Assembly (NCBI RefSeq): GCF_012524075.1
Contig: NZ_JAAZUI010000020.1
Span: forward strand, 1 to 64,000
Reading direction: 5' to 3'
Source: Lutibacter sp. B1
GTDB lineage: Bacteria; Bacteroidota; Bacteroidia; Flavobacteriales; Flavobacteriaceae
Length of the DNA stretch: 64,000 nt
Part shown: piece by piece, positions 1 through 64,000 of the stretch
Numbering within the stretch: position 1 is the stretch's first letter
How the letters are laid out: the number at the start of each line of letters is the position of its first letter
The notes under the pieces: generated by a model
Database searches by the model: none
Seen by the model: the letters and a program-made list of their open reading frames with translations, nothing else
What the model was told of the DNA's origin: nothing
Made by a program: the position numbers and the translations under genes

Positions 1-360
1 TGACGTAACAAAAAGATTCCTTCATCTTTGTCTGCCTAAAAAGGCTTTATAAAGATTTATAATGACGGAAAGAAGTAGAAATCAAAAATCCGTCATTGCG
101 AGGAGAGAAGGACGAAGCAATCTGTAACAAATAATAGTGTCATATCGAGCGGAGTTGAGATAAAAAGGAAATAAAAGTTGTCATTCCTGCGTAGGCAGGA
201 ATCCAAATCTATAATTTATAGTAAAGCATGACGAAGCAATCTGTAACAAATAAACCATCATCCTGAATTTATTTAACTCCGTTGAATCGTTGATTTCAGG
301 ATATTATGAAAATAAGTATAAGACAAGATGCTGAAATAAATTCAGCATGACGTAATAGAA
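1..360. repeat. dispersed hairpin repeats, left of exporter gene
   Basis: No gene is visible here. The stretch is a mosaic of short repeats that recur after the next gene. A 40-bp block at 91-130 (begins CGTCATTGCGAGGAG) is found again exactly at 3111, 3306 and 3885. A hairpin with arms ATTCCTGC/GCAGGAAT lies at 183-202. A hairpin with arms ATGCTGAA/TTCAGCAT lies at 328-348. A copy of the CATCCTGAA...TTCAGGAT element, enlarged by an internal insertion, lies between the last two. All copies have the same orientation as those downstream. Confidence 0.9.
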
Positions 361-407
361 AAGCATCGTTAATTAAAGTTTTCTAATTCCAATAAAATAA
401 AAAAAAC

Positions 408-415
408 TATTTTTG
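408..415 (+). promoter_or_regulatory. -7 box TATTTTTG before exporter gene
   Basis: TATTTTTG matches the Bacteroidota -7 consensus TAnnTTTG and ends 18 bases before the ATG at 434. It overlaps the upstream in-frame TTG at 413, so translation more likely starts at 434. I see no convincing -33 TTG at the usual spacing. Confidence 0.5.
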
Positions 416-433
416 AACAAAATAAAAAATAAT

Positions 434-2854
434 ATGAAACAGTGGATAATGGCATTGTTACTAATGTTAGCTATTTTTAATATTCAAGAGGCAACAGCAC
501 AGGTAAGTGCAAGTCAAATGGCAGCTATTGATATAGATAGCATGTCAGATGAACAAATTTTAACTTATTGGAATAAAGCAAAAGCAGAAGGATACACATT
601 AGAACAGCTAGAAGTATTGGCTAAATCAAAAGGAATGTCAGCTGTTCAGTTTTCAAAATTAAAGAGTAGAATTAATAAACTAAAATATTCAGAATCTATT
701 TCTGAAAGTTCATCTTCTGAAAAGTCAAATGCAACAGAAATTTCTGATTTGGAAAAATTCGGACTAGAAGGGGGAATTATAGATGAAGAAATTGAGAAAA
801 ACCCTTTATTTGGTTACGATTTTTTTAGCAATCCAAATATTTCATTTACACCAAATTTAAATTTGGCAACACCGGCAACATACCAATTAGGTCCTGGAGA
901 TGAACTGTTAATTGATATATGGGGAGCTGCGGAGAATAATTATAGAAGACAAGTTGATAGAGAAGGAGCAATTCGTCTTGAAAATATCGGACCTATTTAT
1001 GTAAGTGGCTTGTCTATAGATAAAGCAAAAGAAAAAATAATAGCCTATTTAAAACGTATTTATAGCGGTATTGGTGCTTCAAGCTCAAGTTACAATAAAG
1101 TATATGCCGATGTTTCTTTGGTTGGAGTTAGAACAGTTCAGGTAAATATAATTGGAGAAGTTAAAGTGCCGGGAACATATTCTTTAAGTGCTCTTTCAAC
1201 AGTTTTAAATGCCTTATATGCTGCCGGAGGTCCAACTGAAAATGGAACATTTAGAAATATAAAAGTAGTTAGAGGTGGAGAAATATTTGGAATTTTTGAT
1301 ATTTATAATTATTTAATTGAAGGTTCAGAAGAAGGAAATGTAATGTTGCGTGATCAGGATATTATCATTGTACAACCGTACATAGGTATAGTTAAGGTTA
1401 GTGGTGAAGTAAAACGCCCCGGATTGTATGAAATAAAAAACGGAGAGACCATAAATAACCTTATTCATTACTTTAGTGGATTTACTTCTGATGCTTATAA
1501 AAACAGATTGGTTGTAGAAAGAGTAAATGGAGAACAAAAAGAAGTGAATGAAATTGATTTAAACCTTCAGAAAGATTTTATGTTGCGAGATGGTGATAGC
1601 ATAGCTGTTGGAGCAGTAATTGATCGTTACAAAAATAGGGTAAGTATTGAAGGTGCAGTTTATAGACCGGGAGATTATGAGCTAAGTAAAGGGCTTTTAT
1701 TGTCAGATTTGATTCAAAAAGCAGCCGGTGTTATGGACAATGCTTTTTTAGACAGAGGTATTATTTATAGAACTATTGACGATGTGAAGCAGGAAATTGT
1801 TTCGTTTTCGGTACAACAAGTATTAGATAAAAGCTTTGATATTGAGTTAAAAAGAGAAGATAAAGTACAAATTTTTGATAAATATAGTTTAAAAGAAAAA
1901 TATACGGTTTCTATAAATGGAGCTGTAAATAACCCTAAAACATTTCAATTCTATGAAAGGATGCGTGTTGAAGATTTAATTGCAATGGCAGGTGGATTTA
2001 AAGAAGGAGCTAATGTTGAAGTGATTGATATTTCAAGAAGAGTGGCAGATGGTACTTTTGAAAATATAAGTAAAAATATAAAATACATTAGTTCGAATAA
2101 TTTAAAGGTTAATTCAAAAGAGGTATATCTTGAACCTTTTGACAGAGTTTCAGTTCGTTATATAAAAGGATTTACAGCTCAAAAAAATGTAAGCATTACA
2201 GGTGAAGTTAATTACCCGGGAGATTACTCAATTACAAATAAAGATGAACGTATTTCTGATTTAATTGATAAAGCCGGAGGGCTATCACCTTATGCATATA
2301 TTAAAGGCGCAACATTAGTAAGAAAATTATCCGAATCTTCTGAAAAAGAACAGATAAAATTGTTAGAAACAATGATAGAACAAGATACAACTTTAGTTGA
2401 TATTGAAACAGATGTGAAAGAGTTTAAGATTGGGATTGATTTGGGAGAAATTTTAAGTTCAAAAGGTAAAAAATCTAAATACGATTTAATTTTGAATGAA
2501 GGAGATGTATTAATTGTACCTTCTGAAAAACAGACGGTAGAAGTTAGAGGTGAAATTTTAGCACCTTCATTGGTGAGATACGATAAATCAAATTCTTTTA
2601 AAGATTATATCAATAGTTCAGGAGGTTTTTCTCAAGAAGCTAAAAAGAGTAAAGGCTATGTAATTTATTCAAATGGAGATGTTAGAAGCACTAAAAACTT
2701 TCTCTTTTTTAAGTCTTATCCAAAAATAGAACCGGGAGCGTTAATTGTAATTCCTCAAAAAGCTGAAAGAACCAGAATGTCAATACAAGAAGTTTTAGGA
2801 ATCACCACAGGAATCACCACACTTGGTATTTTAATTGATAATTTAGTAAAATAA
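434..2854 (+). CDS. Wza-like polysaccharide export protein, six SLBB repeats
   Basis: Outer-membrane polysaccharide exporter of the Wza/Poly_export family, expected to form the periplasm-to-surface channel for the polymer made by the downstream genes. A signal peptide covers about residues 1-23 (MKQWIMALLLML..., cleavage near TAQ). A Poly_export domain starts near residue 150 at YQLGPGDELLIDIWG. It is followed by six SLBB-like units, each with a GEV.xPG.Y pattern and a GG, ending in a short hydrophobic C-terminus. At about 806 aa it is far larger than E. coli Wza because of the extra SLBB units, which is usual in Bacteroidota. I chose ATG 434 over the in-frame TTG 413 because the signal peptide starts here and a promoter box covers the TTG. 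No outer-membrane lipid-anchor Cys is seen. Hairpin repeats lie on both sides. Confidence 0.85.
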   Translation: MKQWIMALLLMLAIFNIQEATAQVSASQMAAIDIDSMSDEQILTYWNKAKAEGYTLEQLEVLAKSKGMSAVQFSKLKSRINKLKYSESISESSSSEKSNATEISDLEKFGLEGGIIDEEIEKNPLFGYDFFSNPNISFTPNLNLATPATYQLGPGDELLIDIWGAAENNYRRQVDREGAIRLENIGPIYVSGLSIDKAKEKIIAYLKRIYSGIGASSSSYNKVYADVSLVGVRTVQVNIIGEVKVPGTYSLSALSTVLNALYAAGGPTENGTFRNIKVVRGGEIFGIFDIYNYLIEGSEEGNVMLRDQDIIIVQPYIGIVKVSGEVKRPGLYEIKNGETINNLIHYFSGFTSDAYKNRLVVERVNGEQKEVNEIDLNLQKDFMLRDGDSIAVGAVIDRYKNRVSIEGAVYRPGDYELSKGLLLSDLIQKAAGVMDNAFLDRGIIYRTIDDVKQEIVSFSVQQVLDKSFDIELKREDKVQIFDKYSLKEKYTVSINGAVNNPKTFQFYERMRVEDLIAMAGGFKEGANVEVIDISRRVADGTFENISKNIKYISSNNLKVNSKEVYLEPFDRVSVRYIKGFTAQKNVSITGEVNYPGDYSITNKDERISDLIDKAGGLSPYAYIKGATLVRKLSESSEKEQIKLLETMIEQDTTLVDIETDVKEFKIGIDLGEILSSKGKKSKYDLILNEGDVLIVPSEKQTVEVRGEILAPSLVRYDKSNSFKDYINSSGGFSQEAKKSKGYVIYSNGDVRSTKNFLFFKSYPKIEPGALIVIPQKAERTRMSIQEVLGITTGITTLGILIDNLVK

Positions 2855-4412
2855 AATAGTGTCATTACGAGGAGTGAAACGATGAAGTAAAATATAACAA
2901 ATAATACTGTCATTCCTGCTCAGGCAGGAATCTAAACTCCGTCATTGCGAGGAGAAAAAGGACGAAGCAATCTGTAACAAAAGAAACGTCATCCTGAACA
3001 AGTTTCAGGATCTCATAAAAGCAAGTACAAAACAATAATAAGATGCTGAAACAAGTTTAGCATGACGAAAAAATAATACTGTCATTCCTGCGTAGGCAGG
3101 AATCTAAATCCGTCATTGCGAGGAGAGAAGGACGAAGCAATCTGTAACAAAAGAAACGTCATCCTGAACAAGTTTCAGGATCTCATAAAAGCAAGTACAA
3201 AATAATAATAAGATGCTGAAACAATACTTCGGCTCCGCTCAGTAACCGGTTCAGCATAACGAAAAAATAATACTGTCATTCCTGCGCAGGCAGGAATCTA
3301 AACACCGTCATTGCGAGGAGAGAAGGACGAAGCAATCTGTAACAAAAGAAACGTCATCCTGAATTTTAAACTGAACTGTATCGAAGTAAAGTAAAGGCAG
3401 GAATCTAAATAAACATAAAAACCGTCATCCTGAACAAGTTTCAGGATCACATAAAAGCAAGTACAAAACAATAATAAGATGCTGAAACAATACTTCAGCT
3501 CCGCTCAGTAACCGGTTCAGTATAACAAGCTGTTGAAATCAACAACTCAAAGGAGTTAAACAAGTTCAGCATAACGAAAAAATAATACTATCATTCCTGC
3601 GCAGTCAGGAATCTAAATCGGTCATTGCGAGGAGAGAAGGACGAAGCAATCTGTAACAAAAGAAACGTCATCCTGAATTTTAAACTGAACTGTATCGAAG
3701 TAAAGTAAAGGTGGGAATCTAAATAAACATAAAAACCTTCATCCTGAACAAGTTTCAGGATATCATGAAACAAGGACAAAACAATAATAAGATGCTGAAA
3801 CAATACTTCGGCTCCGCTCAGTAACCGGTTCAGCATAACGAAAAAATAATACTGTCATTCCTGCGCAAGCAGGAATCTAAACTCCGTCATTGCGAGGAGA
3901 GAAGGACGAAGCAATCTGTAACAAAAGAAACGTCATCCTGAATTTTAAACTGAACTGTATCGAAGTAAAGTAAAGGCAGGAATCTAAATAAACATAAAAA
4001 CCGTCATCCTGAACAAGTTTCAGGATCTCATGAAACAAGTACAAAATAATAATAAGATGCTGAAACAATACTTCGGCTCCGCTCAGTAACCGGTTCAGCA
4101 TGACGAAATAATAATACTATCATTCCTGCGCAGTCAGGAATCTAAATCGGTCATTGCGAGGAGAGAAGGACGAAGCAATCTGTAACAAAAGAAACGTCAT
4201 CCTGAATTTTAAACTGAACTGTATCGAAGTAAAGTAAAGGCAGGAATCTAAATAAACATAAAAACCGTCATCCTGAACAAGTTTCAGGATCACATAAAAG
4301 CAAGTACAAAACAATAATAAGATGCTGAAACAATACTTCGGCTCCGCTCAGTAACCGGTTCAGCATAACGAAAAAATAATACTGTCATTCCTGCGCAGGC
4401 AGGAATCTAAAC
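2855..4412. repeat. composite tandem array of hairpin repeats
   Basis: About 1.55 kb with no gene. Seven copies of the TCATTCCTGCGnAGGCAGGAAT hairpin module start at 2909, 3081, 3275, 3590, 3854, 4119 and 4384. The spacings are 172, 194, 315, 264, 265 and 265, so the last units form a regular 265-bp tandem repeat. Each unit holds up to four elements in fixed order: (A) the ATTCCTGC/GCAGGAAT hairpin, (B) the GTCATTGCGAGGAG...GAAGCAATCTG block, (C) ATCCTGAA...TTTCAGGAT, and (D) GATGCTGAA...TTCAGCAT, often with an insert containing CTTCGGCTCCGCTCAG. Units at 3590 and 4119 share private variants (cAGTCAGG, ATCGGTCATT) not found in 3275, 3854 or 4384, which points to duplication or conversion of blocks. 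The array separates the exporter gene from the Wzz-like gene. Confidence 0.93.
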
Positions 4413-4451
4413 AAATCCAAATCATATAAATTCCAGAATCACATAAAAAAT

Positions 4452-5570
4452 ATGACAAAAGATACTACAAAACTACCCGAACATCCAATAGAAGATGATG
4501 AAATAGACTTAATCGCACTGGCAAAAACTCTATGGAATGGTCGAAAAACTATAATTAAAACTACGTTGATTTTTATGGCAATAGGTCTGTTTATTGCTAT
4601 TTTTTCTCAAAAAGAATATACAGCATCTACTACTTTTGTGCCCCAAACTTCTAATAGTAAAGTAGGCGGTAGTTTAGGCGGTTTAGCAGCAATGGCTGGT
4701 ATTAATTTAGGAGGAATGAGTTCAGAATCTGGAATACCGCCGACATTATATCCACAAATAATCACTAGTATTCCGTTTCAAAAAGAATTACTGCAAAACC
4801 CTTTAACAATTGAAGGACAATCACAACCAGTAAGTTTTACCGAATATTATACAACTATTTATAGCCCCGGAATATTAGGGTATATAAAAAAATACACGAT
4901 TGGTTTACCGGGAATCCTTATCAAAGCCATACAAGGAAAGTCTACGAGTAACCAGAGACTAACAACCAACAACCAAATACTAACCATTAGTGAAGAAGAA
5001 AAAGAATTAATTGAGAGATTAAATAATCAAGTTTCTTTGTCAGTCAACGATAAAGAAGGTTATATCACTTTATCATCAAATATGCCGGAGGCTTTAAACG
5101 CTGCAGAATTAACAAAAAATGCGCAAGAATTATTACAACAGTATATTATAAATTTTAAAGTCCAAAAATCTGCTGAACAGTTAAAATTTATTCAAGAACG
5201 CTATACTGAAAAAGAAAAAGAGTTTAGAATTGCGCAACAGCAATTAGCGAGTTTCAATGATCGAAATCTATTTATGAATTCTGCATTGGCGCAAACAACA
5301 TTAACCAGATTACAATCTGAATATGATTTAGCATATAGTGTGTACTCAGAATTAGCCAAGCAAGTAGAAACCCAACAAATCCAAGTAAAAGAAGATACGC
5401 CTGTTTTTACAGTTGTAAAGCCCGTAGTGGTGCCTATTGAAAAATCAAAGCCTAAAAGATTTATGATTTTAGTTATTTTTGTTTTTGTAGGAGTTGTGGT
5501 CAGTATAACAGTAGTATTAGGAAGAAAGGTTTTGAGAGATTTAAAGAGGAGTTGGAATAAAGAAATATAA
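4452..5570 (+). CDS. Wzz-family chain-length determinant protein
   Basis: Polysaccharide co-polymerase of the Wzz family (inner membrane), expected to set the chain length made by the Wzy polymerase. It shows the classical plan: a cytoplasmic N-terminus, TM1 at about residues 36-53 (TTLIFMAIGLFIAIF), a long periplasmic part with a predicted coiled coil around 230-310, a Pro/Lys-rich motif (PIEKSKPKR) and TM2 at about 337-356, then a short basic tail. At 372 aa there is no C-terminal tyrosine-kinase domain, so it is not a Wzc. The central Gly-rich stretch (GGSLGGLAAMAGINLGG) is typical of the family in Bacteroidota. It is the first intact gene after the repeat array and is followed 13 bases later by the epimerase remnant. 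Confidence 0.88.
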   Translation: MTKDTTKLPEHPIEDDEIDLIALAKTLWNGRKTIIKTTLIFMAIGLFIAIFSQKEYTASTTFVPQTSNSKVGGSLGGLAAMAGINLGGMSSESGIPPTLYPQIITSIPFQKELLQNPLTIEGQSQPVSFTEYYTTIYSPGILGYIKKYTIGLPGILIKAIQGKSTSNQRLTTNNQILTISEEEKELIERLNNQVSLSVNDKEGYITLSSNMPEALNAAELTKNAQELLQQYIINFKVQKSAEQLKFIQERYTEKEKEFRIAQQQLASFNDRNLFMNSALAQTTLTRLQSEYDLAYSVYSELAKQVETQQIQVKEDTPVFTVVKPVVVPIEKSKPKRFMILVIFVFVGVVVSITVVLGRKVLRDLKRSWNKEI

Positions 5571-5583
5571 GTAGCAAAGATCA

Positions 5584-6589
5584 ATGAAAATATTAGTTAC
5601 AGATGCAGCCGGATTTATAGGTTTTCATTTAGGATAAGCTTTATCAAGCAGAGGATATAAGGTTGTAGGGATTGATAATATAAATTTAAAATACGAGAAA
5701 TTAAATGAATCAGGAATTTTAAGAAATTTAATTGATTCAAATGGGAGTTTGGTAAAAAGAAAGAAGTATCCTAACTATTCTTTTGCTAAAATAGATATTA
5801 TTGATTTTAAAAAATTAGAAATTATTTTTCAGCAAAAAAAATTACACATGTAATTAATTTGGTAACACAAGCTGGAGTTAGGTACTCCTTAGAAAACCCT
5901 AATGCATATATATAATATAGTTGGTTTTGTAAATGTATTAGAATGTTGTAGAGATAATAATATTCAACATTTAGAATGTGCTTCTAGTTCCTCAGTATAT
6001 GGTGCGAATTCAAAAATTCCATTTTCTGAAGAGGATAGAGTAGATAACCCTGTTAGTTTGTATGCAGCTACTAAAAAGAGTAATGAATTGATGGCATATA
6101 CCCTATAGTCATTTGTATAATTTATCAATAACTGGTCTTCGCTTTTTTACAGTATATAGATGGGGTAGGCCAGATATAGCACTGATGATTTTTGCAAATG
6201 CAATATTTAAAGGAGAGCCAATAAAAGTATTTAACAACGGAGATATGCAACGCGATTTCACTTATATAAATGATATTGTTGAAGGAGTTGTTCGCTGTAT
6301 AACTACGTTGCCAATAAAACAACCAAAGGCTAAAGTTTTTAATATAGGGAATTCTAAACCTGTTGATTTGATGGAATTTATTATAATAATGGAAACTTGT
6401 TTGGGTAAAAAAGCCACTAAAAATTTTTTACCGATGCAAGAAGGGGATGTAAAAATGACTTATGCCGATACTACTCATTTAAAACAAAGCATAAAATACA
6501 ATCCTTTAACACCACTAAAAAAAGGAATTATTGAATTTACAAACTGGTTTTATAATTATACTAAAATAATTAATGATACAGAGATTTAA
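5584..6589 (+). pseudogene. decayed NAD-dependent epimerase (UDP-glucuronate 4-epimerase type)
   Basis: The remains of an extended-SDR sugar-nucleotide epimerase are readable across several frames. It starts MKILVTDAAGFIGFHL, where the first Gly of the GxxGxxG NAD site is already Asp. It then meets TAA at 5635-5637. A frameshift occurs at the A8 run 5834-5841, a second near 5905-5915 and a third near 6098-6106. The pieces read GVRYSLENP, SSSSVYGANSKIPFSEED, LYAATKKSNELMAYT, YSHLYNLSITGLRFFTVY and RDFTYINDIVEGV, the signature of the UDP-GlcA/GalA 4-epimerase (CapI/LpsL) group. The TVYGPWGRPD motif has lost residues (TVYRWGRPD). Several independent lesions argue against sequencing error. The polymer made today probably does not rely on this enzyme. 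Confidence 0.9.
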
Positions 6590-7829
6590 AAGTATATTTA
6601 AAAAAAATAAAACGTTAATTCATAATTTTAGTTACTTGTCAATTTTACAAGTATTTAATTTGCTGCTACCCTTAATTACGTATCCTTATTTAATTAGGGT
6701 TCTAGGTGGTGATCGATATGGATTAGTAATATTTACTCAATCAGTAATAGGTTATTTAGTTATATTAGTAAGTTTTGGTTTCAATATATCGGCGACAAAG
6801 GAAATAAGTATTTACAGAGATAACAAAAATAAATTGGATGAAATAGTAAGTTCAACCTTATTAAGTAAATTTTTATTATTTATAATATCTTTTTTAATAT
6901 TGGGTATATTATTATATATACTTCCCCAAGCTAAAGATTATAAAACACTTTTTATATTGACTATGTGGATGTGTCTCTATGAAGCCATATTTCCTATGTG
7001 GTATTTTCAAGGGTTGGAAAAAATGAAATATATAACTTTTATTACCTTAATTAGCCGGTTAATTTTTCTAGGATTAATATTTGTTTTTATTCACCATCCA
7101 TCAGATTATTTATATATACCCATAATTAATGGGATAGGGGCTATTATAGCAGGAATAATATCATTGATAATTGTTTTTAAAATTGATAAAATTAATTTTA
7201 TCATTCCTAAATTAAGTACTTTTAAGAATAATTTAGAAGATTCTTATCCTCTATTTATTTCTAGAGTTTCTAGCATTAAAGATAATACTCCGATATTTTT
7301 AATAGGAATGTTTATGGGGAATCAAGCCGTGGCATATTATGATTTATCTTATAAAGTAATAAAAATAATTATTTCAATTTTTGATAATGTTACAAATGTA
7401 GTATTTCCTAAAATAGCGAATAGTAAAAACCATACGATGCTTAAAAAAATAGTAAAAGTTGAATTCTTATTGCTTATTTGTAGTTATTTATTAATTACAG
7501 CCTTAAGCAAATACATAATTCTATTTTTAGGAGGATCAAGTATGTTACCTGCACAACCTCTATTTTTTATAACAGGTGTTCTTTTATTAAGACCTTTAAG
7601 TTCTATTATAGGGTCTAGTGTATTGATAATAAACGGATTAACTAAGGAGTTTATGTTAAATTTAATATATTCTACCATTTTTTATTTTTTTATTACAATA
7701 GTACTTATTCCTCTTGGGTATATTAATATTTATACATTATCTTCTACTATTGTCTTAGCACAAATCTTTGAGTTTATTCACAGAATATATATTATTAAAA
7801 AAAATAACTTAATACATTGGGTAGTATGA
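6573..7829 (+). CDS. Wzx-type polysaccharide flippase
   Basis: Integral membrane protein of the polysaccharide transporter (PST/MATE-like) family, expected to flip undecaprenyl-linked repeat units across the inner membrane. The protein is strongly hydrophobic with about 12 membrane spans. The N-terminal stretch LLLPLITYPYLIRVLGGDRYGLVIF matches the RfbX/Wzx family start, as do the later Gly- and Arg-bearing loops. It has 418 aa, a usual length. The ATG lies inside the last codons of the epimerase pseudogene (17-base overlap). Its stop overlaps the start of the next glycosyltransferase (ATGA), so the two are translationally coupled. Base composition here is visibly more AT-rich than the housekeeping genes, as is common for O-antigen and capsule genes. 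Confidence 0.9.
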   Translation: MIQRFKSIFKKNKTLIHNFSYLSILQVFNLLLPLITYPYLIRVLGGDRYGLVIFTQSVIGYLVILVSFGFNISATKEISIYRDNKNKLDEIVSSTLLSKFLLFIISFLILGILLYILPQAKDYKTLFILTMWMCLYEAIFPMWYFQGLEKMKYITFITLISRLIFLGLIFVFIHHPSDYLYIPIINGIGAIIAGIISLIIVFKIDKINFIIPKLSTFKNNLEDSYPLFISRVSSIKDNTPIFLIGMFMGNQAVAYYDLSYKVIKIIISIFDNVTNVVFPKIANSKNHTMLKKIVKVEFLLLICSYLLITALSKYIILFLGGSSMLPAQPLFFITGVLLLRPLSSIIGSSVLIINGLTKEFMLNLIYSTIFYFFITIVLIPLGYINIYTLSSTIVLAQIFEFIHRIYIIKKNNLIHWVV

Positions 7830-8761
7830 GCGTGTTTCCTTTAGTAACAATTATGATTCCTACTTACAATCAGGAGCAATATATAGAAAAAACAATTCGT
7901 AGTGCTTTATATCAAGATTATAATAATTTAGAAATTATTGTTTCTGATGATTGTTCTAGTGATAATACTGAAAATATTATTAAAAAATTAGTTTCAGAGT
8001 TTCCTCAAATTAAATATTTTAGAAATTTTAACAATATAGGTAGAGTGAAAAATTATCGAAAACTACTCTATGAATATGCAACCGGCGAATATGTAGTGAA
8101 TTTGGATGGGGATGACTTTTTTATATATAAAAAATTTATTTCAGATTCAGTAATAAATATAAAAGAAGAAGAAATAAAAGGGAATAAAATTATGTTTTTA
8201 ATGGCATGTAAAAGATTTTTTTCTCCAGAAAAAGGATTTGAGCTAATTCATAAAATAGATAATCAAGAGCTTGTTATACCTGGAAAAGAATTTATTTTGG
8301 GTTTGTTTAGTAAGTATTATTTTTCACATTTAACCACTTTGTATAATAGAAAGGAAGCACTTAAAATAGATTTTTATCGAAGTAATATTATATCCAGTGA
8401 TTTAGAATGTATTGGAAGGTTAGCTATACAAGGGGATGTTATTTTGACTAAGAAAATTGTTGGACAATGGAATGGCACAGGTAATAATGAAAGTAAAGTA
8501 CCAGATGTTTCTAAGCAGATAGTAAATTGTAAGTGGATTGAAAGTGTCGCTAACGAATTAAGAGGTAAGGTTTCTTTATTTAAATATTATTACTGGAAAT
8601 TAAAAGCAAAAATATATTATTCATCATTTATTGCATCAGCTTTATTTAGAGAAAGAAAAATAACTAGTAAAGATTTAATTAAGATGAGCGAGAATAAAAT
8701 GGTTCTTCCATTCATTTTATTCATTTTGATTAGTCCATTAAAAAAAATATTAGTAAAATAA
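7826..8761 (+). CDS. family 2 glycosyltransferase
   Basis: GT-A fold glycosyltransferase of family GT2, expected to add one sugar to the lipid-linked repeat unit on the cytoplasmic face. The N-terminus LVTIMIPTYNQEQYIEKTIRS is the family signature. VSDDCSSDNTE gives the nucleotide-binding Asp pair and NLDGDDFF the DxD metal site near residue 92. The C-terminal third, with a hydrophobic end, is less conserved. About 311 aa. I chose ATG 7826, which overlaps the wzx stop (ATGA), over the TTG at 7817. The sugar donor and acceptor cannot be read from the sequence. Confidence 0.88.
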   Translation: MSVFPLVTIMIPTYNQEQYIEKTIRSALYQDYNNLEIIVSDDCSSDNTENIIKKLVSEFPQIKYFRNFNNIGRVKNYRKLLYEYATGEYVVNLDGDDFFIYKKFISDSVINIKEEEIKGNKIMFLMACKRFFSPEKGFELIHKIDNQELVIPGKEFILGLFSKYYFSHLTTLYNRKEALKIDFYRSNIISSDLECIGRLAIQGDVILTKKIVGQWNGTGNNESKVPDVSKQIVNCKWIESVANELRGKVSLFKYYYWKLKAKIYYSSFIASALFRERKITSKDLIKMSENKMVLPFILFILISPLKKILVK

Positions 8762-8763
8762 TT

Positions 8764-9864
8764 ATGGAAGAACCTAAGTCAATAGTATTTGTAATGCCTA
8801 ATTTAGGAGGAGGTGGAGCAGAGAGAGTAATATCTATATTACTAAATAATTTAGATAGAAAATTATTTAAACCAAAATTAATAATAATAAAAAAAGAAGG
8901 GGTAAATGTATATATTGATGATTTAAAAGAAGACATAGAAATAGTAAATTTAGGCATCAAGCATGGTTTGAAATTTTCTACTTTGACTTTTTTATCTAAA
9001 CTATTAGTTTATATAAAAAAAGACACGCCAGATATTTTATTTATGGGAGCAGGAACAATAAACGCTTTTATTTCTCCTTTTTTATTTTTGTTTCCAAAAG
9101 GGATTAAAAAAATCGCAAGAGAATCTAATTTACCATCACTATTTGAAAGGTTTAAGATTATAAAATATTTTTATAAAAAGTTTTATAATAATTATGATGC
9201 TATAATAGCACAATCAGATGATATGGTTAATGAACTTGTTACTAATTTTAATGTAGATAAGAATAAAATTAAAAAAATAAATAATCCTGTAGATAGTAAT
9301 TATATTTTTAATAAATTAAAAGAAAGTGATGATTTTAAGTTAGATGATAATAAGGTTAATTTGTTAGCAGCTGGAAGATTAACATACCAAAAAGGTTTTG
9401 ATTTATTGATAAATGAATTTTCAAAAATAACTAATAATAATTATTTTTTAATCATTTTAGGGGATGGTGAAGATAAAGAAATTTTAAAAAAGCAAGTAAA
9501 AAAATTAGAGTTAGAAGATAAGATTAAGTTTTTAGGGAATGTTAAAAATCCATATATCTATATGCAAAAGGCAGATTTATTTATTTTGAGTTCAAGATTT
9601 GAAGGTTTTCCAAATGTTTTATTAGAATCTTTAATATGTGGTTGCCCTATATTAGCTAATGACTGTCCAGGGGGAATTAGAGAAATAGTTGAAGAGGGCA
9701 TCAATGGATATATTTATTCTTATAATGAACAGAATTTTAAAAGTAAATTAGAAAAAATAAAAAATATGGATTTTGACAATAAGATTATAAGGCAAAATGC
9801 CCTTAAAAAATATGGTATAGAATCAATAATTCCAGTTTATTCTAAATTATTATTGGAAATATAA
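8764..9864 (+). CDS. family 4 glycosyltransferase
   Basis: GT-B fold retaining glycosyltransferase (GT4). The N-terminal domain opens with VFVMPNLGGGGAERVISILLNNL, the usual GT4 Gly-rich start. The C-terminal domain carries AAGRLTYQKGFDLLI and the nucleotide-sugar EX7E region SSRFEGFPNVLLESLICGCPI. 366 aa, a normal length. It starts 2 bases after the preceding GT2 gene, so they form one transcript. It probably adds one residue of the repeat unit; linkage and donor are unknown. Confidence 0.9.
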   Translation: MEEPKSIVFVMPNLGGGGAERVISILLNNLDRKLFKPKLIIIKKEGVNVYIDDLKEDIEIVNLGIKHGLKFSTLTFLSKLLVYIKKDTPDILFMGAGTINAFISPFLFLFPKGIKKIARESNLPSLFERFKIIKYFYKKFYNNYDAIIAQSDDMVNELVTNFNVDKNKIKKINNPVDSNYIFNKLKESDDFKLDDNKVNLLAAGRLTYQKGFDLLINEFSKITNNNYFLIILGDGEDKEILKKQVKKLELEDKIKFLGNVKNPYIYMQKADLFILSSRFEGFPNVLLESLICGCPILANDCPGGIREIVEEGINGYIYSYNEQNFKSKLEKIKNMDFDNKIIRQNALKKYGIESIIPVYSKLLLEI

Positions 9865-9885
9865 AACTTATATTTTAAAGAATTA

Positions 9886-11184
9886 ATGACTTCCTTTGGA
9901 CTTGTTTGGGTTTTATTATGTATAAGTACTTTTTTTTTACCAAAAAAGTACTTAGCAGGGCTTCTTATTTTTTCTTGTGTATTTCAAACAGCAGGTGTCC
10001 TACAGTTTGGTGGTAAAAGTTTATCTCCTTTGTTTGTAACAGAATGTTTTTGTGTTTTAAGGTTAACTCCTATTATATTTCAAAAGAAAAAAATTAGAAT
10101 TAACACTATTCTTAAGTATCTTGGGGTTTTTGTCTTAATTGCTGTTATTACAACTATTTTTTTGCCCTTAATATTTGAAAATAAGGTTAGGGTTTATAGT
10201 ACTGATATGGGAATAGATACTAATTATTTTATGGGTGGAGTACCGCTAAGACTATCTTTCTCTAGTGTAATTCAAATAGTTTTTTTAAGCTTACATTATT
10301 TAGTGCTGCTCTTGTTGTTCACTGCTAGAGGTAAATTAGGTGATAAAATATTTTATACAAAAAGTTTTATTTTCTCCATTGTATTTGTGGTATTCATTGG
10401 TTTATGGGAATTTGTATCTAAATTTTATAATTTAATTTATTTTCCTAAAAGTTTCTTTATTACAGATATACGTAGTTTAGATCAACAAACTGCTTTAGGG
10501 GGATTGATGCGTTTAAATGCTACTTTTTTAGAGCCGTCTTTTGCAGGAGCTTTTTTAGCGGCTTCTTTTTGGGCGGTATATGTTTCTAAATTTAGATTTT
10601 CGAAGTTATTAAGTGTTTTTATACTTATAGCTTTGGTTTTTAATCTTTCGGGCACAGGAATTGTAAGTTTTATTTTTGGAGCAGTTATATATATATTAAC
10701 AAATAACATGAAGAAAATATTCTGGATTATTCCGGTTGTAATAGTAGGATATTTAGGTTTAGTATATTCGGGATATTTTGATATAATTATGTTATTGATA
10801 ACAAGTAAGGGAGATAGCCATTCAGGAGGAGTAAGATTGGGAGCTGTTTTGTTCTCTTGGGAGTTATTTGTAAATACTTATATGTTAGGTGTAGGTTTAG
10901 GAAATCATAGGGGAGCTAGTTTTATTTTAAATATATTAACGACTACAGGATTAATAGGAGCTATTCTTTTTGGTCTTTTTTATCTAAGATTAATGAAATA
11001 TCTTTATAAGAAAAATAATGATAAAGCTTCTTCATTATTTATTTTTTATTTTGCTCTTGTTTTGATGTTTGCGCAAATTATTGCCATTCCAGATTTAAGT
11101 TTTTCTCCCTTTTGGATGTGGATTTTTTACATGTTTTTAACCATTCAATTAACTTCTAAAGAAGAAGTAAGTGTGTTAGGTTGA
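9886..11184 (+). CDS. Wzy-like O-antigen/capsule polymerase
   Basis: Very hydrophobic 432-aa protein with roughly 10-12 membrane spans and a larger periplasmic loop in its second half, the usual plan of Wzy polymerases and O-antigen ligases. The loop region includes RLNATFLEPSFAGAFLA and GVGLGNHRGAS. The EPS and GxGxGN-like stretches are common in this family. Sequence identity is always low among Wzy proteins, so the call rests on topology, length and position between glycosyltransferases in a locus that has Wzx and Wzz but would otherwise lack a polymerase. A WaaL-type ligase is the main alternative. Confidence 0.75.
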   Translation: MTSFGLVWVLLCISTFFLPKKYLAGLLIFSCVFQTAGVLQFGGKSLSPLFVTECFCVLRLTPIIFQKKKIRINTILKYLGVFVLIAVITTIFLPLIFENKVRVYSTDMGIDTNYFMGGVPLRLSFSSVIQIVFLSLHYLVLLLLFTARGKLGDKIFYTKSFIFSIVFVVFIGLWEFVSKFYNLIYFPKSFFITDIRSLDQQTALGGLMRLNATFLEPSFAGAFLAASFWAVYVSKFRFSKLLSVFILIALVFNLSGTGIVSFIFGAVIYILTNNMKKIFWIIPVVIVGYLGLVYSGYFDIIMLLITSKGDSHSGGVRLGAVLFSWELFVNTYMLGVGLGNHRGASFILNILTTTGLIGAILFGLFYLRLMKYLYKKNNDKASSLFIFYFALVLMFAQIIAIPDLSFSPFWMWIFYMFLTIQLTSKEEVSVLG

Positions 11185-11253
11185 AAATTAATTTCATTTT
11201 TAGAAAAGGGATTATTAAACAATTATAGAAAATAATAATATAATTTTTTAGAG

Positions 11254-12303
11254 ATGTCAAAAAAAATAATTTATATAAATGCACGTTTTTTAACCCAACC
11301 CATAACGGGCGTTCAGCGTTTTGCTATAGAGATTTCTAAGCAATTAAAAGAAATATTAGGAGATGAACTACAATTGGTATCCCCAAAAAATATTTTAGAT
11401 ATTAATTTAGCAACGGAGTTGGGCGTAAAAATAATCGGGAGAAAAAAAGGTCATGTATGGGAACAAATAGATTTGCCTAATTACTTAAATAAAAATAATA
11501 GTCCTTTATTGTTGAATTTTTGTAATACAGCACCCTTATTTTATAAAAATAAAATTAGTACAGTACATGATATTGCATTCATTAAATATCCTGAATCATA
11601 TTCTTTTTTATTTAAACTTATTTATAAAAATATAATTCCTAGATTGTTAAGTGTTAGTAAGCATGTTTTGACGGTAAGTGAATTTTCAAAAAAGGAAATA
11701 TGTGATTATTATAATATTGAATCTAATAAGATAAGTGTAGTTTACAATGCTGTATCAAAAAAAATTAAGAATAAAGAAGAAAAAAGAGAGAAATTTATTC
11801 TAGCATTATCATCTTTAAATCTTCAAAAAAATTTTCATGGAATGCTTAAAGCATTTGAGATGGTTGGATGTATAGAAACCAAATTATTAATTGTGGGAGG
11901 TAATAGTAAAAGTTTTTCAAACGTGAATCTAATTGGTAGAAATAAAAATGTTAAGTTTTTAGGAAGAATAACCGATGATGAATTGGTTGATCTTTATAAT
12001 AAAGCTAAACTATTTGTTTTTCCTTCATTTTATGAAGGGTTTGGGATACCTCCATTAGAAGCTCAATCTTGTGGTTGTCCTTGCTTAGTTTCTAATCAAG
12101 CTTCATTACCCGAAGTATATGGTGAGTCTGTGGTTTATTTTAATCCTTATGATATTTCAGAAATGTCAAGTAAGATAAGATTGGCGCTTAATGATGAAAA
12201 ATTATTAGAAGAATTAAAATTTAAAGGATTGAAAAATTCAAAAAAGTATGACTGGGAAGTTTCTGCTCAAAAAATATTAAAAATATTAGAAATTGGAAAA
12301 TAA
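11254..12303 (+). CDS. family 4 glycosyltransferase
   Basis: GT4 glycosyltransferase of the group that opens INARFLTQPITGVQRFAIEISKQL. Middle motifs are TVHDIAFIKYPESYS and TVSEFSKKEI. The C-terminal nucleotide-sugar site reads FPSFYEGFGIPPLEAQSCGCPCLVS, with the EX7E Glu pair. 349 aa. Members of this group are often mannosyl- or rhamnosyltransferases in polysaccharide loci, but the donor cannot be decided here. A 69-base AT-rich gap separates it from the polymerase gene. The following glycosyltransferase overlaps its 3' end by 11 bases. Confidence 0.9.
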   Translation: MSKKIIYINARFLTQPITGVQRFAIEISKQLKEILGDELQLVSPKNILDINLATELGVKIIGRKKGHVWEQIDLPNYLNKNNSPLLLNFCNTAPLFYKNKISTVHDIAFIKYPESYSFLFKLIYKNIIPRLLSVSKHVLTVSEFSKKEICDYYNIESNKISVVYNAVSKKIKNKEEKREKFILALSSLNLQKNFHGMLKAFEMVGCIETKLLIVGGNSKSFSNVNLIGRNKNVKFLGRITDDELVDLYNKAKLFVFPSFYEGFGIPPLEAQSCGCPCLVSNQASLPEVYGESVVYFNPYDISEMSSKIRLALNDEKLLEELKFKGLKNSKKYDWEVSAQKILKILEIGK

Positions 12304-13411
12304 ATTAGAAGGAAAAAAAATAGTATTATCAGCTGATTGGCTAGATAAATATGGAGGAGCTGAGCGTGTAATTTCAGCTTTAAATGAAGTGTTCGATTTT
12401 TCATCTTGCTTTACATTGGTTAATTTAATGAAAGAAGAAGATATAAAAAAGACATTTGTAGGAAAAAAAGTTAAGGTTATTAATTCAAATTTACAATTTT
12501 TTGGATTTTCATTTAGAAAATTAATTTTGTTATTTCCTTTTTTTGTGAATAATTTAAATAAAAAGGCGAGAAAAAGTAAAGCAGATTTGATAATAAGTTC
12601 ATCTTTTGCTACAGCTAAGTCTTTAAAAATATCTAATGCATTTCATATAAGTTATTTCCAAGCTAGAAATATGAAATATATTTGGGACGAGGTCGATTTG
12701 TATTTTAATTCTTACCGAAAGATTTTTAGATTTATTTTACCTTTACTAAGGAAATATGATATAAAACAGGCCTCAAACCCGAATGTTATCATTGTCAATT
12801 CTATTTTTGTTCAGCAATGGGTTAAAAACATTTATGGAAGAGATTCGATAGTTATTTATCCTCCCGTAGATGTAGACTATTTTAAACCAATGGATATCAA
12901 GGAAGAATACTATGTTACTGTCGGTAGGATTGTTGAATATAAGCGGTTTGATACTATTGTTGAGGCGTTTAATAAGAATAAAAAGAGATTAGTTATTGTT
13001 GGAAGTGGGTCAATGCTTACTAAGCTAAAGAAGAAGGCGTCTTCCAATATTGAATTTACAGGTTTTCTTGATAAATCTCAAGTTTATGAAAAAATTTCAA
13101 AAGCCAAAGCATTTATATATGCAGGAGTAGAAGATTTTGGTATTTCCTTGGTAGAGGCCCAAGCCTGTGGGACACCTGTTATAGCTTACGATAAAGCAGG
13201 AGCGAAAGAAATAGTAATAGATGGGAAGACTGGTGTTTTGTTTAAAGAACAGACGGCTAATTGTATAAATAGTTCAATAGATAAATTTGAAAATAACCCT
13301 AAGCCCTTCAGTTCAAATGAAGCTCGAGAAAATTCACTAAGATTTTCAAAAGATAGATTCAAGAAAGAAATTTCGGATTTTGTAAATATGTATTTTAAAA
13401 CAGAATTATAA
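12293..13411 (+). CDS. family 4 glycosyltransferase (WbaZ-like), TTG start
   Basis: GT4 enzyme with the N-terminus IVLSADWLDKYGGAERVISALNEVF, YVTVGRIVEYKRFDTIVEAF in the middle and AGVEDFGISLVEAQACGTPVIAYDKAGAKEIV in the nucleotide-sugar site. It resembles the WbaZ-like mannosyltransferase group. 372 aa. No ATG is available before the conserved first beta strand, and the next Met is near residue 46. The start is therefore most likely TTG at 12293, overlapping the previous stop by 11 bases and suggesting translational coupling. It is the last transferase before the rhamnose genes. Confidence 0.87.
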   Translation: MENKLEGKKIVLSADWLDKYGGAERVISALNEVFDFSSCFTLVNLMKEEDIKKTFVGKKVKVINSNLQFFGFSFRKLILLFPFFVNNLNKKARKSKADLIISSSFATAKSLKISNAFHISYFQARNMKYIWDEVDLYFNSYRKIFRFILPLLRKYDIKQASNPNVIIVNSIFVQQWVKNIYGRDSIVIYPPVDVDYFKPMDIKEEYYVTVGRIVEYKRFDTIVEAFNKNKKRLVIVGSGSMLTKLKKKASSNIEFTGFLDKSQVYEKISKAKAFIYAGVEDFGISLVEAQACGTPVIAYDKAGAKEIVIDGKTGVLFKEQTANCINSSIDKFENNPKPFSSNEARENSLRFSKDRFKKEISDFVNMYFKTEL

Positions 13412-13422
13412 AAAATACAACA

Positions 13423-14001
13423 ATGAAAGTAATGCAAACAATCATTCCCGATGTTTTAATTTTTGAACCTAAAGTTTTTGGAGATTCAAGAGGCTATTTT
13501 TTAGAATCTTTTCGAGAAGATGTTATAAAAGAGTACATTGGAAATGTGAATTTTGTGCAAGACAATGAATCTTTTTCACAATATGGAGTTTTAAGAGGAT
13601 TGCATTTTCAACGTCCACCATTTACACAAGGAAAATTAGTCCGTGTTTTACAAGGAGAAGTATTAGATGTAGCAGTAGATATTCGGTTAGATTCTCCAAC
13701 ATATGGAAAACACGTAGCGGTAAAACTTTCAGAACAAAATAAACGTCAGTTATGGGTGCCAAGAGGGTTTGCGCATGGTTTTGTGGTGTTGAGTGAAACA
13801 GCATTGTTTAGTTATAAATGTGACAATTATTATACACCAAGTCATGATGGCGGAATTAGCTGGAAAGACCCAACTATAGGAATAGACTGGTTATTAGAAG
13901 AAAAGGATATTCAGCTATCTGAAAAAGATAAAAAGCATCCTTCTATTTCAGAAATTAAAGATTTTACATACGAATTATTTAAAAAAGAAAATGTTTATTA
14001 A
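13423..14001 (+). CDS. rfbC: dTDP-4-dehydrorhamnose 3,5-epimerase
   Basis: RmlC/RfbC, third step of dTDP-L-rhamnose synthesis: it epimerises C3 and C5 of dTDP-4-keto-6-deoxyglucose. A cupin fold of 192 aa. RGLHFQRPP contains the catalytic His (residue 61) and FSYKCDNYYTPSHDGGI the catalytic Tyr (residue 132), with the usual WVPRGFAHGF strand between. Some family starts correspond to Met4 rather than Met1, and either is possible. It is the first gene of a complete rfbCDBA run. Confidence 0.95.
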   Translation: MKVMQTIIPDVLIFEPKVFGDSRGYFLESFREDVIKEYIGNVNFVQDNESFSQYGVLRGLHFQRPPFTQGKLVRVLQGEVLDVAVDIRLDSPTYGKHVAVKLSEQNKRQLWVPRGFAHGFVVLSETALFSYKCDNYYTPSHDGGISWKDPTIGIDWLLEEKDIQLSEKDKKHPSISEIKDFTYELFKKENVY

Positions 14002-14019
14002 GTAAACATAAAATGAGTA

Positions 14020-14907
14020 ATGAATATACTTGTAACAGGAGCCAATGGACAATTGGGGAGTGAAATTAGAAAAAGAGAAAACGAATATAAAAGTTGGAAT
14101 TTTGTGTATGTAGATTTACCGGAATTGGATATCACTAATTTAGCAAAAATTAAAGAGGTTGTTCAGCGTAAATCAATTACGGCTATTATAAACTGTGCAG
14201 CTTATACAGCAGTAGATAAGGCAGAAACAGTTGCCGAAACAGCCTATAATGTAAATGTTACTGGTGCGGAAAATTTGGCGAAAGTTGCTGCTGAATTTAA
14301 ATTAAAATTGATCCACATTTCTACAGATTTTGTGTTTGACGGACATTCTTATTTGCCTTATATTGAGTCTGATACGCCAAATCCATTGAGTGTTTATGGA
14401 AAAACAAAATTAGAAGGAGAAGAAAAAGTGATGCAAGTACATCCTTCTTCAATAATACTACGAACCGCTTGGTTATATTCAACATATGGAACTAATTTTG
14501 TAAAAACCATGCGGAAGTTAGGTAATGAAAGAGAGGAATTGAAAGTAATTTTTGATCAAGTTGGTACACCAACATGGGCAGGAGATTTGACAGCATCAAT
14601 TTTAATAATTCTTTCAAGTTTAGAAGAGGGGAATGAAAAAAGAGGCATGTATCATTTTTCAAATGAAGGAGTTGCTTCTTGGTATGATTTTGCTGTTGAA
14701 ATTATGGCACTTTCTAAAATTAAATGTGTGGTGCTTCCTATTGAAACAAAGGAATACCCAACGTCGGCTCCAAGACCTTCATACAGTGTATTAAATAAGA
14801 AAAAAATAAAAACTGATTTTGCGATTGAAATTCCTCATTGGAAAGAAAGCTTGCGAAAATGTATTTTAGAAATTGAACAAAAAGAATATCTGCAACATGA
14901 AAAATAA
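14020..14907 (+). CDS. rfbD: dTDP-4-dehydrorhamnose reductase
   Basis: RmlD/RfbD, last step of dTDP-L-rhamnose synthesis: NAD(P)H-dependent reduction of the 4-keto group. The extended-SDR Rossmann start is MNILVTGANGQLGSE, with Gly at 7, 10 and 13. The STDFVFDG block is typical of RmlD, and the YGKTK motif gives catalytic Tyr126 and Lys130. 295 aa, a normal length. It lies 18 bases after rfbC and overlaps the start of rfbB by 11 bases. Confidence 0.95.
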   Translation: MNILVTGANGQLGSEIRKRENEYKSWNFVYVDLPELDITNLAKIKEVVQRKSITAIINCAAYTAVDKAETVAETAYNVNVTGAENLAKVAAEFKLKLIHISTDFVFDGHSYLPYIESDTPNPLSVYGKTKLEGEEKVMQVHPSSIILRTAWLYSTYGTNFVKTMRKLGNEREELKVIFDQVGTPTWAGDLTASILIILSSLEEGNEKRGMYHFSNEGVASWYDFAVEIMALSKIKCVVLPIETKEYPTSAPRPSYSVLNKKKIKTDFAIEIPHWKESLRKCILEIEQKEYLQHEK

Positions 14908-15955
14908 AACAATTTTAATTACTGGAGGTGCGGGTTTCATTGGCTCTCATGTAGTTCGTTTATTCGTTACTAAATATCCAAATTACCATATCGTAAATTT
15001 AGATAAATTAACCTATGCAGGAAATTTAGCAAATTTAAAAGATATTGAAAACCAACCAAATTATGAGTTTGTAAAAGCTGATATTGTTGATAGTGAAGCT
15101 ATGTTTCAATTATTTGAAGAAAAACAGTTTGATGCGGTAATTCATTTAGCAGCGGAATCTCATGTAGATAGATCAATTACAAATCCAACTGAATTCGTCT
15201 TTACCAATGTAATAGGAACTGTTAATTTGTTAAATGCCGCAAAAAATAGTTGGAAAGATAAATTAGAAGATAAATTATTTTATCATATTTCAACAGATGA
15301 AGTGTATGGTTCATTAGGTGAAGAAGGAATTTTTACGGAGAATACAAAGTATGATCCTCATAGTCCATATTCAGCATCTAAAGCAAGTTCAGATCATTTT
15401 GTAAGAGCATATTACGATACTTTTGGAGTTCCCTCACTAATTTCAAACTGTTCTAATAATTATGGTTCATTTCAATTTCCTGAAAAATTAATTCCTTTAT
15501 TTATCAATAACATTAAAAACAACAAACTGTTGCCTGTTTATGGAAAAGGAGAAAATATACGAGATTGGCTGTGGGTTGAAGACCATGCACGAGCAATTGA
15601 TGTTATTTTTCATCAAGGGAAAGTTGGAGAAACCTATAATATTGGAGGACATAACGAATGGAAAAATATAGACTTGATTAAAATAATGTGTGCTATTATG
15701 GATAGAAAACTTGGAAGAGATTTAGGAACTTCTGAAAAATTAATTACTTATGTGAAAGACAGAGCAGGACACGATTTGCGTTATGCGATTGATTCCACAA
15801 AATTACAAAAAGAGCTTAATTGGATACCAAGTTTACAATTTGAAGAAGGTATTGAAAAAACCATTGATTGGTACTTGGAAAATGAAACCTGGATGCAAAA
15901 TGTAACGAGTGGAGATTACCAAAAATATTATGAAAATCAATATCAAAAGAGATAA
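14897..15955 (+). CDS. rfbB: dTDP-glucose 4,6-dehydratase
   Basis: RmlB/RfbB, second step of the dTDP-rhamnose pathway: NAD-dependent dehydration of dTDP-glucose to the 4-keto-6-deoxy sugar. Motifs: ILITGGAGFIGSHVV (Gly 10, 13, 16), STDEVYGS with the TDE catalytic residues at 133-135, and YSASKASSDH with Tyr158 and Lys162. The C-terminus has the usual DRAGHDLRYAID block. About 352 aa from ATG 14897. An upstream TTG at 14873 would add eight non-family residues, so I reject it. The start lies within the end of rfbD. Confidence 0.96.
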   Translation: MKNKTILITGGAGFIGSHVVRLFVTKYPNYHIVNLDKLTYAGNLANLKDIENQPNYEFVKADIVDSEAMFQLFEEKQFDAVIHLAAESHVDRSITNPTEFVFTNVIGTVNLLNAAKNSWKDKLEDKLFYHISTDEVYGSLGEEGIFTENTKYDPHSPYSASKASSDHFVRAYYDTFGVPSLISNCSNNYGSFQFPEKLIPLFINNIKNNKLLPVYGKGENIRDWLWVEDHARAIDVIFHQGKVGETYNIGGHNEWKNIDLIKIMCAIMDRKLGRDLGTSEKLITYVKDRAGHDLRYAIDSTKLQKELNWIPSLQFEEGIEKTIDWYLENETWMQNVTSGDYQKYYENQYQKR

Positions 15956-15958
15956 TTT

Positions 15959-16834
15959 ATGATGAAAGGAATAATTTTAGCAGGTGGTTCAGGTACGCGT
16001 TTGTATCCAATTACTAAAGGGATCTCAAAACAATTATTACCGGTATATGATAAACCAATGATCTATTATCCGTTAAGTGTATTGATGTTAGCGGGAATTC
16101 GAGAAATACTAATTATATCAACACCTCAAGACACACCCTTATTTGAAAATTTATTAGGAAGTGGAGCACAATGGGGCTTAAAATTATCGTATAAAGTACA
16201 ACCTTCGCCGGATGGATTGGCTCAGGCTTTTATATTAGGAGAAGAATTTATTAGAAATGATAATGTATGTTTGGTTTTAGGTGATAATATTTTTTACGGA
16301 CACGGTTTTCCAAGTTTATTAAAAGAAGCTGTTAAAACTGTAGAAGAAGAGGGGAAAGCACGTATTTTTGGATATTATGTTGGTGATCCGGAACGTTATG
16401 GGGTGGCAGAATTTGATGAAAATGAAAATGTGATAAGCATTGAGGAAAAACCCTTAAAACCAAAATCTAATTTTGCAGTAGTAGGATTGTATTTTTATCC
16501 AAATTCAGTTGTTAAAATTGCTAAAAATATAAAACGATCTGCACGTGGAGAGCTTGAAATCACTACAGTAAATGAAATGTATTTAAAACAAAATCAATTA
16601 AAACTTAGTTTAATGGGACGTGGTTTTGCTTGGTTAGATACAGGTACACATCACTCTTTATTACAAGCTGCAAATTACATTGAAGCAATTCAAACACGTC
16701 AAGGGTTGATGGCTTCTTGTTTAGAAGAAATTGCTTGGAGAAATAAATGGATTACCGATAAAGAATTAAAAAAACAAGCAAATGATTTGTCTAAAAATAG
16801 CTATGGACAATATTTGCTTAAATTATTGAAGTAA
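15959..16834 (+). CDS. rfbA: glucose-1-phosphate thymidylyltransferase
   Basis: RmlA/RfbA, first step of dTDP-L-rhamnose synthesis: dTTP + glucose-1-phosphate to dTDP-glucose. The nucleotidyltransferase signature [30 protein letters not shown] is near the N-terminus. [12 protein letters not shown] gives the metal-binding Asp, and [10 protein letters not shown] and [10 protein letters not shown] follow as expected. 291 aa. It starts 3 bases after rfbB. A second ATG directly follows the first and is equally possible. It is the last gene of the first polysaccharide unit, with a strong terminator 18 bases after its stop. Confidence 0.96.
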
Positions 16835-16852
16835 TATTTATAAAATTAAATT

Positions 16853-16883
16853 AAAACCGAGCATTTGATTGCTCGGTTTTTTT
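16853..16883 (+). terminator. Rho-independent terminator after rfbA
   Basis: Stem AAAACCGAGCA / TGCTCGGTTTT (11 bp) with a 6-base loop, followed directly by a T run. It closes the transcript of the first polysaccharide unit. Confidence 0.92.
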
Positions 16884-16947
16884 ATTGAATTACTAAAATA
16901 TAAACTAAAAAAATAAATTTTATTTTTAAATATGGGCTATAAAAAAC

Positions 16948-16955
16948 TATATTTG
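16948..16955 (+). promoter_or_regulatory. possible -7 box in the rfbA-PGT gap
   Basis: TATATTTG matches TAnnTTTG but lies 214 bases before the next convincing start and lacks a clear -33 TTG. The 286-base gap 16884-17169 holds nothing else I can support. A 62-codon open frame at 16932 looks random. This box could serve the second polysaccharide unit with a long leader. Confidence 0.3.
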
Positions 16956-17169
16956 TATTGCTATACAAAAAGAATATATATGAACGCCCCAATAGTATTT
17001 GATCAAATTCTTTTCCTTTTATCAAGTAATATCTTTTTTATTTTTAATTATAACACGTCAATAAAACTTCAAAGAAGTTATTGTCAAGGTTTTTTAAAGT
17101 GTCATTTTATTGATTTTTAATTTTTAAGAAATAAAATTTCATTAATTTTATAATAATAATTTATTTGTT

Positions 17170-18561
17170 ATGCCTAAAGGAAAAACTAAATTCATACCTC
17201 TAATTGATTTTACAGTTGATATTTTACTCTTATTTTTATCTTTTTTTATTGCAAGTTGTATAAGGTTTGGAGGTATAATACCTGATAATTTATTTTACTA
17301 TTCGTTATTTTTAGGCTGGGTTATTTTGTGGATTATAATAGTTTTGAAATTCAATTTATATGAAATTCCGAGAATTATTTATATTCATAAAGTTGTATCA
17401 AAAAACTTAAAAGCATTACTAACTTTTGCGTTTTTAAGTGCTGCACTAATTTATTTAATAACGGATTATAAATTCTCAAGAGTATTTTTTGTTATTGCAA
17501 TAGTTGATTTTACTGTATTGGTGTTACTTTGGAGAGTTTTTATGGTAAAATTTTTCAAAAACTATAGACACCGAGGCTATAATTTTAGAAAAATAGTATT
17601 GGTTGGCTATAATGAAAATATGGAAAAACTGTTTGATAAAGTTTTTTTGAACCCTGATTTCGGTTATCAAATTGAAGGATTTTTTACCGATGTGAAGCTA
17701 GAAAACCATTTAAAAGAGTATTATAAAGGAACACTGGATGAAGTAATTGGTTATTGTGAAGAAAATAAGGTTGATGATATGATTATTTCTTTACCACATC
17801 ATAAAAGTGATTTGATAAATGATTTACTGCGCTTTGGGGATAATAACATGATACGAGTTAAAATTATACCGGAGTTTTCAGAATACTTATCTCAAGTATT
17901 TTCAATTGAATATATCCAAAACATACCAATTTTAAAATTCAGGGAAGAGCCTTTGCAAAGTTTAGCAAATAGAATTTTAAAAAGAGGTTTTGATGTTGTT
18001 TTTTCTTCGTTGGTAGTATTGCTTTTATTTTCGTGGTTATTTCCTGTAATTGCGGTCATTATAAAATTGACAAGTAAGGGACCTGTATTTTTTTCTCAAG
18101 AACGTACAGGGAGAAATGGAATCCCATTTAAATGTTTGAAATTTAGAAGTATGAAAGTAAATGCAGAGTCTGATACTTTACAGGCGACTAAAGGAGATTG
18201 TAGAATTACTCCGTTTGGTGCTTTTATGAGAAAAACCAGTATTGATGAATTACCTCAAATTTTAAACGTATTGGCAAACCACATGTCTTTGGTAGGACCA
18301 AGACCTCATATGCTAAAACATACAGATGAATATAGAGTGCTTGTAGATAAATTTATGGTGCGTCATTTTGCCAAACCGGGTGTAACAGGATGGGCTCAAA
18401 TAAATGGCTTTAGAGGCGAAACAAAAACAGTACAAGATATGGCTAATAGAGCGGAAGCCGATATATGGTATATTGAGAACTGGAGCTTTATGCTGGATAT
18501 GAGAATTATTTTTATGACAGTATGGACAATGCTCTTTAGAAGAGATGAAAACGCATATTAG
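17170..18561 (+). CDS. polytopic undecaprenyl-phosphate sugar-1-phosphate transferase (WcaJ/WbaP type)
   Basis: Initiating transferase that loads a hexose-1-phosphate onto undecaprenyl phosphate in the inner membrane. Four N-terminal membrane spans (about residues 10-125) are followed by a CoA-binding-like cytoplasmic domain (KIVLVGYNENME). The catalytic bac_transf domain starts near residue 270: KRGFDVVFSSLVVLLLFSWLFP, then SQERTGRNGIPFKCLKFRSM, RKTSIDELPQILNVL, LVGPRPHML and KPGVTGWAQINGFRGET. 463 aa, the usual length of the family. It opens the second polysaccharide unit after a terminator. A second, small initiating transferase lies three genes downstream. Confidence 0.92.
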   Translation: MPKGKTKFIPLIDFTVDILLLFLSFFIASCIRFGGIIPDNLFYYSLFLGWVILWIIIVLKFNLYEIPRIIYIHKVVSKNLKALLTFAFLSAALIYLITDYKFSRVFFVIAIVDFTVLVLLWRVFMVKFFKNYRHRGYNFRKIVLVGYNENMEKLFDKVFLNPDFGYQIEGFFTDVKLENHLKEYYKGTLDEVIGYCEENKVDDMIISLPHHKSDLINDLLRFGDNNMIRVKIIPEFSEYLSQVFSIEYIQNIPILKFREEPLQSLANRILKRGFDVVFSSLVVLLLFSWLFPVIAVIIKLTSKGPVFFSQERTGRNGIPFKCLKFRSMKVNAESDTLQATKGDCRITPFGAFMRKTSIDELPQILNVLANHMSLVGPRPHMLKHTDEYRVLVDKFMVRHFAKPGVTGWAQINGFRGETKTVQDMANRAEADIWYIENWSFMLDMRIIFMTVWTMLFRRDENAY

Positions 18562-18638
18562 TAATATTTCTTTTAGATAAATCGTTTAATTAGGCTATAT
18601 ATTTTATCTATATTTAGATTTTGTTAGTATGATAAAAT

Positions 18639-19790
18639 ATGAACCCAAAAATTTACCTTTCTCCACCGCATCTTTCTTCTACAGAATATGATTTTGTTGA
18701 TGAAGCATTGAGAAGTAACTGGATTGCTCCTATAGGTCCATACATAGATAAATTTGAAAATGAACTACAAAAATATATTTTCAATTCTTCAAAAAAAGCA
18801 TTTCTTCAAAATAACATATTAGCATTAAATTCCGGTACTGCAGCAATACATTTAGGTTTAAAACTTTTGGGTATTTCAAAAGGAGATGTGGTAATTTGTC
18901 AATCATTTACGTTTATGGCAACAGCAAATCCAATTTTATACTTGGAAGCAGAGCCTGTTTTTGTGGATAGTGAAAAAGAAACTTGGAATATGTGTCCTGT
19001 TCTATTGGAAAAAGCCATTCAAAACGTAATAAAAAAGAAAAAAAAGCCAAAAGCTATTATTGCTGTGCATAGCTACGGTATGCCTTATAATGTTGAGAAA
19101 ATTCATGCAATTGCAAAAAAGTATGAAATTTCAGTAATAGAAGATAGTGCTGAAGCTTTGGGAAGTAAGTTTAAAAAGGAGTTTTGTGGAACTTTTGGTG
19201 ATTTCTCTGTATTTTCATTCAATGGAAATAAAATTATTACTACATCAGGTGGTGGTGCATTAATTTGTAAGAATGCTGAAATAAAAGCAAAAGGACTTTA
19301 CTTGGCAACGCAAGCACGAGACAAAGGAAGTAATTATATACACAATGAAATAGGTTATAATTACAGAATGAGCAATATTAGTGCAGCTATTGGATGTGGG
19401 CAAATGACTGTGATTGATAAGAGAGTTAAAGCTCGAAGAAATAACCATCAGTTTTATAAAGAAGAATTAAAAGAATGCACTGACATTGAGTTTTTAAATG
19501 AACCTAAAGGTTTCTATTCTAACAGATGGTTGTCTTGCATTTTAACTTCATCCCAAAAAATGAGAGATGAGATTATTTTTGCTTTAAAAGCGGAAAATAT
19601 AGAATCCAGAACTTTTTGGAAACCCTTACACACACAACCTGTTTTTAGAGACAATAATGCTTTTGTAAATGGTATTTCAGAAGATTTATATAGCAAAGGA
19701 GTATGTTTGCCAAGTGGTTCAAATTTATCTGAAAATGATTTACAAAAAATTACTGCTGTTATAAAAAAAGTATATAGGTTATCTTTATAA
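18639..19790 (+). CDS. PLP-dependent sugar aminotransferase (PglE-like, DegT family)
   Basis: DegT/DnrJ/EryC1/StrS-family aminotransferase, expected to put an amino group on C4 of a UDP-4-keto-6-deoxy-HexNAc. The start IYLSPPHLSSTEYDFVDEALRSNWIAPIGPYIDKFE is typical of the PglE-like LPS/glycan group. LNSGTAAIHLGL binds PLP phosphate, VIEDSAEALGS gives the PLP-ring Asp, and FSFNGNKIITTSGGG gives the Schiff-base Lys198. 383 aa. The next gene is the matching 4,6-dehydratase and the one after a PglC-like transferase, which makes the sugar assignment likely though not proven. Confidence 0.88.
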   Translation: MNPKIYLSPPHLSSTEYDFVDEALRSNWIAPIGPYIDKFENELQKYIFNSSKKAFLQNNILALNSGTAAIHLGLKLLGISKGDVVICQSFTFMATANPILYLEAEPVFVDSEKETWNMCPVLLEKAIQNVIKKKKKPKAIIAVHSYGMPYNVEKIHAIAKKYEISVIEDSAEALGSKFKKEFCGTFGDFSVFSFNGNKIITTSGGGALICKNAEIKAKGLYLATQARDKGSNYIHNEIGYNYRMSNISAAIGCGQMTVIDKRVKARRNNHQFYKEELKECTDIEFLNEPKGFYSNRWLSCILTSSQKMRDEIIFALKAENIESRTFWKPLHTQPVFRDNNAFVNGISEDLYSKGVCLPSGSNLSENDLQKITAVIKKVYRLSL

Positions 19791-19807
19791 GAAAAAGAAG
19801 TGTTTAA

Positions 19808-20851
19808 ATGAATTTAGAAAAGTTACTTAATAATGATTTTCAGTTTAAAATAACTGATCAGGTAAAAGCAACACTTAAAAATAAAACTATTTTAATTACA
19901 GGTGTAGCAGGATCAATAGGCAGTGAAATTTCAAAAATAATAGCTGAAGAAAATTGTTGTGAATTGATTTTGTTGGATCAGGCGGAATCTGATTTATACA
20001 ATCTTCAGCAAGAATTAATTCTTAAAAATTATAAAAATCATACAATTGTAGTTGGTGATGTTTGTGATAAGGCTTTAATGGAAGTTTTGTATAAAAAATA
20101 CCAACCTCAAATTGTTTACCATATAGCAGCGTATAAACACGTACCATTGATGGAAGATCATCCATATTTAGCAGTAAAAGTAAATGTTTTGGGTACTAAA
20201 ATTATAGCAGATTTATCAAAAAAGTATTCCGTTTTACACTTTATATTAGTTTCTACAGATAAAGCAGTAAATCCTGTAAGCGTAATGGGAGCGACTAAAA
20301 GAATTGCAGAATTGTATGTAGGTAATTTAAATGATGAAACTTCCAAAGTATTTAAAGTGGTTAGGTTTGGAAATGTTCCATATTCTAAAGGCTCTGTAAT
20401 CCCTCTTTTTAAAAAGCAATTGTATCTAAATCAGAAAATTACCATAACAGATACTATGATATCCCGATATTTTATAACAATGAAAAATGTATGCAAATTA
20501 TTAATACAAGCACTTGTTATTAACGATTGCAATTTACTGATTTATAATATGGGAAAGTCTGTTCCTATTGAAGAGTTAGCAATTAAACTTATAGAACAAG
20601 AAGGACTTGCCATAGAAAATATTAAAATAGAAAAAATAGGATTACGTCCCGGTGAAAAATTGAATGAAGAAATAGTATATGGTGATGAAATTGAAATACG
20701 AACAGATACTAAGGCTGATATAAAAAAGTATAATTTAATTTTAGATGAAGATATCAATACTAAAATTAAAAAATTGACAGCAATTACTCCTGATTTTTCA
20801 AGAGAAAAAATCATCGATTTATTGCAAGATATAGTACCTCAATACAGTTAA
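19808..20851 (+). CDS. UDP-HexNAc 4,6-dehydratase (soluble PglF/CapD-like)
   Basis: Extended-SDR sugar-nucleotide dehydratase matching the catalytic half of PglF/WbpM/CapD without the N-terminal membrane domain. NAD site ILITGVAGSIGSE with Gly 32, 35 and 38. The catalytic segment VSTDKAVNPVSVMGATKR has Ser149, Met160 and Lys164: the Tyr of ordinary SDRs is Met, as in the Ser-Met-Lys triad reported for WbpM-type dehydratases. KHVPLMEDHP and RPGEKLNEE are further family marks. 347 aa. It would supply the 4-keto substrate for the aminotransferase just upstream (17-base gap). Confidence 0.9.
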   Translation: MNLEKLLNNDFQFKITDQVKATLKNKTILITGVAGSIGSEISKIIAEENCCELILLDQAESDLYNLQQELILKNYKNHTIVVGDVCDKALMEVLYKKYQPQIVYHIAAYKHVPLMEDHPYLAVKVNVLGTKIIADLSKKYSVLHFILVSTDKAVNPVSVMGATKRIAELYVGNLNDETSKVFKVVRFGNVPYSKGSVIPLFKKQLYLNQKITITDTMISRYFITMKNVCKLLIQALVINDCNLLIYNMGKSVPIEELAIKLIEQEGLAIENIKIEKIGLRPGEKLNEEIVYGDEIEIRTDTKADIKKYNLILDEDINTKIKKLTAITPDFSREKIIDLLQDIVPQYS

Positions 20852-20854
20852 TTT

Positions 20855-21466
20855 ATGAATGATGAAGTTAACACTACATATCAAAACAGATTGACTTTTA
20901 ATCAGAAAGTTATCAAAAGGGTTTTTGATTTCATTTTTTCATTTTCAGGGATTTTAATAGTTGGTTGGTTTATCATCCTATTAATATTTTTAGCTTCTGT
21001 TGATACCAAAAAGTTTGGATTATTCGTTCAAAAAAGAGTAGGATATAGGGGTAAGTTGTTCAATATTTATAAGATACGAACATATAAAGAAGAAAAAGGA
21101 AATTTAAAAACCACTTTTTTTGGTAAATTTCTTCGGAACACAAAATTGGATGAATTACCTCAACTTTTCAATGTTTTATTAGGAAATATGAGTTTTGTTG
21201 GGCCAAGACCTGATGTTGTTGGTTTTGCAGATGAGTTGAAAGGTGAAAACAGATTAATTTTATTAGTAAAACCGGGTATAACCGGACCTGCAACGTTGTA
21301 TTTTAAAAATGAGGAAATAGTATTGGAGTCTCAAAAAAATCCTGATAAATATAACGAACAAGTTATATGGCCTAAAAAGGTTGAATTAAATCTTAACTAT
21401 GTGAAAAACTACAGTTTTAAAAGAGATTTACGTTACATTTTAAAAACCATCGGTTTAGTAGGCTAG
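20855..21466 (+). CDS. small monotopic phosphoglycosyl transferase (PglC-like)
   Basis: Bacterial sugar transferase of about 203 aa holding only the catalytic domain, as in PglC. One N-terminal re-entrant/hydrophobic helix (RVFDFIFSFSGILIVGWFIILLIFL) is followed by FVQKRVGYRGKLFNIYKIRT, RNTKLDELPQLFNVLLGNMSFVGPRPD and KPGITGPATL. It transfers a sugar-1-phosphate to undecaprenyl phosphate. Its position 3 bases after the PglF-like gene suggests its substrate is the 4-amino-4,6-dideoxy-HexNAc (or acetylated form) made by its two neighbours. No PglD-like acetyltransferase is present. An imperfect hairpin with arms GGAAAAGT/ACTTTTCC follows the stop but lacks a direct T run. Confidence 0.88.
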   Translation: MNDEVNTTYQNRLTFNQKVIKRVFDFIFSFSGILIVGWFIILLIFLASVDTKKFGLFVQKRVGYRGKLFNIYKIRTYKEEKGNLKTTFFGKFLRNTKLDELPQLFNVLLGNMSFVGPRPDVVGFADELKGENRLILLVKPGITGPATLYFKNEEIVLESQKNPDKYNEQVIWPKKVELNLNYVKNYSFKRDLRYILKTIGLVG

Positions 21467-21565
21467 GAAAAGTTGCAATTGTTAAATCGTACTTTTCCGC
21501 TGTTTATTTTGTTGTTTAAATTTAATTCTTCTATTTAGCATAATGAAGCAATTTTTTTAACCATT

Positions 21566-21575
21566 GTTAGGCAAC
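21566..21575. repeat. inverted repeat flanking higBA, left arm
   Basis: GTTAGGCAAC, the exact inverse of GTTGCCTAAC at 22222-22231. The two copies sit just outside the toxin-antitoxin pair, this one overlapping the stop region of higA. The outer seven bases fit the integron attC core form GTTRRRY, but no full attC hairpin is seen. Confidence 0.7.
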
Positions 21576-21869
21576 GTTTTTATCTTCAAATTTTTTTATT
21601 TCCTGCAGTTCTGCTTTTTTTTCATCCCTTTCTTCCTCTATATCGAAATCATCTTGAAGTCCAAGCCAGAATTTAGCTGAATTCCCAAAATATTTACTTA
21701 AGCGTAGTGCTGTATCGGCTGTTATTCTACGTCTGCCTTTTATGATTTCAGAAATTCTTGTCTGTGGTATTTTCAAGTCTTTTGAAAGTCTGTAAGCTGT
21801 AATTTCTAAAGGTTTAAGAAATTCAAAGTTTAAGATTTCTCCAGGATGTACATTTGCTAACTTTTCCAT
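21567..21869 (-). CDS. higA: HigA-type antitoxin
   Basis: HTH antitoxin of the HigA/VapI family. The N-terminus MEKLANVHPGEILNFEFLKPLEITAYRLSK is the family signature. The XRE-type helix-turn-helix runs through LSKDLKIPQTRISEIIKGRRRITADTALRLSKYF (about residues 28-65). A charged C-terminal tail of about 25 residues follows. It should neutralise the HigB toxin encoded just upstream and repress the shared promoter. Toxin-first order is the hallmark of hig modules. The gap from the toxin stop is 13 bases. Confidence 0.93.
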   Translation of the reverse strand: MEKLANVHPGEILNFEFLKPLEITAYRLSKDLKIPQTRISEIIKGRRRITADTALRLSKYFGNSAKFWLGLQDDFDIEEERDEKKAELQEIKKFEDKNVA

Positions 21870-21882
21870 TTTTTCTTTTATT

Positions 21883-22164
21883 TTAGTGATAATCTATAAT
21901 TTCAACTTCACTTGCGTTTCCATTATTCCATTGAAAAACGATTCTCCATTGTTTGTTAATTCTAATACTGTGAAATTCGTTTAGCTTTCCTGTCAGTTTT
22001 TCAAGTCGATTAGAAGGAGGAATTCTCAAATCCATAATATCTTGTGAGTTGTTCAACATTCTTAATTTTCGACGTCCCATATTTTGTATTTCAATCGGCA
22101 TTTTTTTGATTCGGACACCATTCCATATTTTTTCTGTTTCTTTCGAGCCAAACGAAATTATCAT
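21883..22164 (-). CDS. higB: HigB-type RelE/ParE-family toxin
   Basis: Toxin of the HigB family in the RelE/ParE superfamily, expected to be a ribosome-dependent mRNA endonuclease. Family marks: MIISFGSKETEKIWNG, GRRKLRMLNNSQDIMDLRIPPSNRLEKLTG and SIRINKQWRIVFQW near the C-terminus with the conserved RINKQWRI motif. About 93 aa, the usual length. I chose the ATG at 22164. A TTG nine codons upstream lies inside a promoter -7 box. The toxin gene comes first, followed by higA. Confidence 0.92.
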   Translation of the reverse strand: MIISFGSKETEKIWNGVRIKKMPIEIQNMGRRKLRMLNNSQDIMDLRIPPSNRLEKLTGKLNEFHSIRINKQWRIVFQWNNGNASEVEIIDYH

Positions 22165-22188
22165 AATTCTATTTTGCGTTACTAACGT

Positions 22189-22196
22189 CAAAGGTA
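22189..22196 (-). promoter_or_regulatory. -7 box for higBA
   Basis: TACCTTTG on the minus strand fits TAnnTTTG and ends 24 bases before the higB ATG at 22164. It covers the alternative TTG start. Confidence 0.5.
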
Positions 22197-22221
22197 AGTA
22201 TAAGTTTTCTAATATCCTAGT

Positions 22222-22231
22222 GTTGCCTAAC
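22222..22231. repeat. inverted repeat flanking higBA, right arm
   Basis: GTTGCCTAAC, the exact inverse of 21566-21575. It lies 5 bases beyond the stop of the wzi-like gene. The core GCCTAAC fits the integron attC form RYYYAAC. Confidence 0.7.
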
Positions 22232-22236
22232 TCAGG

Positions 22237-23652
22237 TTAAAAAATACCGTTTTTCGTTAATTTTATATAACCTCCAAAATTATCCGGTCTGTATGTTCCG
22301 GTATCAAAAGCAGCTCCCAAAGATATGTTGAATGGCAATTGATTGAATTCAGGTAAATAAAATTCAAACAATCCTGAAAATTGCTTCGGATTTGGGTCGT
22401 ATTCCTCCTCAAACCAGCCATAATAAGTGGTATAACTTAAGATTGTTTTATACTGAACGTTCTTTAAATTACCTTTAAATCCAAGGTTTAAAGCTAAAAA
22501 TCGGTTGTCTTGTAAAATGGTACCTTCCGTAATTCCGTTAACTTCAGGTTTTGGAGTAAAATAAGGAGTACCAATAATGTCTCCAAAATAAGTCCAACCA
22601 GAACGATAAACACCATTATTAAAATACTCGTCACGCCCACTAGCTGCATGAGCTACTCCTTGGTCATCAACATAATGAGGCGCATCACCGCTTACATCTT
22701 TAGTGTATGTAACCTCTGTTAGTAAATGGGTTATAACTGCTTCCGGTTTTTTAAAATCGATAAAAAGACCGTACAAAGCATCAGGATAGTTTGTTAACTC
22801 TCTACCTGATCTATCTTCAAAAGGGTGCGACCAATAAAAGTTCCAGTTTGTTTTTTCTCCTTTATAATCCAATTGAACCAAGTAAGCTCCTACATGATTT
22901 CCCAAAGCATTGATTTGGTCACCTTCCAGGGCATTGCTACCACCTTCTTTACCGGTAATTATTTTTATATAATCTTTAAAGCCGGAAGGTTGTTTTCCTG
23001 TAGTTAAAGAAGTTCCTCCCCATTGCGCATAATGATCTAAACCTACTATTAAATCTAATTTTTGATTCAATTTCGATTTAAAATACAAACTTTTATGGTG
23101 TAAACGTGTATTGTCAACAAAACGTTTATCATTCATCAAATAATCACCATAACTTGCTTTAAACGATAGCCAACTTTTGGCAAAAGGTAGCTTTACATAG
23201 TCAATCAATTGAAAATTATAACCTGGGTATGCTCTTGAATTGGTTGATTTGATAAAGTTTCCGTTAGATGATGATAAACCTTCCCACTTAATTTCATCGT
23301 ATTTACTGCCTAAATCTAATTGTAATTTATTTAATTTAAAGCTTAAATAGAGTTGATTAATAATTATATCATTTTTATCAGCTATACTTGCCGAAGTTTG
23401 AATTCCATAACTGATTCCATGGTTATAATAAGATTTTTCATCAAAATCTTTAAACAAACCAAAGCTTAAAATTCCGTTATTATTATTTGGAACAGCACCA
23501 AATTTATTGGCAACCATCCAAAAAGGCAATGTGTTCTCAGTAGAAACGTTCGATTGTAAATCTACACTATAACTCAATTCTTTATGTTGAGCATATCCGT
23601 TACATAAAATAAAAAGTGAAATTGCTGAAAGAGAAATGTGAATTTTTTTCAT
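22237..23652 (-). CDS. Wzi-family capsule assembly outer-membrane protein
   Basis: Outer-membrane beta-barrel of the Caps_assemb_Wzi family. In E. coli, Wzi helps anchor capsule on the surface; in Bacteroidota the role is inferred. Signal peptide MKKIHISLSAISLFILCNGYAQ. Mature start LSYSVDLQSNVSTENTLPFWMVANKFGAVP is the family signature. Alternating hydrophobic/aromatic strands follow throughout, ending in a Phe (KNGIF), the usual barrel C-terminus. About 471 aa from ATG 23652. The TTG at 23676 adds residues overlapping a promoter box. Its place next to the polysaccharide locus supports a capsule rather than only an O-antigen. Confidence 0.87.
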   Translation of the reverse strand: MKKIHISLSAISLFILCNGYAQHKELSYSVDLQSNVSTENTLPFWMVANKFGAVPNNNNGILSFGLFKDFDEKSYYNHGISYGIQTSASIADKNDIIINQLYLSFKLNKLQLDLGSKYDEIKWEGLSSSNGNFIKSTNSRAYPGYNFQLIDYVKLPFAKSWLSFKASYGDYLMNDKRFVDNTRLHHKSLYFKSKLNQKLDLIVGLDHYAQWGGTSLTTGKQPSGFKDYIKIITGKEGGSNALEGDQINALGNHVGAYLVQLDYKGEKTNWNFYWSHPFEDRSGRELTNYPDALYGLFIDFKKPEAVITHLLTEVTYTKDVSGDAPHYVDDQGVAHAASGRDEYFNNGVYRSGWTYFGDIIGTPYFTPKPEVNGITEGTILQDNRFLALNLGFKGNLKNVQYKTILSYTTYYGWFEEEYDPNPKQFSGLFEFYLPEFNQLPFNISLGAAFDTGTYRPDNFGGYIKLTKNGIF

Positions 23653-23673
23653 TGGTATGAACAAGTTTTTATG

Positions 23674-23681
23674 CAAATGTA
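23674..23681 (-). promoter_or_regulatory. -7 box for wzi-like gene
   Basis: TACATTTG on the minus strand fits TAnnTTTG, 21 bases before ATG 23652. No clear -33 TTG at the expected distance. Confidence 0.5.
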
Positions 23682-23769
23682 ACTAAAATTTAAATGTTTA
23701 AATTTATTGTAAGTTTCACAATTTTTGGAAAAAATTGAAAAATAAGCGAACTTTACAGAAACTAAAGTT

Positions 23770-24006
23770 ATGATGCGTATCGATAACATAAAAAATAATT
23801 TGATAGACAGAATTCTTGCAACAAAAAATGAAAAATTGTTGCAAGCAATCAAGAACATTTTTGATTCTACCCTAGTAGCTGATGAAATTGTTACTTTATC
23901 ATCTGAACAGATTGAAATGTTATTAATGAGTGAAAAAGATATTGAAAATGATAATCTTATTTCGGAATCTGAATTAAATGATATAGACTCTGAATGGATG
24001 AATTAA
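23770..24006 (+). CDS. small antitoxin-like protein
   Basis: A 78-aa acidic protein with the form of antitoxins partnered with RelE/ParE toxins in Bacteroidota: an N-terminal helix (NNLIDRILATKNEKLLQAIKNIF), a middle TLSSEQIEMLLMSEKDIE segment and a very acidic tail ending SEWMN. I do not recognise a DNA-binding domain by eye. A start at the second Met (23773) is equally likely. The last codons overlap the start of the RelE/ParE-like reading frame that follows, which supports the antitoxin-toxin pairing. The toxin partner is broken, so this may be an orphan antitoxin. Confidence 0.72.
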   Translation: MMRIDNIKNNLIDRILATKNEKLLQAIKNIFDSTLVADEIVTLSSEQIEMLLMSEKDIENDNLISESELNDIDSEWMN

Positions 24007-24326
24007 ATATATTTTGGACAAAAACTGCTATCAAACAGAGAAATCATATTTTTGAATATTGGAATAGTAGAAACAAAAACACAAGCTATTCTAAAAGATT
24101 AAACTAAAGTATTAAAGAAAGAATTAACATTCTAAAAACAAATCCTGAATTAGGTAAGAAAACTGAATTTGGTGAAACTAGGGTTATTTCATTAGGTCAT
24201 TATAGTATTCTTTACAAAAAAGTTGATTTAAAAATAATAATTACCGGTTTTTGGGATAACAGGCAGGATTCTAAAAAACTATGGCAACTTTTATTAGAAA
24301 ATCAAAATAGTGTAAATAGTATCTAA
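23994..24326 (+). pseudogene. RelE/ParE-type toxin with in-frame stop
   Basis: The frame starts at ATG 23994, inside the end of the antitoxin gene, and reads a RelE/ParE toxin for 110 codons: IFWTKTAIKQRNHIFEYW, KERINILKTNPELGKKTEFGETRVISLGHYSILYKK and ITGFWDNRQDSKKL. It is interrupted by a TAA at 24105-24107 (codon 38), in the middle of the usual KRL(N)xxI helix. The rest is intact in the same frame, so the lesion looks recent. Read-through or a sequencing error are the alternatives. Confidence 0.85.
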
Positions 24327-24576
24327 ATTATATTTTGATAGATTTTTTGCAAATAATTTTTTTGTTTAAGAAATTAATTGTGATGGTGTCAAAACTTGCT
24401 GATTTTTCTGTAATGATTATATAACTTATACGAATGTATGAAATATTTTCTTCGAAATAAATTTAAATAATCAGTATTAAATACCTAAAAATTATAGTTA
24501 AGAAAGGTAAATCTGGTAAAAATTATATGTTTTTATTATTATTTCAATAACGATGTTTAATTTTTGTAAAAAAATA

Positions 24577-24606
24577 TTGTTTTTTTAAAATTAATGTATA
24601 GATTTG
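24577..24606 (+). promoter_or_regulatory. promoter of the Phe/Tyr operon leader
   Basis: TTG at 24577-24579, a spacer of exactly 19 bases, then TAGATTTG at 24599-24606. This is the full Bacteroidota form TTG-N19-TAnnTTTG. The expected start point lies a few bases downstream and the leader-peptide ATG is 17 bases after the box. Between the toxin remnant (end 24326) and this promoter the AT-rich sequence holds nothing else I can support. Confidence 0.75.
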
Positions 24607-24623
24607 TCGGACAAAAATGAATT

Positions 24624-24686
24624 ATGACAACATTTAACACTTGGAACAGCTTCTATTTTTACTTTTATTTTAGCAATAAGAGGTGA
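24624..24686 (+). CDS. Phe/Tyr-rich leader peptide of the attenuator
   Basis: A 20-codon open frame, ATG to TGA. Residues 10-16 are the unbroken run FYFYFYF, with another Phe at 4 and Trp at 7, so eight of 20 residues are aromatic. It sits 17 bases after a consensus promoter and 37 bases before an intrinsic terminator in front of pheA. Its design is that of E. coli PheL or the trp leader: ribosomes slow at Phe/Tyr codons when the charged tRNAs are scarce. Unlike PheL it has both Phe and Tyr, fitting an operon that makes both. The frame is too short for ordinary gene callers. Confidence 0.85.
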   Translation: MTTFNTWNSFYFYFYFSNKR

Positions 24687-24753
24687 GGCTTTGTATGTGT
24701 TATTTTAAAAAATATAAATAAAAAAGTCTCGAAATATTTCGGGATTTTTTTTT
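24648..24753 (+). promoter_or_regulatory. ribosome-mediated transcription attenuator before pheA
   Basis: Four segments with alternative pairings are visible. Segment 1 AGCTTC (24648-24653, inside the leader peptide just before the FYFYFYF codons) can pair with segment 2 GAGGCT (24685-24690, at the leader stop codon). Segment 2 GAGGCTTT (24685-24692) can pair over 8 bp, one G-U included, with segment 3 AAAGTCTC (24723-24730). Segment 3 also forms the 5' arm of the terminator with segment 4 (24741-24748). A ribosome stalled on the Phe/Tyr codons covers segment 1, so 2:3 forms and prevents termination. A ribosome at the stop codon masks segment 2 and the terminator forms. Confidence 0.82.
24723..24753 (+). 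terminator. intrinsic terminator of the attenuator
   Basis: Hairpin TCTCGAA / TTCGGGA (with G-U pairs, extendable by A-T pairs) followed by nine T. It ends 15 bases before the pheA ATG, so it can only act as a leader terminator for the downstream operon. Confidence 0.88.
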
Positions 24754-24768
24754 GATAAAAATCTAATA

Positions 24769-25587
24769 ATGAAAGTAGCAATTCAGGGAATTAAGGGTTC
24801 TTTTCATCATATTGTAGCCGAAGAATATTTCGGTAAAAATATTGAATTGATTGAGTGCATGTCATTTAGTGAAATGCCGGGTCTTTTGCACGATAAAAAA
24901 GCAGAGGTTGTTATTATGGCTATCGAAAATTCTATTGCCGGAGCCATTTTACCAAATTATGCACTTATTGATGAGAACAAACTGACAATTTGTGGTGAAT
25001 ACCATTTACCAATTCATCATAATTTAATGGCATTAGAGGGACAAAAAATTGAAGATATAACAGAAGTATACTCACATCCAATGGCATTATTACAGTGCCA
25101 TAAATTTTTTAAAGACTTTCCTCATATCAAATTAATTGAAGATAAAGATACGGCAGTTGTTGCTAAAAGAATTCAGGAAGGAAAACTTAAAGGTGTTGGA
25201 GCCATTGCCAGTAAGTTGGCAGCCGAAACCTATGGTTTAGAAATTTTAGCTTCTGAAATTCAAACGATAAAAGGAAATGCAACGAGGTTTTTTATTTTAA
25301 CAAATTCTGAAAATAAAAGCAGCGTTTCGGCAGATAAAGCATCTATAAAATTTATTACAAGTAATGAAACGGGAAGTTTGGCTTTGGTTTTAACAATTTT
25401 GGCTAAACACGATTTAAATTTATCTAAAATTCAATCGATGCCGGTAATTGATACACCCTGGAAATATGCTTTTTTTGCTGATTTTATTTTTAAAAGTTAT
25501 GCCGATTATTTCAATGCAATTAATGAAGTAAAAGAAAAAGTTGAAATGTTAAAAGTTTTGGGTGAATACACTAAAAGTAAAAGATAA
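24769..25587 (+). CDS. pheA: prephenate dehydratase
   Basis: Converts prephenate to phenylpyruvate, the committed step to phenylalanine. Monofunctional form of 272 aa: a PDT domain at about 1-180 with IQGIKGSFHHIVAEEYF, IENSIAGAILPNYALI and the catalytic TRF motif (Thr172-Arg173-Phe174), then an ACT domain from about residue 195. The ACT motifs are altered: the usual GAL(V/A) reads GSLA and the ESRP Phe-binding motif reads QSMP. Feedback inhibition by Phe may therefore differ from E. coli. First gene of a four-gene Phe/Tyr operon behind the leader-peptide attenuator. Its stop overlaps the next start (TAATGA). Confidence 0.95.
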   Translation: MKVAIQGIKGSFHHIVAEEYFGKNIELIECMSFSEMPGLLHDKKAEVVIMAIENSIAGAILPNYALIDENKLTICGEYHLPIHHNLMALEGQKIEDITEVYSHPMALLQCHKFFKDFPHIKLIEDKDTAVVAKRIQEGKLKGVGAIASKLAAETYGLEILASEIQTIKGNATRFFILTNSENKSSVSADKASIKFITSNETGSLALVLTILAKHDLNLSKIQSMPVIDTPWKYAFFADFIFKSYADYFNAINEVKEKVEMLKVLGEYTKSKR

Positions 25588-26744
25588 TGATACAAAAAGC
25601 TGACAGATTAAATGATGTAAAAGAATACTACTTTTCAAAAAAATTGAGAGAAGTGGCAGCTTTAAAAAGTGAAGGAAAACCAATTATAAATATAGCTATT
25701 GGAAGTCCTGACTTACATCCGCCTTTAAGTGTTATTGAAGAGTTAAAAAACGCTGTAAATTTATCAAATGCACATCAATATCAAAGTTATCAAGGAATCC
25801 CGGAATTAAGAAATGGGATAAGTGATTTTTATCAAAAAAAATACAATGTTAAACTAAATGCAAATACCGAAATTTTGCCTTTAATGGGTTCAAAAGAAGG
25901 TATTATGCATATTTCAATGGCATTTTTAAATAAAGGTGATAAAGTTTTAATTCCTAATCCTGGATATCCAACGTATGCATCAGTCACCAAGTTGGTAGAA
26001 GCTGAACCGGTTTTTTACAATTTAAGTGAAGAAGAAAATTGGCTGCCAAACTTTGAAGAAATTGAAAAAGAAGATTTATCAGGTGTAAAAATTATGTGGG
26101 TAAATTACCCTCACATGCCAACTGGAGCATTAGCAAGTAAAGAAGATTTTAAGCAATTAATAGATTTTGCCAAAAAGCACCAAATTTTAATTGTGAACGA
26201 TAATCCGTACAGTTTTATATTGAATGATAATCCTATAAGCATATTAGAGGCAGAGGGAGCAAAAGAAGTTGCTATTGAATTGAATTCATTAAGTAAAACT
26301 TTTAATATGGCGGGCTGGCGTATTGGAATGGTAGTTGGCGATGCGCAAATTATCAAAACAATTTTAGAGGTGAAAAGTAATATGGATTCGGGTATGTTTT
26401 TAGGAATTCAAAAAGGTGCTGTTGAAGCTCTAAAACTTTCGGATGATTGGTTTAAAAAACAAGATGAAATATACAAAAATAGAAGAAAGTTGGTTTGGCA
26501 AATTTTTGATGCTTTAGAGTGTACATACAACAAAAATATTGGAGGCTTATTTGTATGGGCTAAATTGCCAAAAGATGCAGATGCCAAAGAATTTACAGAT
26601 AAATTATTGTACAATAATGATGTATTTATAGCACCGGGTACAGTTTTTGGAACTAATGGTGAAGGTTATATAAGAGCATCGTTATGTGTTTCGGAAGAAC
26701 AATTAACGCAAGTTTTAAGTAAATTAATAACAGCAAAAGTTTAA
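25587..26744 (+). CDS. class I/II aminotransferase of the Phe/Tyr operon
   Basis: PLP-dependent fold-type I aminotransferase of 385 aa. Marks: NIAIGSPDLHPP near the N-terminus, YQSYQGIPELRNGI, LIPNPGYPTYASV, NYPHMPTGA with the conserved Asn/Pro substrate segment (usually NYPNNPTG; the Asn is His here), VNDNPYSFI with the PLP Asp, and SLSKTFNMAGWRIG with Schiff-base Lys237. Position between pheA and tyrA suggests it transaminates phenylpyruvate and hydroxyphenylpyruvate to Phe and Tyr. The family also contains aspartate and LL-DAP aminotransferases, so the substrate is inferred from context. Confidence 0.88.
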   Translation: MIQKADRLNDVKEYYFSKKLREVAALKSEGKPIINIAIGSPDLHPPLSVIEELKNAVNLSNAHQYQSYQGIPELRNGISDFYQKKYNVKLNANTEILPLMGSKEGIMHISMAFLNKGDKVLIPNPGYPTYASVTKLVEAEPVFYNLSEEENWLPNFEEIEKEDLSGVKIMWVNYPHMPTGALASKEDFKQLIDFAKKHQILIVNDNPYSFILNDNPISILEAEGAKEVAIELNSLSKTFNMAGWRIGMVVGDAQIIKTILEVKSNMDSGMFLGIQKGAVEALKLSDDWFKKQDEIYKNRRKLVWQIFDALECTYNKNIGGLFVWAKLPKDADAKEFTDKLLYNNDVFIAPGTVFGTNGEGYIRASLCVSEEQLTQVLSKLITAKV

Positions 26745-26746
26745 AA

Positions 26747-27604
26747 ATGGAAAAATTAGTTGTTATCGGTTTAGGTTTAATAGGAGGTTCTTTAGCATTG
26801 GATTTGAAGAAAAGAGTTAATTTTAAAGTTTATGGTATAGACCAAAATCCTAATCATGTTACAAAAGCTTTGGAATTGGGTATTATTGATGAAGAAATTG
26901 ATTTTGAAAAAATTTCAGATGCTTCGGTAGTAATTATTGCAGTACCTGTAAATGTAGCTGCTGATGTTACCAATGAAGTTTTAAATAGAATTTCAAAAAA
27001 TACATTGGTTTTTGATGTAGGTTCAGTAAAACAAGGGATTTGCGAAACCATTTTAAACCATCCTAAACGTAAAAACTTTGTGGCTGCACATCCTTTGGCG
27101 GGAACAGAATTTTCCGGTCCGGAGGCGGCTATATACAATTTATTTGACGATAAGGTAAACATTATTTGTGAAGCTGATAAAAGCGATTGGCAAATTTTAG
27201 ATAAAGCAATAAGTATATTTAAAAAATTGAATATGCGTATAAAAATGATGAATCCTGAAGAGCACGACAGACACATTGCGTATGTTTCGCATTTGTCTCA
27301 CGTAAGCTCATTTATGCTCGGTAAAACAGTGTTGGAAATTGAAAAAAACGAACAGCATATTTTTGATATGGCCAGTACAGGTTTTGCTTCAACAGTACGT
27401 TTGGCAAAAAGTTCAGCAAATACATGGACACCAATTTTCCTTCAAAATAAAAAAAATATCATTCGTTCTTTAGAAGAGTACATCAAAAATCTAAATGAAT
27501 TTAAAGAAATGATTGAAAATGACGATGCTGTTGCTTTAAATGAAATAATGAATAACACAAACTATATCAAGACAATTTTAAACGGAATAAGACATAACAA
27601 CTAA
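26747..27604 (+). CDS. tyrA: prephenate dehydrogenase
   Basis: NAD(P)-dependent oxidative decarboxylation of prephenate to 4-hydroxyphenylpyruvate, the tyrosine branch. 285 aa, with a Rossmann start VVIGLGLIGGSLALDLKKR, then DVGSVKQGI, FVAAHPLAGTEFSGPEAA with the conserved His, and HDRHIAYVSHLSHVSSFML in the helical dimerisation domain. There is no ACT or chorismate-mutase domain: the mutase is fused to the next gene. It starts 2 bases after the aminotransferase stop. Confidence 0.94.
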   Translation: MEKLVVIGLGLIGGSLALDLKKRVNFKVYGIDQNPNHVTKALELGIIDEEIDFEKISDASVVIIAVPVNVAADVTNEVLNRISKNTLVFDVGSVKQGICETILNHPKRKNFVAAHPLAGTEFSGPEAAIYNLFDDKVNIICEADKSDWQILDKAISIFKKLNMRIKMMNPEEHDRHIAYVSHLSHVSSFMLGKTVLEIEKNEQHIFDMASTGFASTVRLAKSSANTWTPIFLQNKKNIIRSLEEYIKNLNEFKEMIENDDAVALNEIMNNTNYIKTILNGIRHNN

Positions 27605-27621
27605 GAAAAGAACTTAACGAA

Positions 27622-28698
27622 ATGGAAATTACAAAAGAAAATAGAAAGTGGTTAGATGGCATGAATTTGTCGCATCCAATAGTAATTGCAGGACCATGTA
27701 GTGCTGAAACAGAAGAACAAGTTTTAAAAACAGCTCATTTATTGAAAGATACAGACACAAATGTTTTTAGAGCCGGTATTTGGAAACCGAGAACTCGTCC
27801 GGGAGGTTTTGAAGGTGTTGGTGAGAAAGGGTTGCCTTGGTTGCAAAAAGTAAAACAAGAAACGGGTATGCTTATTACTACTGAGGTTGGTAATACAGAT
27901 CATGTTGAAAAAGCGTTGAAACACGGAATTGATATTTTATGGATTGGAGCACGAACTACAGTTAATCCTTTTGTAGTACAAGAAATTGCGGATGCTTTAA
28001 AAGGAGTTGATATACCTGTTTTGGTAAAAAATCCTGTAAATCCCGATTTACCTTTATGGTTAGGTGCTGTTGAGCGTTTTCAGGCAGCCGGTATTTCACA
28101 GTTAGGAGTTATTCACAGAGGTTTTTCTACCTATAATTCTTTGCATTACCGTAATAAACCAAAATGGCATATTGCAATTGAATTGAAAAAAGAATTTCCT
28201 GATTTACCTTTAATTTTAGATCCTTCTCATATTTGTGGGCGAAGAGATACTATTTTTGATGTTTCACAAACAGGGTTAGATTTAAATTACGACGGATTGA
28301 TGATTGAAACGCATATCGATCCGGATAATGCTTGGAGTGATGCCAAACAACAAATTACACCTGCAAGATTAGTTGAAATAACCCAAGAGTTAATAATCAG
28401 ACAAAAAAACAGTACTAAAGAAGAGTTTCAACGTAAGTTGAATATGTACAGAAAAGAATTGGATTTGCTGGACAGTAATTTAATTGATTTATTAAAAGAC
28501 AGAATGTCTATATCTGAAGAAATAGGCAGATTAAAACACAAAGAGAATGTAGCTATTCTGCAAAGTGGACGATGGTCTGAAATTTTGGAAAGCATGATTC
28601 AAGCCGGTGAAGAAAAAGGGTTGAACAAAGAATTTGTTGAAGAAATTTTCAAAGCAATTCATGTAGAATCAATCAACATTCAACACAATGTAAAATAA
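27622..28698 (+). CDS. bifunctional DAHP synthase-chorismate mutase
   Basis: 358-aa fusion of a type I-beta (KDO8P-like) DAHP synthase at about 1-265 and a type II (AroQ) chorismate mutase at about 270-358. Synthase motifs: IAGPCSAETEEQ, FRAGIWKPRTRPGGFEGVG, LVKNPVNPDLPLW, GVIHRGFSTY and LILDPSHICGRRD. Mutase part: YRKELDLLDSNLIDLLKDRMSISEEIGRLK, with the expected Arg/Lys active-site residues on its first helix. The order is the reverse of the Bacillus AroA fusion, which has the mutase first. It provides the first shikimate-pathway step and the branch-point step for Phe/Tyr, closing the operon 17 bases after tyrA. Confidence 0.93.
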   Translation: MEITKENRKWLDGMNLSHPIVIAGPCSAETEEQVLKTAHLLKDTDTNVFRAGIWKPRTRPGGFEGVGEKGLPWLQKVKQETGMLITTEVGNTDHVEKALKHGIDILWIGARTTVNPFVVQEIADALKGVDIPVLVKNPVNPDLPLWLGAVERFQAAGISQLGVIHRGFSTYNSLHYRNKPKWHIAIELKKEFPDLPLILDPSHICGRRDTIFDVSQTGLDLNYDGLMIETHIDPDNAWSDAKQQITPARLVEITQELIIRQKNSTKEEFQRKLNMYRKELDLLDSNLIDLLKDRMSISEEIGRLKHKENVAILQSGRWSEILESMIQAGEEKGLNKEFVEEIFKAIHVESINIQHNVK

Positions 28699-28700
28699 TA

Positions 28701-28728
28701 AAAAGGGAAGCAATTGCTTCCCTTTTTT
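28701..28728 (+). terminator. Rho-independent terminator of the Phe/Tyr operon
   Basis: Near-perfect stem AAAAGGGAAGCAA / TTGCTTCCCTTTT with the T run continuing. It ends the pheA operon 3 bases after the last stop. Confidence 0.93.
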
Positions 28729-28762
28729 ATTCAGTAGTCAAACATACTTTAAAACTTTAAAG

Positions 28763-28770
28763 TATATTTG
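28763..28770 (+). promoter_or_regulatory. -7 box for rsgA
   Basis: TATATTTG fits TAnnTTTG and ends 19 bases before the rsgA ATG. No clear -33 TTG. Confidence 0.5.
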
Positions 28771-28789
28771 TGTTTACGAAAAAAGTAAA

Positions 28790-29728
28790 ATGAAAGGAGT
28801 TGTAACAAAATCTACCGGAAGTTGGTATACGGTTTTTACCGAAAACAAAAACAGTATTGATTGTAGGTTAAAAGGAAAGTTTAGAATTAAAGGCATTAAA
28901 AGCACAAATCCTGTTGCTGTTGGAGATCATGTTATTTTTGAATTTGAAGAAGGTAAAGAAACTGGCGTAATCAACCAAATAGTAGACAGAAAAAACTACA
29001 TCATTCGTAAATCTGTAAATCTTTCAAAACAAACTCATATTATTGCTGCAAATATTGATATAGCATTTTTATTAGTCACTATTGATAATCCACCAACATT
29101 TACCGGTTTTATAGACAGATTTTTAGCAACTGCCGAGGCATATGGCATTAAAGCAGTTATTCTTTTTAATAAAATAGACATGTATTCATCTGAATTGTTG
29201 GAAAAAAAAGAGGAATTAGAAAAAATATATACTTCAATAGGTTATAAATGTATTGATGTTTCAGCTACTGAAAATATCAATTTAGAGAAGGTTAAAGAGT
29301 TAATGAAAGGGAAAACCACCATGTTTTCAGGGCATTCGGGTGTTGGAAAATCTACCTTAATAAATGCAATTGAACCTTTATTGAATTTAAAAACAGCCGA
29401 AATATCCAAACAACACAAACAAGGATTGCACACCACAACTTTTGCCGAAATGTTTGAGTTAAGTTTTGGTGGTTTTATAATTGACACTCCGGGTATTAAA
29501 GGTTTTGGAGTGGTTGATTTCGAACCTCAAGAAATTACAGATTATTTTCCTGAATTTTTTAAGTTGAAGTCTGAGTGTAAATTCAATAATTGTCTTCATA
29601 TCAACGAACCAAATTGTGCCATTAAAGAAGCACTTGCTAACGATAAAATTGCATTTTCACGTTATAAAAGTTATTTACAAATAATTGAAGGTGAAGAAGA
29701 AAATTACAGAACCGATATTTACGCTTAA
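28790..29728 (+). CDS. rsgA: ribosome small-subunit biogenesis GTPase RsgA
   Basis: Circularly permuted GTPase that checks maturation of the 30S decoding centre. An N-terminal OB domain (about 1-70) is followed by the permuted G motifs: NKID (G4) near residue 125, then GHSGVGKSTLIN (G1, P-loop) and DTPGIKGFG (G3). A C-terminal zinc-binding domain reads ECKFNNCLHINEPNC, with Cys-Cys-His-Cys spacing. 312 aa, a usual length. The D-aminoacyl-tRNA deacylase gene follows 3 bases later in the same transcript. Confidence 0.96.
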   Translation: MKGVVTKSTGSWYTVFTENKNSIDCRLKGKFRIKGIKSTNPVAVGDHVIFEFEEGKETGVINQIVDRKNYIIRKSVNLSKQTHIIAANIDIAFLLVTIDNPPTFTGFIDRFLATAEAYGIKAVILFNKIDMYSSELLEKKEELEKIYTSIGYKCIDVSATENINLEKVKELMKGKTTMFSGHSGVGKSTLINAIEPLLNLKTAEISKQHKQGLHTTTFAEMFELSFGGFIIDTPGIKGFGVVDFEPQEITDYFPEFFKLKSECKFNNCLHINEPNCAIKEALANDKIAFSRYKSYLQIIEGEEENYRTDIYA

Positions 29729-29731
29729 ATT

Positions 29732-30184
29732 ATGAGAGCAGTTATTCAAAGAGTATCAAAAGCTTCTGTAACAATAAACAAGGTTAAGGTAAGTGCTATT
29801 AACAATGGTATTTTAATTTTATTGGGAATTGAAGACGATGATAGTATTGATGATATTCAATGGCTAAGCAAAAAAATTGTCAATCTCAGAATTTTTAATG
29901 ATGAAAATGAGGTAATGAATAAATCTTTGATTGATGTTAATGGTGATGCTATAGTTGTGAGTCAATTTACACTTCATGCAAGTACTAAAAAAGGAAACAG
30001 ACCTTCTTATATAAAGGCAGCAAAGCCCAATATAGCAATTCCTTTATATAAAAGTTTTATACAACAAATTGAGCAAGACCTAAATAAAAAAGTTGGTACA
30101 GGTGAGTTTGGTGCCGATATGAAAGTTGAACTTATAAATGATGGACCGGTTACCATAATAATAGATACAAAAAAAAGGGAATAA
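29732..30184 (+). CDS. dtd: D-aminoacyl-tRNA deacylase
   Basis: Removes D-amino acids (and Gly from tRNA-Ala) mischarged to tRNA. 150 aa, the typical Dtd size. The conserved start MRAVIQRVSKASVTIN, the catalytic SQFTL motif (VVSQFTLHAST, with Thr as nucleophile region), KGNRPSY, and the C-terminal GTGEFGADMKVELINDGPVTI with the cross-subunit Gly-Pro motif (here DGPVTI) are all present. It is cotranscribed with rsgA. Confidence 0.96.
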   Translation: MRAVIQRVSKASVTINKVKVSAINNGILILLGIEDDDSIDDIQWLSKKIVNLRIFNDENEVMNKSLIDVNGDAIVVSQFTLHASTKKGNRPSYIKAAKPNIAIPLYKSFIQQIEQDLNKKVGTGEFGADMKVELINDGPVTIIIDTKKRE

Positions 30185-30207
30185 TTTTTTCATTAAAAAA
30201 AGATTTT

Positions 30208-30229
30208 TTTATCTTTATATAAAGATAAA
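30208..30229. promoter_or_regulatory. perfect AT-rich palindrome before DUF3857 gene
   Basis: A perfect 22-base palindrome centred on TATCTTTATATAAAGATA (30210-30227), ending 5 bases before the ATG at 30235. Its left half TATCTTTA resembles a -7 box. It may be an operator or an mRNA hairpin near the start codon. Confidence 0.45.
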
Positions 30230-30234
30230 TTTCT

Positions 30235-32142
30235 ATGAAAAAATTAAAAATTGCCCCATTTTTATTGTTTTTTATCACATTCTCCTATTCTCAAGACTTC
30301 AATTTTAAAGAGTTATCAATTCCTGAAGCGTTAAAAAAAGACGCTAATTCTGTTGTTAGATTTGAAAACCTTTCGCTAGAGATGAAATCTCAACAAGAAA
30401 TGATTATCAAAGTTGACAAAGCTATTACAGTTTATAATAATTTAGCTGACGGATATGCAGACCTCACAGTATATTATGATAAACGAACCGATGTAAAAAA
30501 TATCAAAGGCTATGTTTATGATAAAAATGGAGAGGAAATAAAGAAGATTAGAAAAAGTGATTTTAAAGATTATAGTGCTTCCGGCGGTTCACTTTATACA
30601 GATAATAGAGTTTTATATTATGACTATATCCCAACAGTTTATCCATTTACAATACACTATTATTACGAGGTTAAAACGTCAAATACTGCCTTTATTATAC
30701 CATGGTTTCCTGTAGATTCATATTATCAAAGTGTACAAAAATCAACCTATAGTTTAAAATATCCGTCTGATGTTACATTTGCAAAAGCTGAAAACAATTT
30801 TGAAGAGTATACTATTAAAAAAGAAGAAGCCGAAGGAATATTAACTTATGAAATAGAAAATGTAGCTTCTATAGAGCGAGAACCATATTCACCTCCATTT
30901 AGAAATTTTTCACCTAATGTGAGATTTGGAGTAAATAAGTATAATCTTGAAGGAGTTAATGGTGAAGCAAATGATTGGAAAGAATTTGGAAAATGGTACT
31001 ATGAAAACCTACTTAAAAACACGTTTGAATTATCGGAAGCTACAAAAATAGAAATGCAAAACTTAACTTCAACTATTGATGATCCAATCCAAAAAGCAAA
31101 AATTATTTATGAATATGTACAAAATAAAGTGCGATATATAAGTATACAAGTTGGTATTGGAGGTTATAAACCAATGTTGGCAAGTGAAGTTGATAAATTA
31201 GGTTATGGCGATTGTAAAGCGTTAACTAACTACACCAAAGCATTGTTAGATGCTGTTGGAATTTCATCAAACTATACGGTAATATACGGGGATAATGATA
31301 AAAGAGATATTACGAACAGATTTTTATCTATTCAAGGAAATCACATTATTCTAAACGTTCCGACTGATAAAGATGATATTTGGTTAGAATGTACCAGTCA
31401 AAAAGTACCATTTGGGCATTTAGGAAGCTTTACTGACGATAGAGATGCTTTGGTGATAACTCCGGAAGGCGGAATTATTAAGCATACCAAAGTTTACAAA
31501 GCCGATGAAAATTTGCAATTAACAAAAGGTTCCTTTTCAATTGATAATAAAGGAAAAATAAGTGCTAAAGTTAACATAGAATCGAAGGGAATTCAGTACG
31601 ATTATAATTTGCAGTACGATGGTAAAAGTGAAACCGAATTAGACCTTGAGTTTAAAGAATACCTTTCGAATATTAATAACATTCATTTTACAACTATCAA
31701 AGTTTTAAATAATAAAGAGGATTTTAAATTCTTAGCAACTCTAGAATTTACTGCCGAAGATTATGTTTCGTTTAGTGGAGATCAAATGTTGGTTCCTGTC
31801 AATGCATTTAGCCAAGGTGTGTACGTGCCTAAACGAATTAGAAACAGAAAATTACCAATACAAATAAGCAGAGGTTATATAGATTTAGATGAGGTAGAAA
31901 TAAAACTACCTAAAAGTTACAGTATTGAGTTTTTACCTGAAACTACCGAAATCACATCCAAATTTGGAACGTATTCAATACATATTTCCAAAATAAAGGA
32001 GAATACATATTTGTATAAAAGAAAACTGAAGATAAATGAAGGAACATACCCAAAAGAAGACTATGATGTGTATAGAGATTTTAGAAAAAATATTAGAAAA
32101 CACGATAATTTAAAAATAGTTTTAAAAAAGAACTCAATATGA
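30235..32142 (+). CDS. exported DUF3857/transglutaminase-like protein
   Basis: 635 aa with a signal peptide (MKKLKIAPFLLFFITFSYSQ), an N-terminal DUF3857 beta-rich domain (about 25-240) and a transglutaminase-like core from about 270. The core looks catalytically competent: the Cys lies in LGYGDCKALTNYTKALL, the His in GNHIILNV and an acidic residue in IWLECT. The C-terminal part is a further beta domain (DUF2569/3858-like). Such proteins are common in Bacteroidota and their function is unknown; a periplasmic or outer-surface crosslinking or peptidase role is only inferred. The stop overlaps the next gene start (ATGA). Confidence 0.85.
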   Translation: MKKLKIAPFLLFFITFSYSQDFNFKELSIPEALKKDANSVVRFENLSLEMKSQQEMIIKVDKAITVYNNLADGYADLTVYYDKRTDVKNIKGYVYDKNGEEIKKIRKSDFKDYSASGGSLYTDNRVLYYDYIPTVYPFTIHYYYEVKTSNTAFIIPWFPVDSYYQSVQKSTYSLKYPSDVTFAKAENNFEEYTIKKEEAEGILTYEIENVASIEREPYSPPFRNFSPNVRFGVNKYNLEGVNGEANDWKEFGKWYYENLLKNTFELSEATKIEMQNLTSTIDDPIQKAKIIYEYVQNKVRYISIQVGIGGYKPMLASEVDKLGYGDCKALTNYTKALLDAVGISSNYTVIYGDNDKRDITNRFLSIQGNHIILNVPTDKDDIWLECTSQKVPFGHLGSFTDDRDALVITPEGGIIKHTKVYKADENLQLTKGSFSIDNKGKISAKVNIESKGIQYDYNLQYDGKSETELDLEFKEYLSNINNIHFTTIKVLNNKEDFKFLATLEFTAEDYVSFSGDQMLVPVNAFSQGVYVPKRIRNRKLPIQISRGYIDLDEVEIKLPKSYSIEFLPETTEITSKFGTYSIHISKIKENTYLYKRKLKINEGTYPKEDYDVYRDFRKNIRKHDNLKIVLKKNSI

Positions 32143-34144
32143 AAAAGGTATTAATCACGTTGTCATTTGTTTTAGTAACAAGTTTTATTTTTTCTCAAGA
32201 TTACAGGTTAGGTAAAGTATCTAAAGAAGAATTACAAGAAAAATATTATCCGTTAGATTCTTCAGCCAATGCTGCGGTGCTATATAAAAAAAGCAAAACG
32301 TACTATACGTATAATGAACAATTAGGGTGGACTTTGATAACGGAAGTTCATGAGAGAATAAAAATTTATAATAAAGAAGGGTATGATTGGGCAACAAAAA
32401 AAATAACTCTTTATGCTGAAGATGAACAAGAGAAACTAACCATAAAAGCTTATACCTACAATTTAGAAAAAGGCAAAATAGAAAAGATAAAACTTAAGAA
32501 TGGTGATATTTTTTCAGAAAATATGAATAAATATTGGAATGCTACAAAATTTACCATGCCAAATTTAACAGAAGGTTGCGTTGTAGAATGGGAGTATACC
32601 ATAAGATCGCCTTATTATTGGCATATTGATGAAATTCAAATTCAATATAAAATACCTGTTAAATTTATTGAAGCACAAGTAACAACACCAGATTTTTTTG
32701 TGTTTAAAAACCAAACAAAAGGATATATTCCTTTTAATATAAATAAAACCCAAAAACAATCTTCAATGGTATTTCTTAACAAAAGAAGAGAAAGTAATGG
32801 GTATGTAGAAAAAACGTCATTTAATCAAGAAAAAGTAACCTATGTATCTAACGTATTAGAATTTCAGCTAAATGATGTGCCTGCCATTATAGAAGAACCT
32901 TATGTAAATAATATAGATAATTATACCTCATCATTAAAATTTGAATTAACAGCCTATACACCTAAGTACGATACTCACAAGTATTACAATACAACTTGGG
33001 AAGATGTTACCAAAAAACTATTTATAAAAGTTCTGATTTTGGGAAAGAACTTGAAATCACATCACATTTTAAAGATGATTTAGCTTCTTTAGTAGCAACT
33101 GAAGCACCTTCAGCTGAAAAAATTGGTAAGATTTTTCAATTTGTTAAAAGCAAAATAAAATGGAACGGATATCACAGTAAATATACAAGTGATGGTGTAA
33201 GAAAAGCATATAAAGAAGGCGTTGGTAATGTAGCGGAGATTAACTTAACACTGGTTGCTATGCTGCGCGAAGCCGGTATAAAAGCAAATCCTATTTTGGT
33301 GAGTACCAGAGATAATGGAATTCCTATTTTTCCTACAACCGATGGCTTTAATTATGTAATATCGGGTGTGGAAATTGGAGATCAAATAGTAATGTTAGAT
33401 GCTACTGAACAATATAGTTTGCCTAATGTTTTGCCGTTAAGAGATATTAATTGGCAAGGTCGAATTGTGAGAGAAGACGGTACTTCTGATTGGGTTGATT
33501 TAACTACAAATAATCCTTCATTAAAAAATTCAATAATGAAAATTGATATCAATGATGAAGGAGAAATTGAAGGAATGAACAGAGTTCAATACTCAAATTT
33601 AGAAGCATTAAAGTATAGAAATAAGAATGCAAAAATTAAAGAAGAAGACATAATTATTAAAGCTGAAGAAGAAAACGGAGGAATAGAGATTTCAGAATTT
33701 AAAGTTGATAATAAAACAAATTTAGACAAGTCGGTTATTGAAGTGTATAAATTTTCTTCCGAAGAATTAACCGATGTTATGGGAGATAAAATATATTTTA
33801 AACCATTGTTATTTAATGCTTTAGAAGAGAATCTTTTTAAGCTCGAAAAAAGGGAATATCCAATTGATTTTGGAACTCCGTTAGTATCAAAAAATATGCT
33901 AAGTATAACAATCCCGGAAGGTTTTTCTGTTGAGTCTTTGCCCGAAAATTTAGCAATAGGGTTGCCTAATAAATATGGTGTGTATAAATTTGATATTTCT
34001 GTTAACGGTAATAAAATTGATATATATTCAATATTACAAATAAATACTCCGGTGTACCCAATTCAATTTTATTCTGAAATTAAAGAGTTTTATAAGCAAA
34101 TAGTAAATAAAAACGTAGAACAAATTGTTTTAAAAAAGGTTTAA
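32139..34144 (+). pseudogene. second DUF3857/transglutaminase-like protein, frameshifted
   Basis: Paralogue of the upstream gene, split into two overlapping frames. The first (32139-33083) has a signal peptide (MKKVLITLSFVLVTSFIFSQ) and the DUF3857 domain. The second carries on from about 33018 (TIYKSSDFGKELEITSHF) to 34144. The join is at the A6 run 33012-33017: one more A, or a -1 shift, restores about 668 residues in one frame. The transglutaminase-like part lacks the catalytic residues: GDCKAL becomes GNVAEI and NH becomes NY, while the Asp stays (VMLDATEQ). Both halves keep normal coding quality, so a sequencing error in the homopolymer is as likely as a real mutation. Confidence 0.8.
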
Positions 34145-34250
34145 ATGTATAGTTAAGAAATCATTAAAAATAAATAGTATTCAAAAGTTTGTTAATTTTT
34201 TAGTATAATTGTTCTTTTAAATTTAAAACTAACTATTAAAATAAATAAAA

Positions 34251-34907
34251 ATGAAAAAACTAATTGCATTATTATTTTTGGTAAATATTGCTTTTGTTTC
34301 TTGTAAAACAGATAAACCTAAACAACAAGAAGCTGAAGTTGAAGCAGATAAAACTGAAGTAACCATGGCTTCGCTTGAAGATGGAAAGTATACGGTAAAC
34401 CCGGAATCTTCATTATTAAATTGGAAAGGATTTAAACCAACAGGTGCGCATAACGGTACTGTAGCTATTAAAGAAGGTAGTTTTACCATTCAAGAAGGAA
34501 GTTTAACTTCCGGTTCATTTGCGTTTGATATGAGTACTATTACAGTTTTAGATATTCCTGCAGATGATGAGTTTAACGGTAAATTGGTTGGACATTTAAA
34601 AAGCGGTGATTTTTTTGATGTTGAAAATTTTGAAACATCAACATTTGAAATTACTGAAGTTGAAAAAGTTGGTGAAGGTTATAAAGTAAAAGGTAATTTA
34701 ACAGTTAAAGATATTACCAAACCAATTGAATTTGCTGCTTCTGTTTCTTCGGAAGAAGGAGTGGTGGTTTTAAAAGGAGATAGCTTTAAAATTGACAGAA
34801 CCGAATTTGATATTAAATATAAATCAGCAAAATTCTTTGACAATTTAAAAGATAAATTTATAAATGACGAGTTTGAAATTTCTTTTGAAGTAAAAGCTTC
34901 AAAATAA
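34251..34907 (+). CDS. YceI-family lipoprotein
   Basis: 218 aa. Lipoprotein signal peptide MKKLIALLFLVNIAFVSC with the lipid-anchor Cys at residue 18, then a low-complexity Glu/Lys/Asp linker. A YceI lipocalin-like domain from about 45 begins DGKYTVNPESSLLNWKG and contains KEGSFTIQEGSLTSGSFAFDMSTI, VKGNLTVKDITKPIEF and a C-terminal DEFEISFEVKA strand. The family binds isoprenoid-like or other amphiphilic ligands in the periplasm; ligand unknown here. Single-gene unit with a terminator 17 bases after the stop. Confidence 0.92.
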   Translation: MKKLIALLFLVNIAFVSCKTDKPKQQEAEVEADKTEVTMASLEDGKYTVNPESSLLNWKGFKPTGAHNGTVAIKEGSFTIQEGSLTSGSFAFDMSTITVLDIPADDEFNGKLVGHLKSGDFFDVENFETSTFEITEVEKVGEGYKVKGNLTVKDITKPIEFAASVSSEEGVVVLKGDSFKIDRTEFDIKYKSAKFFDNLKDKFINDEFEISFEVKASK

Positions 34908-34923
34908 TATAACAGTAATTTTG

Positions 34924-34960
34924 AAAAAAGGCTGTAATTACTTTAATTACAGCCTTTTTT
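34924..34960. terminator. bidirectional terminator
   Basis: Stem AAAAAAGGCTGTAATTA / TAATTACAGCCTTTTTT with a 3-base loop. A and T runs on both sides let it serve the YceI gene on the plus strand and the lrp-type gene on the minus strand. Confidence 0.92.
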
Positions 34961-35423
34961 ATTCAATAGGCAAACAAGTATATTCTTTAACCGAGCTCAA
35001 AACAAAATTACTTTGAACATTCGCTACAGGTTCTAAAACAGAAAGTTTATTTTTTAAAAATAATTGGTACGATTTTATATTTGGAGTAATTATTTTTAAC
35101 AGATAATCAAAATTACCGGCTATATGGTAGCATTCGGTAATTTCAGGCATTTTTTTTATGGCACTCTCAAATTGCTTAATAAGTTTGTTTGAGTGTACTT
35201 GCAGAGTTACCTGACAAAATACCTCTAAATGCAATCCAACTTTTTCTTTGTTTAATTTTGCAATATAATCTTGAATTACACCGGTTTTTTCTAGTCTTTT
35301 AATTCTGTCGTATGTTGGTGAAGCGGTTAAACCAATTTTAACGGCAATTTCTTTTACATTCATTTTTGAATTCTCTTGTAAAAGCATTAAAATTTTTTTG
35401 TCAATTAAATCCAGGTTGGTCAT
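34959..35423 (-). CDS. Lrp/AsnC-family transcriptional regulator
   Basis: 154 aa. N-terminal winged HTH (DLIDKKILMLLQENSKMNVKEIAVKIGLTASPTYDRIKRLEKTGVIQDY), then the RAM/AsnC ligand-binding domain (FCQVTLQVHSNKLIKQFE, CYHIAGNFDYLLKI). It is divergent from a methionine-gamma-lyase-like gene with a 155-base shared control region holding an inverted repeat. Lrp-type regulators divergent from methionine gamma-lyase are known in Pseudomonas putida (MdeR/mdeA). By that analogy it probably controls the neighbour in response to methionine or another amino acid. Confidence 0.92.
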   Translation of the reverse strand: MTNLDLIDKKILMLLQENSKMNVKEIAVKIGLTASPTYDRIKRLEKTGVIQDYIAKLNKEKVGLHLEVFCQVTLQVHSNKLIKQFESAIKKMPEITECYHIAGNFDYLLKIITPNIKSYQLFLKNKLSVLEPVANVQSNFVLSSVKEYTCLPIE

Positions 35424-35509
35424 CTCAGTAAAATTTTCTAAAAATAGTATATAACAGTAAATATAAAAGTAAATAATACTGAATACAAATTAAAATTTAG
35501 TAAAATTAT

Positions 35510-35531
35510 CTGTTATGAATATATATAACAG
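35510..35531. promoter_or_regulatory. inverted repeat, candidate Lrp-type operator
   Basis: CTGTTAT-N8-ATAACAG in the gap between the divergent lrp-type and lyase genes. A further ATAACAG half-site lies near 35452-35458. The size suits a dimeric Lrp/AsnC protein. Binding is inferred only from position and symmetry. Confidence 0.55.
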
Positions 35532-35578
35532 TTTATTAAGTTGTTTTTTTATAATTTTATATAATTAATTAGTTAGTT

Positions 35579-36778
35579 ATGAGTAATAAACCGGCAAATA
35601 ATATCCAAGATTTACAGTATTTTGGAGAATTTGGAGGTGTAAATCCTTCAATATCAGATTCAGCTACCTATACATTTTTACATGCCAAAACAATGCTTGA
35701 TACTTTTGAAGGTCATGCAGAAGGCTGTTATTTGTATTCGCGACATTCAAGTCCAAGTAATTTATATTTGAGTGAAGCTTTGGCAGCTATGGAATTTACT
35801 GAAACTGCAAATGTAGCAGCATCAGGTATGGGAGCAATAACATCAGTTATATTACAAGTATGTGGAGTTGGAGATCATATTGTTTCAAGTAGAACAATTT
35901 ATGGAGGTTCTTATGCTTTTTTGAAAAATTTTGTTCCAAAATTTAATATTTCAACATCATTTGTAGATATTACATCGCTTGAAAAAATAGAAGCGGCAAT
36001 TACTTCTAATACAAAAATGATATACTGCGAGGCTATTAGCAATCCTTTATTGGAAATTGCTAATATTCCGGAATTATCTAAAATTGCTAAAAAACACAAT
36101 ATAATTTTAGTAGTAGACAACACATTTTCACCATTAATATTTTCACCTCAAAAATTAGGAGCCGATATTACAATTCACAGTTTAACCAAATTTATAAATG
36201 GAACAAATGATACTGTTGGAGGTGTAGTTTGTGGTACACAAGAATTTATTGATAGTTTACGAAATGTAAATAATGGAGCGGCTATGTTATTAGGTCCGGT
36301 AATGGATAGTTTAAGAGCAGCAAGTATCTTAAAAAATCTGAGAACACTTCATATTAGAATGAAAAAGCATAGTGAAAATACAATGTATTTAGCAGAACGC
36401 TTTGAACAAGATGGATTAAAGGTTGTTTATCCTGGTTTAAAAAGTCATAAAGATCATAATCTTTTTAAAACAATGTACAATGAAGAATATGGTTTTGGAG
36501 GCATGATGACAATTAATGTTAGAAATTTAGCTAAAGCTAATGAGCTGATGGAGTTAATGCAGCATGATAATTTAGGTTATTTGGCTGTAAGTTTAGGTTT
36601 TTATAAAACCTTATTTAGTGCACCGGGTACAAGTACCTCTTCTGAAATTCCTGAAGAAGAACAAATTGAAATGGGTCTTTCAGACGGAATTGTTCGCTTT
36701 TCGATAGGTTTAGATAATGATATTGAACGAACTTATAGAGCAATGCGAAAGTGTATGAAACAAGTTGGAATAATTTAA
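35579..36778 (+). CDS. Cys/Met-metabolism PLP enzyme, methionine gamma-lyase-like
   Basis: 399-aa PLP enzyme of the trans-sulfuration family. YLYSRHSSPSNLYLSEALAAME at the N-terminus, ASGMGAITSV for phosphate binding, the Tyr in TIYGG (residue 108), VVDNTFSPL with the PLP Asp, and Schiff-base Lys204 in HSLTKFINGT. The Cys that marks classical methionine gamma-lyases (Cys116 of the P. putida enzyme, in TLYGC) is Gly110 here, so substrate and reaction are uncertain: gamma-lyase, cystathionine gamma-synthase/lyase or a related activity. The divergent Lrp regulator and the downstream NhaC/MetT-like transporter suggest sulfur amino-acid use. Confidence 0.82.
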   Translation: MSNKPANNIQDLQYFGEFGGVNPSISDSATYTFLHAKTMLDTFEGHAEGCYLYSRHSSPSNLYLSEALAAMEFTETANVAASGMGAITSVILQVCGVGDHIVSSRTIYGGSYAFLKNFVPKFNISTSFVDITSLEKIEAAITSNTKMIYCEAISNPLLEIANIPELSKIAKKHNIILVVDNTFSPLIFSPQKLGADITIHSLTKFINGTNDTVGGVVCGTQEFIDSLRNVNNGAAMLLGPVMDSLRAASILKNLRTLHIRMKKHSENTMYLAERFEQDGLKVVYPGLKSHKDHNLFKTMYNEEYGFGGMMTINVRNLAKANELMELMQHDNLGYLAVSLGFYKTLFSAPGTSTSSEIPEEEQIEMGLSDGIVRFSIGLDNDIERTYRAMRKCMKQVGII

Positions 36779-36798
36779 TTTTATGTTCGATTGATAAC

Positions 36799-36832
36799 GA
36801 AAAGCCCCACTCAATATTGAGTGGGGCTTTTC
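36799..36832. terminator. strong hairpin terminator
   Basis: Stem GAAAAGCCCCACTCAA / TTGAGTGGGGCTTTTC separated by two bases, with flanking A/T. GC-rich core and near-perfect symmetry. It ends the lyase transcript 21 bases after the stop. Confidence 0.9.
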
Positions 36833-36888
36833 ATTTGCATAAGCCTTCAATTTTACGTATCATTACAGCTTTAAAAAAAAGTAATAAA

Positions 36889-38379
36889 ATGCAAGAAAAC
36901 AACAATTTAACCGAAGTAGAAATTGATGATGAGATTATAATTGAAAATAAAGAGTTAAGCCTATGGGAATCTTTAATTCCGGTAATTATTTTGATGGCTA
37001 TGCTTTCGTATAATATATTTTTTGCCGGGGGTGAATTGTTAGGTGAATACTCTAATCAGTACATTTTGTTAATGGGAGGTTTGGTTTCGGCTATAGTTGG
37101 TTTTTTTAATAAAGTAACTCTAAAAACAATGTTTGTTGAAGTTGTAGAAAACTTAAAAAGTGTTTTGGTTCCTATAATGATATTGTTTTTAGTAGGTGCG
37201 CTAGCAGGTACTTGGTTAGTTAGCGGTGTTATACCTGCAATGGTTTATTACGGACTTAAAGTGTTAAGTGCATCTATATTTTTACCGGCTTCGGTCGTTA
37301 TTGCAGCAATTATATCAGTAGCAACAGGTAGCTCTTGGACAACATCAGCTACAGTTGGTATCGCTTTGGTTGGTATAGGTACTGCTTTAGGTATACCAAC
37401 CGGAATGATTGCAGGTGCTGTTATATCAGGTGCTTATTTTGGAGATAAAATGTCTCCTTTGAGTGATACAACAAATTTAGCGCCTGCAATGGCAGGAACC
37501 GATTTGTTTACACATATACGATATATGACTATTACAACAGTTCCAACAATACTGATAACAATAATTATTTTTAGTATTTTAAGCACAACTATTGATACAA
37601 GCGGAAATGCAGATGTTAGTGGTTTATTAACAACTATTGAAAAAACTTTTAATATAACACCCTATTTATTTGTAGTGCCATTGGTAGTAATTGCTTTAAT
37701 TTTATTTAAAACAAAACCCCTAATTGCTTTGGGTATTGGTGTAATTTTAGCTGCGGTTTTCGCATTTATTTTTCAGCCGGAAATATTAAGCACTCTTTCT
37801 TCTTCAAATTTAAAATCTATTATCAATGCTATTTTTGTTGATACTGAAATTGCTACTGATAATGAAAAGTTGAATGAATTGTTTAGTGCTGGAGGAATGA
37901 AAGGAATGCTTTGGACTATATTTTTAATTATTTGTGCAATGGTTTTTGGAGGAATAATGGATGGTATTGGAGCATTGGCGAGGATAACCAGTGCATTATT
38001 AAAAATAGCTACATCTGTTTTTGGTTTATTTTTTAGTACAGTTATGAGTTGTATAGGACTAAATGCTATAGCTTCAGATCAATATTTAGCCATTGTAATT
38101 CCGGGGAAAATGTTTAAAAAGGCTTTTGAAGATAGAGAATTAGCTCCCGAAAATTTGAGTAGAACTTTAGAAGATTCAGGCACCGTTACTTCTGTATTAG
38201 TACCATGGAATACTTGTGGAGCTTATCAATCAGGCGTTTTAGGAGTTGGAGTAGGAGAATATTTTATCTATGCAATATTCAATTGGTTAAGTCCAATAAT
38301 GACTTTAATTTTTGCAGGATTTGGCATTAAAATTAAAAAATTGATTTCAGAAAAAGAACCTGTTATTTCAGCAGAATAA
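36889..38379 (+). CDS. NhaC-family antiporter, possible methionine transporter
   Basis: About 496 aa with 11-12 membrane spans and the NhaC/YqkI-type pattern: SLWESLIPVIILMAML, GSSWTTSATVGIALVGIGTALG, AGAVISGAYFGDKMSPLSDTTNLAPAMAGTDLFTHIRYM (the conserved GDKxSPLSDTTNLA block) and VPWNTCGAYQSGVLGV. The family is annotated as Na+/H+ antiporters, but a subgroup (MetT) was predicted to carry methionine. The neighbouring lyase makes that possible; it is inference. I chose ATG 36889, since the longer frame from 36751 would read through the preceding terminator. Confidence 0.87.
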   Translation: MQENNNLTEVEIDDEIIIENKELSLWESLIPVIILMAMLSYNIFFAGGELLGEYSNQYILLMGGLVSAIVGFFNKVTLKTMFVEVVENLKSVLVPIMILFLVGALAGTWLVSGVIPAMVYYGLKVLSASIFLPASVVIAAIISVATGSSWTTSATVGIALVGIGTALGIPTGMIAGAVISGAYFGDKMSPLSDTTNLAPAMAGTDLFTHIRYMTITTVPTILITIIIFSILSTTIDTSGNADVSGLLTTIEKTFNITPYLFVVPLVVIALILFKTKPLIALGIGVILAAVFAFIFQPEILSTLSSSNLKSIINAIFVDTEIATDNEKLNELFSAGGMKGMLWTIFLIICAMVFGGIMDGIGALARITSALLKIATSVFGLFFSTVMSCIGLNAIASDQYLAIVIPGKMFKKAFEDRELAPENLSRTLEDSGTVTSVLVPWNTCGAYQSGVLGVGVGEYFIYAIFNWLSPIMTLIFAGFGIKIKKLISEKEPVISAE

Positions 38380-38443
38380 TATGATAAAATATATAGTAAG
38401 TTTATTAACTGTGTTTTAACTGTTTTAATTAATTGAACTCACT

Positions 38444-40573
38444 TTAAATAAAGAAATTCCAAACCAAACCAAAACGTACAGTTAAATCTCTGTAAGGATA
38501 ACTAGGTGCAGAATAATAGTTCCTACCTGTAAAACTTGCACTAAAGTTTTCAACTTTTAAAAATAAACGAGTTCTACGTACCTGAGCATTTACAAAAAAG
38601 TCAAGTATTGGATAATTGCCAATTTTGGTATCGTTTTGTATAACAAATTCACTTATTAAAGGGTTATAAGCATTTGATCTGTATTCTGTAAAATATTTTA
38701 ATGTTACACCGGTTTGTAAATACATAGGTTTTCCTTTAAATACATGGTTAGAATAGTATAAAGTATTTTGGGTAACTAATTCCGGAACCCTAAAAAACGA
38801 TTCTCCTTTCACTACGTTTTGATACATTATGGTATTATCTAATGTAAATCGGCCATAAGTGAAGGATTTACTCGCTTTAATTTTGATGTAATTAAGTGTT
38901 TCTGATGCTTGCGTAGGTCTAGACTCATCATTAAAATAAGTATAGTCTTTTATTAAGTTGTAAGATGCTTTTATTTTTCCCCATTTATTAGAGTCAAATT
39001 CAAAACCTATTGAAGTAATTTTTTCATTGTTAAAATGCGTGTACCAATTATAATTTTTATAACTACTTTGATATAAACGTTTATTAAATTCAGGTGATTT
39101 TGATGTGAATTCAGCTAAACCTTTAAAACTAAAAATACTATCTTTTTTAAACCCGGCTGCAGCTTTTATGGAGCTTCCGGTTAAATCTCCCGATATGATT
39201 GATGAGGCATCGGCTTCTAAAAAAATATTATCATAAATAGTTTTCCATTCAGCACCAAAAGCTAAAGCATTTCCATCTAGTTTGTTTGGAATGGTTTCAG
39301 TCTCATAAAATAATATGCTGTTATAGTGATAATTATAATTATAGTAATTTATTTTTGCTTTAAGCATTCCTGTATAGGCAGAATTTAATTGTGCATATAC
39401 TTCGTTGTTAGTTTGCTGGAACGAAGTATTGTCAGAAATTCTACTTTCAACAACATCTCCAAAAATACTGGTAGCACTAGTTTGTTTGTATCTGTAATAT
39501 TTAGATTCATACATAAATGAATGACCCACTTTTATATCAAACTCTTTGTTTTTGGTGTATTTTATAAATTGGCTTGAATCAATATTTATACTTGAAGCAA
39601 GTTGAGAAATAGAATCAATTTTTTCTAGTTTTTTAACGGCCAGTGAATCTATTTTTAAAGCTAAAGTGTCTTTTTTTAAAGTATTAACCAGTTTAATAAG
39701 GGCATCGTATTTTTTAAAATTCTTTTCAATAACGGTATTGTGTTCTTCAATTTTTGTTTTGTTTGAAAATATCATAAAATTATGATCTAAAAAATAGCGT
39801 TTTCCTTCATACATATTATCGGCATTGGTAAAGTTAACCTCTAAACGCCCTCTGTCTCTAAAATTTGAGTCATTATTTTCAAATAATAGAATTGAATAAT
39901 CGGTTAAACCACCATTTTCTTCATTAAAAAAGTCGAAAGAAGAAAAATGACCTCTTAAATAATATCTTTTATTTTTAGTATGATAGTTGAAAGTAGTTCT
40001 AAAATTTCCATGACTTGCTAAAGCATGTCGATATTTTCCTAAAGATCGTAAACCTTTATAGGCAAAAGAAAAATTGAATTGCCTGGAGGTATTCATTGTA
40101 ATAAAAGCATCTAAAACCTGCCCTTGTTCCAGCCCGGTTCTGTACATAAGTTCCGAAGTTGGTGTGGGCACATAGTAATAATAAATATCTTCAACTTTTT
40201 TATAATTGTATTGTTTTGCTGTAAAACCCATATCGGGTATAACAGAATTGTTTTCAAAAGAATATCCTAATTTATTAAATGTTTGTCCTTGATTATGAAA
40301 AGGAAGCAATTCAAAATTGTCTTTTCTAATATAGTTATGTATAAAATCTTTTTTTAAGGTAAGAGTTGTATCAACAAAAGTAGTATCGTTTTTTAAAGAA
40401 ATTATTTTGTAATCTTTATAACTGGTTTTACCATCAAGTTTTACTTTTACTTCATCATTAAAAGAAGTACTATCACTTTTAAAAACACCATTGTTTCTGT
40501 CTGGTCTAATAATTTGAGCTCCCACACTTAAAAAACAAAACCCAAAAAATAATGCTAAAGATATTTTTCTCAT
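38444..40573 (-). CDS. large putative outer-membrane porin
   Basis: 709-aa protein of the putative porin family (Porin_10-like) of Bacteroidota. Signal peptide MRKISLALFFGFCFLSVGAQ. The N-terminal part is soluble-like (residues 20-130), and from about 150 on alternating aromatic strands form a beta-barrel: MNTSRQFNFSFAYKGLRSLGKYRH, YRTGLEQGQ and so on. The last residues (LTVRFGLVWNFFI) are a typical barrel-end strand with terminal aromatics. The substrate is unknown. A -7 box lies just upstream. It converges on the NhaC-type gene with a 64-base gap and no clear terminator. Confidence 0.83.
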   Translation of the reverse strand: MRKISLALFFGFCFLSVGAQIIRPDRNNGVFKSDSTSFNDEVKVKLDGKTSYKDYKIISLKNDTTFVDTTLTLKKDFIHNYIRKDNFELLPFHNQGQTFNKLGYSFENNSVIPDMGFTAKQYNYKKVEDIYYYYVPTPTSELMYRTGLEQGQVLDAFITMNTSRQFNFSFAYKGLRSLGKYRHALASHGNFRTTFNYHTKNKRYYLRGHFSSFDFFNEENGGLTDYSILLFENNDSNFRDRGRLEVNFTNADNMYEGKRYFLDHNFMIFSNKTKIEEHNTVIEKNFKKYDALIKLVNTLKKDTLALKIDSLAVKKLEKIDSISQLASSINIDSSQFIKYTKNKEFDIKVGHSFMYESKYYRYKQTSATSIFGDVVESRISDNTSFQQTNNEVYAQLNSAYTGMLKAKINYYNYNYHYNSILFYETETIPNKLDGNALAFGAEWKTIYDNIFLEADASSIISGDLTGSSIKAAAGFKKDSIFSFKGLAEFTSKSPEFNKRLYQSSYKNYNWYTHFNNEKITSIGFEFDSNKWGKIKASYNLIKDYTYFNDESRPTQASETLNYIKIKASKSFTYGRFTLDNTIMYQNVVKGESFFRVPELVTQNTLYYSNHVFKGKPMYLQTGVTLKYFTEYRSNAYNPLISEFVIQNDTKIGNYPILDFFVNAQVRRTRLFLKVENFSASFTGRNYYSAPSYPYRDLTVRFGLVWNFFI

Positions 40574-40589
40574 AAACTACTTAAAGTGG

Positions 40590-40597
40590 CAAAGGTA
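40590..40597 (-). promoter_or_regulatory. -7 box for porin gene
   Basis: TACCTTTG on the minus strand fits TAnnTTTG, 16 bases before the ATG at 40573. Confidence 0.5.
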
Positions 40598-40690
40598 AAA
40601 TATTTGAACGAAATGTACCTTAATATATTTTATAGAGTTGTATAAGAATAATTTACAAATAGTATGCATAGCTTGTTTGGTAATTAATGC

Positions 40691-40698
40691 TAATTTTG
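40691..40698 (+). promoter_or_regulatory. -7 box for rnhB
   Basis: TAATTTTG fits TAnnTTTG and ends 17 bases before the rnhB ATG. Confidence 0.5.
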
Positions 40699-40715
40699 TA
40701 TTTCTTAAATAAACT

Positions 40716-41318
40716 ATGGGATTAAAACATTATTTTTTGAATAATGCTGTTGAAGCAGGTACAGATGAAGCCGGCAGAGGATGTTTGGCAGGTCCGGTAG
40801 TTGCCGCAGCAGTTATTTTACCAAATGATTTTGAACATCCGCTTTTAAATGATTCGAAGCAATTAACCGAAAAGCAACGAGAACAATTGCGTCCTTTTAT
40901 TGAAAAAAATGCCTTGGCGTACGGAGTTTCATTTATTTTTGAAGACAAGATTGATGAAATTAACATTTTACAAGCCTCTATCTTGGCAATGCATAAATCT
41001 ATCGAAAAGCTTTCAATAATTCCTGAACATATTATTGTTGATGGAAATAAATTTAAAACTTATAAAAATATTCCTCATACAACCATTGTAAAAGGTGATG
41101 CTAAATTTATGAGCATTGCTGCGGCATCGGTTTTAGCAAAAACGTATAGAGATGAGTTTATGCAAAAAATTGATATTGAGTATCCTAATTATTTCTGGAA
41201 AAAAAATAAAGGATACCCAACACAACAGCACAGAGATGCTATTCAACAATTTGGAATAACCAAATATCATAGAAAATCATTTAAATTATTGCCCGAGCAA
41301 TTAAAATTAGACTTGTAA
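40716..41318 (+). CDS. rnhB: ribonuclease HII
   Basis: Removes RNA from RNA/DNA hybrids and single ribonucleotides from DNA. 200 aa. The catalytic DEDD residues sit in [21 protein letters not shown] (Asp17, Glu18), VDGNKF (Asp) and [23 protein letters not shown] (Asp of GDAK). [11 protein letters not shown] is the usual C-terminal motif. Normal length and start. Confidence 0.96.
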
Positions 41319-41344
41319 ATTACAAAAAAATAGCTTTAAAATTT

Positions 41345-41352
41345 TACATTTG
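41345..41352 (+). promoter_or_regulatory. -7 box for nucleoid-associated protein gene
   Basis: TACATTTG fits TAnnTTTG and ends 21 bases before the ATG at 41374. Confidence 0.5.
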
Positions 41353-41373
41353 CGTTCCTTTAAAATTTAGAAA

Positions 41374-42423
41374 ATGATTAAAAGAACACGAGCAACAATT
41401 TCAAAATTCATTATTCACAAAGTAGGCAATAAATTTAACAGTGCCACCAATATTTTTTCTGAAGATGTTATAACTTTTGATGAAGAAAGTTACGAGTTAA
41501 TGAAACCTTTTTTATTGAAATCTTTTGGAAATATTGCCGAAAGTTATCGTTTCAATCATCATGCAAATATTGAATTGAATGAAATAAATAGTTATGCATC
41601 TCAAATTTTTAATGATGAAACTTCTTTTATTGAGGTGTCTAAACACATTGTAAATCATTTATTTGAACAATCTAATTCTGCTCAAATTAAAACTGGCGAT
41701 GTAATTATTGCACTTTTTGAAGATATTGAGTTTAAAGATATTGTTACTCAGGCTGTTGGAATTTTTAAAATTGAAAATAAGGTTGATTTTTTTCAAACTT
41801 ATATGGAAAATGAGAGTTTAGATGTGTTTGTGCAAAAAGGAATTAGTACTAAAAAATTGGATAAGGGTTGTTTAATAATTAATTATTCTGATGCTGAAGG
41901 AAGAGTTATTTTAAGTGTAGATAATAATAATTACGATGCACAATATTGGATTAAGAATTTTTTAAATGTAAAGTATGCTGATGATAACAATCAACATACC
42001 CAAAATTATTTGGAAATGTGTAAAGATTTTTCTGAAGAAGTAATTAAAGAAGATTTTGGAATACAAGAAAAAAGTAAGTTTTTGGCAAAAACAGTCGATT
42101 TTTTTAAAGAAAACGAAACTGTAAATATTCAAGATTTTAAAGAAGAAATTTTTGAAGAAGACAACCAAAAAATACTGTTTGACGATTATAAAAAGCAGTT
42201 TGAAACACTAAATGATGTTTTGGTTAGAAATCAGTTTGCTGTTTCTGATATCGTTCTAAAAAAACAAAAGCAAAAAATTAAAACAGAGATTAAATTAGAT
42301 ACAAATATTCAAATTAAACTGGATATTGATGCACCCGATGCAGCAAGCGAATATTTAGAAAAAGGTTTTGATGACGATAAAAAAATGAAATACTATAAAG
42401 TGTATTATAATGAAGAAAACTAG
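41374..42423 (+). CDS. nucleoid-associated protein (NdpA/YejK family)
   Basis: 349 aa, matching the NA37 family of nucleoid-associated proteins: ISKFIIHKVGNKFNSATNIFSEDVITF at the N-terminus, SSQLFEQSNSAQIKTGDVIIALFEDIEF-like core, KGCLIINYSDAEGRVILSVDNNNYDAQYWIKNFLNV in the middle and a variable Lys-rich C-terminus. E. coli YejK binds double-stranded DNA and topoisomerase IV, but the function here is unknown. Convergent with trmO, with stop codons about 1 base apart. Confidence 0.85.
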   Translation: MIKRTRATISKFIIHKVGNKFNSATNIFSEDVITFDEESYELMKPFLLKSFGNIAESYRFNHHANIELNEINSYASQIFNDETSFIEVSKHIVNHLFEQSNSAQIKTGDVIIALFEDIEFKDIVTQAVGIFKIENKVDFFQTYMENESLDVFVQKGISTKKLDKGCLIINYSDAEGRVILSVDNNNYDAQYWIKNFLNVKYADDNNQHTQNYLEMCKDFSEEVIKEDFGIQEKSKFLAKTVDFFKENETVNIQDFKEEIFEEDNQKILFDDYKKQFETLNDVLVRNQFAVSDIVLKKQKQKIKTEIKLDTNIQIKLDIDAPDAASEYLEKGFDDDKKMKYYKVYYNEEN

Positions 42424-42424
42424 A

Positions 42425-42904
42425 TTACTGAAACCTTTTATCAGATTTAATTTTAGTTAAGTTAATCGTTTTACCGGTTAACCAGCCAATTTTATCGGTT
42501 TCAAAATTATCAAATTGAGGCACAAATGGTTTGATATCTAAAAGAGGTGTTTTATCAAGCATATCAACACCTTCAACTTCAATCATATTTTCTTTAATAG
42601 TTAAAATTTTTACAACCGAAATTCCAATTGGATTTGGTCTTTTTGGAGCTCTTGTAGCAAAAACACCATGTTGTTCACTATCTAAAAAAGGAGTTACAAG
42701 TAAACTGTAATTAATGGATTTATGTAAGTGATAAATTAAATAGATATGAGAAAATCCGTTTAAATCTTTCAGTCCTTTTGTAAACTTCTTTTTTAATTTT
42801 ATAGTTCCTTTAATACCCGCAGCTCCTTTAGATTGTATAGGCATTTCTTCTTTCAATTTGAAAGGTGTGTAAATGGTTCCTATTGATTTAAATTTGATGG
42901 ACAT
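42425..42904 (-). CDS. trmO: tRNA (N6-threonylcarbamoyladenosine-37-N6)-methyltransferase TrmO
   Basis: TsaA/TrmO beta-barrel family, which methylates N6 of t6A37 in some tRNAs using SAM. Motifs: SIGTIYTPFKLKEEMPIQ, GFSHIYLIYHLHKS, VFATRAPKRPNPIGISVVKI (the strongly conserved APxRPNPIG block), VEGVDMLDKTPLLDIKPFVPQFD. About 159 aa from ATG 42904. The TTG at 42919 adds non-family residues. Last gene of the yqaE-lipB-trmO unit, 15 bases after the lipB stop. Confidence 0.93.
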   Translation of the reverse strand: MSIKFKSIGTIYTPFKLKEEMPIQSKGAAGIKGTIKLKKKFTKGLKDLNGFSHIYLIYHLHKSINYSLLVTPFLDSEQHGVFATRAPKRPNPIGISVVKILTIKENMIEVEGVDMLDKTPLLDIKPFVPQFDNFETDKIGWLTGKTINLTKIKSDKRFQ

Positions 42905-42919
42905 GTTAAAAGACAACAA

Positions 42920-43615
42920 TTATATTATAAATTCCACTTCAAATAATTCTTGAAAGTGCTTTAAAATTTTTTCTTTAACTTCTTCCAAAGGAATTTTTTT
43001 ATTTAATTCAGCTTCCATAGAAGTTACAGCTTTTCCTCTTATTCCACAAGGAATAATATTATCGAAATAACCCAAATTAGCATTCACATTTAGCGCAAAA
43101 CCATGCATGGTAACCCAACGGCTGGTTCTAACTCCCATAGCACAAATTTTTCGTGCAAATGGTGTTCCAACATCTAACCAAACACCTGTTTCTCCTTTAC
43201 TTCTTTCAGATGTAATATTGTATTCGGCTAAAGTTTTTATAATAACTTCTTCTAAAAAGCGTAAATATTTATGAATATCAGTAAAAAAACTCTCCAAATC
43301 AATAATAGGATACCCAACAAGTTGACCCGGACCATGGTAAGTAATATCACCGCCGCGATTAATTTTATAAAATGAAGCGCCTTTTTGGGCAAGCTGTTCT
43401 TCATTCAATAATAAATTGCTCATATCGCCACTTTTACCTAAAGTATAAACATGAGGATGCTCAACAAATAAAAAATAATTTGGTGTTTTGGTAGCAGAAT
43501 TCTTTTTTCTATTATTAATTTTTATATCAATAATACTTTGAAAAAGTTCTTCTTGATAATCCCAGGATTCTTTGTAATCTTTTAAGCCTAAATCTTTTAT
43601 TTGAACCTTTTGCAT
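42920..43615 (-). CDS. lipB: lipoyl(octanoyl) transferase
   Basis: Transfers octanoyl from acyl carrier protein to lipoyl domains, first step of lipoate assembly. 231 aa. FLFVEHPHVYTLGKSGD, YKINRGGDITYHGPGQLVGYPIIDL with the conserved RGGxxTxHGxGQ block, the catalytic Lys in ARKICAMGVR and the catalytic Cys in DNIIPCGI. Normal length. The start codon overlaps the stop of the small YqaE-like gene by one base (TAATG). Confidence 0.96.
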   Translation of the reverse strand: MQKVQIKDLGLKDYKESWDYQEELFQSIIDIKINNRKKNSATKTPNYFLFVEHPHVYTLGKSGDMSNLLLNEEQLAQKGASFYKINRGGDITYHGPGQLVGYPIIDLESFFTDIHKYLRFLEEVIIKTLAEYNITSERSKGETGVWLDVGTPFARKICAMGVRTSRWVTMHGFALNVNANLGYFDNIIPCGIRGKAVTSMEAELNKKIPLEEVKEKILKHFQELFEVEFII

Positions 43616-43773
43616 TAGTTTTTTGGGTTGTTATTTATAATTAAAGCTGCAATAACACCTGGTATCCAGCCCAAGCATGTTAAAATAAATACAATGATAA
43701 ATGAGCCACATCCTTTATCAATTACAGCTAAAGGTGGAAAAATAATACATAATAAAACTCTAAAGCAACCCAT
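43615..43773 (-). CDS. YqaE/Pmp3-family small membrane protein
   Basis: A 52-aa protein, too short for many gene finders: MGCFRVLLCIIFPPLAVIDKG, then GCGSFIIVFILTCLGWIPGVIAAL and a short polar tail ending NNPKN. Two membrane spans joined by a Gly-Cys turn with PPLAV and W(I/L)PG(V/I)IHA-like motifs are the mark of the Pmp3/YqaE proteolipid family. These are stress-related small proteins of the cytoplasmic membrane that affect ion leak in yeast; the bacterial role is unclear. The stop overlaps the lipB ATG by one base, so translation is coupled. Confidence 0.88.
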   Translation of the reverse strand: MGCFRVLLCIIFPPLAVIDKGCGSFIIVFILTCLGWIPGVIAALIINNNPKN

Positions 43774-43851
43774 TTGGTATTTTTTTCAAAGGTCTTAAAA
43801 ATAATTTTATGATACAACGTTAATACTATGAGTAAAATTATAATTAAAATG

Positions 43852-43859
43852 TATTTTTG
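43852..43859 (+). promoter_or_regulatory. -7 box for gldA
   Basis: TATTTTTG fits TAnnTTTG and ends 15 bases before the gldA ATG. Confidence 0.5.
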
Positions 43860-43874
43860 TTAAAACTCTATTGA

Positions 43875-44768
43875 ATGTCTGTTAAAGTAAAAAATATAAC
43901 CAAACTCTACGGTAATCAAAAAGCATTGGAGAATGTTAGCTTTTCAATTGAAAAGGGAGAAATTGTAGGCTTTTTAGGTCCAAACGGAGCCGGAAAATCA
44001 ACAATGATGAAAATTATAACAGGTTATATTGATACTTTTGAAGGTGAAGTTAAAATAAACGATTTAGATATTAGCAAACAAAAAATAAATGTTCAAAAAG
44101 AAATAGGTTATTTGCCGGAGCATAATCCTTTGTATTTGGATATGTTTGTTAAAGAATATTTACAGTTTTGTGCTTCGATTTATAAAATGCCAAAAAATGA
44201 AGTTGAACATATAATTGAAAAAGTTGGGTTAACACCAGAAGCACATAAAAAAATAAACCAGCTTTCTAAAGGTTACAGGCAAAGAGTTGGTATAGCTGCG
44301 GCAATTTTACACAATCCGGAAGTATTGATTTTAGATGAACCAACTACAGGTTTAGACCCAAATCAGTTGGTAGAAATTAGAAATTTAATTAAAGAATTGG
44401 GTAAAGATAAAACCGTATTATTCTCAACGCACATTATGCAAGAAGTTGAAGCAGTTTGTAATAGAGTTATTTTGATAAATAAAGGATGTATTGTTGCTGA
44501 TTTAAGGTTGAAAGAATTAAAAGAAGGTCAGGAGCAATTAATTGAAGTTGAATTTGATTTTAGGGTTGAAAAACGATTTATTGAAGAAATACCAAACTTA
44601 CTTGAAGCCGAAAACACCTTTGATACAACTTGGGAACTAACCTTTGATACAACTAAAGACATGAGATCTGTAGTTTTTGATTTTGCCCACGATAACGGCT
44701 TGAAAATTCTAAAACTCAATACAAAAAATAAGAACTTGGAAACGTTATTTAAAGAACTTACTCTTTAA
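43875..44768 (+). CDS. gldA: gliding-motility-type ABC transporter ATPase GldA
   Basis: ABC ATPase of 297 aa closely matching Flavobacterium GldA: Walker A GPNGAGKST near residue 38, Q-loop IGYLPEHNPLYLDM, signature LSKGYRQRVGIAAA, Walker B VLILDEPTTGLDP and the H-loop STHIM. A C-terminal extension of about 80 residues is family-specific. In F. johnsoniae GldA pairs with GldF and GldG, which are not encoded nearby, so they must be elsewhere or absent. Single gene; its last 11 bases overlap the convergent DUF2807 gene. Confidence 0.88.
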   Translation: MSVKVKNITKLYGNQKALENVSFSIEKGEIVGFLGPNGAGKSTMMKIITGYIDTFEGEVKINDLDISKQKINVQKEIGYLPEHNPLYLDMFVKEYLQFCASIYKMPKNEVEHIIEKVGLTPEAHKKINQLSKGYRQRVGIAAAILHNPEVLILDEPTTGLDPNQLVEIRNLIKELGKDKTVLFSTHIMQEVEAVCNRVILINKGCIVADLRLKELKEGQEQLIEVEFDFRVEKRFIEEIPNLLEAENTFDTTWELTFDTTKDMRSVVFDFAHDNGLKILKLNTKNKNLETLFKELTL

Positions 44769-45510
44769 AAATCAACTTTCCGTATTTATTATTTTCAATA
44801 ACATCAACAACCGGAGGTCTGTTATATGAAATTACATCGCCGGTAGAATGAATTTCTCCGGTTAAACTTTCAACAGGATACACCACCATATCGTTAGAAC
44901 TTATTTGATTTACTACTACATTTTTTGCAATAAGTTCTTTGCCTTCAAAGCGAGGGTCGCCGTCTGAAAAGGAAATATCTAAATTGTTTGTTTTTCCTTT
45001 TATATAGAAATTACCCACAGCATTGCCCCAAACTCGTAATTTTTCGTTATCAACGGTAATATTAAAATCGCCTACAGCCAAAAACTTGTCTTTATCACCA
45101 ACAGACATCAGATATAAATTAGGGTAAGTCAAAATGCCATTAGATGTAACACTATATTCAGAAGCATTTCTAATTCTGGTAATGTTTGGAGATGTTATAT
45201 AAACTTTGGTAACATTATAATCTCTAACAAAGTTACACGAATTATTATCTCTTATTATGATTTCTTTATTCTCTACTTTAACTGTAACATCATTCAATAA
45301 ATTTTCACCTGTTTCAACAATTACTTTTTGAACATCACCTTGTGTAATAAATAATTCAACTTTTTTATGGAAAACAATTTTGTCAAATTCTGGAACATCA
45401 AATTCTTGTTGTACAATTGGTCCGGCTGTTTGAAAACAGTCGTTAGCATTTTCATCATCACAACTAATAGCTAAACCTATAAAACATATGAATAAAAATA
45501 ATTTTTTCAT
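44758..45510 (-). CDS. DUF2807 (putative auto-transporter adhesin, head GIN) lipoprotein
   Basis: 250 aa with a lipoprotein signal MKKLFLFICFIGLAISC (lipid-anchor Cys at 17). The following beta-rich domain is of the DUF2807 type: FDVPEFDKIVFHKKVELFITQGDVQKVIVETGENLLNDVTVKVENKEIIIRD and parallel-beta repeats to the C-terminus. Function unknown; an outer-membrane surface or periplasmic location is expected. It is the last of a minus-strand run with 10-base gaps (dnaE, two barrels, this gene). Confidence 0.85.
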   Translation of the reverse strand: MKKLFLFICFIGLAISCDDENANDCFQTAGPIVQQEFDVPEFDKIVFHKKVELFITQGDVQKVIVETGENLLNDVTVKVENKEIIIRDNNSCNFVRDYNVTKVYITSPNITRIRNASEYSVTSNGILTYPNLYLMSVGDKDKFLAVGDFNITVDNEKLRVWGNAVGNFYIKGKTNNLDISFSDGDPRFEGKELIAKNVVVNQISSNDMVVYPVESLTGEIHSTGDVISYNRPPVVDVIENNKYGKLIFKE

Positions 45511-45520
45511 TACTAATTTT

Positions 45521-46624
45521 TTAAAATTTATAACCTATTCCCAGTTCTAAAGCTTCGGCTCTAAACAAATTCACTTTCATGGTTACTTCGCTAAACCAAT
45601 GGTTGCTTAGCTTATATTTAAATCCAAAACGTTCATAAACACTACTTACATAAAAATGAGGTTCATAAACCATAACGCCAATTTGGGTTACAAAAATAAA
45701 GTTATGTTGTGGTAATTCATGTCCTACAAAAACACCAACTCTTCTATAAGCACTTTCATTATAGTTTGAACCATTATTTTCATTTTGCTGTTTGATGTAT
45801 TCTTTTAAAAATTTAGCATCAAAAAAATCAATACCGGCCGTTAAAGTTGAATAGTTGTTTAAGGCTTTACTTCCATAAAAAGAAACAGTATAAAACGGAT
45901 AAAGTCCACTGTCAATAATTTTAGATTCGTTATAACCACCTCTTAAAGTTAAGTTATAATGAATAGATGTATCTATATTTTCTTTATTTTCAATTTCTTG
46001 AGGAATTGAAATTTCAACAGGTTCAAGTTTGTAATTTATACCTAAGTTAAAAGTTATGGTGTTTAAGCCTAAATTAGGATTTTTAAAACTTATGTTTGAA
46101 AAATGAATTAAACTCATCCCGGTATTTAAGCTCAACCTTTCTCTTTCCAAAAGTTTGAAATACTGAAGTTTAAGATATGCTGAAACCAATAATTTAGAAC
46201 CATGAGCAAAATTTTGGTCATTATGAATTTCATCGTAGGATTTTGTTGCATAGCCCAAGCCAAAAGCTGTAGTAAGTTTTAAATGATTTTTGCGTTTGGG
46301 CGTTAAATTATAGGTAAAATGTCTGTAACCTCCATACACTTCGCCTAAAATATCTGAATTTAAATTTTGATATAAGAAAGAATAACCTCTTTCCGGATAA
46401 TTATATAAAAGATTGAATTTATTGTTTTTAGAGTTTACTTTATTCCAACTTAATAAAAATCCATAAGCATTGCCTTGTATGGCTTTGTCTAAAGATTTGT
46501 CATGTTCAATAGGAATTCCAATAAAAAGATCTGTTTGGAAATTTGAATATCTTAATGTAGTATTTTGAGAAAACGTTTTGAACGTTAAAAACAGCACCGG
46601 AAAAATTACATAATATTTTTTCAT
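45521..46624 (-). CDS. acyloxyacyl hydrolase/PagL-like outer-membrane protein
   Basis: 367 aa with a signal peptide (MKKYYVIFPVLFLTFKTFSQ) and a beta-barrel of the lipid A 3-O-deacylase (PagL-related) family. The His-x-Ser pair of the PagL active site is seen in GMSLIHFSNISFKNPNLGLN near residue 180. The position of the third PagL triad residue (Glu, in GIE) reads Asn (GLN), so ordinary PagL catalysis is doubtful. The C-terminus ends in KF, as in barrels. Tandem paralogue of the next gene on the same transcript, with a 10-base gap. Confidence 0.78.
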   Translation of the reverse strand: MKKYYVIFPVLFLTFKTFSQNTTLRYSNFQTDLFIGIPIEHDKSLDKAIQGNAYGFLLSWNKVNSKNNKFNLLYNYPERGYSFLYQNLNSDILGEVYGGYRHFTYNLTPKRKNHLKLTTAFGLGYATKSYDEIHNDQNFAHGSKLLVSAYLKLQYFKLLERERLSLNTGMSLIHFSNISFKNPNLGLNTITFNLGINYKLEPVEISIPQEIENKENIDTSIHYNLTLRGGYNESKIIDSGLYPFYTVSFYGSKALNNYSTLTAGIDFFDAKFLKEYIKQQNENNGSNYNESAYRRVGVFVGHELPQHNFIFVTQIGVMVYEPHFYVSSVYERFGFKYKLSNHWFSEVTMKVNLFRAEALELGIGYKF

Positions 46625-46634
46625 TTAAAACAGA

Positions 46635-47735
46635 TTAAATTCTTATTCCTACACCAAATTCAACAGTTTCAGCATTAGCGGCATGTGCTTTCAACCTAAC
46701 AGAAGCAAACCATTTATCATTTAAATAACGTTTTAAACCTAAGGTTTCGTAAACTCTGCCTTCATAGTCAAAAGGATATTTCACGTAATAACCAATTTGA
46801 GTTTCAACAGATATTTTATTGATAAACAACTCATGTCCTATAAAAAGTCCAACTCTCGAAAAATCATCAGTTTCTCTTAAATCGGTTCTATAAATGGTTT
46901 TGTTTATTTCGTAATAATCCTTTAACATAGGAGAAATGTACAAATCTGCTCCAAATTGAATAGCAGATTTTCGGTTTAAACGTTTGTCTGCATAGACTGA
47001 TGCTACAAAAAATGGTTTTTGGCCACTTCCTATAATTTCAGATTCATTTATTCCACCTCTAACGGCAAAATTATATTTTATAGGTTCAGTAAATTTTTTG
47101 CTGTCGGGTGACGGAATTAGTTCTCGCTCATTTATTTTTTCGTCTAAATTATAATTTAGTCCTAATGTTAATGCCCAAACATTTACTCCTGAATTAGGCG
47201 ATTTTACATTTGAATTTGAAGCATGAATAAAAGTTAGTCCTGCATTTACACCAATATTTTTAAATATATTTTCTCGTTGATAGTATAATTTAAAATATGT
47301 GCTAGAGTTTAAACGGGTTCCTAAAGCAGTATTTTTATTGTTTGTTACTTTATCGTACGGATTTGTACTATACGCCAAACCAATACCGGTTCTAAGTATT
47401 AGATGATTTTTGGATCTTCGGTTTAATAAATAAAAGTTGTAGTGACCATATATTGAATATAATTTACCTAAAACTTCAGAATGATAGTCTTGATAGCCAA
47501 ATGAATAACCAAAATCCGGATAATTATAATGCTCATGCCAACTTTCTTCTCCAAAATTTCTTTTGTTGTAACTGATAAAAAAACCTTGAGGATGTCCAAG
47601 TAAAAAAGCATTGGCATCCGGATTTTGGGCATATATGTTGCCATAAAAATAATCGGCTTGAATATATGATGAATTTGACTGGCTATAGCAAATGGAAAAA
47701 CTGAAAATTAATAGAGTAAAGATTACCTTTCTCAT
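46635..47735 (-). CDS. acyloxyacyl hydrolase/PagL-like outer-membrane protein
   Basis: Paralogue of the adjacent gene: signal peptide MRKVIFTLLIFSFSICYSQ, same barrel plan and the motif AGLTFIHASNSNVKSPNSGVNVWALTLG, with the His-x-Ser pair kept and the Glu of the PagL triad again replaced by Asn (GVN). Start at ATG 47735; the TTG at 47741 would only add two residues. It lies 14 bases after the dnaE stop, so it is probably cotranscribed with dnaE. Enzyme activity on lipid A is plausible but unproven. Confidence 0.78.
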   Translation of the reverse strand: MRKVIFTLLIFSFSICYSQSNSSYIQADYFYGNIYAQNPDANAFLLGHPQGFFISYNKRNFGEESWHEHYNYPDFGYSFGYQDYHSEVLGKLYSIYGHYNFYLLNRRSKNHLILRTGIGLAYSTNPYDKVTNNKNTALGTRLNSSTYFKLYYQRENIFKNIGVNAGLTFIHASNSNVKSPNSGVNVWALTLGLNYNLDEKINERELIPSPDSKKFTEPIKYNFAVRGGINESEIIGSGQKPFFVASVYADKRLNRKSAIQFGADLYISPMLKDYYEINKTIYRTDLRETDDFSRVGLFIGHELFINKISVETQIGYYVKYPFDYEGRVYETLGLKRYLNDKWFASVRLKAHAANAETVEFGVGIRI

Positions 47736-47749
47736 GCACAATTTATAAC

Positions 47750-50700
47750 TTAGTTAAGTTTAAAGTTTATTTGTTCTTTTTTTAATATTTCTAATAACTC
47801 ATTTGAAATGTTAACTTTATAGCTTCTGCTAGGTAAGTTTAATTTTAATTTTTCTTGTGTGTCATACACCAAAAAATTCACTATTTTTTTTCCTTTATAT
47901 TTGTTTAAAATAGTGTTTAACTTACTGATATTTTTCTCGTTAACTTCATTTATGTTTAAGTTTAGAGTAATTTTTTTTGAAAAGTCCTCTAAAACGTCTT
48001 GCAATAATTGAATGTTTACAAATGATAATCGAACATCATTATTCCATCCTTTTTTACCATAAATTTTAATATATAAAAATGAATTTGGAATTAAAAAATG
48101 TTTGAATTTTAAATATTCTTCGCCAAAAATATTAAATATATATGAACTAGAATAATCCTCAAGCGTAAATATGGCCCAACCTTTGCCATTTTTAGTAATT
48201 CTATGTTCTACATTTGTAACAATACCACCAACAGCAATATCACGATTTAATATATTTTCAAGGTTTTGAAGAATGGTTAAAGGAGTGTTACAAAAATATT
48301 CTATTTCAGTCTTAAAATCATCTAACGGATGCCCTGATATGTATATGCCAACCACCTCTTTTTCTTTAGAAAGTTCTTCCATTATGGTCCATTTTTTAGC
48401 TGAAGGAATTTCAGGTTCCGGGAATTGAACTTCAGAAGCTTCTCCAAATAATGATACTTGAGCAGAATTTTTATTTTCTTGAAATTTATTGCCGTATCTA
48501 ATTGCTCTTTCAATAAAAGTTACACCTTTTTCATCTAGTTGGTAGTATTGAGCACGATGCACATTTGTAAATGAATCTAAACCACCGGCCATTACTAAAC
48601 CATCAAACGCTTTTTTATTGGCTGCACGTAAATCTACTCGTTTTGTAATATCAAAAATGGATGTATAATTACCGTTATTTTTACGTTCTTCAACAATGGC
48701 TTCAACAGCTGCAGCACCCACACCTTTAATAGCTCCCATTCCAAATCGAATTGCTCCTTCTTTATTTACTGCGAATTTGTAAAAAGATTCATTAATGTCA
48801 GGACCTAAAACAGGTATTCCTGCTCTTTTGCACTCTTCCATAAAAAAGGTTACCTGCTTAATGTCGTTCATGTTGTTTGACAAAACGGCGGCCATAAATT
48901 CGGCAGGATAATGAGCTTTTAAATAAGCAGTTTGATATGCAATATAAGCATAACAGGTTGAGTGTGATTTGTTAAAGGCATAAGCAGCAAATGCTTCCCA
49001 GTCTTTCCAAATTTTTTCAAGGATTTCTTCAGGATGATTATTGGCTTTACCACCTTCAATAAATTTAGGTTTTAGTTTTTCAAGTAAGGCAAAAATCTTT
49101 TTCCCCATGGCTTTACGCAGCATATCGGCTTCACCTTTGGTAAAACCGGCAAGCTTTTGAGAAAGTAGCATTACCTGTTCCTGATATACAGTAATACCGT
49201 AGGTTTCCTTCAAATACTCTTCCATTTCAGGCAAGTCGTATTCAATAGCTTCTTCACCATGTTTACGCATAATAAACAAAGGAATGTATTCCATTGGACC
49301 GGGGCGATAAAGTGCATTCATGGCAATTAAATCGGCAAACTCTGTTGGTTTTAATGCTTTCATGTGCTTCTGCATTCCGGGAGATTCATATTGAAATATA
49401 CCTATGGTTTCACCTTTTTGGAATAGCTCATACGTTTTAGGATCATCTAGAGGAAAATCATCCGGAATTAATTCTATATCATGAATTGCTTTAACAATTT
49501 TAACGGTGTCTTTTATTAGAGTTAGGGTTTTTAATCCTAAAAAATCCATTTTTAAAAGTCCGGCACTTTCCACAACATTATTGTCAAACTGCGTTACATA
49601 CATGTCTGTATCTTTTGCAGTTGCAACAGGAATTAAATTGGTGATGTTTTCAGGAGTTATAATTACGCCACAAGCGTGTGTTCCTGTATTTCTAACAGAG
49701 CCTTCTAAAGCACGAGCCTGATTAATGGTTTGTGCTTCCAAATCGTCACCATCAGCAAGTCTTTTCAGTTCATTAACATTCTCTAATTCTTCAGAACGTA
49801 AGCCTTTAACTTTACTTTTACTTTTTTCATCTTCACCAAAAATATTTTGAAGCTTTATTCCGGGAATCAGTTTGGCAATTCTATCGGCATCAGATAAAGG
49901 TAAATCTAAAACTCTCGCAGTATCTCTGATAGATGATTTAGCAGCCATAGTACCATAAGTAATAATTTGCGCTACCTGACTTGCACCATATTTTTCTATT
50001 ACAAAATCGATAACTTTTTGTCTGCCTTCATCATCAAAATCAATATCAATATCGGGTAATGATACACGATCGGGATTTAAGAAACGCTCAAAAAGTAAAT
50101 CGTATTTAATTGGGTCAATATTGGTAATCCATAAACAATAAGCAACTGCTGAACCTGCAGCAGAACCACGCCCGGGGCCAACAGAAACTCCCATTTTTCG
50201 TGCTTCTAAAATAAAATCCCAAACAATTAAAAAATAACCCGGATAACCTGTTTTTTCAATAATTGACAATTCGAACTCTAACCTTTCGGTAGTTTCTTTA
50301 TCTAAATTTTCTCCATAACGTTTTTTGGCACCTTCAAAAGTTAAATGGCGCAAATAGGCGTTTTCACCTCTAACGCCGCCATCTTTTTCATCTTCAGGAT
50401 GCATAAATTCTTGAGGAATATCGAATTTTGGAAGTAAAACATCTCTTGCTAGGGTATAAGTTTCAATTTTATCTACAATTTCTTGAATAGTTGTAATAGC
50501 CTCAGGTAAATCGGCAAATAAATCCTTCATTTCTTCCTGAGATTTAAAATAGTATTGGTTATTTGGTAACCCATATCTAAATCCTCTTCCTTTACCTTTT
50601 GGAGTGGCAATTTTTTCACCATCTTTTACACATAATAAAATATCGTGTGCTTCAGCCTCATCTTCTGTAGTATAAAATGTATTGTTGCTGGCAACTAATT

Positions 50701-52105
50701 TTACATTATGCTTTTTTGAAAATTCAACGAGTACGTTATTAACATGGTCTTCATTTTCTTGATTATGACGCATAACTTCCAAGTAAAAATCATCACCAAA
50801 TTGTTCTTTCCACCATAATAAAGCTTCTTCAGCTTGTTTTTCTCCAACATTCAATATTTTACTTGGTACTTCTCCATATAAGTTACCGGAAAGTACTATT
50901 AAATCTTCTTTATATTGTTCAATAACACTTTTGTCTATTCTAGGTACATAGTAAAAACCGGCAGTATGAGAAATGGATGACATTTTGGCTAAATTATGAT
51001 AGCCATTTTTGTTTTTTGCTAAAAAAACTACTTGATAACCATTGTCTTTTTGGCTCTTATTTGTATGATTTTCACATACGTTAAATTCACATCCTAAAAT
51101 GGGTTTTATAGGAAGTTTAGGTTTCTCATTTTCTTTTAAATTTTTATTGTGATTTTCAACTGATTTGTTGTAAGTCAAAGCTTCTTTTACAAAGTAAAAA
51201 GCTCCCATCATATTGCCTGTATCGGTTAACGCCACTGCAGGCATTTTATGTTTTACAGCAGAATTAATGAGGTTATTTATACTGGAAGTTGATTGTAAAA
51301 TAGAGAATTGAGAATGGCAATGTAAATGTGTAAATTGTGCTTTTTCAAGCTGATTTAATATTTTTTCTGAATGAATTGTAGCTTCAGTTTGTGGCTCAGT
51401 ACTTGTTTTTAATTTATCACTTTCTTTTTTAAGGTTTAAGTGCTTTAAACCAACTAGTTGAATTGGAAAAGGGTTTTTTTTGTTAAAATTTTGAAAATAA
51501 TCAGCAGGTACATCTAACTCTTCTTTGGTGAAAATACCTTTTCTAATTAATTCTAAAAAACAGCGTGTAGTAGCTTCAACATCGGCTGTTGCGTTGTGAG
51601 CTTCAGCAAACGGTACATTAAATAAAAATTCGTGTAATTCAGTTAAGGTTGGCAGTTTAAATTTACCATATCTTCCTCCGGGAATTTGGCATAAACTTGC
51701 TGTTGTTTCAGTACATGTATCTAAAACAGACATTTCATTTAATGCAGTATCAATATTTTCTCTATAAAACTCACAACCCATTATATTAAGGTCGAATGAT
51801 ACATTTTGTCCAACTACAAATTTTGATTTAGAAAGTGCTTCATTAAATAAATTTAAAACTGTTTCTAAATCTTTACCTTTTTCTTCAGCTAATTGAGTAG
51901 ATATGCCATGAATTTGCTCTGCATCGTACGGAATATTATAGCCTTTGGGTTTTATTAAATAATCTTGTTGATCAATTAATTTACCATATGTATCGTGTAG
52001 TTGCCATGCTATTTGAACACATCTGGGCCAATTGTCAACATCGGTTATAGGAGCATTCCAATTTTTGGGTAAACCGGTAGTTTCTGTGTCAAATATTAAA
52101 TACAT
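47750..52105 (-). CDS. dnaE: DNA polymerase III alpha subunit with N-terminal proofreading exonuclease
   Basis: 1451-aa replicative polymerase. The first ~195 residues are a DnaQ-type DEDDh exonuclease with all acidic residues in place: DTETTG (Asp6, Glu8), GQNVSFDLN (Asp105) and AEAHNATADVEAT (His170, Asp175). After a linker, the DnaE part begins near 258 (FTHLHCHSQFSILQS) with the PHP domain, then the C-family polymerase palm (VGPGRGSAAGSAVAYCLWIT, SLPDIDIDFDDEGRQKVI), fingers (YRPGPMEYIPLFIMRKHG, AFNKSHSTCYAYIAYQTAYLKAHYPAEFMAA) and the C-terminal OB-fold region (GGIVTNVEHRITKNGKGWAIFTLEDY). This exonuclease-polymerase fusion occurs in Bacteroidota DnaE. Confidence 0.96.
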   Translation of the reverse strand: MYLIFDTETTGLPKNWNAPITDVDNWPRCVQIAWQLHDTYGKLIDQQDYLIKPKGYNIPYDAEQIHGISTQLAEEKGKDLETVLNLFNEALSKSKFVVGQNVSFDLNIMGCEFYRENIDTALNEMSVLDTCTETTASLCQIPGGRYGKFKLPTLTELHEFLFNVPFAEAHNATADVEATTRCFLELIRKGIFTKEELDVPADYFQNFNKKNPFPIQLVGLKHLNLKKESDKLKTSTEPQTEATIHSEKILNQLEKAQFTHLHCHSQFSILQSTSSINNLINSAVKHKMPAVALTDTGNMMGAFYFVKEALTYNKSVENHNKNLKENEKPKLPIKPILGCEFNVCENHTNKSQKDNGYQVVFLAKNKNGYHNLAKMSSISHTAGFYYVPRIDKSVIEQYKEDLIVLSGNLYGEVPSKILNVGEKQAEEALLWWKEQFGDDFYLEVMRHNQENEDHVNNVLVEFSKKHNVKLVASNNTFYTTEDEAEAHDILLCVKDGEKIATPKGKGRGFRYGLPNNQYYFKSQEEMKDLFADLPEAITTIQEIVDKIETYTLARDVLLPKFDIPQEFMHPEDEKDGGVRGENAYLRHLTFEGAKKRYGENLDKETTERLEFELSIIEKTGYPGYFLIVWDFILEARKMGVSVGPGRGSAAGSAVAYCLWITNIDPIKYDLLFERFLNPDRVSLPDIDIDFDDEGRQKVIDFVIEKYGASQVAQIITYGTMAAKSSIRDTARVLDLPLSDADRIAKLIPGIKLQNIFGEDEKSKSKVKGLRSEELENVNELKRLADGDDLEAQTINQARALEGSVRNTGTHACGVIITPENITNLIPVATAKDTDMYVTQFDNNVVESAGLLKMDFLGLKTLTLIKDTVKIVKAIHDIELIPDDFPLDDPKTYELFQKGETIGIFQYESPGMQKHMKALKPTEFADLIAMNALYRPGPMEYIPLFIMRKHGEEAIEYDLPEMEEYLKETYGITVYQEQVMLLSQKLAGFTKGEADMLRKAMGKKIFALLEKLKPKFIEGGKANNHPEEILEKIWKDWEAFAAYAFNKSHSTCYAYIAYQTAYLKAHYPAEFMAAVLSNNMNDIKQVTFFMEECKRAGIPVLGPDINESFYKFAVNKEGAIRFGMGAIKGVGAAAVEAIVEERKNNGNYTSIFDITKRVDLRAANKKAFDGLVMAGGLDSFTNVHRAQYYQLDEKGVTFIERAIRYGNKFQENKNSAQVSLFGEASEVQFPEPEIPSAKKWTIMEELSKEKEVVGIYISGHPLDDFKTEIEYFCNTPLTILQNLENILNRDIAVGGIVTNVEHRITKNGKGWAIFTLEDYSSSYIFNIFGEEYLKFKHFLIPNSFLYIKIYGKKGWNNDVRLSFVNIQLLQDVLEDFSKKITLNLNINEVNEKNISKLNTILNKYKGKKIVNFLVYDTQEKLKLNLPSRSYKVNISNELLEILKKEQINFKLN

Positions 52106-52249
52106 GTGATAGATTTTTTCTTAAAAAATGAGATTTTAAAAGTATGAATTTAATAAGATTTCGAATTCTTAACCTTAGTTTTTTTATTAACAAAATCTTT
52201 TCTTAAGTTAATTGAATCGTCATAAATAAGAAAGTTAGGTAACATAAGT

Positions 52250-52330
52250 TACATTTGTAAGTATAAATAAAAAAGGTGTAAAAAAGCTAACAATAGTCAT
52301 ATTTTATTGTTTTCAGATACTTTAATTTTG
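52250..52330 (+). promoter_or_regulatory. two candidate -7 boxes before the rnf cluster
   Basis: TACATTTG at 52250-52257 and TAATTTTG at 52323-52330 fit TAnnTTTG. The second ends 22 bases before the rseC-like ATG, at the spacing seen for other genes here. Neither has a good -33 TTG at 19 bases. The rest of 52106-52352 is AT-rich without visible features. Confidence 0.4.
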
Positions 52331-52352
52331 TCTCGTAATATTATGTAGTTTA

Positions 52353-52802
52353 ATGGAAAAAATAGATTTAGAGAGTTATAGAGCTAATAACAAAGGGATG
52401 TTAACACATGCCGGTGTTGTGTCTAAAATTTCTAAAAATAACATAACAGTTTCTTTGCTTGGTGATATTCATTGTGAGGCTTGTAATGCAAAAGGGGCGT
52501 GTGGAGTGTCTGATTCTGATTCAAAAGAAATAGATATTGTAAGTTCAGAAGAATCATTTAAACTTAATGAGTCTGTTGAAGTGGTTTTGAAAAAAGAATT
52601 AGGTTTAAAAGCAGTTTTTTGGGCTTATGTATTTCCTTTTATTTTATTGCTGTTAACACTTATCATCGCTTCACTGTTTTTTAAAGAATGGATTGCGGGT
52701 TTATTATCGCTATTTGTACTAGTACCATATTATCTAATGCTTTATGTTTTAAAAGATTCATTTAAAAAAGCATTTAAAATTTCAATATTAAAATATACTT
52801 AA
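52353..52802 (+). CDS. RseC/MucC-family protein
   Basis: 149 aa, RseC family: an N-terminal cytoplasmic/periplasmic domain with a Cys cluster (DIHCEACNAKGACGVSD), then two membrane spans (AVFWAYVFPFILLLLTLIIASLFF and IAGLLSLFVLVPYYLML). In Bacteroidota an RseC-like gene often begins rnf operons, and in E. coli RseC takes part with Rnf proteins (Rsx) in reducing SoxR. Its role here is probably Rnf-linked redox or assembly; this is inference from order. It starts a seven-gene run on one transcript, with rnfB 3 bases later. Confidence 0.87.
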   Translation: MEKIDLESYRANNKGMLTHAGVVSKISKNNITVSLLGDIHCEACNAKGACGVSDSDSKEIDIVSSEESFKLNESVEVVLKKELGLKAVFWAYVFPFILLLLTLIIASLFFKEWIAGLLSLFVLVPYYLMLYVLKDSFKKAFKISILKYT

Positions 52803-52804
52803 GA

Positions 52805-53707
52805 ATGACAGATTCAGTTTTATATAGTGTTTTATTGTTGGCATCTTTAGGGGTTATTGCTTCAGTAGTTTTATACATAGTTTCCAAAAAGTTTTATGTA
52901 TATGAAAATCCCTTAATTGCTGAAGTAGAAGAAATTTTGCCGGCGGCTAATTGTGGAGGTTGTGGCTCACCGGGTTGTAAATCTTTTGCTGATAAATTGG
53001 TTAATACTGAAGATATTTCAGATTTATTTTGTCCTGTTGGTGGTAATGATGTTATGAAATTGGTCGCTGAAAAGTTAGGAAAAACAGTAGCCGAAAAAGA
53101 CCCAACTGTAGCCGTTGTTCGTTGTCAAGGAAGTTGTGAAGTAAGACCAAAAACCACCGAATATCAAGGACCGAGAACTTGTGCAATTTCTGCAATGATT
53201 TATAGCGGAGAAACAGATTGCCAATATGGGTGTTTAGGTGATGGAGATTGCGTGGCTGTATGTCAGTTTGATGCCATGTATATGGATGAAGAAACTGGTT
53301 TACCTGTTGTTATTACTGATAAGTGTACATCTTGCGGAGCATGTGTTGATGCTTGCCCTAGAGATATTATTGAAATGCGGCCTAAAAACAAAAGGGATTT
53401 AAAAATTTATGTAGGTTGTTTAAATGAAGATAAAGGAGGTATTGCTAAAAAAGCGTGTTCTGTAGCTTGTATTGGATGTTCAAAATGTGAAGATGTTTGT
53501 CCAAAAGATGCTATTACAATGTTTAATAATTTGGCTTATATAGATCCGGTACTTTGTACATTATGTAGAAAATGTGTTCCTGTTTGTCCTACAAACTCTA
53601 TTATTGAGACTAATTTTCCTCCTAGAAAAGAAAAACCAGTTGTGAAAAAAGTAGAGTCTAAAGTTGCAGTAAACGTAGAATCAGTTAAACCAAAAACCGA
53701 TGCTTAA
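52805..53707 (+). CDS. rnfB: Rnf complex subunit B, polyferredoxin
   Basis: Electron-input ferredoxin subunit of the Rnf complex, anchored by one N-terminal membrane span (YSVLLLASLGVIASVVLYIV). A cluster-binding site AANCGGCGSPGCKSFADKL is followed by a series of ferredoxin Cys motifs: CLGDGDCVAVCQFDAM, CTSCGACVDACPRDII, CIGCSKCEDVCPKDAI and CTLCRKCVPVCPTNSI, enough for several [4Fe-4S] clusters. 300 aa with a Lys/Val-rich C-terminal tail. The stop overlaps the rnfC start by 8 bases. Confidence 0.95.
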   Translation: MTDSVLYSVLLLASLGVIASVVLYIVSKKFYVYENPLIAEVEEILPAANCGGCGSPGCKSFADKLVNTEDISDLFCPVGGNDVMKLVAEKLGKTVAEKDPTVAVVRCQGSCEVRPKTTEYQGPRTCAISAMIYSGETDCQYGCLGDGDCVAVCQFDAMYMDEETGLPVVITDKCTSCGACVDACPRDIIEMRPKNKRDLKIYVGCLNEDKGGIAKKACSVACIGCSKCEDVCPKDAITMFNNLAYIDPVLCTLCRKCVPVCPTNSIIETNFPPRKEKPVVKKVESKVAVNVESVKPKTDA

Positions 53708-55028
53708 AACATTTCCAAAAGGAGGAATTCATCCTCCAGAAAATAAACTAACATCCTCAAAAAATATCAAAAGAATGCCGGTGCCAAAAGTTGTGTATGT
53801 ACCAATTTCACAACACATTGGTATTCCTTCTGAAATTGTAGTAAATGTTAAAGATAAAGTTGAAATAGGTCAGGTAATTGCAAAATCTGGTGGCTTTGTT
53901 TCTTCAAATATACATTCTCCGGTAGCAGGTACTGTTACAAAATTGGATAAAATTATTGATACCAGCGGTTATAAAAAACAGTGTATTGTTATTAGAACCG
54001 ATGTTAAAAACGAATCTAATTTTGAAGAAATAGAGTATCCTCTAAAAAAAGAAATTGAACTTCAACCAAAAGAAATTCTACAAAGAATTAATGATTTTGG
54101 AATTGTTGGTTTAGGCGGAGCAACTTTTCCTTCACATGTAAAATTAAATGTGAAAGAAGGTGTAAAATTAGACTGTCTTGTTATTAATGGTGTAGAATGT
54201 GAGCCATACCTAACTGCCGATCATAGATTAATGCTAGAAAAGGGCGAAGAAATTTTGGTGGGTATTAAAATTTTAATGCATGCTTTACATATTGATAAAG
54301 CCATTATTGGAATTGAAAATAATAAAAAGGATGCCATTGAAATTTTCAAAAATCTTACTTCAACAGAAAAAGGTATTCAAGTAGCAGCTTTACAAGTAAA
54401 ATACCCGCAAGGTGGTGAAAAACAATTGGTTAGAGCTTTGTTGAAAAGAGAAGTTCCTAAAAACGGTTTACCGCTTGATGTTGGTGTTATTGTGCATAAT
54501 GTAGGAACTATTTTTGCCATCTATCAGGCTATTCAACATAATAAACCATTAATAGAACGCGTGGTTACAGTTACCGGAAAAAAAGTAGAAAATGCTTCTA
54601 ATTTTTGGGTAAAAATTGGAACGCCAATAAGTGATTTAATTACTGAAGTTGGTGGTTTGCCGGAAGGAACTCGTAAAATTGTGAATGGAGGCCCAATGAT
54701 GGGAAAAGCCATTAAAAATACCGATGTGCCTGTAACAAAAGGGACATCAGGAATTTTAGTTATTTCAGAAGATGAAGCAAGTAGAGGCGAGCCAAAAAAT
54801 TGTATTCGTTGTGGTGAATGTGTTTCTGTTTGTCCAATGGGATTAGAGCCACATTTATTGATGAATTTAACCGAAAAAGGATTTTACGAAAAAGCTTCTA
54901 ATGAAGATATTATGACATGTATTGAGTGCGGTTCGTGCAGTTATGTTTGTCCATCTCACCGTCCGTTATTAGATTATATCAGATTTGGAAAAAATATTGT
55001 TAAAAAGTTAGAAACAGCTAAAAATTAA
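53700..55028 (+). CDS. rnfC: Rnf complex subunit C
   Basis: Peripheral NAD(H)-binding subunit of Rnf, related to the NQR A/NuoF fold. 442 aa. The N-terminal GGIHPPENK and barrel-sandwich domain are followed by GLGGATFPSHVKL and VINGVECEPYLTADHRLM for FMN/NADH. Two [4Fe-4S] motifs are near the C-terminus: CIRCGECVSVCPMGLEP and CIECGSCSYVCPSHRPLLDYIR. It lacks the long Ala-rich C-terminal repeats of proteobacterial RnfC. rnfD follows 2 bases after its stop. Confidence 0.95.
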   Translation: MLKTFPKGGIHPPENKLTSSKNIKRMPVPKVVYVPISQHIGIPSEIVVNVKDKVEIGQVIAKSGGFVSSNIHSPVAGTVTKLDKIIDTSGYKKQCIVIRTDVKNESNFEEIEYPLKKEIELQPKEILQRINDFGIVGLGGATFPSHVKLNVKEGVKLDCLVINGVECEPYLTADHRLMLEKGEEILVGIKILMHALHIDKAIIGIENNKKDAIEIFKNLTSTEKGIQVAALQVKYPQGGEKQLVRALLKREVPKNGLPLDVGVIVHNVGTIFAIYQAIQHNKPLIERVVTVTGKKVENASNFWVKIGTPISDLITEVGGLPEGTRKIVNGGPMMGKAIKNTDVPVTKGTSGILVISEDEASRGEPKNCIRCGECVSVCPMGLEPHLLMNLTEKGFYEKASNEDIMTCIECGSCSYVCPSHRPLLDYIRFGKNIVKKLETAKN

Positions 55029-55030
55029 AA

Positions 55031-56041
55031 ATGAGTAATCAGCCAATAATTGTATCAGCGTCACCTCACGTACATTCCGACAGGACTTCAAAAAAATTAA
55101 TGTACGATGTTGTAATTGCTTTAATCCCTGCTTTTTTAGTTTCATTATATGTATTTGGGGTAGGAGCTTTAATAGTAACTTCAGTTGCAATCATATCCTG
55201 TTTATTATTCGAATATTTAATTCAGAGATATTTATTAAAAACAGCAGTAACAATAAATGATGGATCGGCATTAATAACAGGAATTTTATTAGCCTTTAAC
55301 CTACCGTCTAATTTACCTATTTGGATGATTATAGTTGGTAGTTTAGTTGCTGTTGGTGTAGCAAAACTTTCTTTTGGAGGTTTAGGATTTAATATTTTTA
55401 ATCCGGCGTTAGTTGGACGTGTGTTTTTACTGGTATCTTTTCCTGTACAAATGACCATGTGGCCAACGGCGGTAGAAAATAGTACAAAAATTGCCGATGC
55501 TGTTACAGGTGCAACCCCCTTAGGAATTATTAAAGAAGGTCTGATGTTTGGTGAAACTATGACAGATTTAAGCTCAAAAATTCCATCAAATATGGATATG
55601 CTGTTAGGTATTACAGGAGGATCTTTAGGAGAAATGTCGGCAATAGCTTTGCTGATTGGAGGTTTGTATTTAATTATCAGAAAAGTAATTTCATGGCATA
55701 TTCCGGTAGCAATGTTGGGTACAATTGCGGTAATGACCGGAATTTTTTGGCTCGTAAATCCGGAGCACTATGCAAATCCTTTAATTCATATTCTTTCAGG
55801 AGGTGCAATTTTAGGAGCCTTTTTTATGGCAACTGATTTAGTTACAAGTCCGGTTACCAAAAAAGGAATGGTAATTTTTGCTATTGGTATTGGAGTAATA
55901 ACGGTAGTAATTAGGTTATTTGGAGCATATCCGGAAGGTGTATCATTTGCAATTATAATAATGAACGCGTTTGTACCATTAATTAACAGTTATTTCAAAC
56001 CTCGCCGATTTGGAGCTAAAATCAAATCTAAAATAGTGTAA
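55031..56041 (+). CDS. rnfD: Rnf complex subunit D
   Basis: Membrane subunit with about 8-9 spans, related to NqrB. 336 aa. The FMN attachment motif (S/T)GAT is present as AVTGATPLGIIKEG near residue 160, the Thr being the usual covalent site. GGLGFNIFNPALVGRVFLL and GAYPEGVSFAIIIMNAFVPLINSYFKPRRFG are further family marks. It is expected to take part in ion translocation driven by electron flow between ferredoxin and NAD. Confidence 0.95.
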   Translation: MSNQPIIVSASPHVHSDRTSKKLMYDVVIALIPAFLVSLYVFGVGALIVTSVAIISCLLFEYLIQRYLLKTAVTINDGSALITGILLAFNLPSNLPIWMIIVGSLVAVGVAKLSFGGLGFNIFNPALVGRVFLLVSFPVQMTMWPTAVENSTKIADAVTGATPLGIIKEGLMFGETMTDLSSKIPSNMDMLLGITGGSLGEMSAIALLIGGLYLIIRKVISWHIPVAMLGTIAVMTGIFWLVNPEHYANPLIHILSGGAILGAFFMATDLVTSPVTKKGMVIFAIGIGVITVVIRLFGAYPEGVSFAIIIMNAFVPLINSYFKPRRFGAKIKSKIV

Positions 56042-56043
56042 TT

Positions 56044-56640
56044 ATGAGTAAAAAGAAAGATACATTTATGAATATGGTGGTATCATTATTTGTGATTACC
56101 ATAATTTCAGGTTTTTCATTAGGGTATGTTAATGATTTAACTGTTGGGCCAAAAGCAAAAGCTAGATTACAGCAAAAAGTAAATGCTTTAAAACTGGTAT
56201 TGCCAGAGTTTGATAACAATCCTGTTGAAGATGTAAAAAAAGTAAAATTGGATTTAGCAAAGGATAGTATTGAAATTTATCCTGCATTCGCTAATAACGA
56301 ATTTGTTGGTAAAGCCATAATAGGTTCTTCTGAAAAAGGATTTAGTGGATTGGTAAAAATTATGGTTGGTTTTAAACCGGATGGAGCAATTCAAAATATA
56401 GTTGTACTAGAACAAAAAGAAACTCCGGGTTTGGGAACAAAAATGAAAGATGAAAAGTTTTTACAACAGTTTAGGGGTAAAAACCCTTCAACTTTCAATT
56501 TAAAGGTTATGAAAGATGGAGGAGAAGTTGATGCCTTAACAGGAGCAACCATAAGTTCTAGAGCTTTTACTGAAGCAACTCAAATGGCTTATGATGAGTT
56601 TGTAAAAAATACTGATTCAACTAATGAATCTAAAAATTAA
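56044..56640 (+). CDS. rnfG: Rnf complex subunit G
   Basis: FMN-binding subunit related to NqrC, with one N-terminal membrane span (MVVSLFVITIISGFSLGYV) and a large domain on the outer side. 198 aa. KETPGLGTKMKDEKFLQQF and the covalent FMN motif DALTGATISSRAF (Thr of SGAT type) near residue 165 are present. It starts 2 bases after rnfD. Confidence 0.95.
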   Translation: MSKKKDTFMNMVVSLFVITIISGFSLGYVNDLTVGPKAKARLQQKVNALKLVLPEFDNNPVEDVKKVKLDLAKDSIEIYPAFANNEFVGKAIIGSSEKGFSGLVKIMVGFKPDGAIQNIVVLEQKETPGLGTKMKDEKFLQQFRGKNPSTFNLKVMKDGGEVDALTGATISSRAFTEATQMAYDEFVKNTDSTNESKN

Positions 56641-56645
56641 GAATT

Positions 56646-57251
56646 ATGGCCGATAAACTAAATCAAACACAAAATTTCTTAAAAGGAATTATAAAAGAAA
56701 ATCCAATTTTTGTGATGTTATTGGGTATGTGTCCTACATTAGGAGTTACATCCTCAGCATTTAATGGGTTTGGAATGGGTGTAGCAACATTATTTGTATT
56801 GTTAATGTCTAATATTGTAGTGTCGTTAGTTAAATCTCAAATACCAAGTAAAGTACGTATTCCTGCTTTTATTATCATTATAGCATCATTTGTAACAATT
56901 GTTGAAATGGTTTTAGAAGCATTTGTTCCATTTTTATATGAACAACTAGGAATATTTATTCCGTTAATTGTAGTAAACTGTTTAATTTTAGGAAGAGCAG
57001 AAGCATTTGCATCAAAAAACAATTTATTTTCTTCAATTTTAGATGCTTTAGGAATGGGTTTAGGTTTTGTGTTAGCTTTAACTGTTTTAGGTGCAACACG
57101 AGAAATATTAGGCAGTGGAAGTTTATTTGGGATGAAATTTGTTCCTGAAAATGCAAATACATTCATTTTATTCATATTACCTCCGGGAGCTTTTATCGCT
57201 TTAGCATACTTAACCGTTTTATTCAATAAAATAACAATTAAAACAACTTAA
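56646..57251 (+). CDS. rnfE: Rnf complex subunit E
   Basis: Polytopic subunit with six membrane spans, related to NqrD. 201 aa. GIIKENPIFVMLLGMCPTLGVT at the N-terminus, VVNCLILGRAEAFASKNN and ALGMGLGFVLALTVLGATREILGSG are family hallmarks. The conserved Cys in CPTLG and the VNC motif match residues that hold a membrane iron-sulfur centre in Rnf/NQR. rnfA follows 2 bases after its stop. Confidence 0.95.
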   Translation: MADKLNQTQNFLKGIIKENPIFVMLLGMCPTLGVTSSAFNGFGMGVATLFVLLMSNIVVSLVKSQIPSKVRIPAFIIIIASFVTIVEMVLEAFVPFLYEQLGIFIPLIVVNCLILGRAEAFASKNNLFSSILDALGMGLGFVLALTVLGATREILGSGSLFGMKFVPENANTFILFILPPGAFIALAYLTVLFNKITIKTT

Positions 57252-57253
57252 AA

Positions 57254-57829
57254 ATGGATTATGTAATTATACTTATAGCTGCTGTATTTGTTAATAATAT
57301 TGTACTATCTCAATTTTTAGGAATTTGTCCTTTTTTAGGTGTTTCTAATAAAGTTTCAACATCGGTTGGTATGTCTGGTGCGGTATTGTTTGTTATGACT
57401 ATTGCAACAACAGTAACCTATTTGTTACATCAATATGTATTAATCCCTACAGGTTTAGATTATTTAAGAACCATTACTTTTATATTAGTAATTGCCGCTT
57501 TGGTGCAAATGGTCGAAATTATTTTGAAAAAAGTGAGTCCGCCATTATATCAGGCATTAGGTGTATTTTTACCGTTAATAACTACTAACTGTGCGGTTTT
57601 AGGTGTTGCTATTTTAGCTTTAGGATTAGATAATGGAAGCTTGTTAAAAGCTGTATTTTTTGCAATTTCTAACTCATTAGGTTTTGGATTGGCATTAATA
57701 GTGTTTGCAAGTATTCGTGAACATTTAGAACTGGCTAATATTCCGGAACCCATGAAAGGAGTACCAATTAATTTACTAGTAGCCGGACTTTTATCATTAG
57801 CTTTTTTAGGATTTACAGGTTTAGTGTAA
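57254..57829 (+). CDS. rnfA: Rnf complex subunit A
   Basis: Polytopic subunit with six membrane spans, related to NqrE. 191 aa. VNNIVLSQFLGICPFLGVSNKV and LITTNCAVLGVAILAL show the paired Cys motifs that face those of RnfE. GFGLALIVFASIREHLELANIPEPMKGVPI completes the pattern. Last gene of rseC-rnfBCDGEA. An imperfect hairpin follows from 57840. Confidence 0.95.
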   Translation: MDYVIILIAAVFVNNIVLSQFLGICPFLGVSNKVSTSVGMSGAVLFVMTIATTVTYLLHQYVLIPTGLDYLRTITFILVIAALVQMVEIILKKVSPPLYQALGVFLPLITTNCAVLGVAILALGLDNGSLLKAVFFAISNSLGFGLALIVFASIREHLELANIPEPMKGVPINLLVAGLLSLAFLGFTGLV

Positions 57830-57839
57830 AATATACTGA

Positions 57840-57873
57840 GATAGAGTGTGTTATTTCAAAATAACTCACTATC
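57840..57873 (+). terminator. imperfect hairpin after rnfA
   Basis: Arms GATAGAGTGTGTTATTT and AAATAACTCACTATC pair with a bulge around a 2-3 base turn. A T run is short (CTTT). It can act as a weak terminator for the rnf cluster, but its 3' arm overlaps the next promoter box. Confidence 0.5.
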
Positions 57874-57877
57874 TTTG
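57870..57877 (+). promoter_or_regulatory. -7 box for rpsP-rimM
   Basis: TATCTTTG followed by CGCAC, a common form of TAnnTTTG before ribosomal-protein genes in Flavobacteriia. It ends 49 bases before the rpsP ATG. Confidence 0.6.
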
Positions 57878-57926
57878 CGCACTCAAATTAATAACCAAGG
57901 TCGAGAACCTTAAAAATTAAAACAAA

Positions 57927-58511
57927 ATGCCAGTAAAAATTAGATTACAAAGACACGGTAAAAAAGGAAAACCATTCTATTGGATAGTAGCAGCAGATGC
58001 ACGCTCAAAAAGAGATGGTAAGTATTTAGAAAAAATTGGGACTTATAATCCTAATACAAACCCGGCTTCTATTGATTTAGATGTTGATGGTGCCGTAAAA
58101 TGGTTACAAAATGGTGCACAACCAACTGATACTGCAAAAGCAATTTTATCTTATAAAGGTGCTATGCTAAAAAATCATTTAGCAGGAGGTGTTAGAAAAG
58201 GTGCTTTAACTGAAGAGCAAGCTGAAGAAAAATTCCAAGCTTGGTTAGATGAAAAAACAGCTAAAATAAATGCTAAAAAAGAAGGTTTAACAAAAGTTGA
58301 AGCTGAGGCTAAAGCAAAAATTTTAGAAGCAGAAGCTAAAATAAATGAAGAACGTTTAGCTGCTGTTAAAGAAGCTGAAGAAGCTGCGATTAAAGCTGAA
58401 GCTGACGCAAAAGCTGCTGCAAAAGCTGCAGAAGAAGTAGTTGCTGAAGAAGCTCCTGAAACAATTGATGACGCACAAGCTGCTGCTTCAGAAGAAGGAA
58501 AAACAGAGTAA
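57927..58511 (+). CDS. rpsP: 30S ribosomal protein bS16 with long C-terminal tail
   Basis: The first ~85 residues are ordinary bS16: VKIRLQRHGKKGKPFYWIVAADARSKRDGKYLEKIGTYNPN and DGAVKWLQNGAQPTDTAKAIL. The protein goes on to 194 aa, about twice the usual size. The tail is rich in Ala, Glu and Lys with repeated AEAKA/KAAAKAAEE patterns, probably a long charged helix, and ends DAQAAASEEGKTE. Such tails are common in Bacteroidota. rimM follows 14 bases later, the usual pairing. Confidence 0.96.
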   Translation: MPVKIRLQRHGKKGKPFYWIVAADARSKRDGKYLEKIGTYNPNTNPASIDLDVDGAVKWLQNGAQPTDTAKAILSYKGAMLKNHLAGGVRKGALTEEQAEEKFQAWLDEKTAKINAKKEGLTKVEAEAKAKILEAEAKINEERLAAVKEAEEAAIKAEADAKAAAKAAEEVVAEEAPETIDDAQAAASEEGKTE

Positions 58512-58525
58512 TTTCTCTCTCGATA

Positions 58526-59056
58526 ATGCGTAAAAAAGATTGTTTTTATTTAGGCAAAATCGTAAGGAAACATAGTTTTAAAGGTGATGTTGTTGCTAAA
58601 TTAGACACAGACGAACCTGAACTTTATACAAATTTGGAATCAGTATTTATTGCTTTAAGTAATAATCTGGTTCCTTTTTTTATTGAAAAAAGTTTACTTC
58701 AAAAAGGAAATCAATTACGTATTAAATTTGAAGATATTGAAAGTGAAGATGATGCAGATGCTATTATGGGAGCAGAATTGTATTTGCCGCTTGAATTTTT
58801 GCCAAAACTTACGGGAAATAAATTTTATTTTCACGAAATAATTAATTTTGATATAGAAGATGTTAATTACGGACCAATAGGTGTAATTGTTGGTGTAAAT
58901 GACTCATCTGCTCAACCTTTGTTTGAAATAAATGCCAACGGGAAAGATGTTTTTATTCCAATGATTGATGATTTTATTAAAAAAGTTGATAGAGATAACA
59001 AAAAAGTCATTGTTGAAACTCCTGAAGGATTAATAGATTTATATCTAAATAATTAA
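58526..59056 (+). CDS. rimM: ribosome maturation factor RimM
   Basis: 176-aa factor that binds uS19 and helps 30S head maturation. N-terminal RimM barrel (YLGKIVRKHSFKGDVVAKLDTDEPELY), central KFEDIESEDDADAIMGAELYLPLEFLP, and C-terminal PRC-barrel (GPIGVIVGVNDSSAQPLFEI, KDVFIPMIDDFIKKVDRDNKKVIVETPEGL). Length and order after rpsP are normal. Confidence 0.95.
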   Translation: MRKKDCFYLGKIVRKHSFKGDVVAKLDTDEPELYTNLESVFIALSNNLVPFFIEKSLLQKGNQLRIKFEDIESEDDADAIMGAELYLPLEFLPKLTGNKFYFHEIINFDIEDVNYGPIGVIVGVNDSSAQPLFEINANGKDVFIPMIDDFIKKVDRDNKKVIVETPEGLIDLYLNN

Positions 59057-59063
59057 GATGTTT

Positions 59064-59087
59064 GGTGGCTGAGCGGAGTTGAAGCCA
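59064..59087. repeat. single hairpin repeat near tRNA-Ser
   Basis: A small inverted repeat with stem TGGCT/AGCCA around GAGCGGAGTTGA. The inner part resembles the inverse of the CTTCGGCTCCGCTCAG insert in the 2.9-4.4 kb array and the GAGCGGAGTTGAGA at 147-160, so it seems to be a lone copy of the same repeat family. Confidence 0.6.
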
Positions 59088-59141
59088 TAATTAAGTGTGA
59101 TATGTTACTTTAGTTGTGTAATATTTTAATCGCATTAAAAT

Positions 59142-59229
59142 AGAGAGGTGGCCGAGTGGTCGAAGGCGCACGCCTGGAAAGTGTGTATACGCCAAAAGCG
59201 TATCGAGGGTTCGAATCCCTTCCTCTCTG
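59142..59229 (+). tRNA. tRNA-Ser (anticodon GGA)
   Basis: 88 bases with an acceptor stem AGAGAGG/CCTCTCT, D-arm GGCCGAGTGGTCGAAGGC, anticodon stem-loop CACGCCTGGAAAGTGTG with loop anticodon GGA, a long variable arm (TATACGCC...GCGTAT) typical of class II Ser tRNAs, and T-arm GAGGGTTCGAATCCCT. CCA is not encoded after the discriminator G. The 217 bases between it and the next gene hold nothing I can support. Confidence 0.95.
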
Positions 59230-59446
59230 CTAAAAAATTAAATAGTGATAAAATTTATCACATTTAACATTAAACTTTACCTAAAAATAATATTAAATAA
59301 TTAATCAAAAATATTATTTATCATTATATTATTTAACTTGCCAATCAAATCAAAATCAATAACTTTATCTACATCAAAAAAAATATTTATAATACAGTAT
59401 AGTATTGTTGTAAAATTTTGTAAACTACTAATAATAAACAGATTAT

Positions 59447-62170
59447 ATGGAAACTCCAACTAGTGAATTACTCCAAAAAGAAGGGCTTGATAAAATAAAA
59501 GACGATTACCAATATCTCATATTATTATTTAAAGAAATGTTAGTGTCTATTGGAGAAAAGGATTTAGCTGATGGATTACCAATTAACAACTTTTCTGTTA
59601 AAAGAACTAAGGAGTACTCTAATGCGAAATTTACACAAGCTATAGGAATGTGTTTTGAGTTATTAAATTTGGTTGAAGAAAATGCGGCAACTCAATACCG
59701 CAGAAAATCAGAAACTCAATTAGGTATAAAATCTACAAAAGGGTCTTGGGGTTATACTTTAAATCAGTGGAAGACAGCTGGTATAAATGAAAAAAAAATT
59801 GCTGAAAAATTAAGAGAAATTAAAGTTGTACCTGTGTTAACAGCTCACCCAACAGAGGCAAAAAGATTAACCGTTATCGATATTCACAGAGAATTATATC
59901 TGTTATTAGTAAAAAAAGAAAACCCAAATTGGTCAACTTCTGAACGTTCTCTATTAAAACAAGAAATTATAAGTTTAATGGAGCGTTGGTGGAGAACTGG
60001 AGAAATTTATCTTGAAAAGCCTCGTCTTGAAGATGAAAGAAATAACTTGATGCATTACTTTAGCAATGTTTTTCCGGAAGCAGTTAAATTAACGGACCAA
60101 CGTTTAAAAGATGCTTGGAAAGAAATGGAGTTTTCAAGTGAATTATTAGAATGGCCAGAACATTTTCCTTTAATTCAATTTGGAAGTTGGGTTGGCGGTG
60201 ATAGAGATGGTCACCCATTTGTTACGCCAGAGTTTACAGCTTCTACTTTACGATTACATCGTAAATTAATATTGGAAATGATTGAAAAACAGTTAGTTGG
60301 TTTGGCTGCAAAACTAAGTTTTTCAAGCTACCAAATTTCAATTCCACAAGAGTTCTTGAATGAAATTCAAGAGAAAGCCATTTTATTTAGAACTAAAGGT
60401 AAAAAAGCTGTAAATAGAAATCCGTCTGAACCATTACGTCAGTTTATAAATTTATTGTTGATTCGATTAAATAATACAATTAAAGATAATGATACCTTAG
60501 GAGAAGAAGGTTATTTTAAATCTGCCACTATTTTAGCAAATGAACTTAAAAAATTAAGGCAGTTATTAATTGATTTAGGTGCAGCTCAAATTGCAAAACA
60601 ATGGTTATTCCCTATTGAAAGATTAGTACAATGTTTTGGTTTTCATTTAACCAAGCTTGATATTAGACAAAATAGTGCTTATCACGAAAAAGCTATTAGC
60701 CAAATTTTGGAAACTTCAGGATTTAGTGATTTTGACTATGTTAATTGGACTGAAGATAAACGATTGGCTTTTCTAAATAAAGAATTAAAAAGTAAACGAC
60801 CATTTTTAGTAGCAGGAGCGTCTTGTGGAAAAGAAGCCGATAATGTTCTTGGTTACTTGCATGAAATAAAAAACTATATAGACTTATATGGAACTGATGG
60901 TATTGGGTCTATAATTGTGAGTATGACACGCAGTTTAAGTGATTTACTAGTAGTGTTCTTGTTACTTAGGGAAGTTGGACTGCAAGATGCAGATCTTACA
61001 GTAGCCCCACTTTTAGAAACTGTTGACGATTTAATTGCCGGACCTGAAATTTTAGCAGCTTTCTTACAACATCCAATTCTTCAAAAAAAGCGTATGCAAA
61101 AAGATAACTTTACTCAAGAGGTAATGTTAGGTTATAGTGATAGTAATAAAGATGGTGGTATATTAACAAGTCGTTGGAATATTTATAAAGCAGAAGAAAA
61201 CCTTACCAAAGTTGCTAAAGAACTCAATGTAAAATTGTGCTTTTTTCACGGTAGAGGAGGAACTATTAGTAGAGGTGGAGGTAAAATTCATCGATTTTTA
61301 GACAGTATGCCTCCGGGTTCTATGAGTGGGCAAATTAAAATGACTGTTCAAGGGGAAACCATAGCCAATTTATTTGCGAACCGACTTACAGCTACGTATA
61401 ATTTAGAAATGTTTGTAGCAGGAACGGCAAGACAAGCAATGATTGAGGAACCCGAAATTAAAGACGAGCAACGTTATAAAATAATGGACCAAATAGTTGA
61501 TTTTACTAGAGATACATATAGAAAATTACTTGATCATCCAAACTTTATAGAATTTTACACCGCTGTAACTCCAATTGACGTGTTAGAGCAAAGTAAAATC
61601 GGATCTAGACCGGTACGCAGAACCGGTCAACGTAGTTTAGAAGATCTTCGCTCAATTCCGTGGGTATTTAGTTGGAATCAATCCAGATTCAATATAAGCG
61701 GATGGTTTGGAACAGGAACTGCCTTAGAAGCGTTTCAAAATCAGTATCCAAACGATTTTGAACAATTAAAACAATTAGCCAACAATTGGCCTTTCTTAAA
61801 ATACAGCCTTATTCAAATAGAAACAAACGTATTGAATTCAGATAGTGAAATAATGAATTCATTTGCTGAATTTGTGGAAAATCCGGAAGTGAAACAAGAG
61901 TTAATGCAATTAATTATACCCGATTATGAAAATTGCTTATATAAAATTGAAGAAATTATGGGTGCTTCTGTTGAAATTAGACGAATTTCTCAATTGGAAA
62001 ACAATAGGTTAAGAAATAACTCTTTAAAAGCATTGCATGAAATTCAAATAGAGTATCTTAAAAAATGGAGAACTATTAAAGAAAGTAATTCTGAGGAAAG
62101 TGATAAATATCTATTAGATTTGTTATTGTTAGTTAACGCTATTTCAGGAGGTTTAAAAGGTACAGGATAA
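59447..62170 (+). CDS. ppc: phosphoenolpyruvate carboxylase
   Basis: Carboxylates PEP to oxaloacetate, an anaplerotic reaction. 907 aa, full length. VPVLTAHPTEAKR carries the catalytic His134. VGGDRDGHPFV, VMLGYSDSNKDGG, FFHGRGGTISRGGG (the mobile Gly/Arg loop) and GSRPVRRTGQRSLEDLRSIPWVFSWNQSR are all conserved. The C-terminus ends GGLKGTG, matching the usual NTG end that closes the active site. The methyltransferase gene follows 17 bases later. Confidence 0.96.
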   Translation: METPTSELLQKEGLDKIKDDYQYLILLFKEMLVSIGEKDLADGLPINNFSVKRTKEYSNAKFTQAIGMCFELLNLVEENAATQYRRKSETQLGIKSTKGSWGYTLNQWKTAGINEKKIAEKLREIKVVPVLTAHPTEAKRLTVIDIHRELYLLLVKKENPNWSTSERSLLKQEIISLMERWWRTGEIYLEKPRLEDERNNLMHYFSNVFPEAVKLTDQRLKDAWKEMEFSSELLEWPEHFPLIQFGSWVGGDRDGHPFVTPEFTASTLRLHRKLILEMIEKQLVGLAAKLSFSSYQISIPQEFLNEIQEKAILFRTKGKKAVNRNPSEPLRQFINLLLIRLNNTIKDNDTLGEEGYFKSATILANELKKLRQLLIDLGAAQIAKQWLFPIERLVQCFGFHLTKLDIRQNSAYHEKAISQILETSGFSDFDYVNWTEDKRLAFLNKELKSKRPFLVAGASCGKEADNVLGYLHEIKNYIDLYGTDGIGSIIVSMTRSLSDLLVVFLLLREVGLQDADLTVAPLLETVDDLIAGPEILAAFLQHPILQKKRMQKDNFTQEVMLGYSDSNKDGGILTSRWNIYKAEENLTKVAKELNVKLCFFHGRGGTISRGGGKIHRFLDSMPPGSMSGQIKMTVQGETIANLFANRLTATYNLEMFVAGTARQAMIEEPEIKDEQRYKIMDQIVDFTRDTYRKLLDHPNFIEFYTAVTPIDVLEQSKIGSRPVRRTGQRSLEDLRSIPWVFSWNQSRFNISGWFGTGTALEAFQNQYPNDFEQLKQLANNWPFLKYSLIQIETNVLNSDSEIMNSFAEFVENPEVKQELMQLIIPDYENCLYKIEEIMGASVEIRRISQLENNRLRNNSLKALHEIQIEYLKKWRTIKESNSEESDKYLLDLLLLVNAISGGLKGTG

Positions 62171-62187
62171 TTTTATACTAATAATTT

Positions 62188-62901
62188 ATGCTTAAACCAT
62201 TTAAATTCAAACAATTTAGTATTCAGCAAGATAAAACGGCTATGAAAGTTGGTACCGATGGTGTTTTATTGGGTTCTTGGGTTGAAATTAATTCTACTAT
62301 TTTTAATGTGTTAGATATTGGCTCAGGAACCGGATTAATAGCATTAATGTTAGCTCAAAGAAGTAATGCTGAAGTTATTGATGCTATAGAATTAAATGAT
62401 GAAGCCTATGAGCAAACAGTAGAGAATTTTGAGAATAGTGAATGGAGTGATAGGCTTTTTTGTTATCATGCTTCTTTTCAGGAATTTGTTACCGAGATTG
62501 ATGATAAATACGAGCTTATTGTTTCAAATCCGCCATTTTATACTTCAACCTATAAAGAACTCTCGGAAGAAAGAGCTATGGCTCGCCATAGTCAAAGTTT
62601 AAAATACAATGAATTATTGGAAGGTACAGCTAAGCTGATATCTGAAAAAGGTTCATGTGCATTTATAATTCCTTATACAGAAGAAACTAATTTTATAGAT
62701 TTAGCTATGCAGCATAAACTTTATCTTAATAGAATTACCAAAGTTAAAGGAACTGTAAATTCACCAATTAAAAGAAGTTTAATGCAATTTTCATTTTCTC
62801 CAAATCAACTGGAAGAAAGTGAATTGACAATTGAACTGGAGCGTCACAATTATACTCAAGAATATATTGATTTAGTAAAAGATTTTTATTTAAAAATGTA
62901 G
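62188..62901 (+). CDS. tRNA1(Val) (adenine37-N6)-methyltransferase-like protein
   Basis: 237-aa SAM-dependent methyltransferase of the TrmN6/YfiC group: FKQFSIQQDKTAMKVGTDGVLLGSWV at the N-terminus, SAM-binding VLDIGSGTGLIALMLAQR, then the acidic IDAIELND and the catalytic SNPPFY motif (NPPY-type, N6-adenine). Length and motifs match the tRNA A37 enzyme. The exact tRNA target is by homology only. Confidence 0.9.
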   Translation: MLKPFKFKQFSIQQDKTAMKVGTDGVLLGSWVEINSTIFNVLDIGSGTGLIALMLAQRSNAEVIDAIELNDEAYEQTVENFENSEWSDRLFCYHASFQEFVTEIDDKYELIVSNPPFYTSTYKELSEERAMARHSQSLKYNELLEGTAKLISEKGSCAFIIPYTEETNFIDLAMQHKLYLNRITKVKGTVNSPIKRSLMQFSFSPNQLEESELTIELERHNYTQEYIDLVKDFYLKM

Positions 62902-62951
62902 GTACCTTATTATGAAATCACATTATTTGGATTATAACCTAAATAAGGTAC
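62902..62951. terminator. inverted repeat between convergent genes
   Basis: GTACCTTATT at 62902-62911 is the inverse of AATAAGGTAC at 62942-62951, with a 30-base loop that overlaps the end of the minus-strand gene. It may fold as a weak bidirectional terminator. No clean T run. Confidence 0.3.
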
Positions 62952-64000
62952 AGTTTTCTCTTTAAAAATAATTCCGTATTCTTTTAATTCTTTTAAAATA
63001 GGCTCATACACTTCTTTTTTTATTGGAAGTTGAACTCCCGGTGTAGTAATTTCTCCATTCAATATTTTTAATGTGGCCATGGCTAAAGGTAAACCTACCG
63101 TTTTTGCCATGGCGGTATAAGTTTGATTGTCGCCAATACAAACCATACTGCTTTCAATTTGCTGTTTTTTACCATTTAGTTCGTAACCAAAAAGATGTTG
63201 CATTACTATCATATCTTTATCATCTTCTTTTAAAGTCCAACTGTCTTTTAGTATTTTTTCAAGAATTTGGGCGGGAGTAGCATTTTTTAAACCTACTTTT
63301 TTGTTAGGATTAAAAAGATCTAATTCAACCAATTTTTCCCAAATAATATCATCTTGATCTATTTTTAAATAGTAACGTAATTTTAATTCAACAGAATCAT
63401 TAGGATTATAAGCTAAAAAAGAGTTTGTAAAATCTCTATAACTCATGTTTTCTGAATTTTCCATAGTATAGCTATCGTCCGTCATACCTAATTGCACAAA
63501 AATATTCCAAGCTCTTGCAAAACCAACTCGTCTAACAGTGCCTCTGTATAAAGTTAAAATATCATCTAGACCATAAATACTTCTATAGTTTAAAGAGTCT
63601 CGGTTTGCATATACTTCGAATTTGCCATAACCATCAATTTTGATAATTTCAGTTCGTCTGAATAGCTTTTGATAAGGTATATATTTGTATGTACCTTCTT
63701 GTATAAATTTGGCAGCACCACCATGACCGGCTAAAATTACATTTCTTGGATTCCAGGTAAATTTATAATTCCATAAATTATCATCACTTTCCGGCGCAAC
63801 TAAACCTCCTGTAAAAGATTCAAAAAGTAACATTTTACCTCCTTTATTTCTAATGGAGTCAATAACTTGCATAGCACTCATATGGTCAATACCGGGATCG
63901 AGACCAATCTCATTCATAAAAATGAGGTTGTTTTTAATAGCTTCTTCATTTAAAGATTTCATTTCTTTTGAAATGTACGAAGCAGTTACCATGTTTTTTT
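62910..64000 (-). CDS. saccharopine dehydrogenase-like oxidoreductase, 5' end outside window
   Basis: The visible ~363 codons are the C-terminal part of a saccharopine-dehydrogenase-family protein: KNMVTASYISKEMKSLNEEAIKNNLIFMNEIGLDPGIDHMSAMQVID is the conserved centre, followed by FESFTGGLVAPESDDNLWNYKFTWNPRNVILAG and YGLDDILTLYRGTVRRVGF. The frame remains open through 64000, and the N-terminal Rossmann NAD(P) domain must lie beyond the edge, so the Met at 63992 is not the true start. In the family these are lysine-saccharopine enzymes or related reductases; the substrate is not settled. Confidence 0.9.
   Translation of the reverse strand, partial: KNMVTASYISKEMKSLNEEAIKNNLIFMNEIGLDPGIDHMSAMQVIDSIRNKGGKMLLFESFTGGLVAPESDDNLWNYKFTWNPRNVILAGHGGAAKFIQEGTYKYIPYQKLFRRTEIIKIDGYGKFEVYANRDSLNYRSIYGLDDILTLYRGTVRRVGFARAWNIFVQLGMTDDSYTMENSENMSYRDFTNSFLAYNPNDSVELKLRYYLKIDQDDIIWEKLVELDLFNPNKKVGLKNATPAQILEKILKDSWTLKEDDKDMIVMQHLFGYELNGKKQQIESSMVCIGDNQTYTAMAKTVGLPLAMATLKILNGEITTPGVQLPIKKEVYEPILKELKEYGIIFKEKTVPYLGYNPNNVIS

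What the first reader, a model, noticed from the sequence alone, without database searches (positions are those of the whole stretch)
24577..24768. Leader-peptide attenuator controlling a Phe/Tyr operon in a Bacteroidota genome
Seen directly: a consensus TTG-N19-TAGATTTG promoter; a 20-codon ORF with FYFYFYF (24651-24671); three alternative pairings 24648-24653:24685-24690, 24685-24692:24723-24730 and 24723-24733:24738-24748; then T9 and, 15 bases on, pheA. The geometry is that of the E. coli trp/phe leaders: segment 1 lies at the stalling codons and segment 2 at the leader stop. It reads both Phe and Tyr, matching a pheA-aminotransferase-tyrA-DAHP synthase/chorismate mutase operon. Ribosome-mediated attenuation of aromatic operons is best known in Proteobacteria; I am not aware of a described Phe/Tyr leader of this kind in Flavobacteriia.
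Basis: partly seen in the sequence, partly recalled or inferred. Interest (0 to 1): 0.82.

Follow-up and report, generated by a model that had tools for sequence, protein, structure and literature searches.

The report
Aromatic amino-acid leader-peptide attenuator before pheA
Before the phenylalanine/tyrosine synthesis genes of a bacterium (Lutibacter) lies a short RNA that encodes a tiny peptide full of aromatic residues and most likely switches the genes on when ribosomes stall for lack of those amino acids: a classic mechanism, here seen in many relatives but not yet tested by experiment.

Summary
It is not chance: no other 12-40-codon ATG ORF in the 64 kb has an F/Y run of 5; of 127 further Flavobacteriaceae pheA upstream regions, 123 carry an aromatic-rich ATG ORF and 120 of these a terminator, against 0 of 1270 shuffles with both. 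With a ribosome placed on the control codons, the antiterminator folds in 119 of 120 leaders (null 23%) and in 25 of 25 tested from other families (null 20%). Antiterminator and terminator change together. Stem 1:2 is good in Lutibacter but weak family-wide. An in-frame Trp codon in 84 of 123 leaders suggests that Trp is sensed besides Phe and Tyr. The genus also has WWW leaders before a trpE homologue and HHH(H) leaders before hisG. Best reading: classical ribosome-mediated transcription attenuation, a new member of a known kind. A structured, conserved 5' element before pheA in Flavobacteriaceae was mentioned in print in 2021 (PMC9723704), so the idea is not wholly new. No expression data were seen.

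The parts
24577..24606 (+). promoter TTG-N19-TAGATTTG (sigma-A type of Flavobacteriaceae)
   Evidence: sequence; TAnnTTTG 52-54 nt before the F/Y run in 34 of 34 distinct Lutibacter leaders with enough sequence, TTG-N17-22-TAnnTTTG in 20 of 34; consensus and -12..-5 placement from PMC9723704 passages; transcription start near 24611 is inferred
24624..24686 (+). leader peptide ORF MTTFNTWNSFYFYFYFSNKR, stop TGA
   Evidence: leader present in 36 of 36 Lutibacter genomes with pheA
24642..24644 (+). Trp codon TGG, possible third control codon
   Evidence: column is W 29, F 5, Y 1 in 35 distinct Lutibacter leaders
24651..24671 (+). control codons Phe-Tyr-Phe-Tyr-Phe-Tyr-Phe
24635..24653 (+). segment 1 (protector strand; overlaps the Trp codon and the first control codon)
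   Evidence: pairs with segment 2; 92.2% of cells paired in 34 Lutibacter leaders
24685..24702 (+). segment 2 (begins inside the leader stop codon; 24685-24692 is the antiterminator 5' strand)
   Evidence: in 120 family leaders it starts 5-14 nt (median 11) after the last control codon
24720..24733 (+). segment 3 (antiterminator 3' strand at 24723-24730, and terminator 5' arm)
24738..24753 (+). segment 4: terminator 3' arm (24738-24751) and T9 (24745-24753)
24769..25587 (+). pheA, prephenate dehydratase with an ACT-like domain
   Evidence: Pfam PDT 189 bits; ACT 21.8 bits, below its cut-off 27
25587..26744 (+). class I/II aminotransferase
   Evidence: Pfam Aminotran_1_2, 211 bits
26747..27604 (+). 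tyrA, prephenate dehydrogenase
   Evidence: Pfam PDH_N and PDH_C
27622..28698 (+). DAHP synthase fused to chorismate mutase type II
   Evidence: Pfam DAHP_synth_1 and CM_2; order of the four genes kept in 33 of 36 long-enough loci among L002-L042
28700..28727 (.). palindromic hairpin after the last gene, likely end of the operon
   Evidence: 12-pair stem, listed by the scan on the - strand; role inferred

Best explanation
A classical ribosome-mediated transcription attenuator of the pheA-aminotransferase-tyrA-DAHP synthase/chorismate mutase operon. RNA polymerase starts near 24611 and a ribosome translates the 20-codon leader behind it. If charged tRNA-Phe or tRNA-Tyr (and probably tRNA-Trp) is scarce, the ribosome stalls on the control codons, covering segment 1 and leaving segment 2 free; segment 2 (24685-24692) pairs with segment 3 (24723-24730) as soon as that emerges, the terminator cannot form and the operon is read. 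If all are plentiful, the ribosome runs to the stop codon at the start of segment 2, covers it, and segment 3 pairs with segment 4: termination at the T9 before pheA. With no translation, 1:2 forms and termination again follows. Shown here: anatomy, conservation, coordinated base changes, spacing that fits a ribosome footprint. Inferred: translation and stalling, coupling of ribosome and polymerase, termination in the cell, and Trp as a third signal.
For: Leader ORF plus terminator in 120 of 127 family regions, 0 of 1270 shuffles. TGG in 123 leader ORFs: 85 in frame, 3 and 15 in the other frames; all aromatic codons 1176, 344, 523 (the ORFs were chosen by aromatic score, so these counts are partly circular). 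Fold with a ribosome on the third-last control codon: at least 5 pairs of segment 2 with segment 3 in 119 of 120 (null 23%) and in 25 of 25 tested from other families (null 20%). Swapping segment 3 among leaders lowers the 2:3 score: 17.2 against 14.2, sd 0.21; on 17 representatives under 70% identical z = 7.0, 0 of 300. Fixed register: one column of segment 3 is changed on both sides in 38 leaders in 2:3 and in 37 in 3:4. Segment 2 starts 5-14 nt after the last control codon in 120 of 120, and a ribosome at the stop covers at least half of it in 117 of 120. Codon matches pathway in three operons of the genus: FYFYFYF before pheA, WWW before the best trpE homologue (11 of 12 loci), HHH or HHHH before hisG (11 of 12 loci).
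Against: 1:2 is poorly separated from chance family-wide: at least 5 pairs in 88 of 120 against 58% of shuffles, and the full switch (naked RNA 1:2, stalled 2:3) in 38 of 120 against 12%. Naked RNA up to segment 3 still gives 2:3 in 80 of 120. In the fixed register only 67% of 2:3 cells pair (62.5% when segment 3 is swapped). Within Lutibacter 2:3 shows no two-sided change and 93.0% of cells paired against 93.4% shuffled, so that alignment cannot test it. 4 of 127 family regions and 12 of 35 from other families of the class lack a leader by my score; 3 of the 123 family leaders lack a terminator by my rule. The 1:3 control is itself slightly raised (z about 2.7, 2.3). No RNA, protein or growth data for this genome; coupling in Bacteroidota was not tested.
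Confidence: 0.93

Rival explanations
1. The attenuator reads Phe and Tyr only; the conserved TGG is kept by RNA pairing in segment 1 or by descent, not as a Trp sensor.
For: In some leaders the GG of TGG falls inside the predicted 1:2 duplex (L103, L129, L177). 39 of 123 leaders have no W. A trpE homologue has its own WWW leader.
Against: TGG is 85 in frame against 3 and 15 off frame; in Lutibacter the column changes only to F or Y (29 W, 5 F, 1 Y of 35); W sits mostly at two different places (-5/-4 and -10/-9 from the run end). The operon's DAHP synthase also feeds Trp synthesis (established pathway knowledge).
Confidence: 0.4
2. Attenuation by an RNA-binding protein or small ligand (riboswitch or TRAP-like), with the short ORF incidental.
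For: A terminator and an alternative hairpin would look alike in both cases.
Against: No Rfam family reaches its cut-off at the leader (best permissive match Phe_leader) or in 12 relatives' pheA loci (its one hit is a tRNA). What is conserved is an open frame of aromatic codons at a ribosome-footprint distance from segment 2, and the codon type changes with the pathway.
Confidence: 0.04
3. Sequence-specific nascent-peptide arrest (as in TnaC-type leaders) rather than stalling for lack of charged tRNA.
For: Lutibacter peptides keep N-T-W-N-S before the run in most genomes.
Against: Across the family the peptide sequence varies widely apart from aromatic content; F, Y and W replace each other.
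Confidence: 0.03

Closest known systems
Phe_leader RF01859 (E. coli pheL-pheA type attenuator)
   Same: Short leader peptide rich in Phe before pheA, exclusive hairpins, intrinsic terminator (pheL details recalled); the model aligns end to end over 24640-24754 (25.2 bits).
   Different: Score far under the gathering score of 55 bits, E 0.064; this leader alternates Phe and Tyr and has a Trp codon; the operon also holds tyrA and DAHP synthase; Shine-Dalgarno sequences are said to be absent in Flavobacterium (PMC9723704 passage).
Bacteroid-trp RF01692 (PMC2864571)
   Same: Described cis-regulatory RNA of Bacteroidetes; PMC6414381 likens it to the E. coli trp leader (one passage).
   Different: Other operon; no match in 13 Lutibacter genomes or in the window at the gathering score.
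Structured 5' element before pheA in Flavobacterium psychrophilum (PMC9723704)
   Same: Very likely the same element: before pheA, conserved in other genera of Flavobacteriaceae, no Rfam hit; leader-peptide attenuation suggested for amino-acid operons in general (section 19).
   Different: Named in one sentence of that section; no peptide, control codons, alternative stems or range beyond the family are given there; its supplement was not open to me.
Leaders for two amino acids or for F/Y elsewhere: Leu/phe leader RF01743 (Table 1 of PMC2864571); uORFs with F and Y at shikimate genes (PMC6429828, figure legend)
   Same: Precedents for one leader naming two amino acids, and for F/Y short ORFs before aromatic genes.
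   Different: RF01743 is listed for Lactococcus lactis; the organism of the two uORFs is not named in the legend I saw.

Membership tests
ribosome-mediated (leader-peptide) transcription attenuator | short translated ORF with codons for the end product | tested here: met
   conserved frame of aromatic codons; that it is translated was not shown
ribosome-mediated (leader-peptide) transcription attenuator | intrinsic terminator between the ORF and the first gene | tested here: met
   24720-24753; 120 of 127 family regions have ORF and terminator
ribosome-mediated (leader-peptide) transcription attenuator | antiterminator 2:3 exclusive with the terminator | tested here: met
ribosome-mediated (leader-peptide) transcription attenuator | protector stem 1:2 near the control codons | tested here: inconclusive
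   in Lutibacter 92.2% of cells paired and 6 cells changed on both sides (0 of 500 shuffles; but 3 pairs with such a change are reached by 32 of 500); family-wide z 4.4 on 17 representatives, but folding gives 88 of 120 against 58% null
ribosome-mediated (leader-peptide) transcription attenuator | spacing fits a ribosome stalled on control codons or at the stop | tested here: met
   120 of 120 and 117 of 120
ribosome-mediated (leader-peptide) transcription attenuator | readthrough rises when the named amino acid is scarce | not testable with these tools
   needs RNA or reporter data
Rfam Phe_leader RF01859 | match at or above the gathering score (55 bits) | tested here: not met
   25.2 bits
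Rfam Bacteroid-trp RF01692 | match at or above the gathering score (49 bits) | tested here: not met
   no match in the window or in 13 genomes of the genus, own included

The most novel reading that the evidence does not exclude
One leader acts as a three-way OR gate for Phe, Tyr and Trp supply, is ancestral to much of the class Bacteroidia, and works beside similar trp and his leaders; if so, ribosome and RNA polymerase must be closely coupled on these transcripts in a group said to lack Shine-Dalgarno starts.
Probability: 0.5. Interest if true: 0.65.

Novelty: new member of a known kind. Interest (0 to 1): 0.5.

Why it matters
Ribosome-mediated attenuation is best known from Proteobacteria (recalled). 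A conserved set of such leaders in Bacteroidia would mean that transcription and translation are coupled there, which these leaders make testable, and would explain how many of these bacteria set their aromatic amino-acid supply. It also points to an RNA family that Rfam 15 did not report in the window or the relatives scanned.

Tried and rejected
Rfam at the gathering score and at a permissive threshold gave no family at its cut-off for the leader. A first fixed-register covariation script picked an edge register with a single column; it was discarded and redone for registers 14-20, register 17 being the best of those seven. The Lutibacter alignment A1 holds the window and 33 leaders found by a regular expression; a stricter expression gave 17. 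The expression asks for F, Y or W at the Trp column and for part of the terminator core, so A1 is not used for the Trp count (one search is; its expression leaves that column free), and the 3:4 core of A1 is partly preselected. Re-initiation from the leader stop to pheA was set aside: 82 nt lie between. The sigma-A box is constant in Lutibacter, but family-wide only 25 of 123 leaders have strict TAnnTTTG within 80 nt of the ATG (10 of 123 in a background stretch) and 18 the longer motif. Bacteroid-trp does not explain the trp leader of the genus.

Rows dropped: of 130 family matches, the window's own and two too near a contig start (G072, G084) are not in the 127. Of 29 order matches outside the family, 20 were read; 8 had no locus and one (L241) lacks the start of pheA. 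Of 36 class matches outside the order, one (G454, partial match) was not fetched, leaving 35. Of 67 matches outside the class, 23 were read. Conditional folding outside the family used the 25 leaders with score 5 or more and a terminator; 9 without a terminator by my rule were left out, and L214-L218, of another family but near Lutibacter, were excluded beforehand.

Full report
What was checked. The window lies in a genome of the genus Lutibacter or very near it: of 29 loci whose pheA is 79-86% identical, 24 are titled Lutibacter. The four genes after the leader are prephenate dehydratase, a class I/II aminotransferase, prephenate dehydrogenase and DAHP synthase fused to chorismate mutase, in the same order in 33 of 36 loci with enough sequence (5 of the 41 loci L002-L042 were too short). 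In two of the three exceptions (L039, L040) about 1.2 kb separates pheA from the aminotransferase and no leader was seen; in the third (L042) only the DAHP synthase was matched after pheA.

Chance. In 2000 dinucleotide shuffles of the 500 upstream bases no F/Y run of 7 occurs, and no other 12-40-codon ATG ORF on either strand of the 64 kb has an F/Y run of 5. The leader folds better than all of 200 shuffles.

Conservation. pheA was found in 36 of 38 genomes of the genus, own included; the two without it are 88% and 62% complete. All 36 have the leader: 30 seen directly, five through the same loci in the named collection (L025, L026, L027, L029, L032) and one as L087; L032 has a slightly broken run (FCFYFYF). 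In the family, about one genome per genus, 130 of 149 genomes have pheA; of 127 upstream regions read, 123 have an ATG ORF of 12-40 codons with aromatic score 5 or more, 120 of them with a terminator within about 90 nt. In 1270 shuffles 0.5% reach score 5 and none has both features. The four misses are L131, L151, L159 and L197; L197 has a weaker leader (MNKTRFYNDFTYFNYYQLER) and a terminator.

Range. Other families of the order: 8 of 20 loci read score 5 or more; L215 and L218 score 3 but show a short FYF leader with a terminator; 7 of the 12 misses are genomes of about 0.6 Mb of one family. Other families of the class: pheA in 41 of 149 genomes in all; of 36 matches outside the order 35 were read, 23 with a leader and 17 of these with a terminator by my rule. 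Two misses (L242, L287) seem to follow directly on another coding frame, so their operon head may lie elsewhere (inference). Outside the class: 2 of 23 regions read (L243, L249), out of 67 matches.

Structure. In 34 distinct Lutibacter leaders 92.2% of 1:2 cells, 93.0% of 2:3 cells and 90.5% of 3:4 cells pair; sliding the partner by 1 to 3 columns gives at most 57%, 61% and 67%. 1:2 has six cells changed on both sides (0 of 500 shuffles) in 3 pairs (32 of 500); 3:4 has six (0 of 500) in 2 pairs (49 of 500); 2:3 has none because its core hardly varies, and its share of paired cells is no higher than in shuffles. Family-wide the 2:3 strands differ between clades and change together: swapping segment 3 among 120 leaders lowers the score by about 14 standard deviations, swapping segment 2 against segment 1 by about 11, the 1:3 control by 2.7; on 17 representatives under 70% identical the values are 7.0, 4.4 and 2.3. 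In the fixed register 66.7% of 2:3 cells pair against 62.5% (sd 0.6) when swapped, and the sixth column of segment 3 is changed on both sides in 38 leaders with segment 2 and in 37 with segment 4: one base obeys two partners, as alternative hairpins require. These counts are of sequences, not of events; relatedness is only partly controlled.

Mechanism test. Placing a ribosome with the third-last control codon in the A site and folding what is free up to segment 3 gives the antiterminator in 119 of 120 leaders, against 23% when the stretch between is dinucleotide-shuffled. For the window itself: 9 pairs, -10.2 kcal/mol; without the ribosome the 16-pair 1:2 stem, -17.2. The same in 25 of 25 leaders tested from outside the family (20% in mononucleotide shuffles). 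But without a ribosome 1:2 appears in only 88 of 120 (58% null) and 2:3 still in 80 of 120, so the protector stem is the least certain part. Segment 2 begins 5-14 nt after the last control codon in 120 of 120, median 11, just ahead of a stalled ribosome, and a ribosome at the stop covers at least half of it in 117 of 120 (a footprint of 13 nt ahead and 16 behind is taken from general knowledge).

Which amino acids. In 123 leaders F is 23%, Y 15%, W 3.0% of residues; all have F and Y, 84 have W. TGG is 85 in frame, 3 and 15 off frame, among 2737 codons each. In 35 distinct Lutibacter leaders the TGG column is W 29, F 5, Y 1. I take Phe and Tyr as nearly certain and Trp as more likely than not.

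Other leaders of the genus. Best trpE homologue: a WWW leader in 11 of 12 loci, none found at L275, a terminator by my rule at 9 of the 11; a predicted antiterminator of 7-10 pairs in all 11. The trpE name is tentative: 0 of 13 genomes pass the cut-off of TIGR00564 (best about 416 bits against 517.7) and each has 2-4 homologues. hisG: a run of three or four His in 11 of 12 loci, each with a terminator, and an antiterminator of 8-11 pairs in 11. As a control, the hisG regions have no aromatic leader (top score 2 in 11 loci).

Literature. PMC9723704 (section 19 whole, other passages by search) reports structured 5' elements in F. psychrophilum, among them those before pheA and hisG, conserved in other Flavobacteriaceae, and strong clues for leader-peptide attenuation. 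PMC2864571: passages. PMC6414381: one passage. PMC6429828: passages and a legend. PMC4833913 and PMC7366714: passages. Others were seen as search listings only. No paper describing this leader in detail appeared in the ten searches; the library lacks most subscription journals, so older comparative work may exist.

Verdict. A known mechanism in a little-described place, very well supported by comparison, untested by experiment here.

Noticed in passing
L264 and L276 (own genome, contigs C115 and C114) and relatives: Leaders MNFIQSHHHFHTGTQAR before hisG and MKKNTINMNWWWNSLIQ before a trpE homologue, each followed by a terminator and a predicted antiterminator; Bacteroid-trp does not match the genus.
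   Followed up: partly
L058:474-559 and the same place in L052, L055, L061, L062, L067: Seven Lutibacter leaders (these and L073) lie farther from pheA; six of the regions hold an 86-nt insert between terminator and pheA, with a second copy in L061 and a partial one in L062; among four genomes searched one further copy elsewhere in G034, none in the window's genome.
   Followed up: partly
window 57887-57921: S16-Flavobacteria ribosomal protein leader (RF03138, 57.3 bits).
   Followed up: no
L233-L239: Seven genomes of about 0.6 Mb of one family keep pheA but show no leader, as if regulation were lost with genome reduction.
   Followed up: no
window 24617-24637: A second ATG seven bases before the leader start opens a six-codon frame (MNYDNI) that overlaps the leader (read).
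   Followed up: no
L039, L040: pheA without an aromatic leader, with about 1.2 kb between pheA and the aminotransferase.
   Followed up: no
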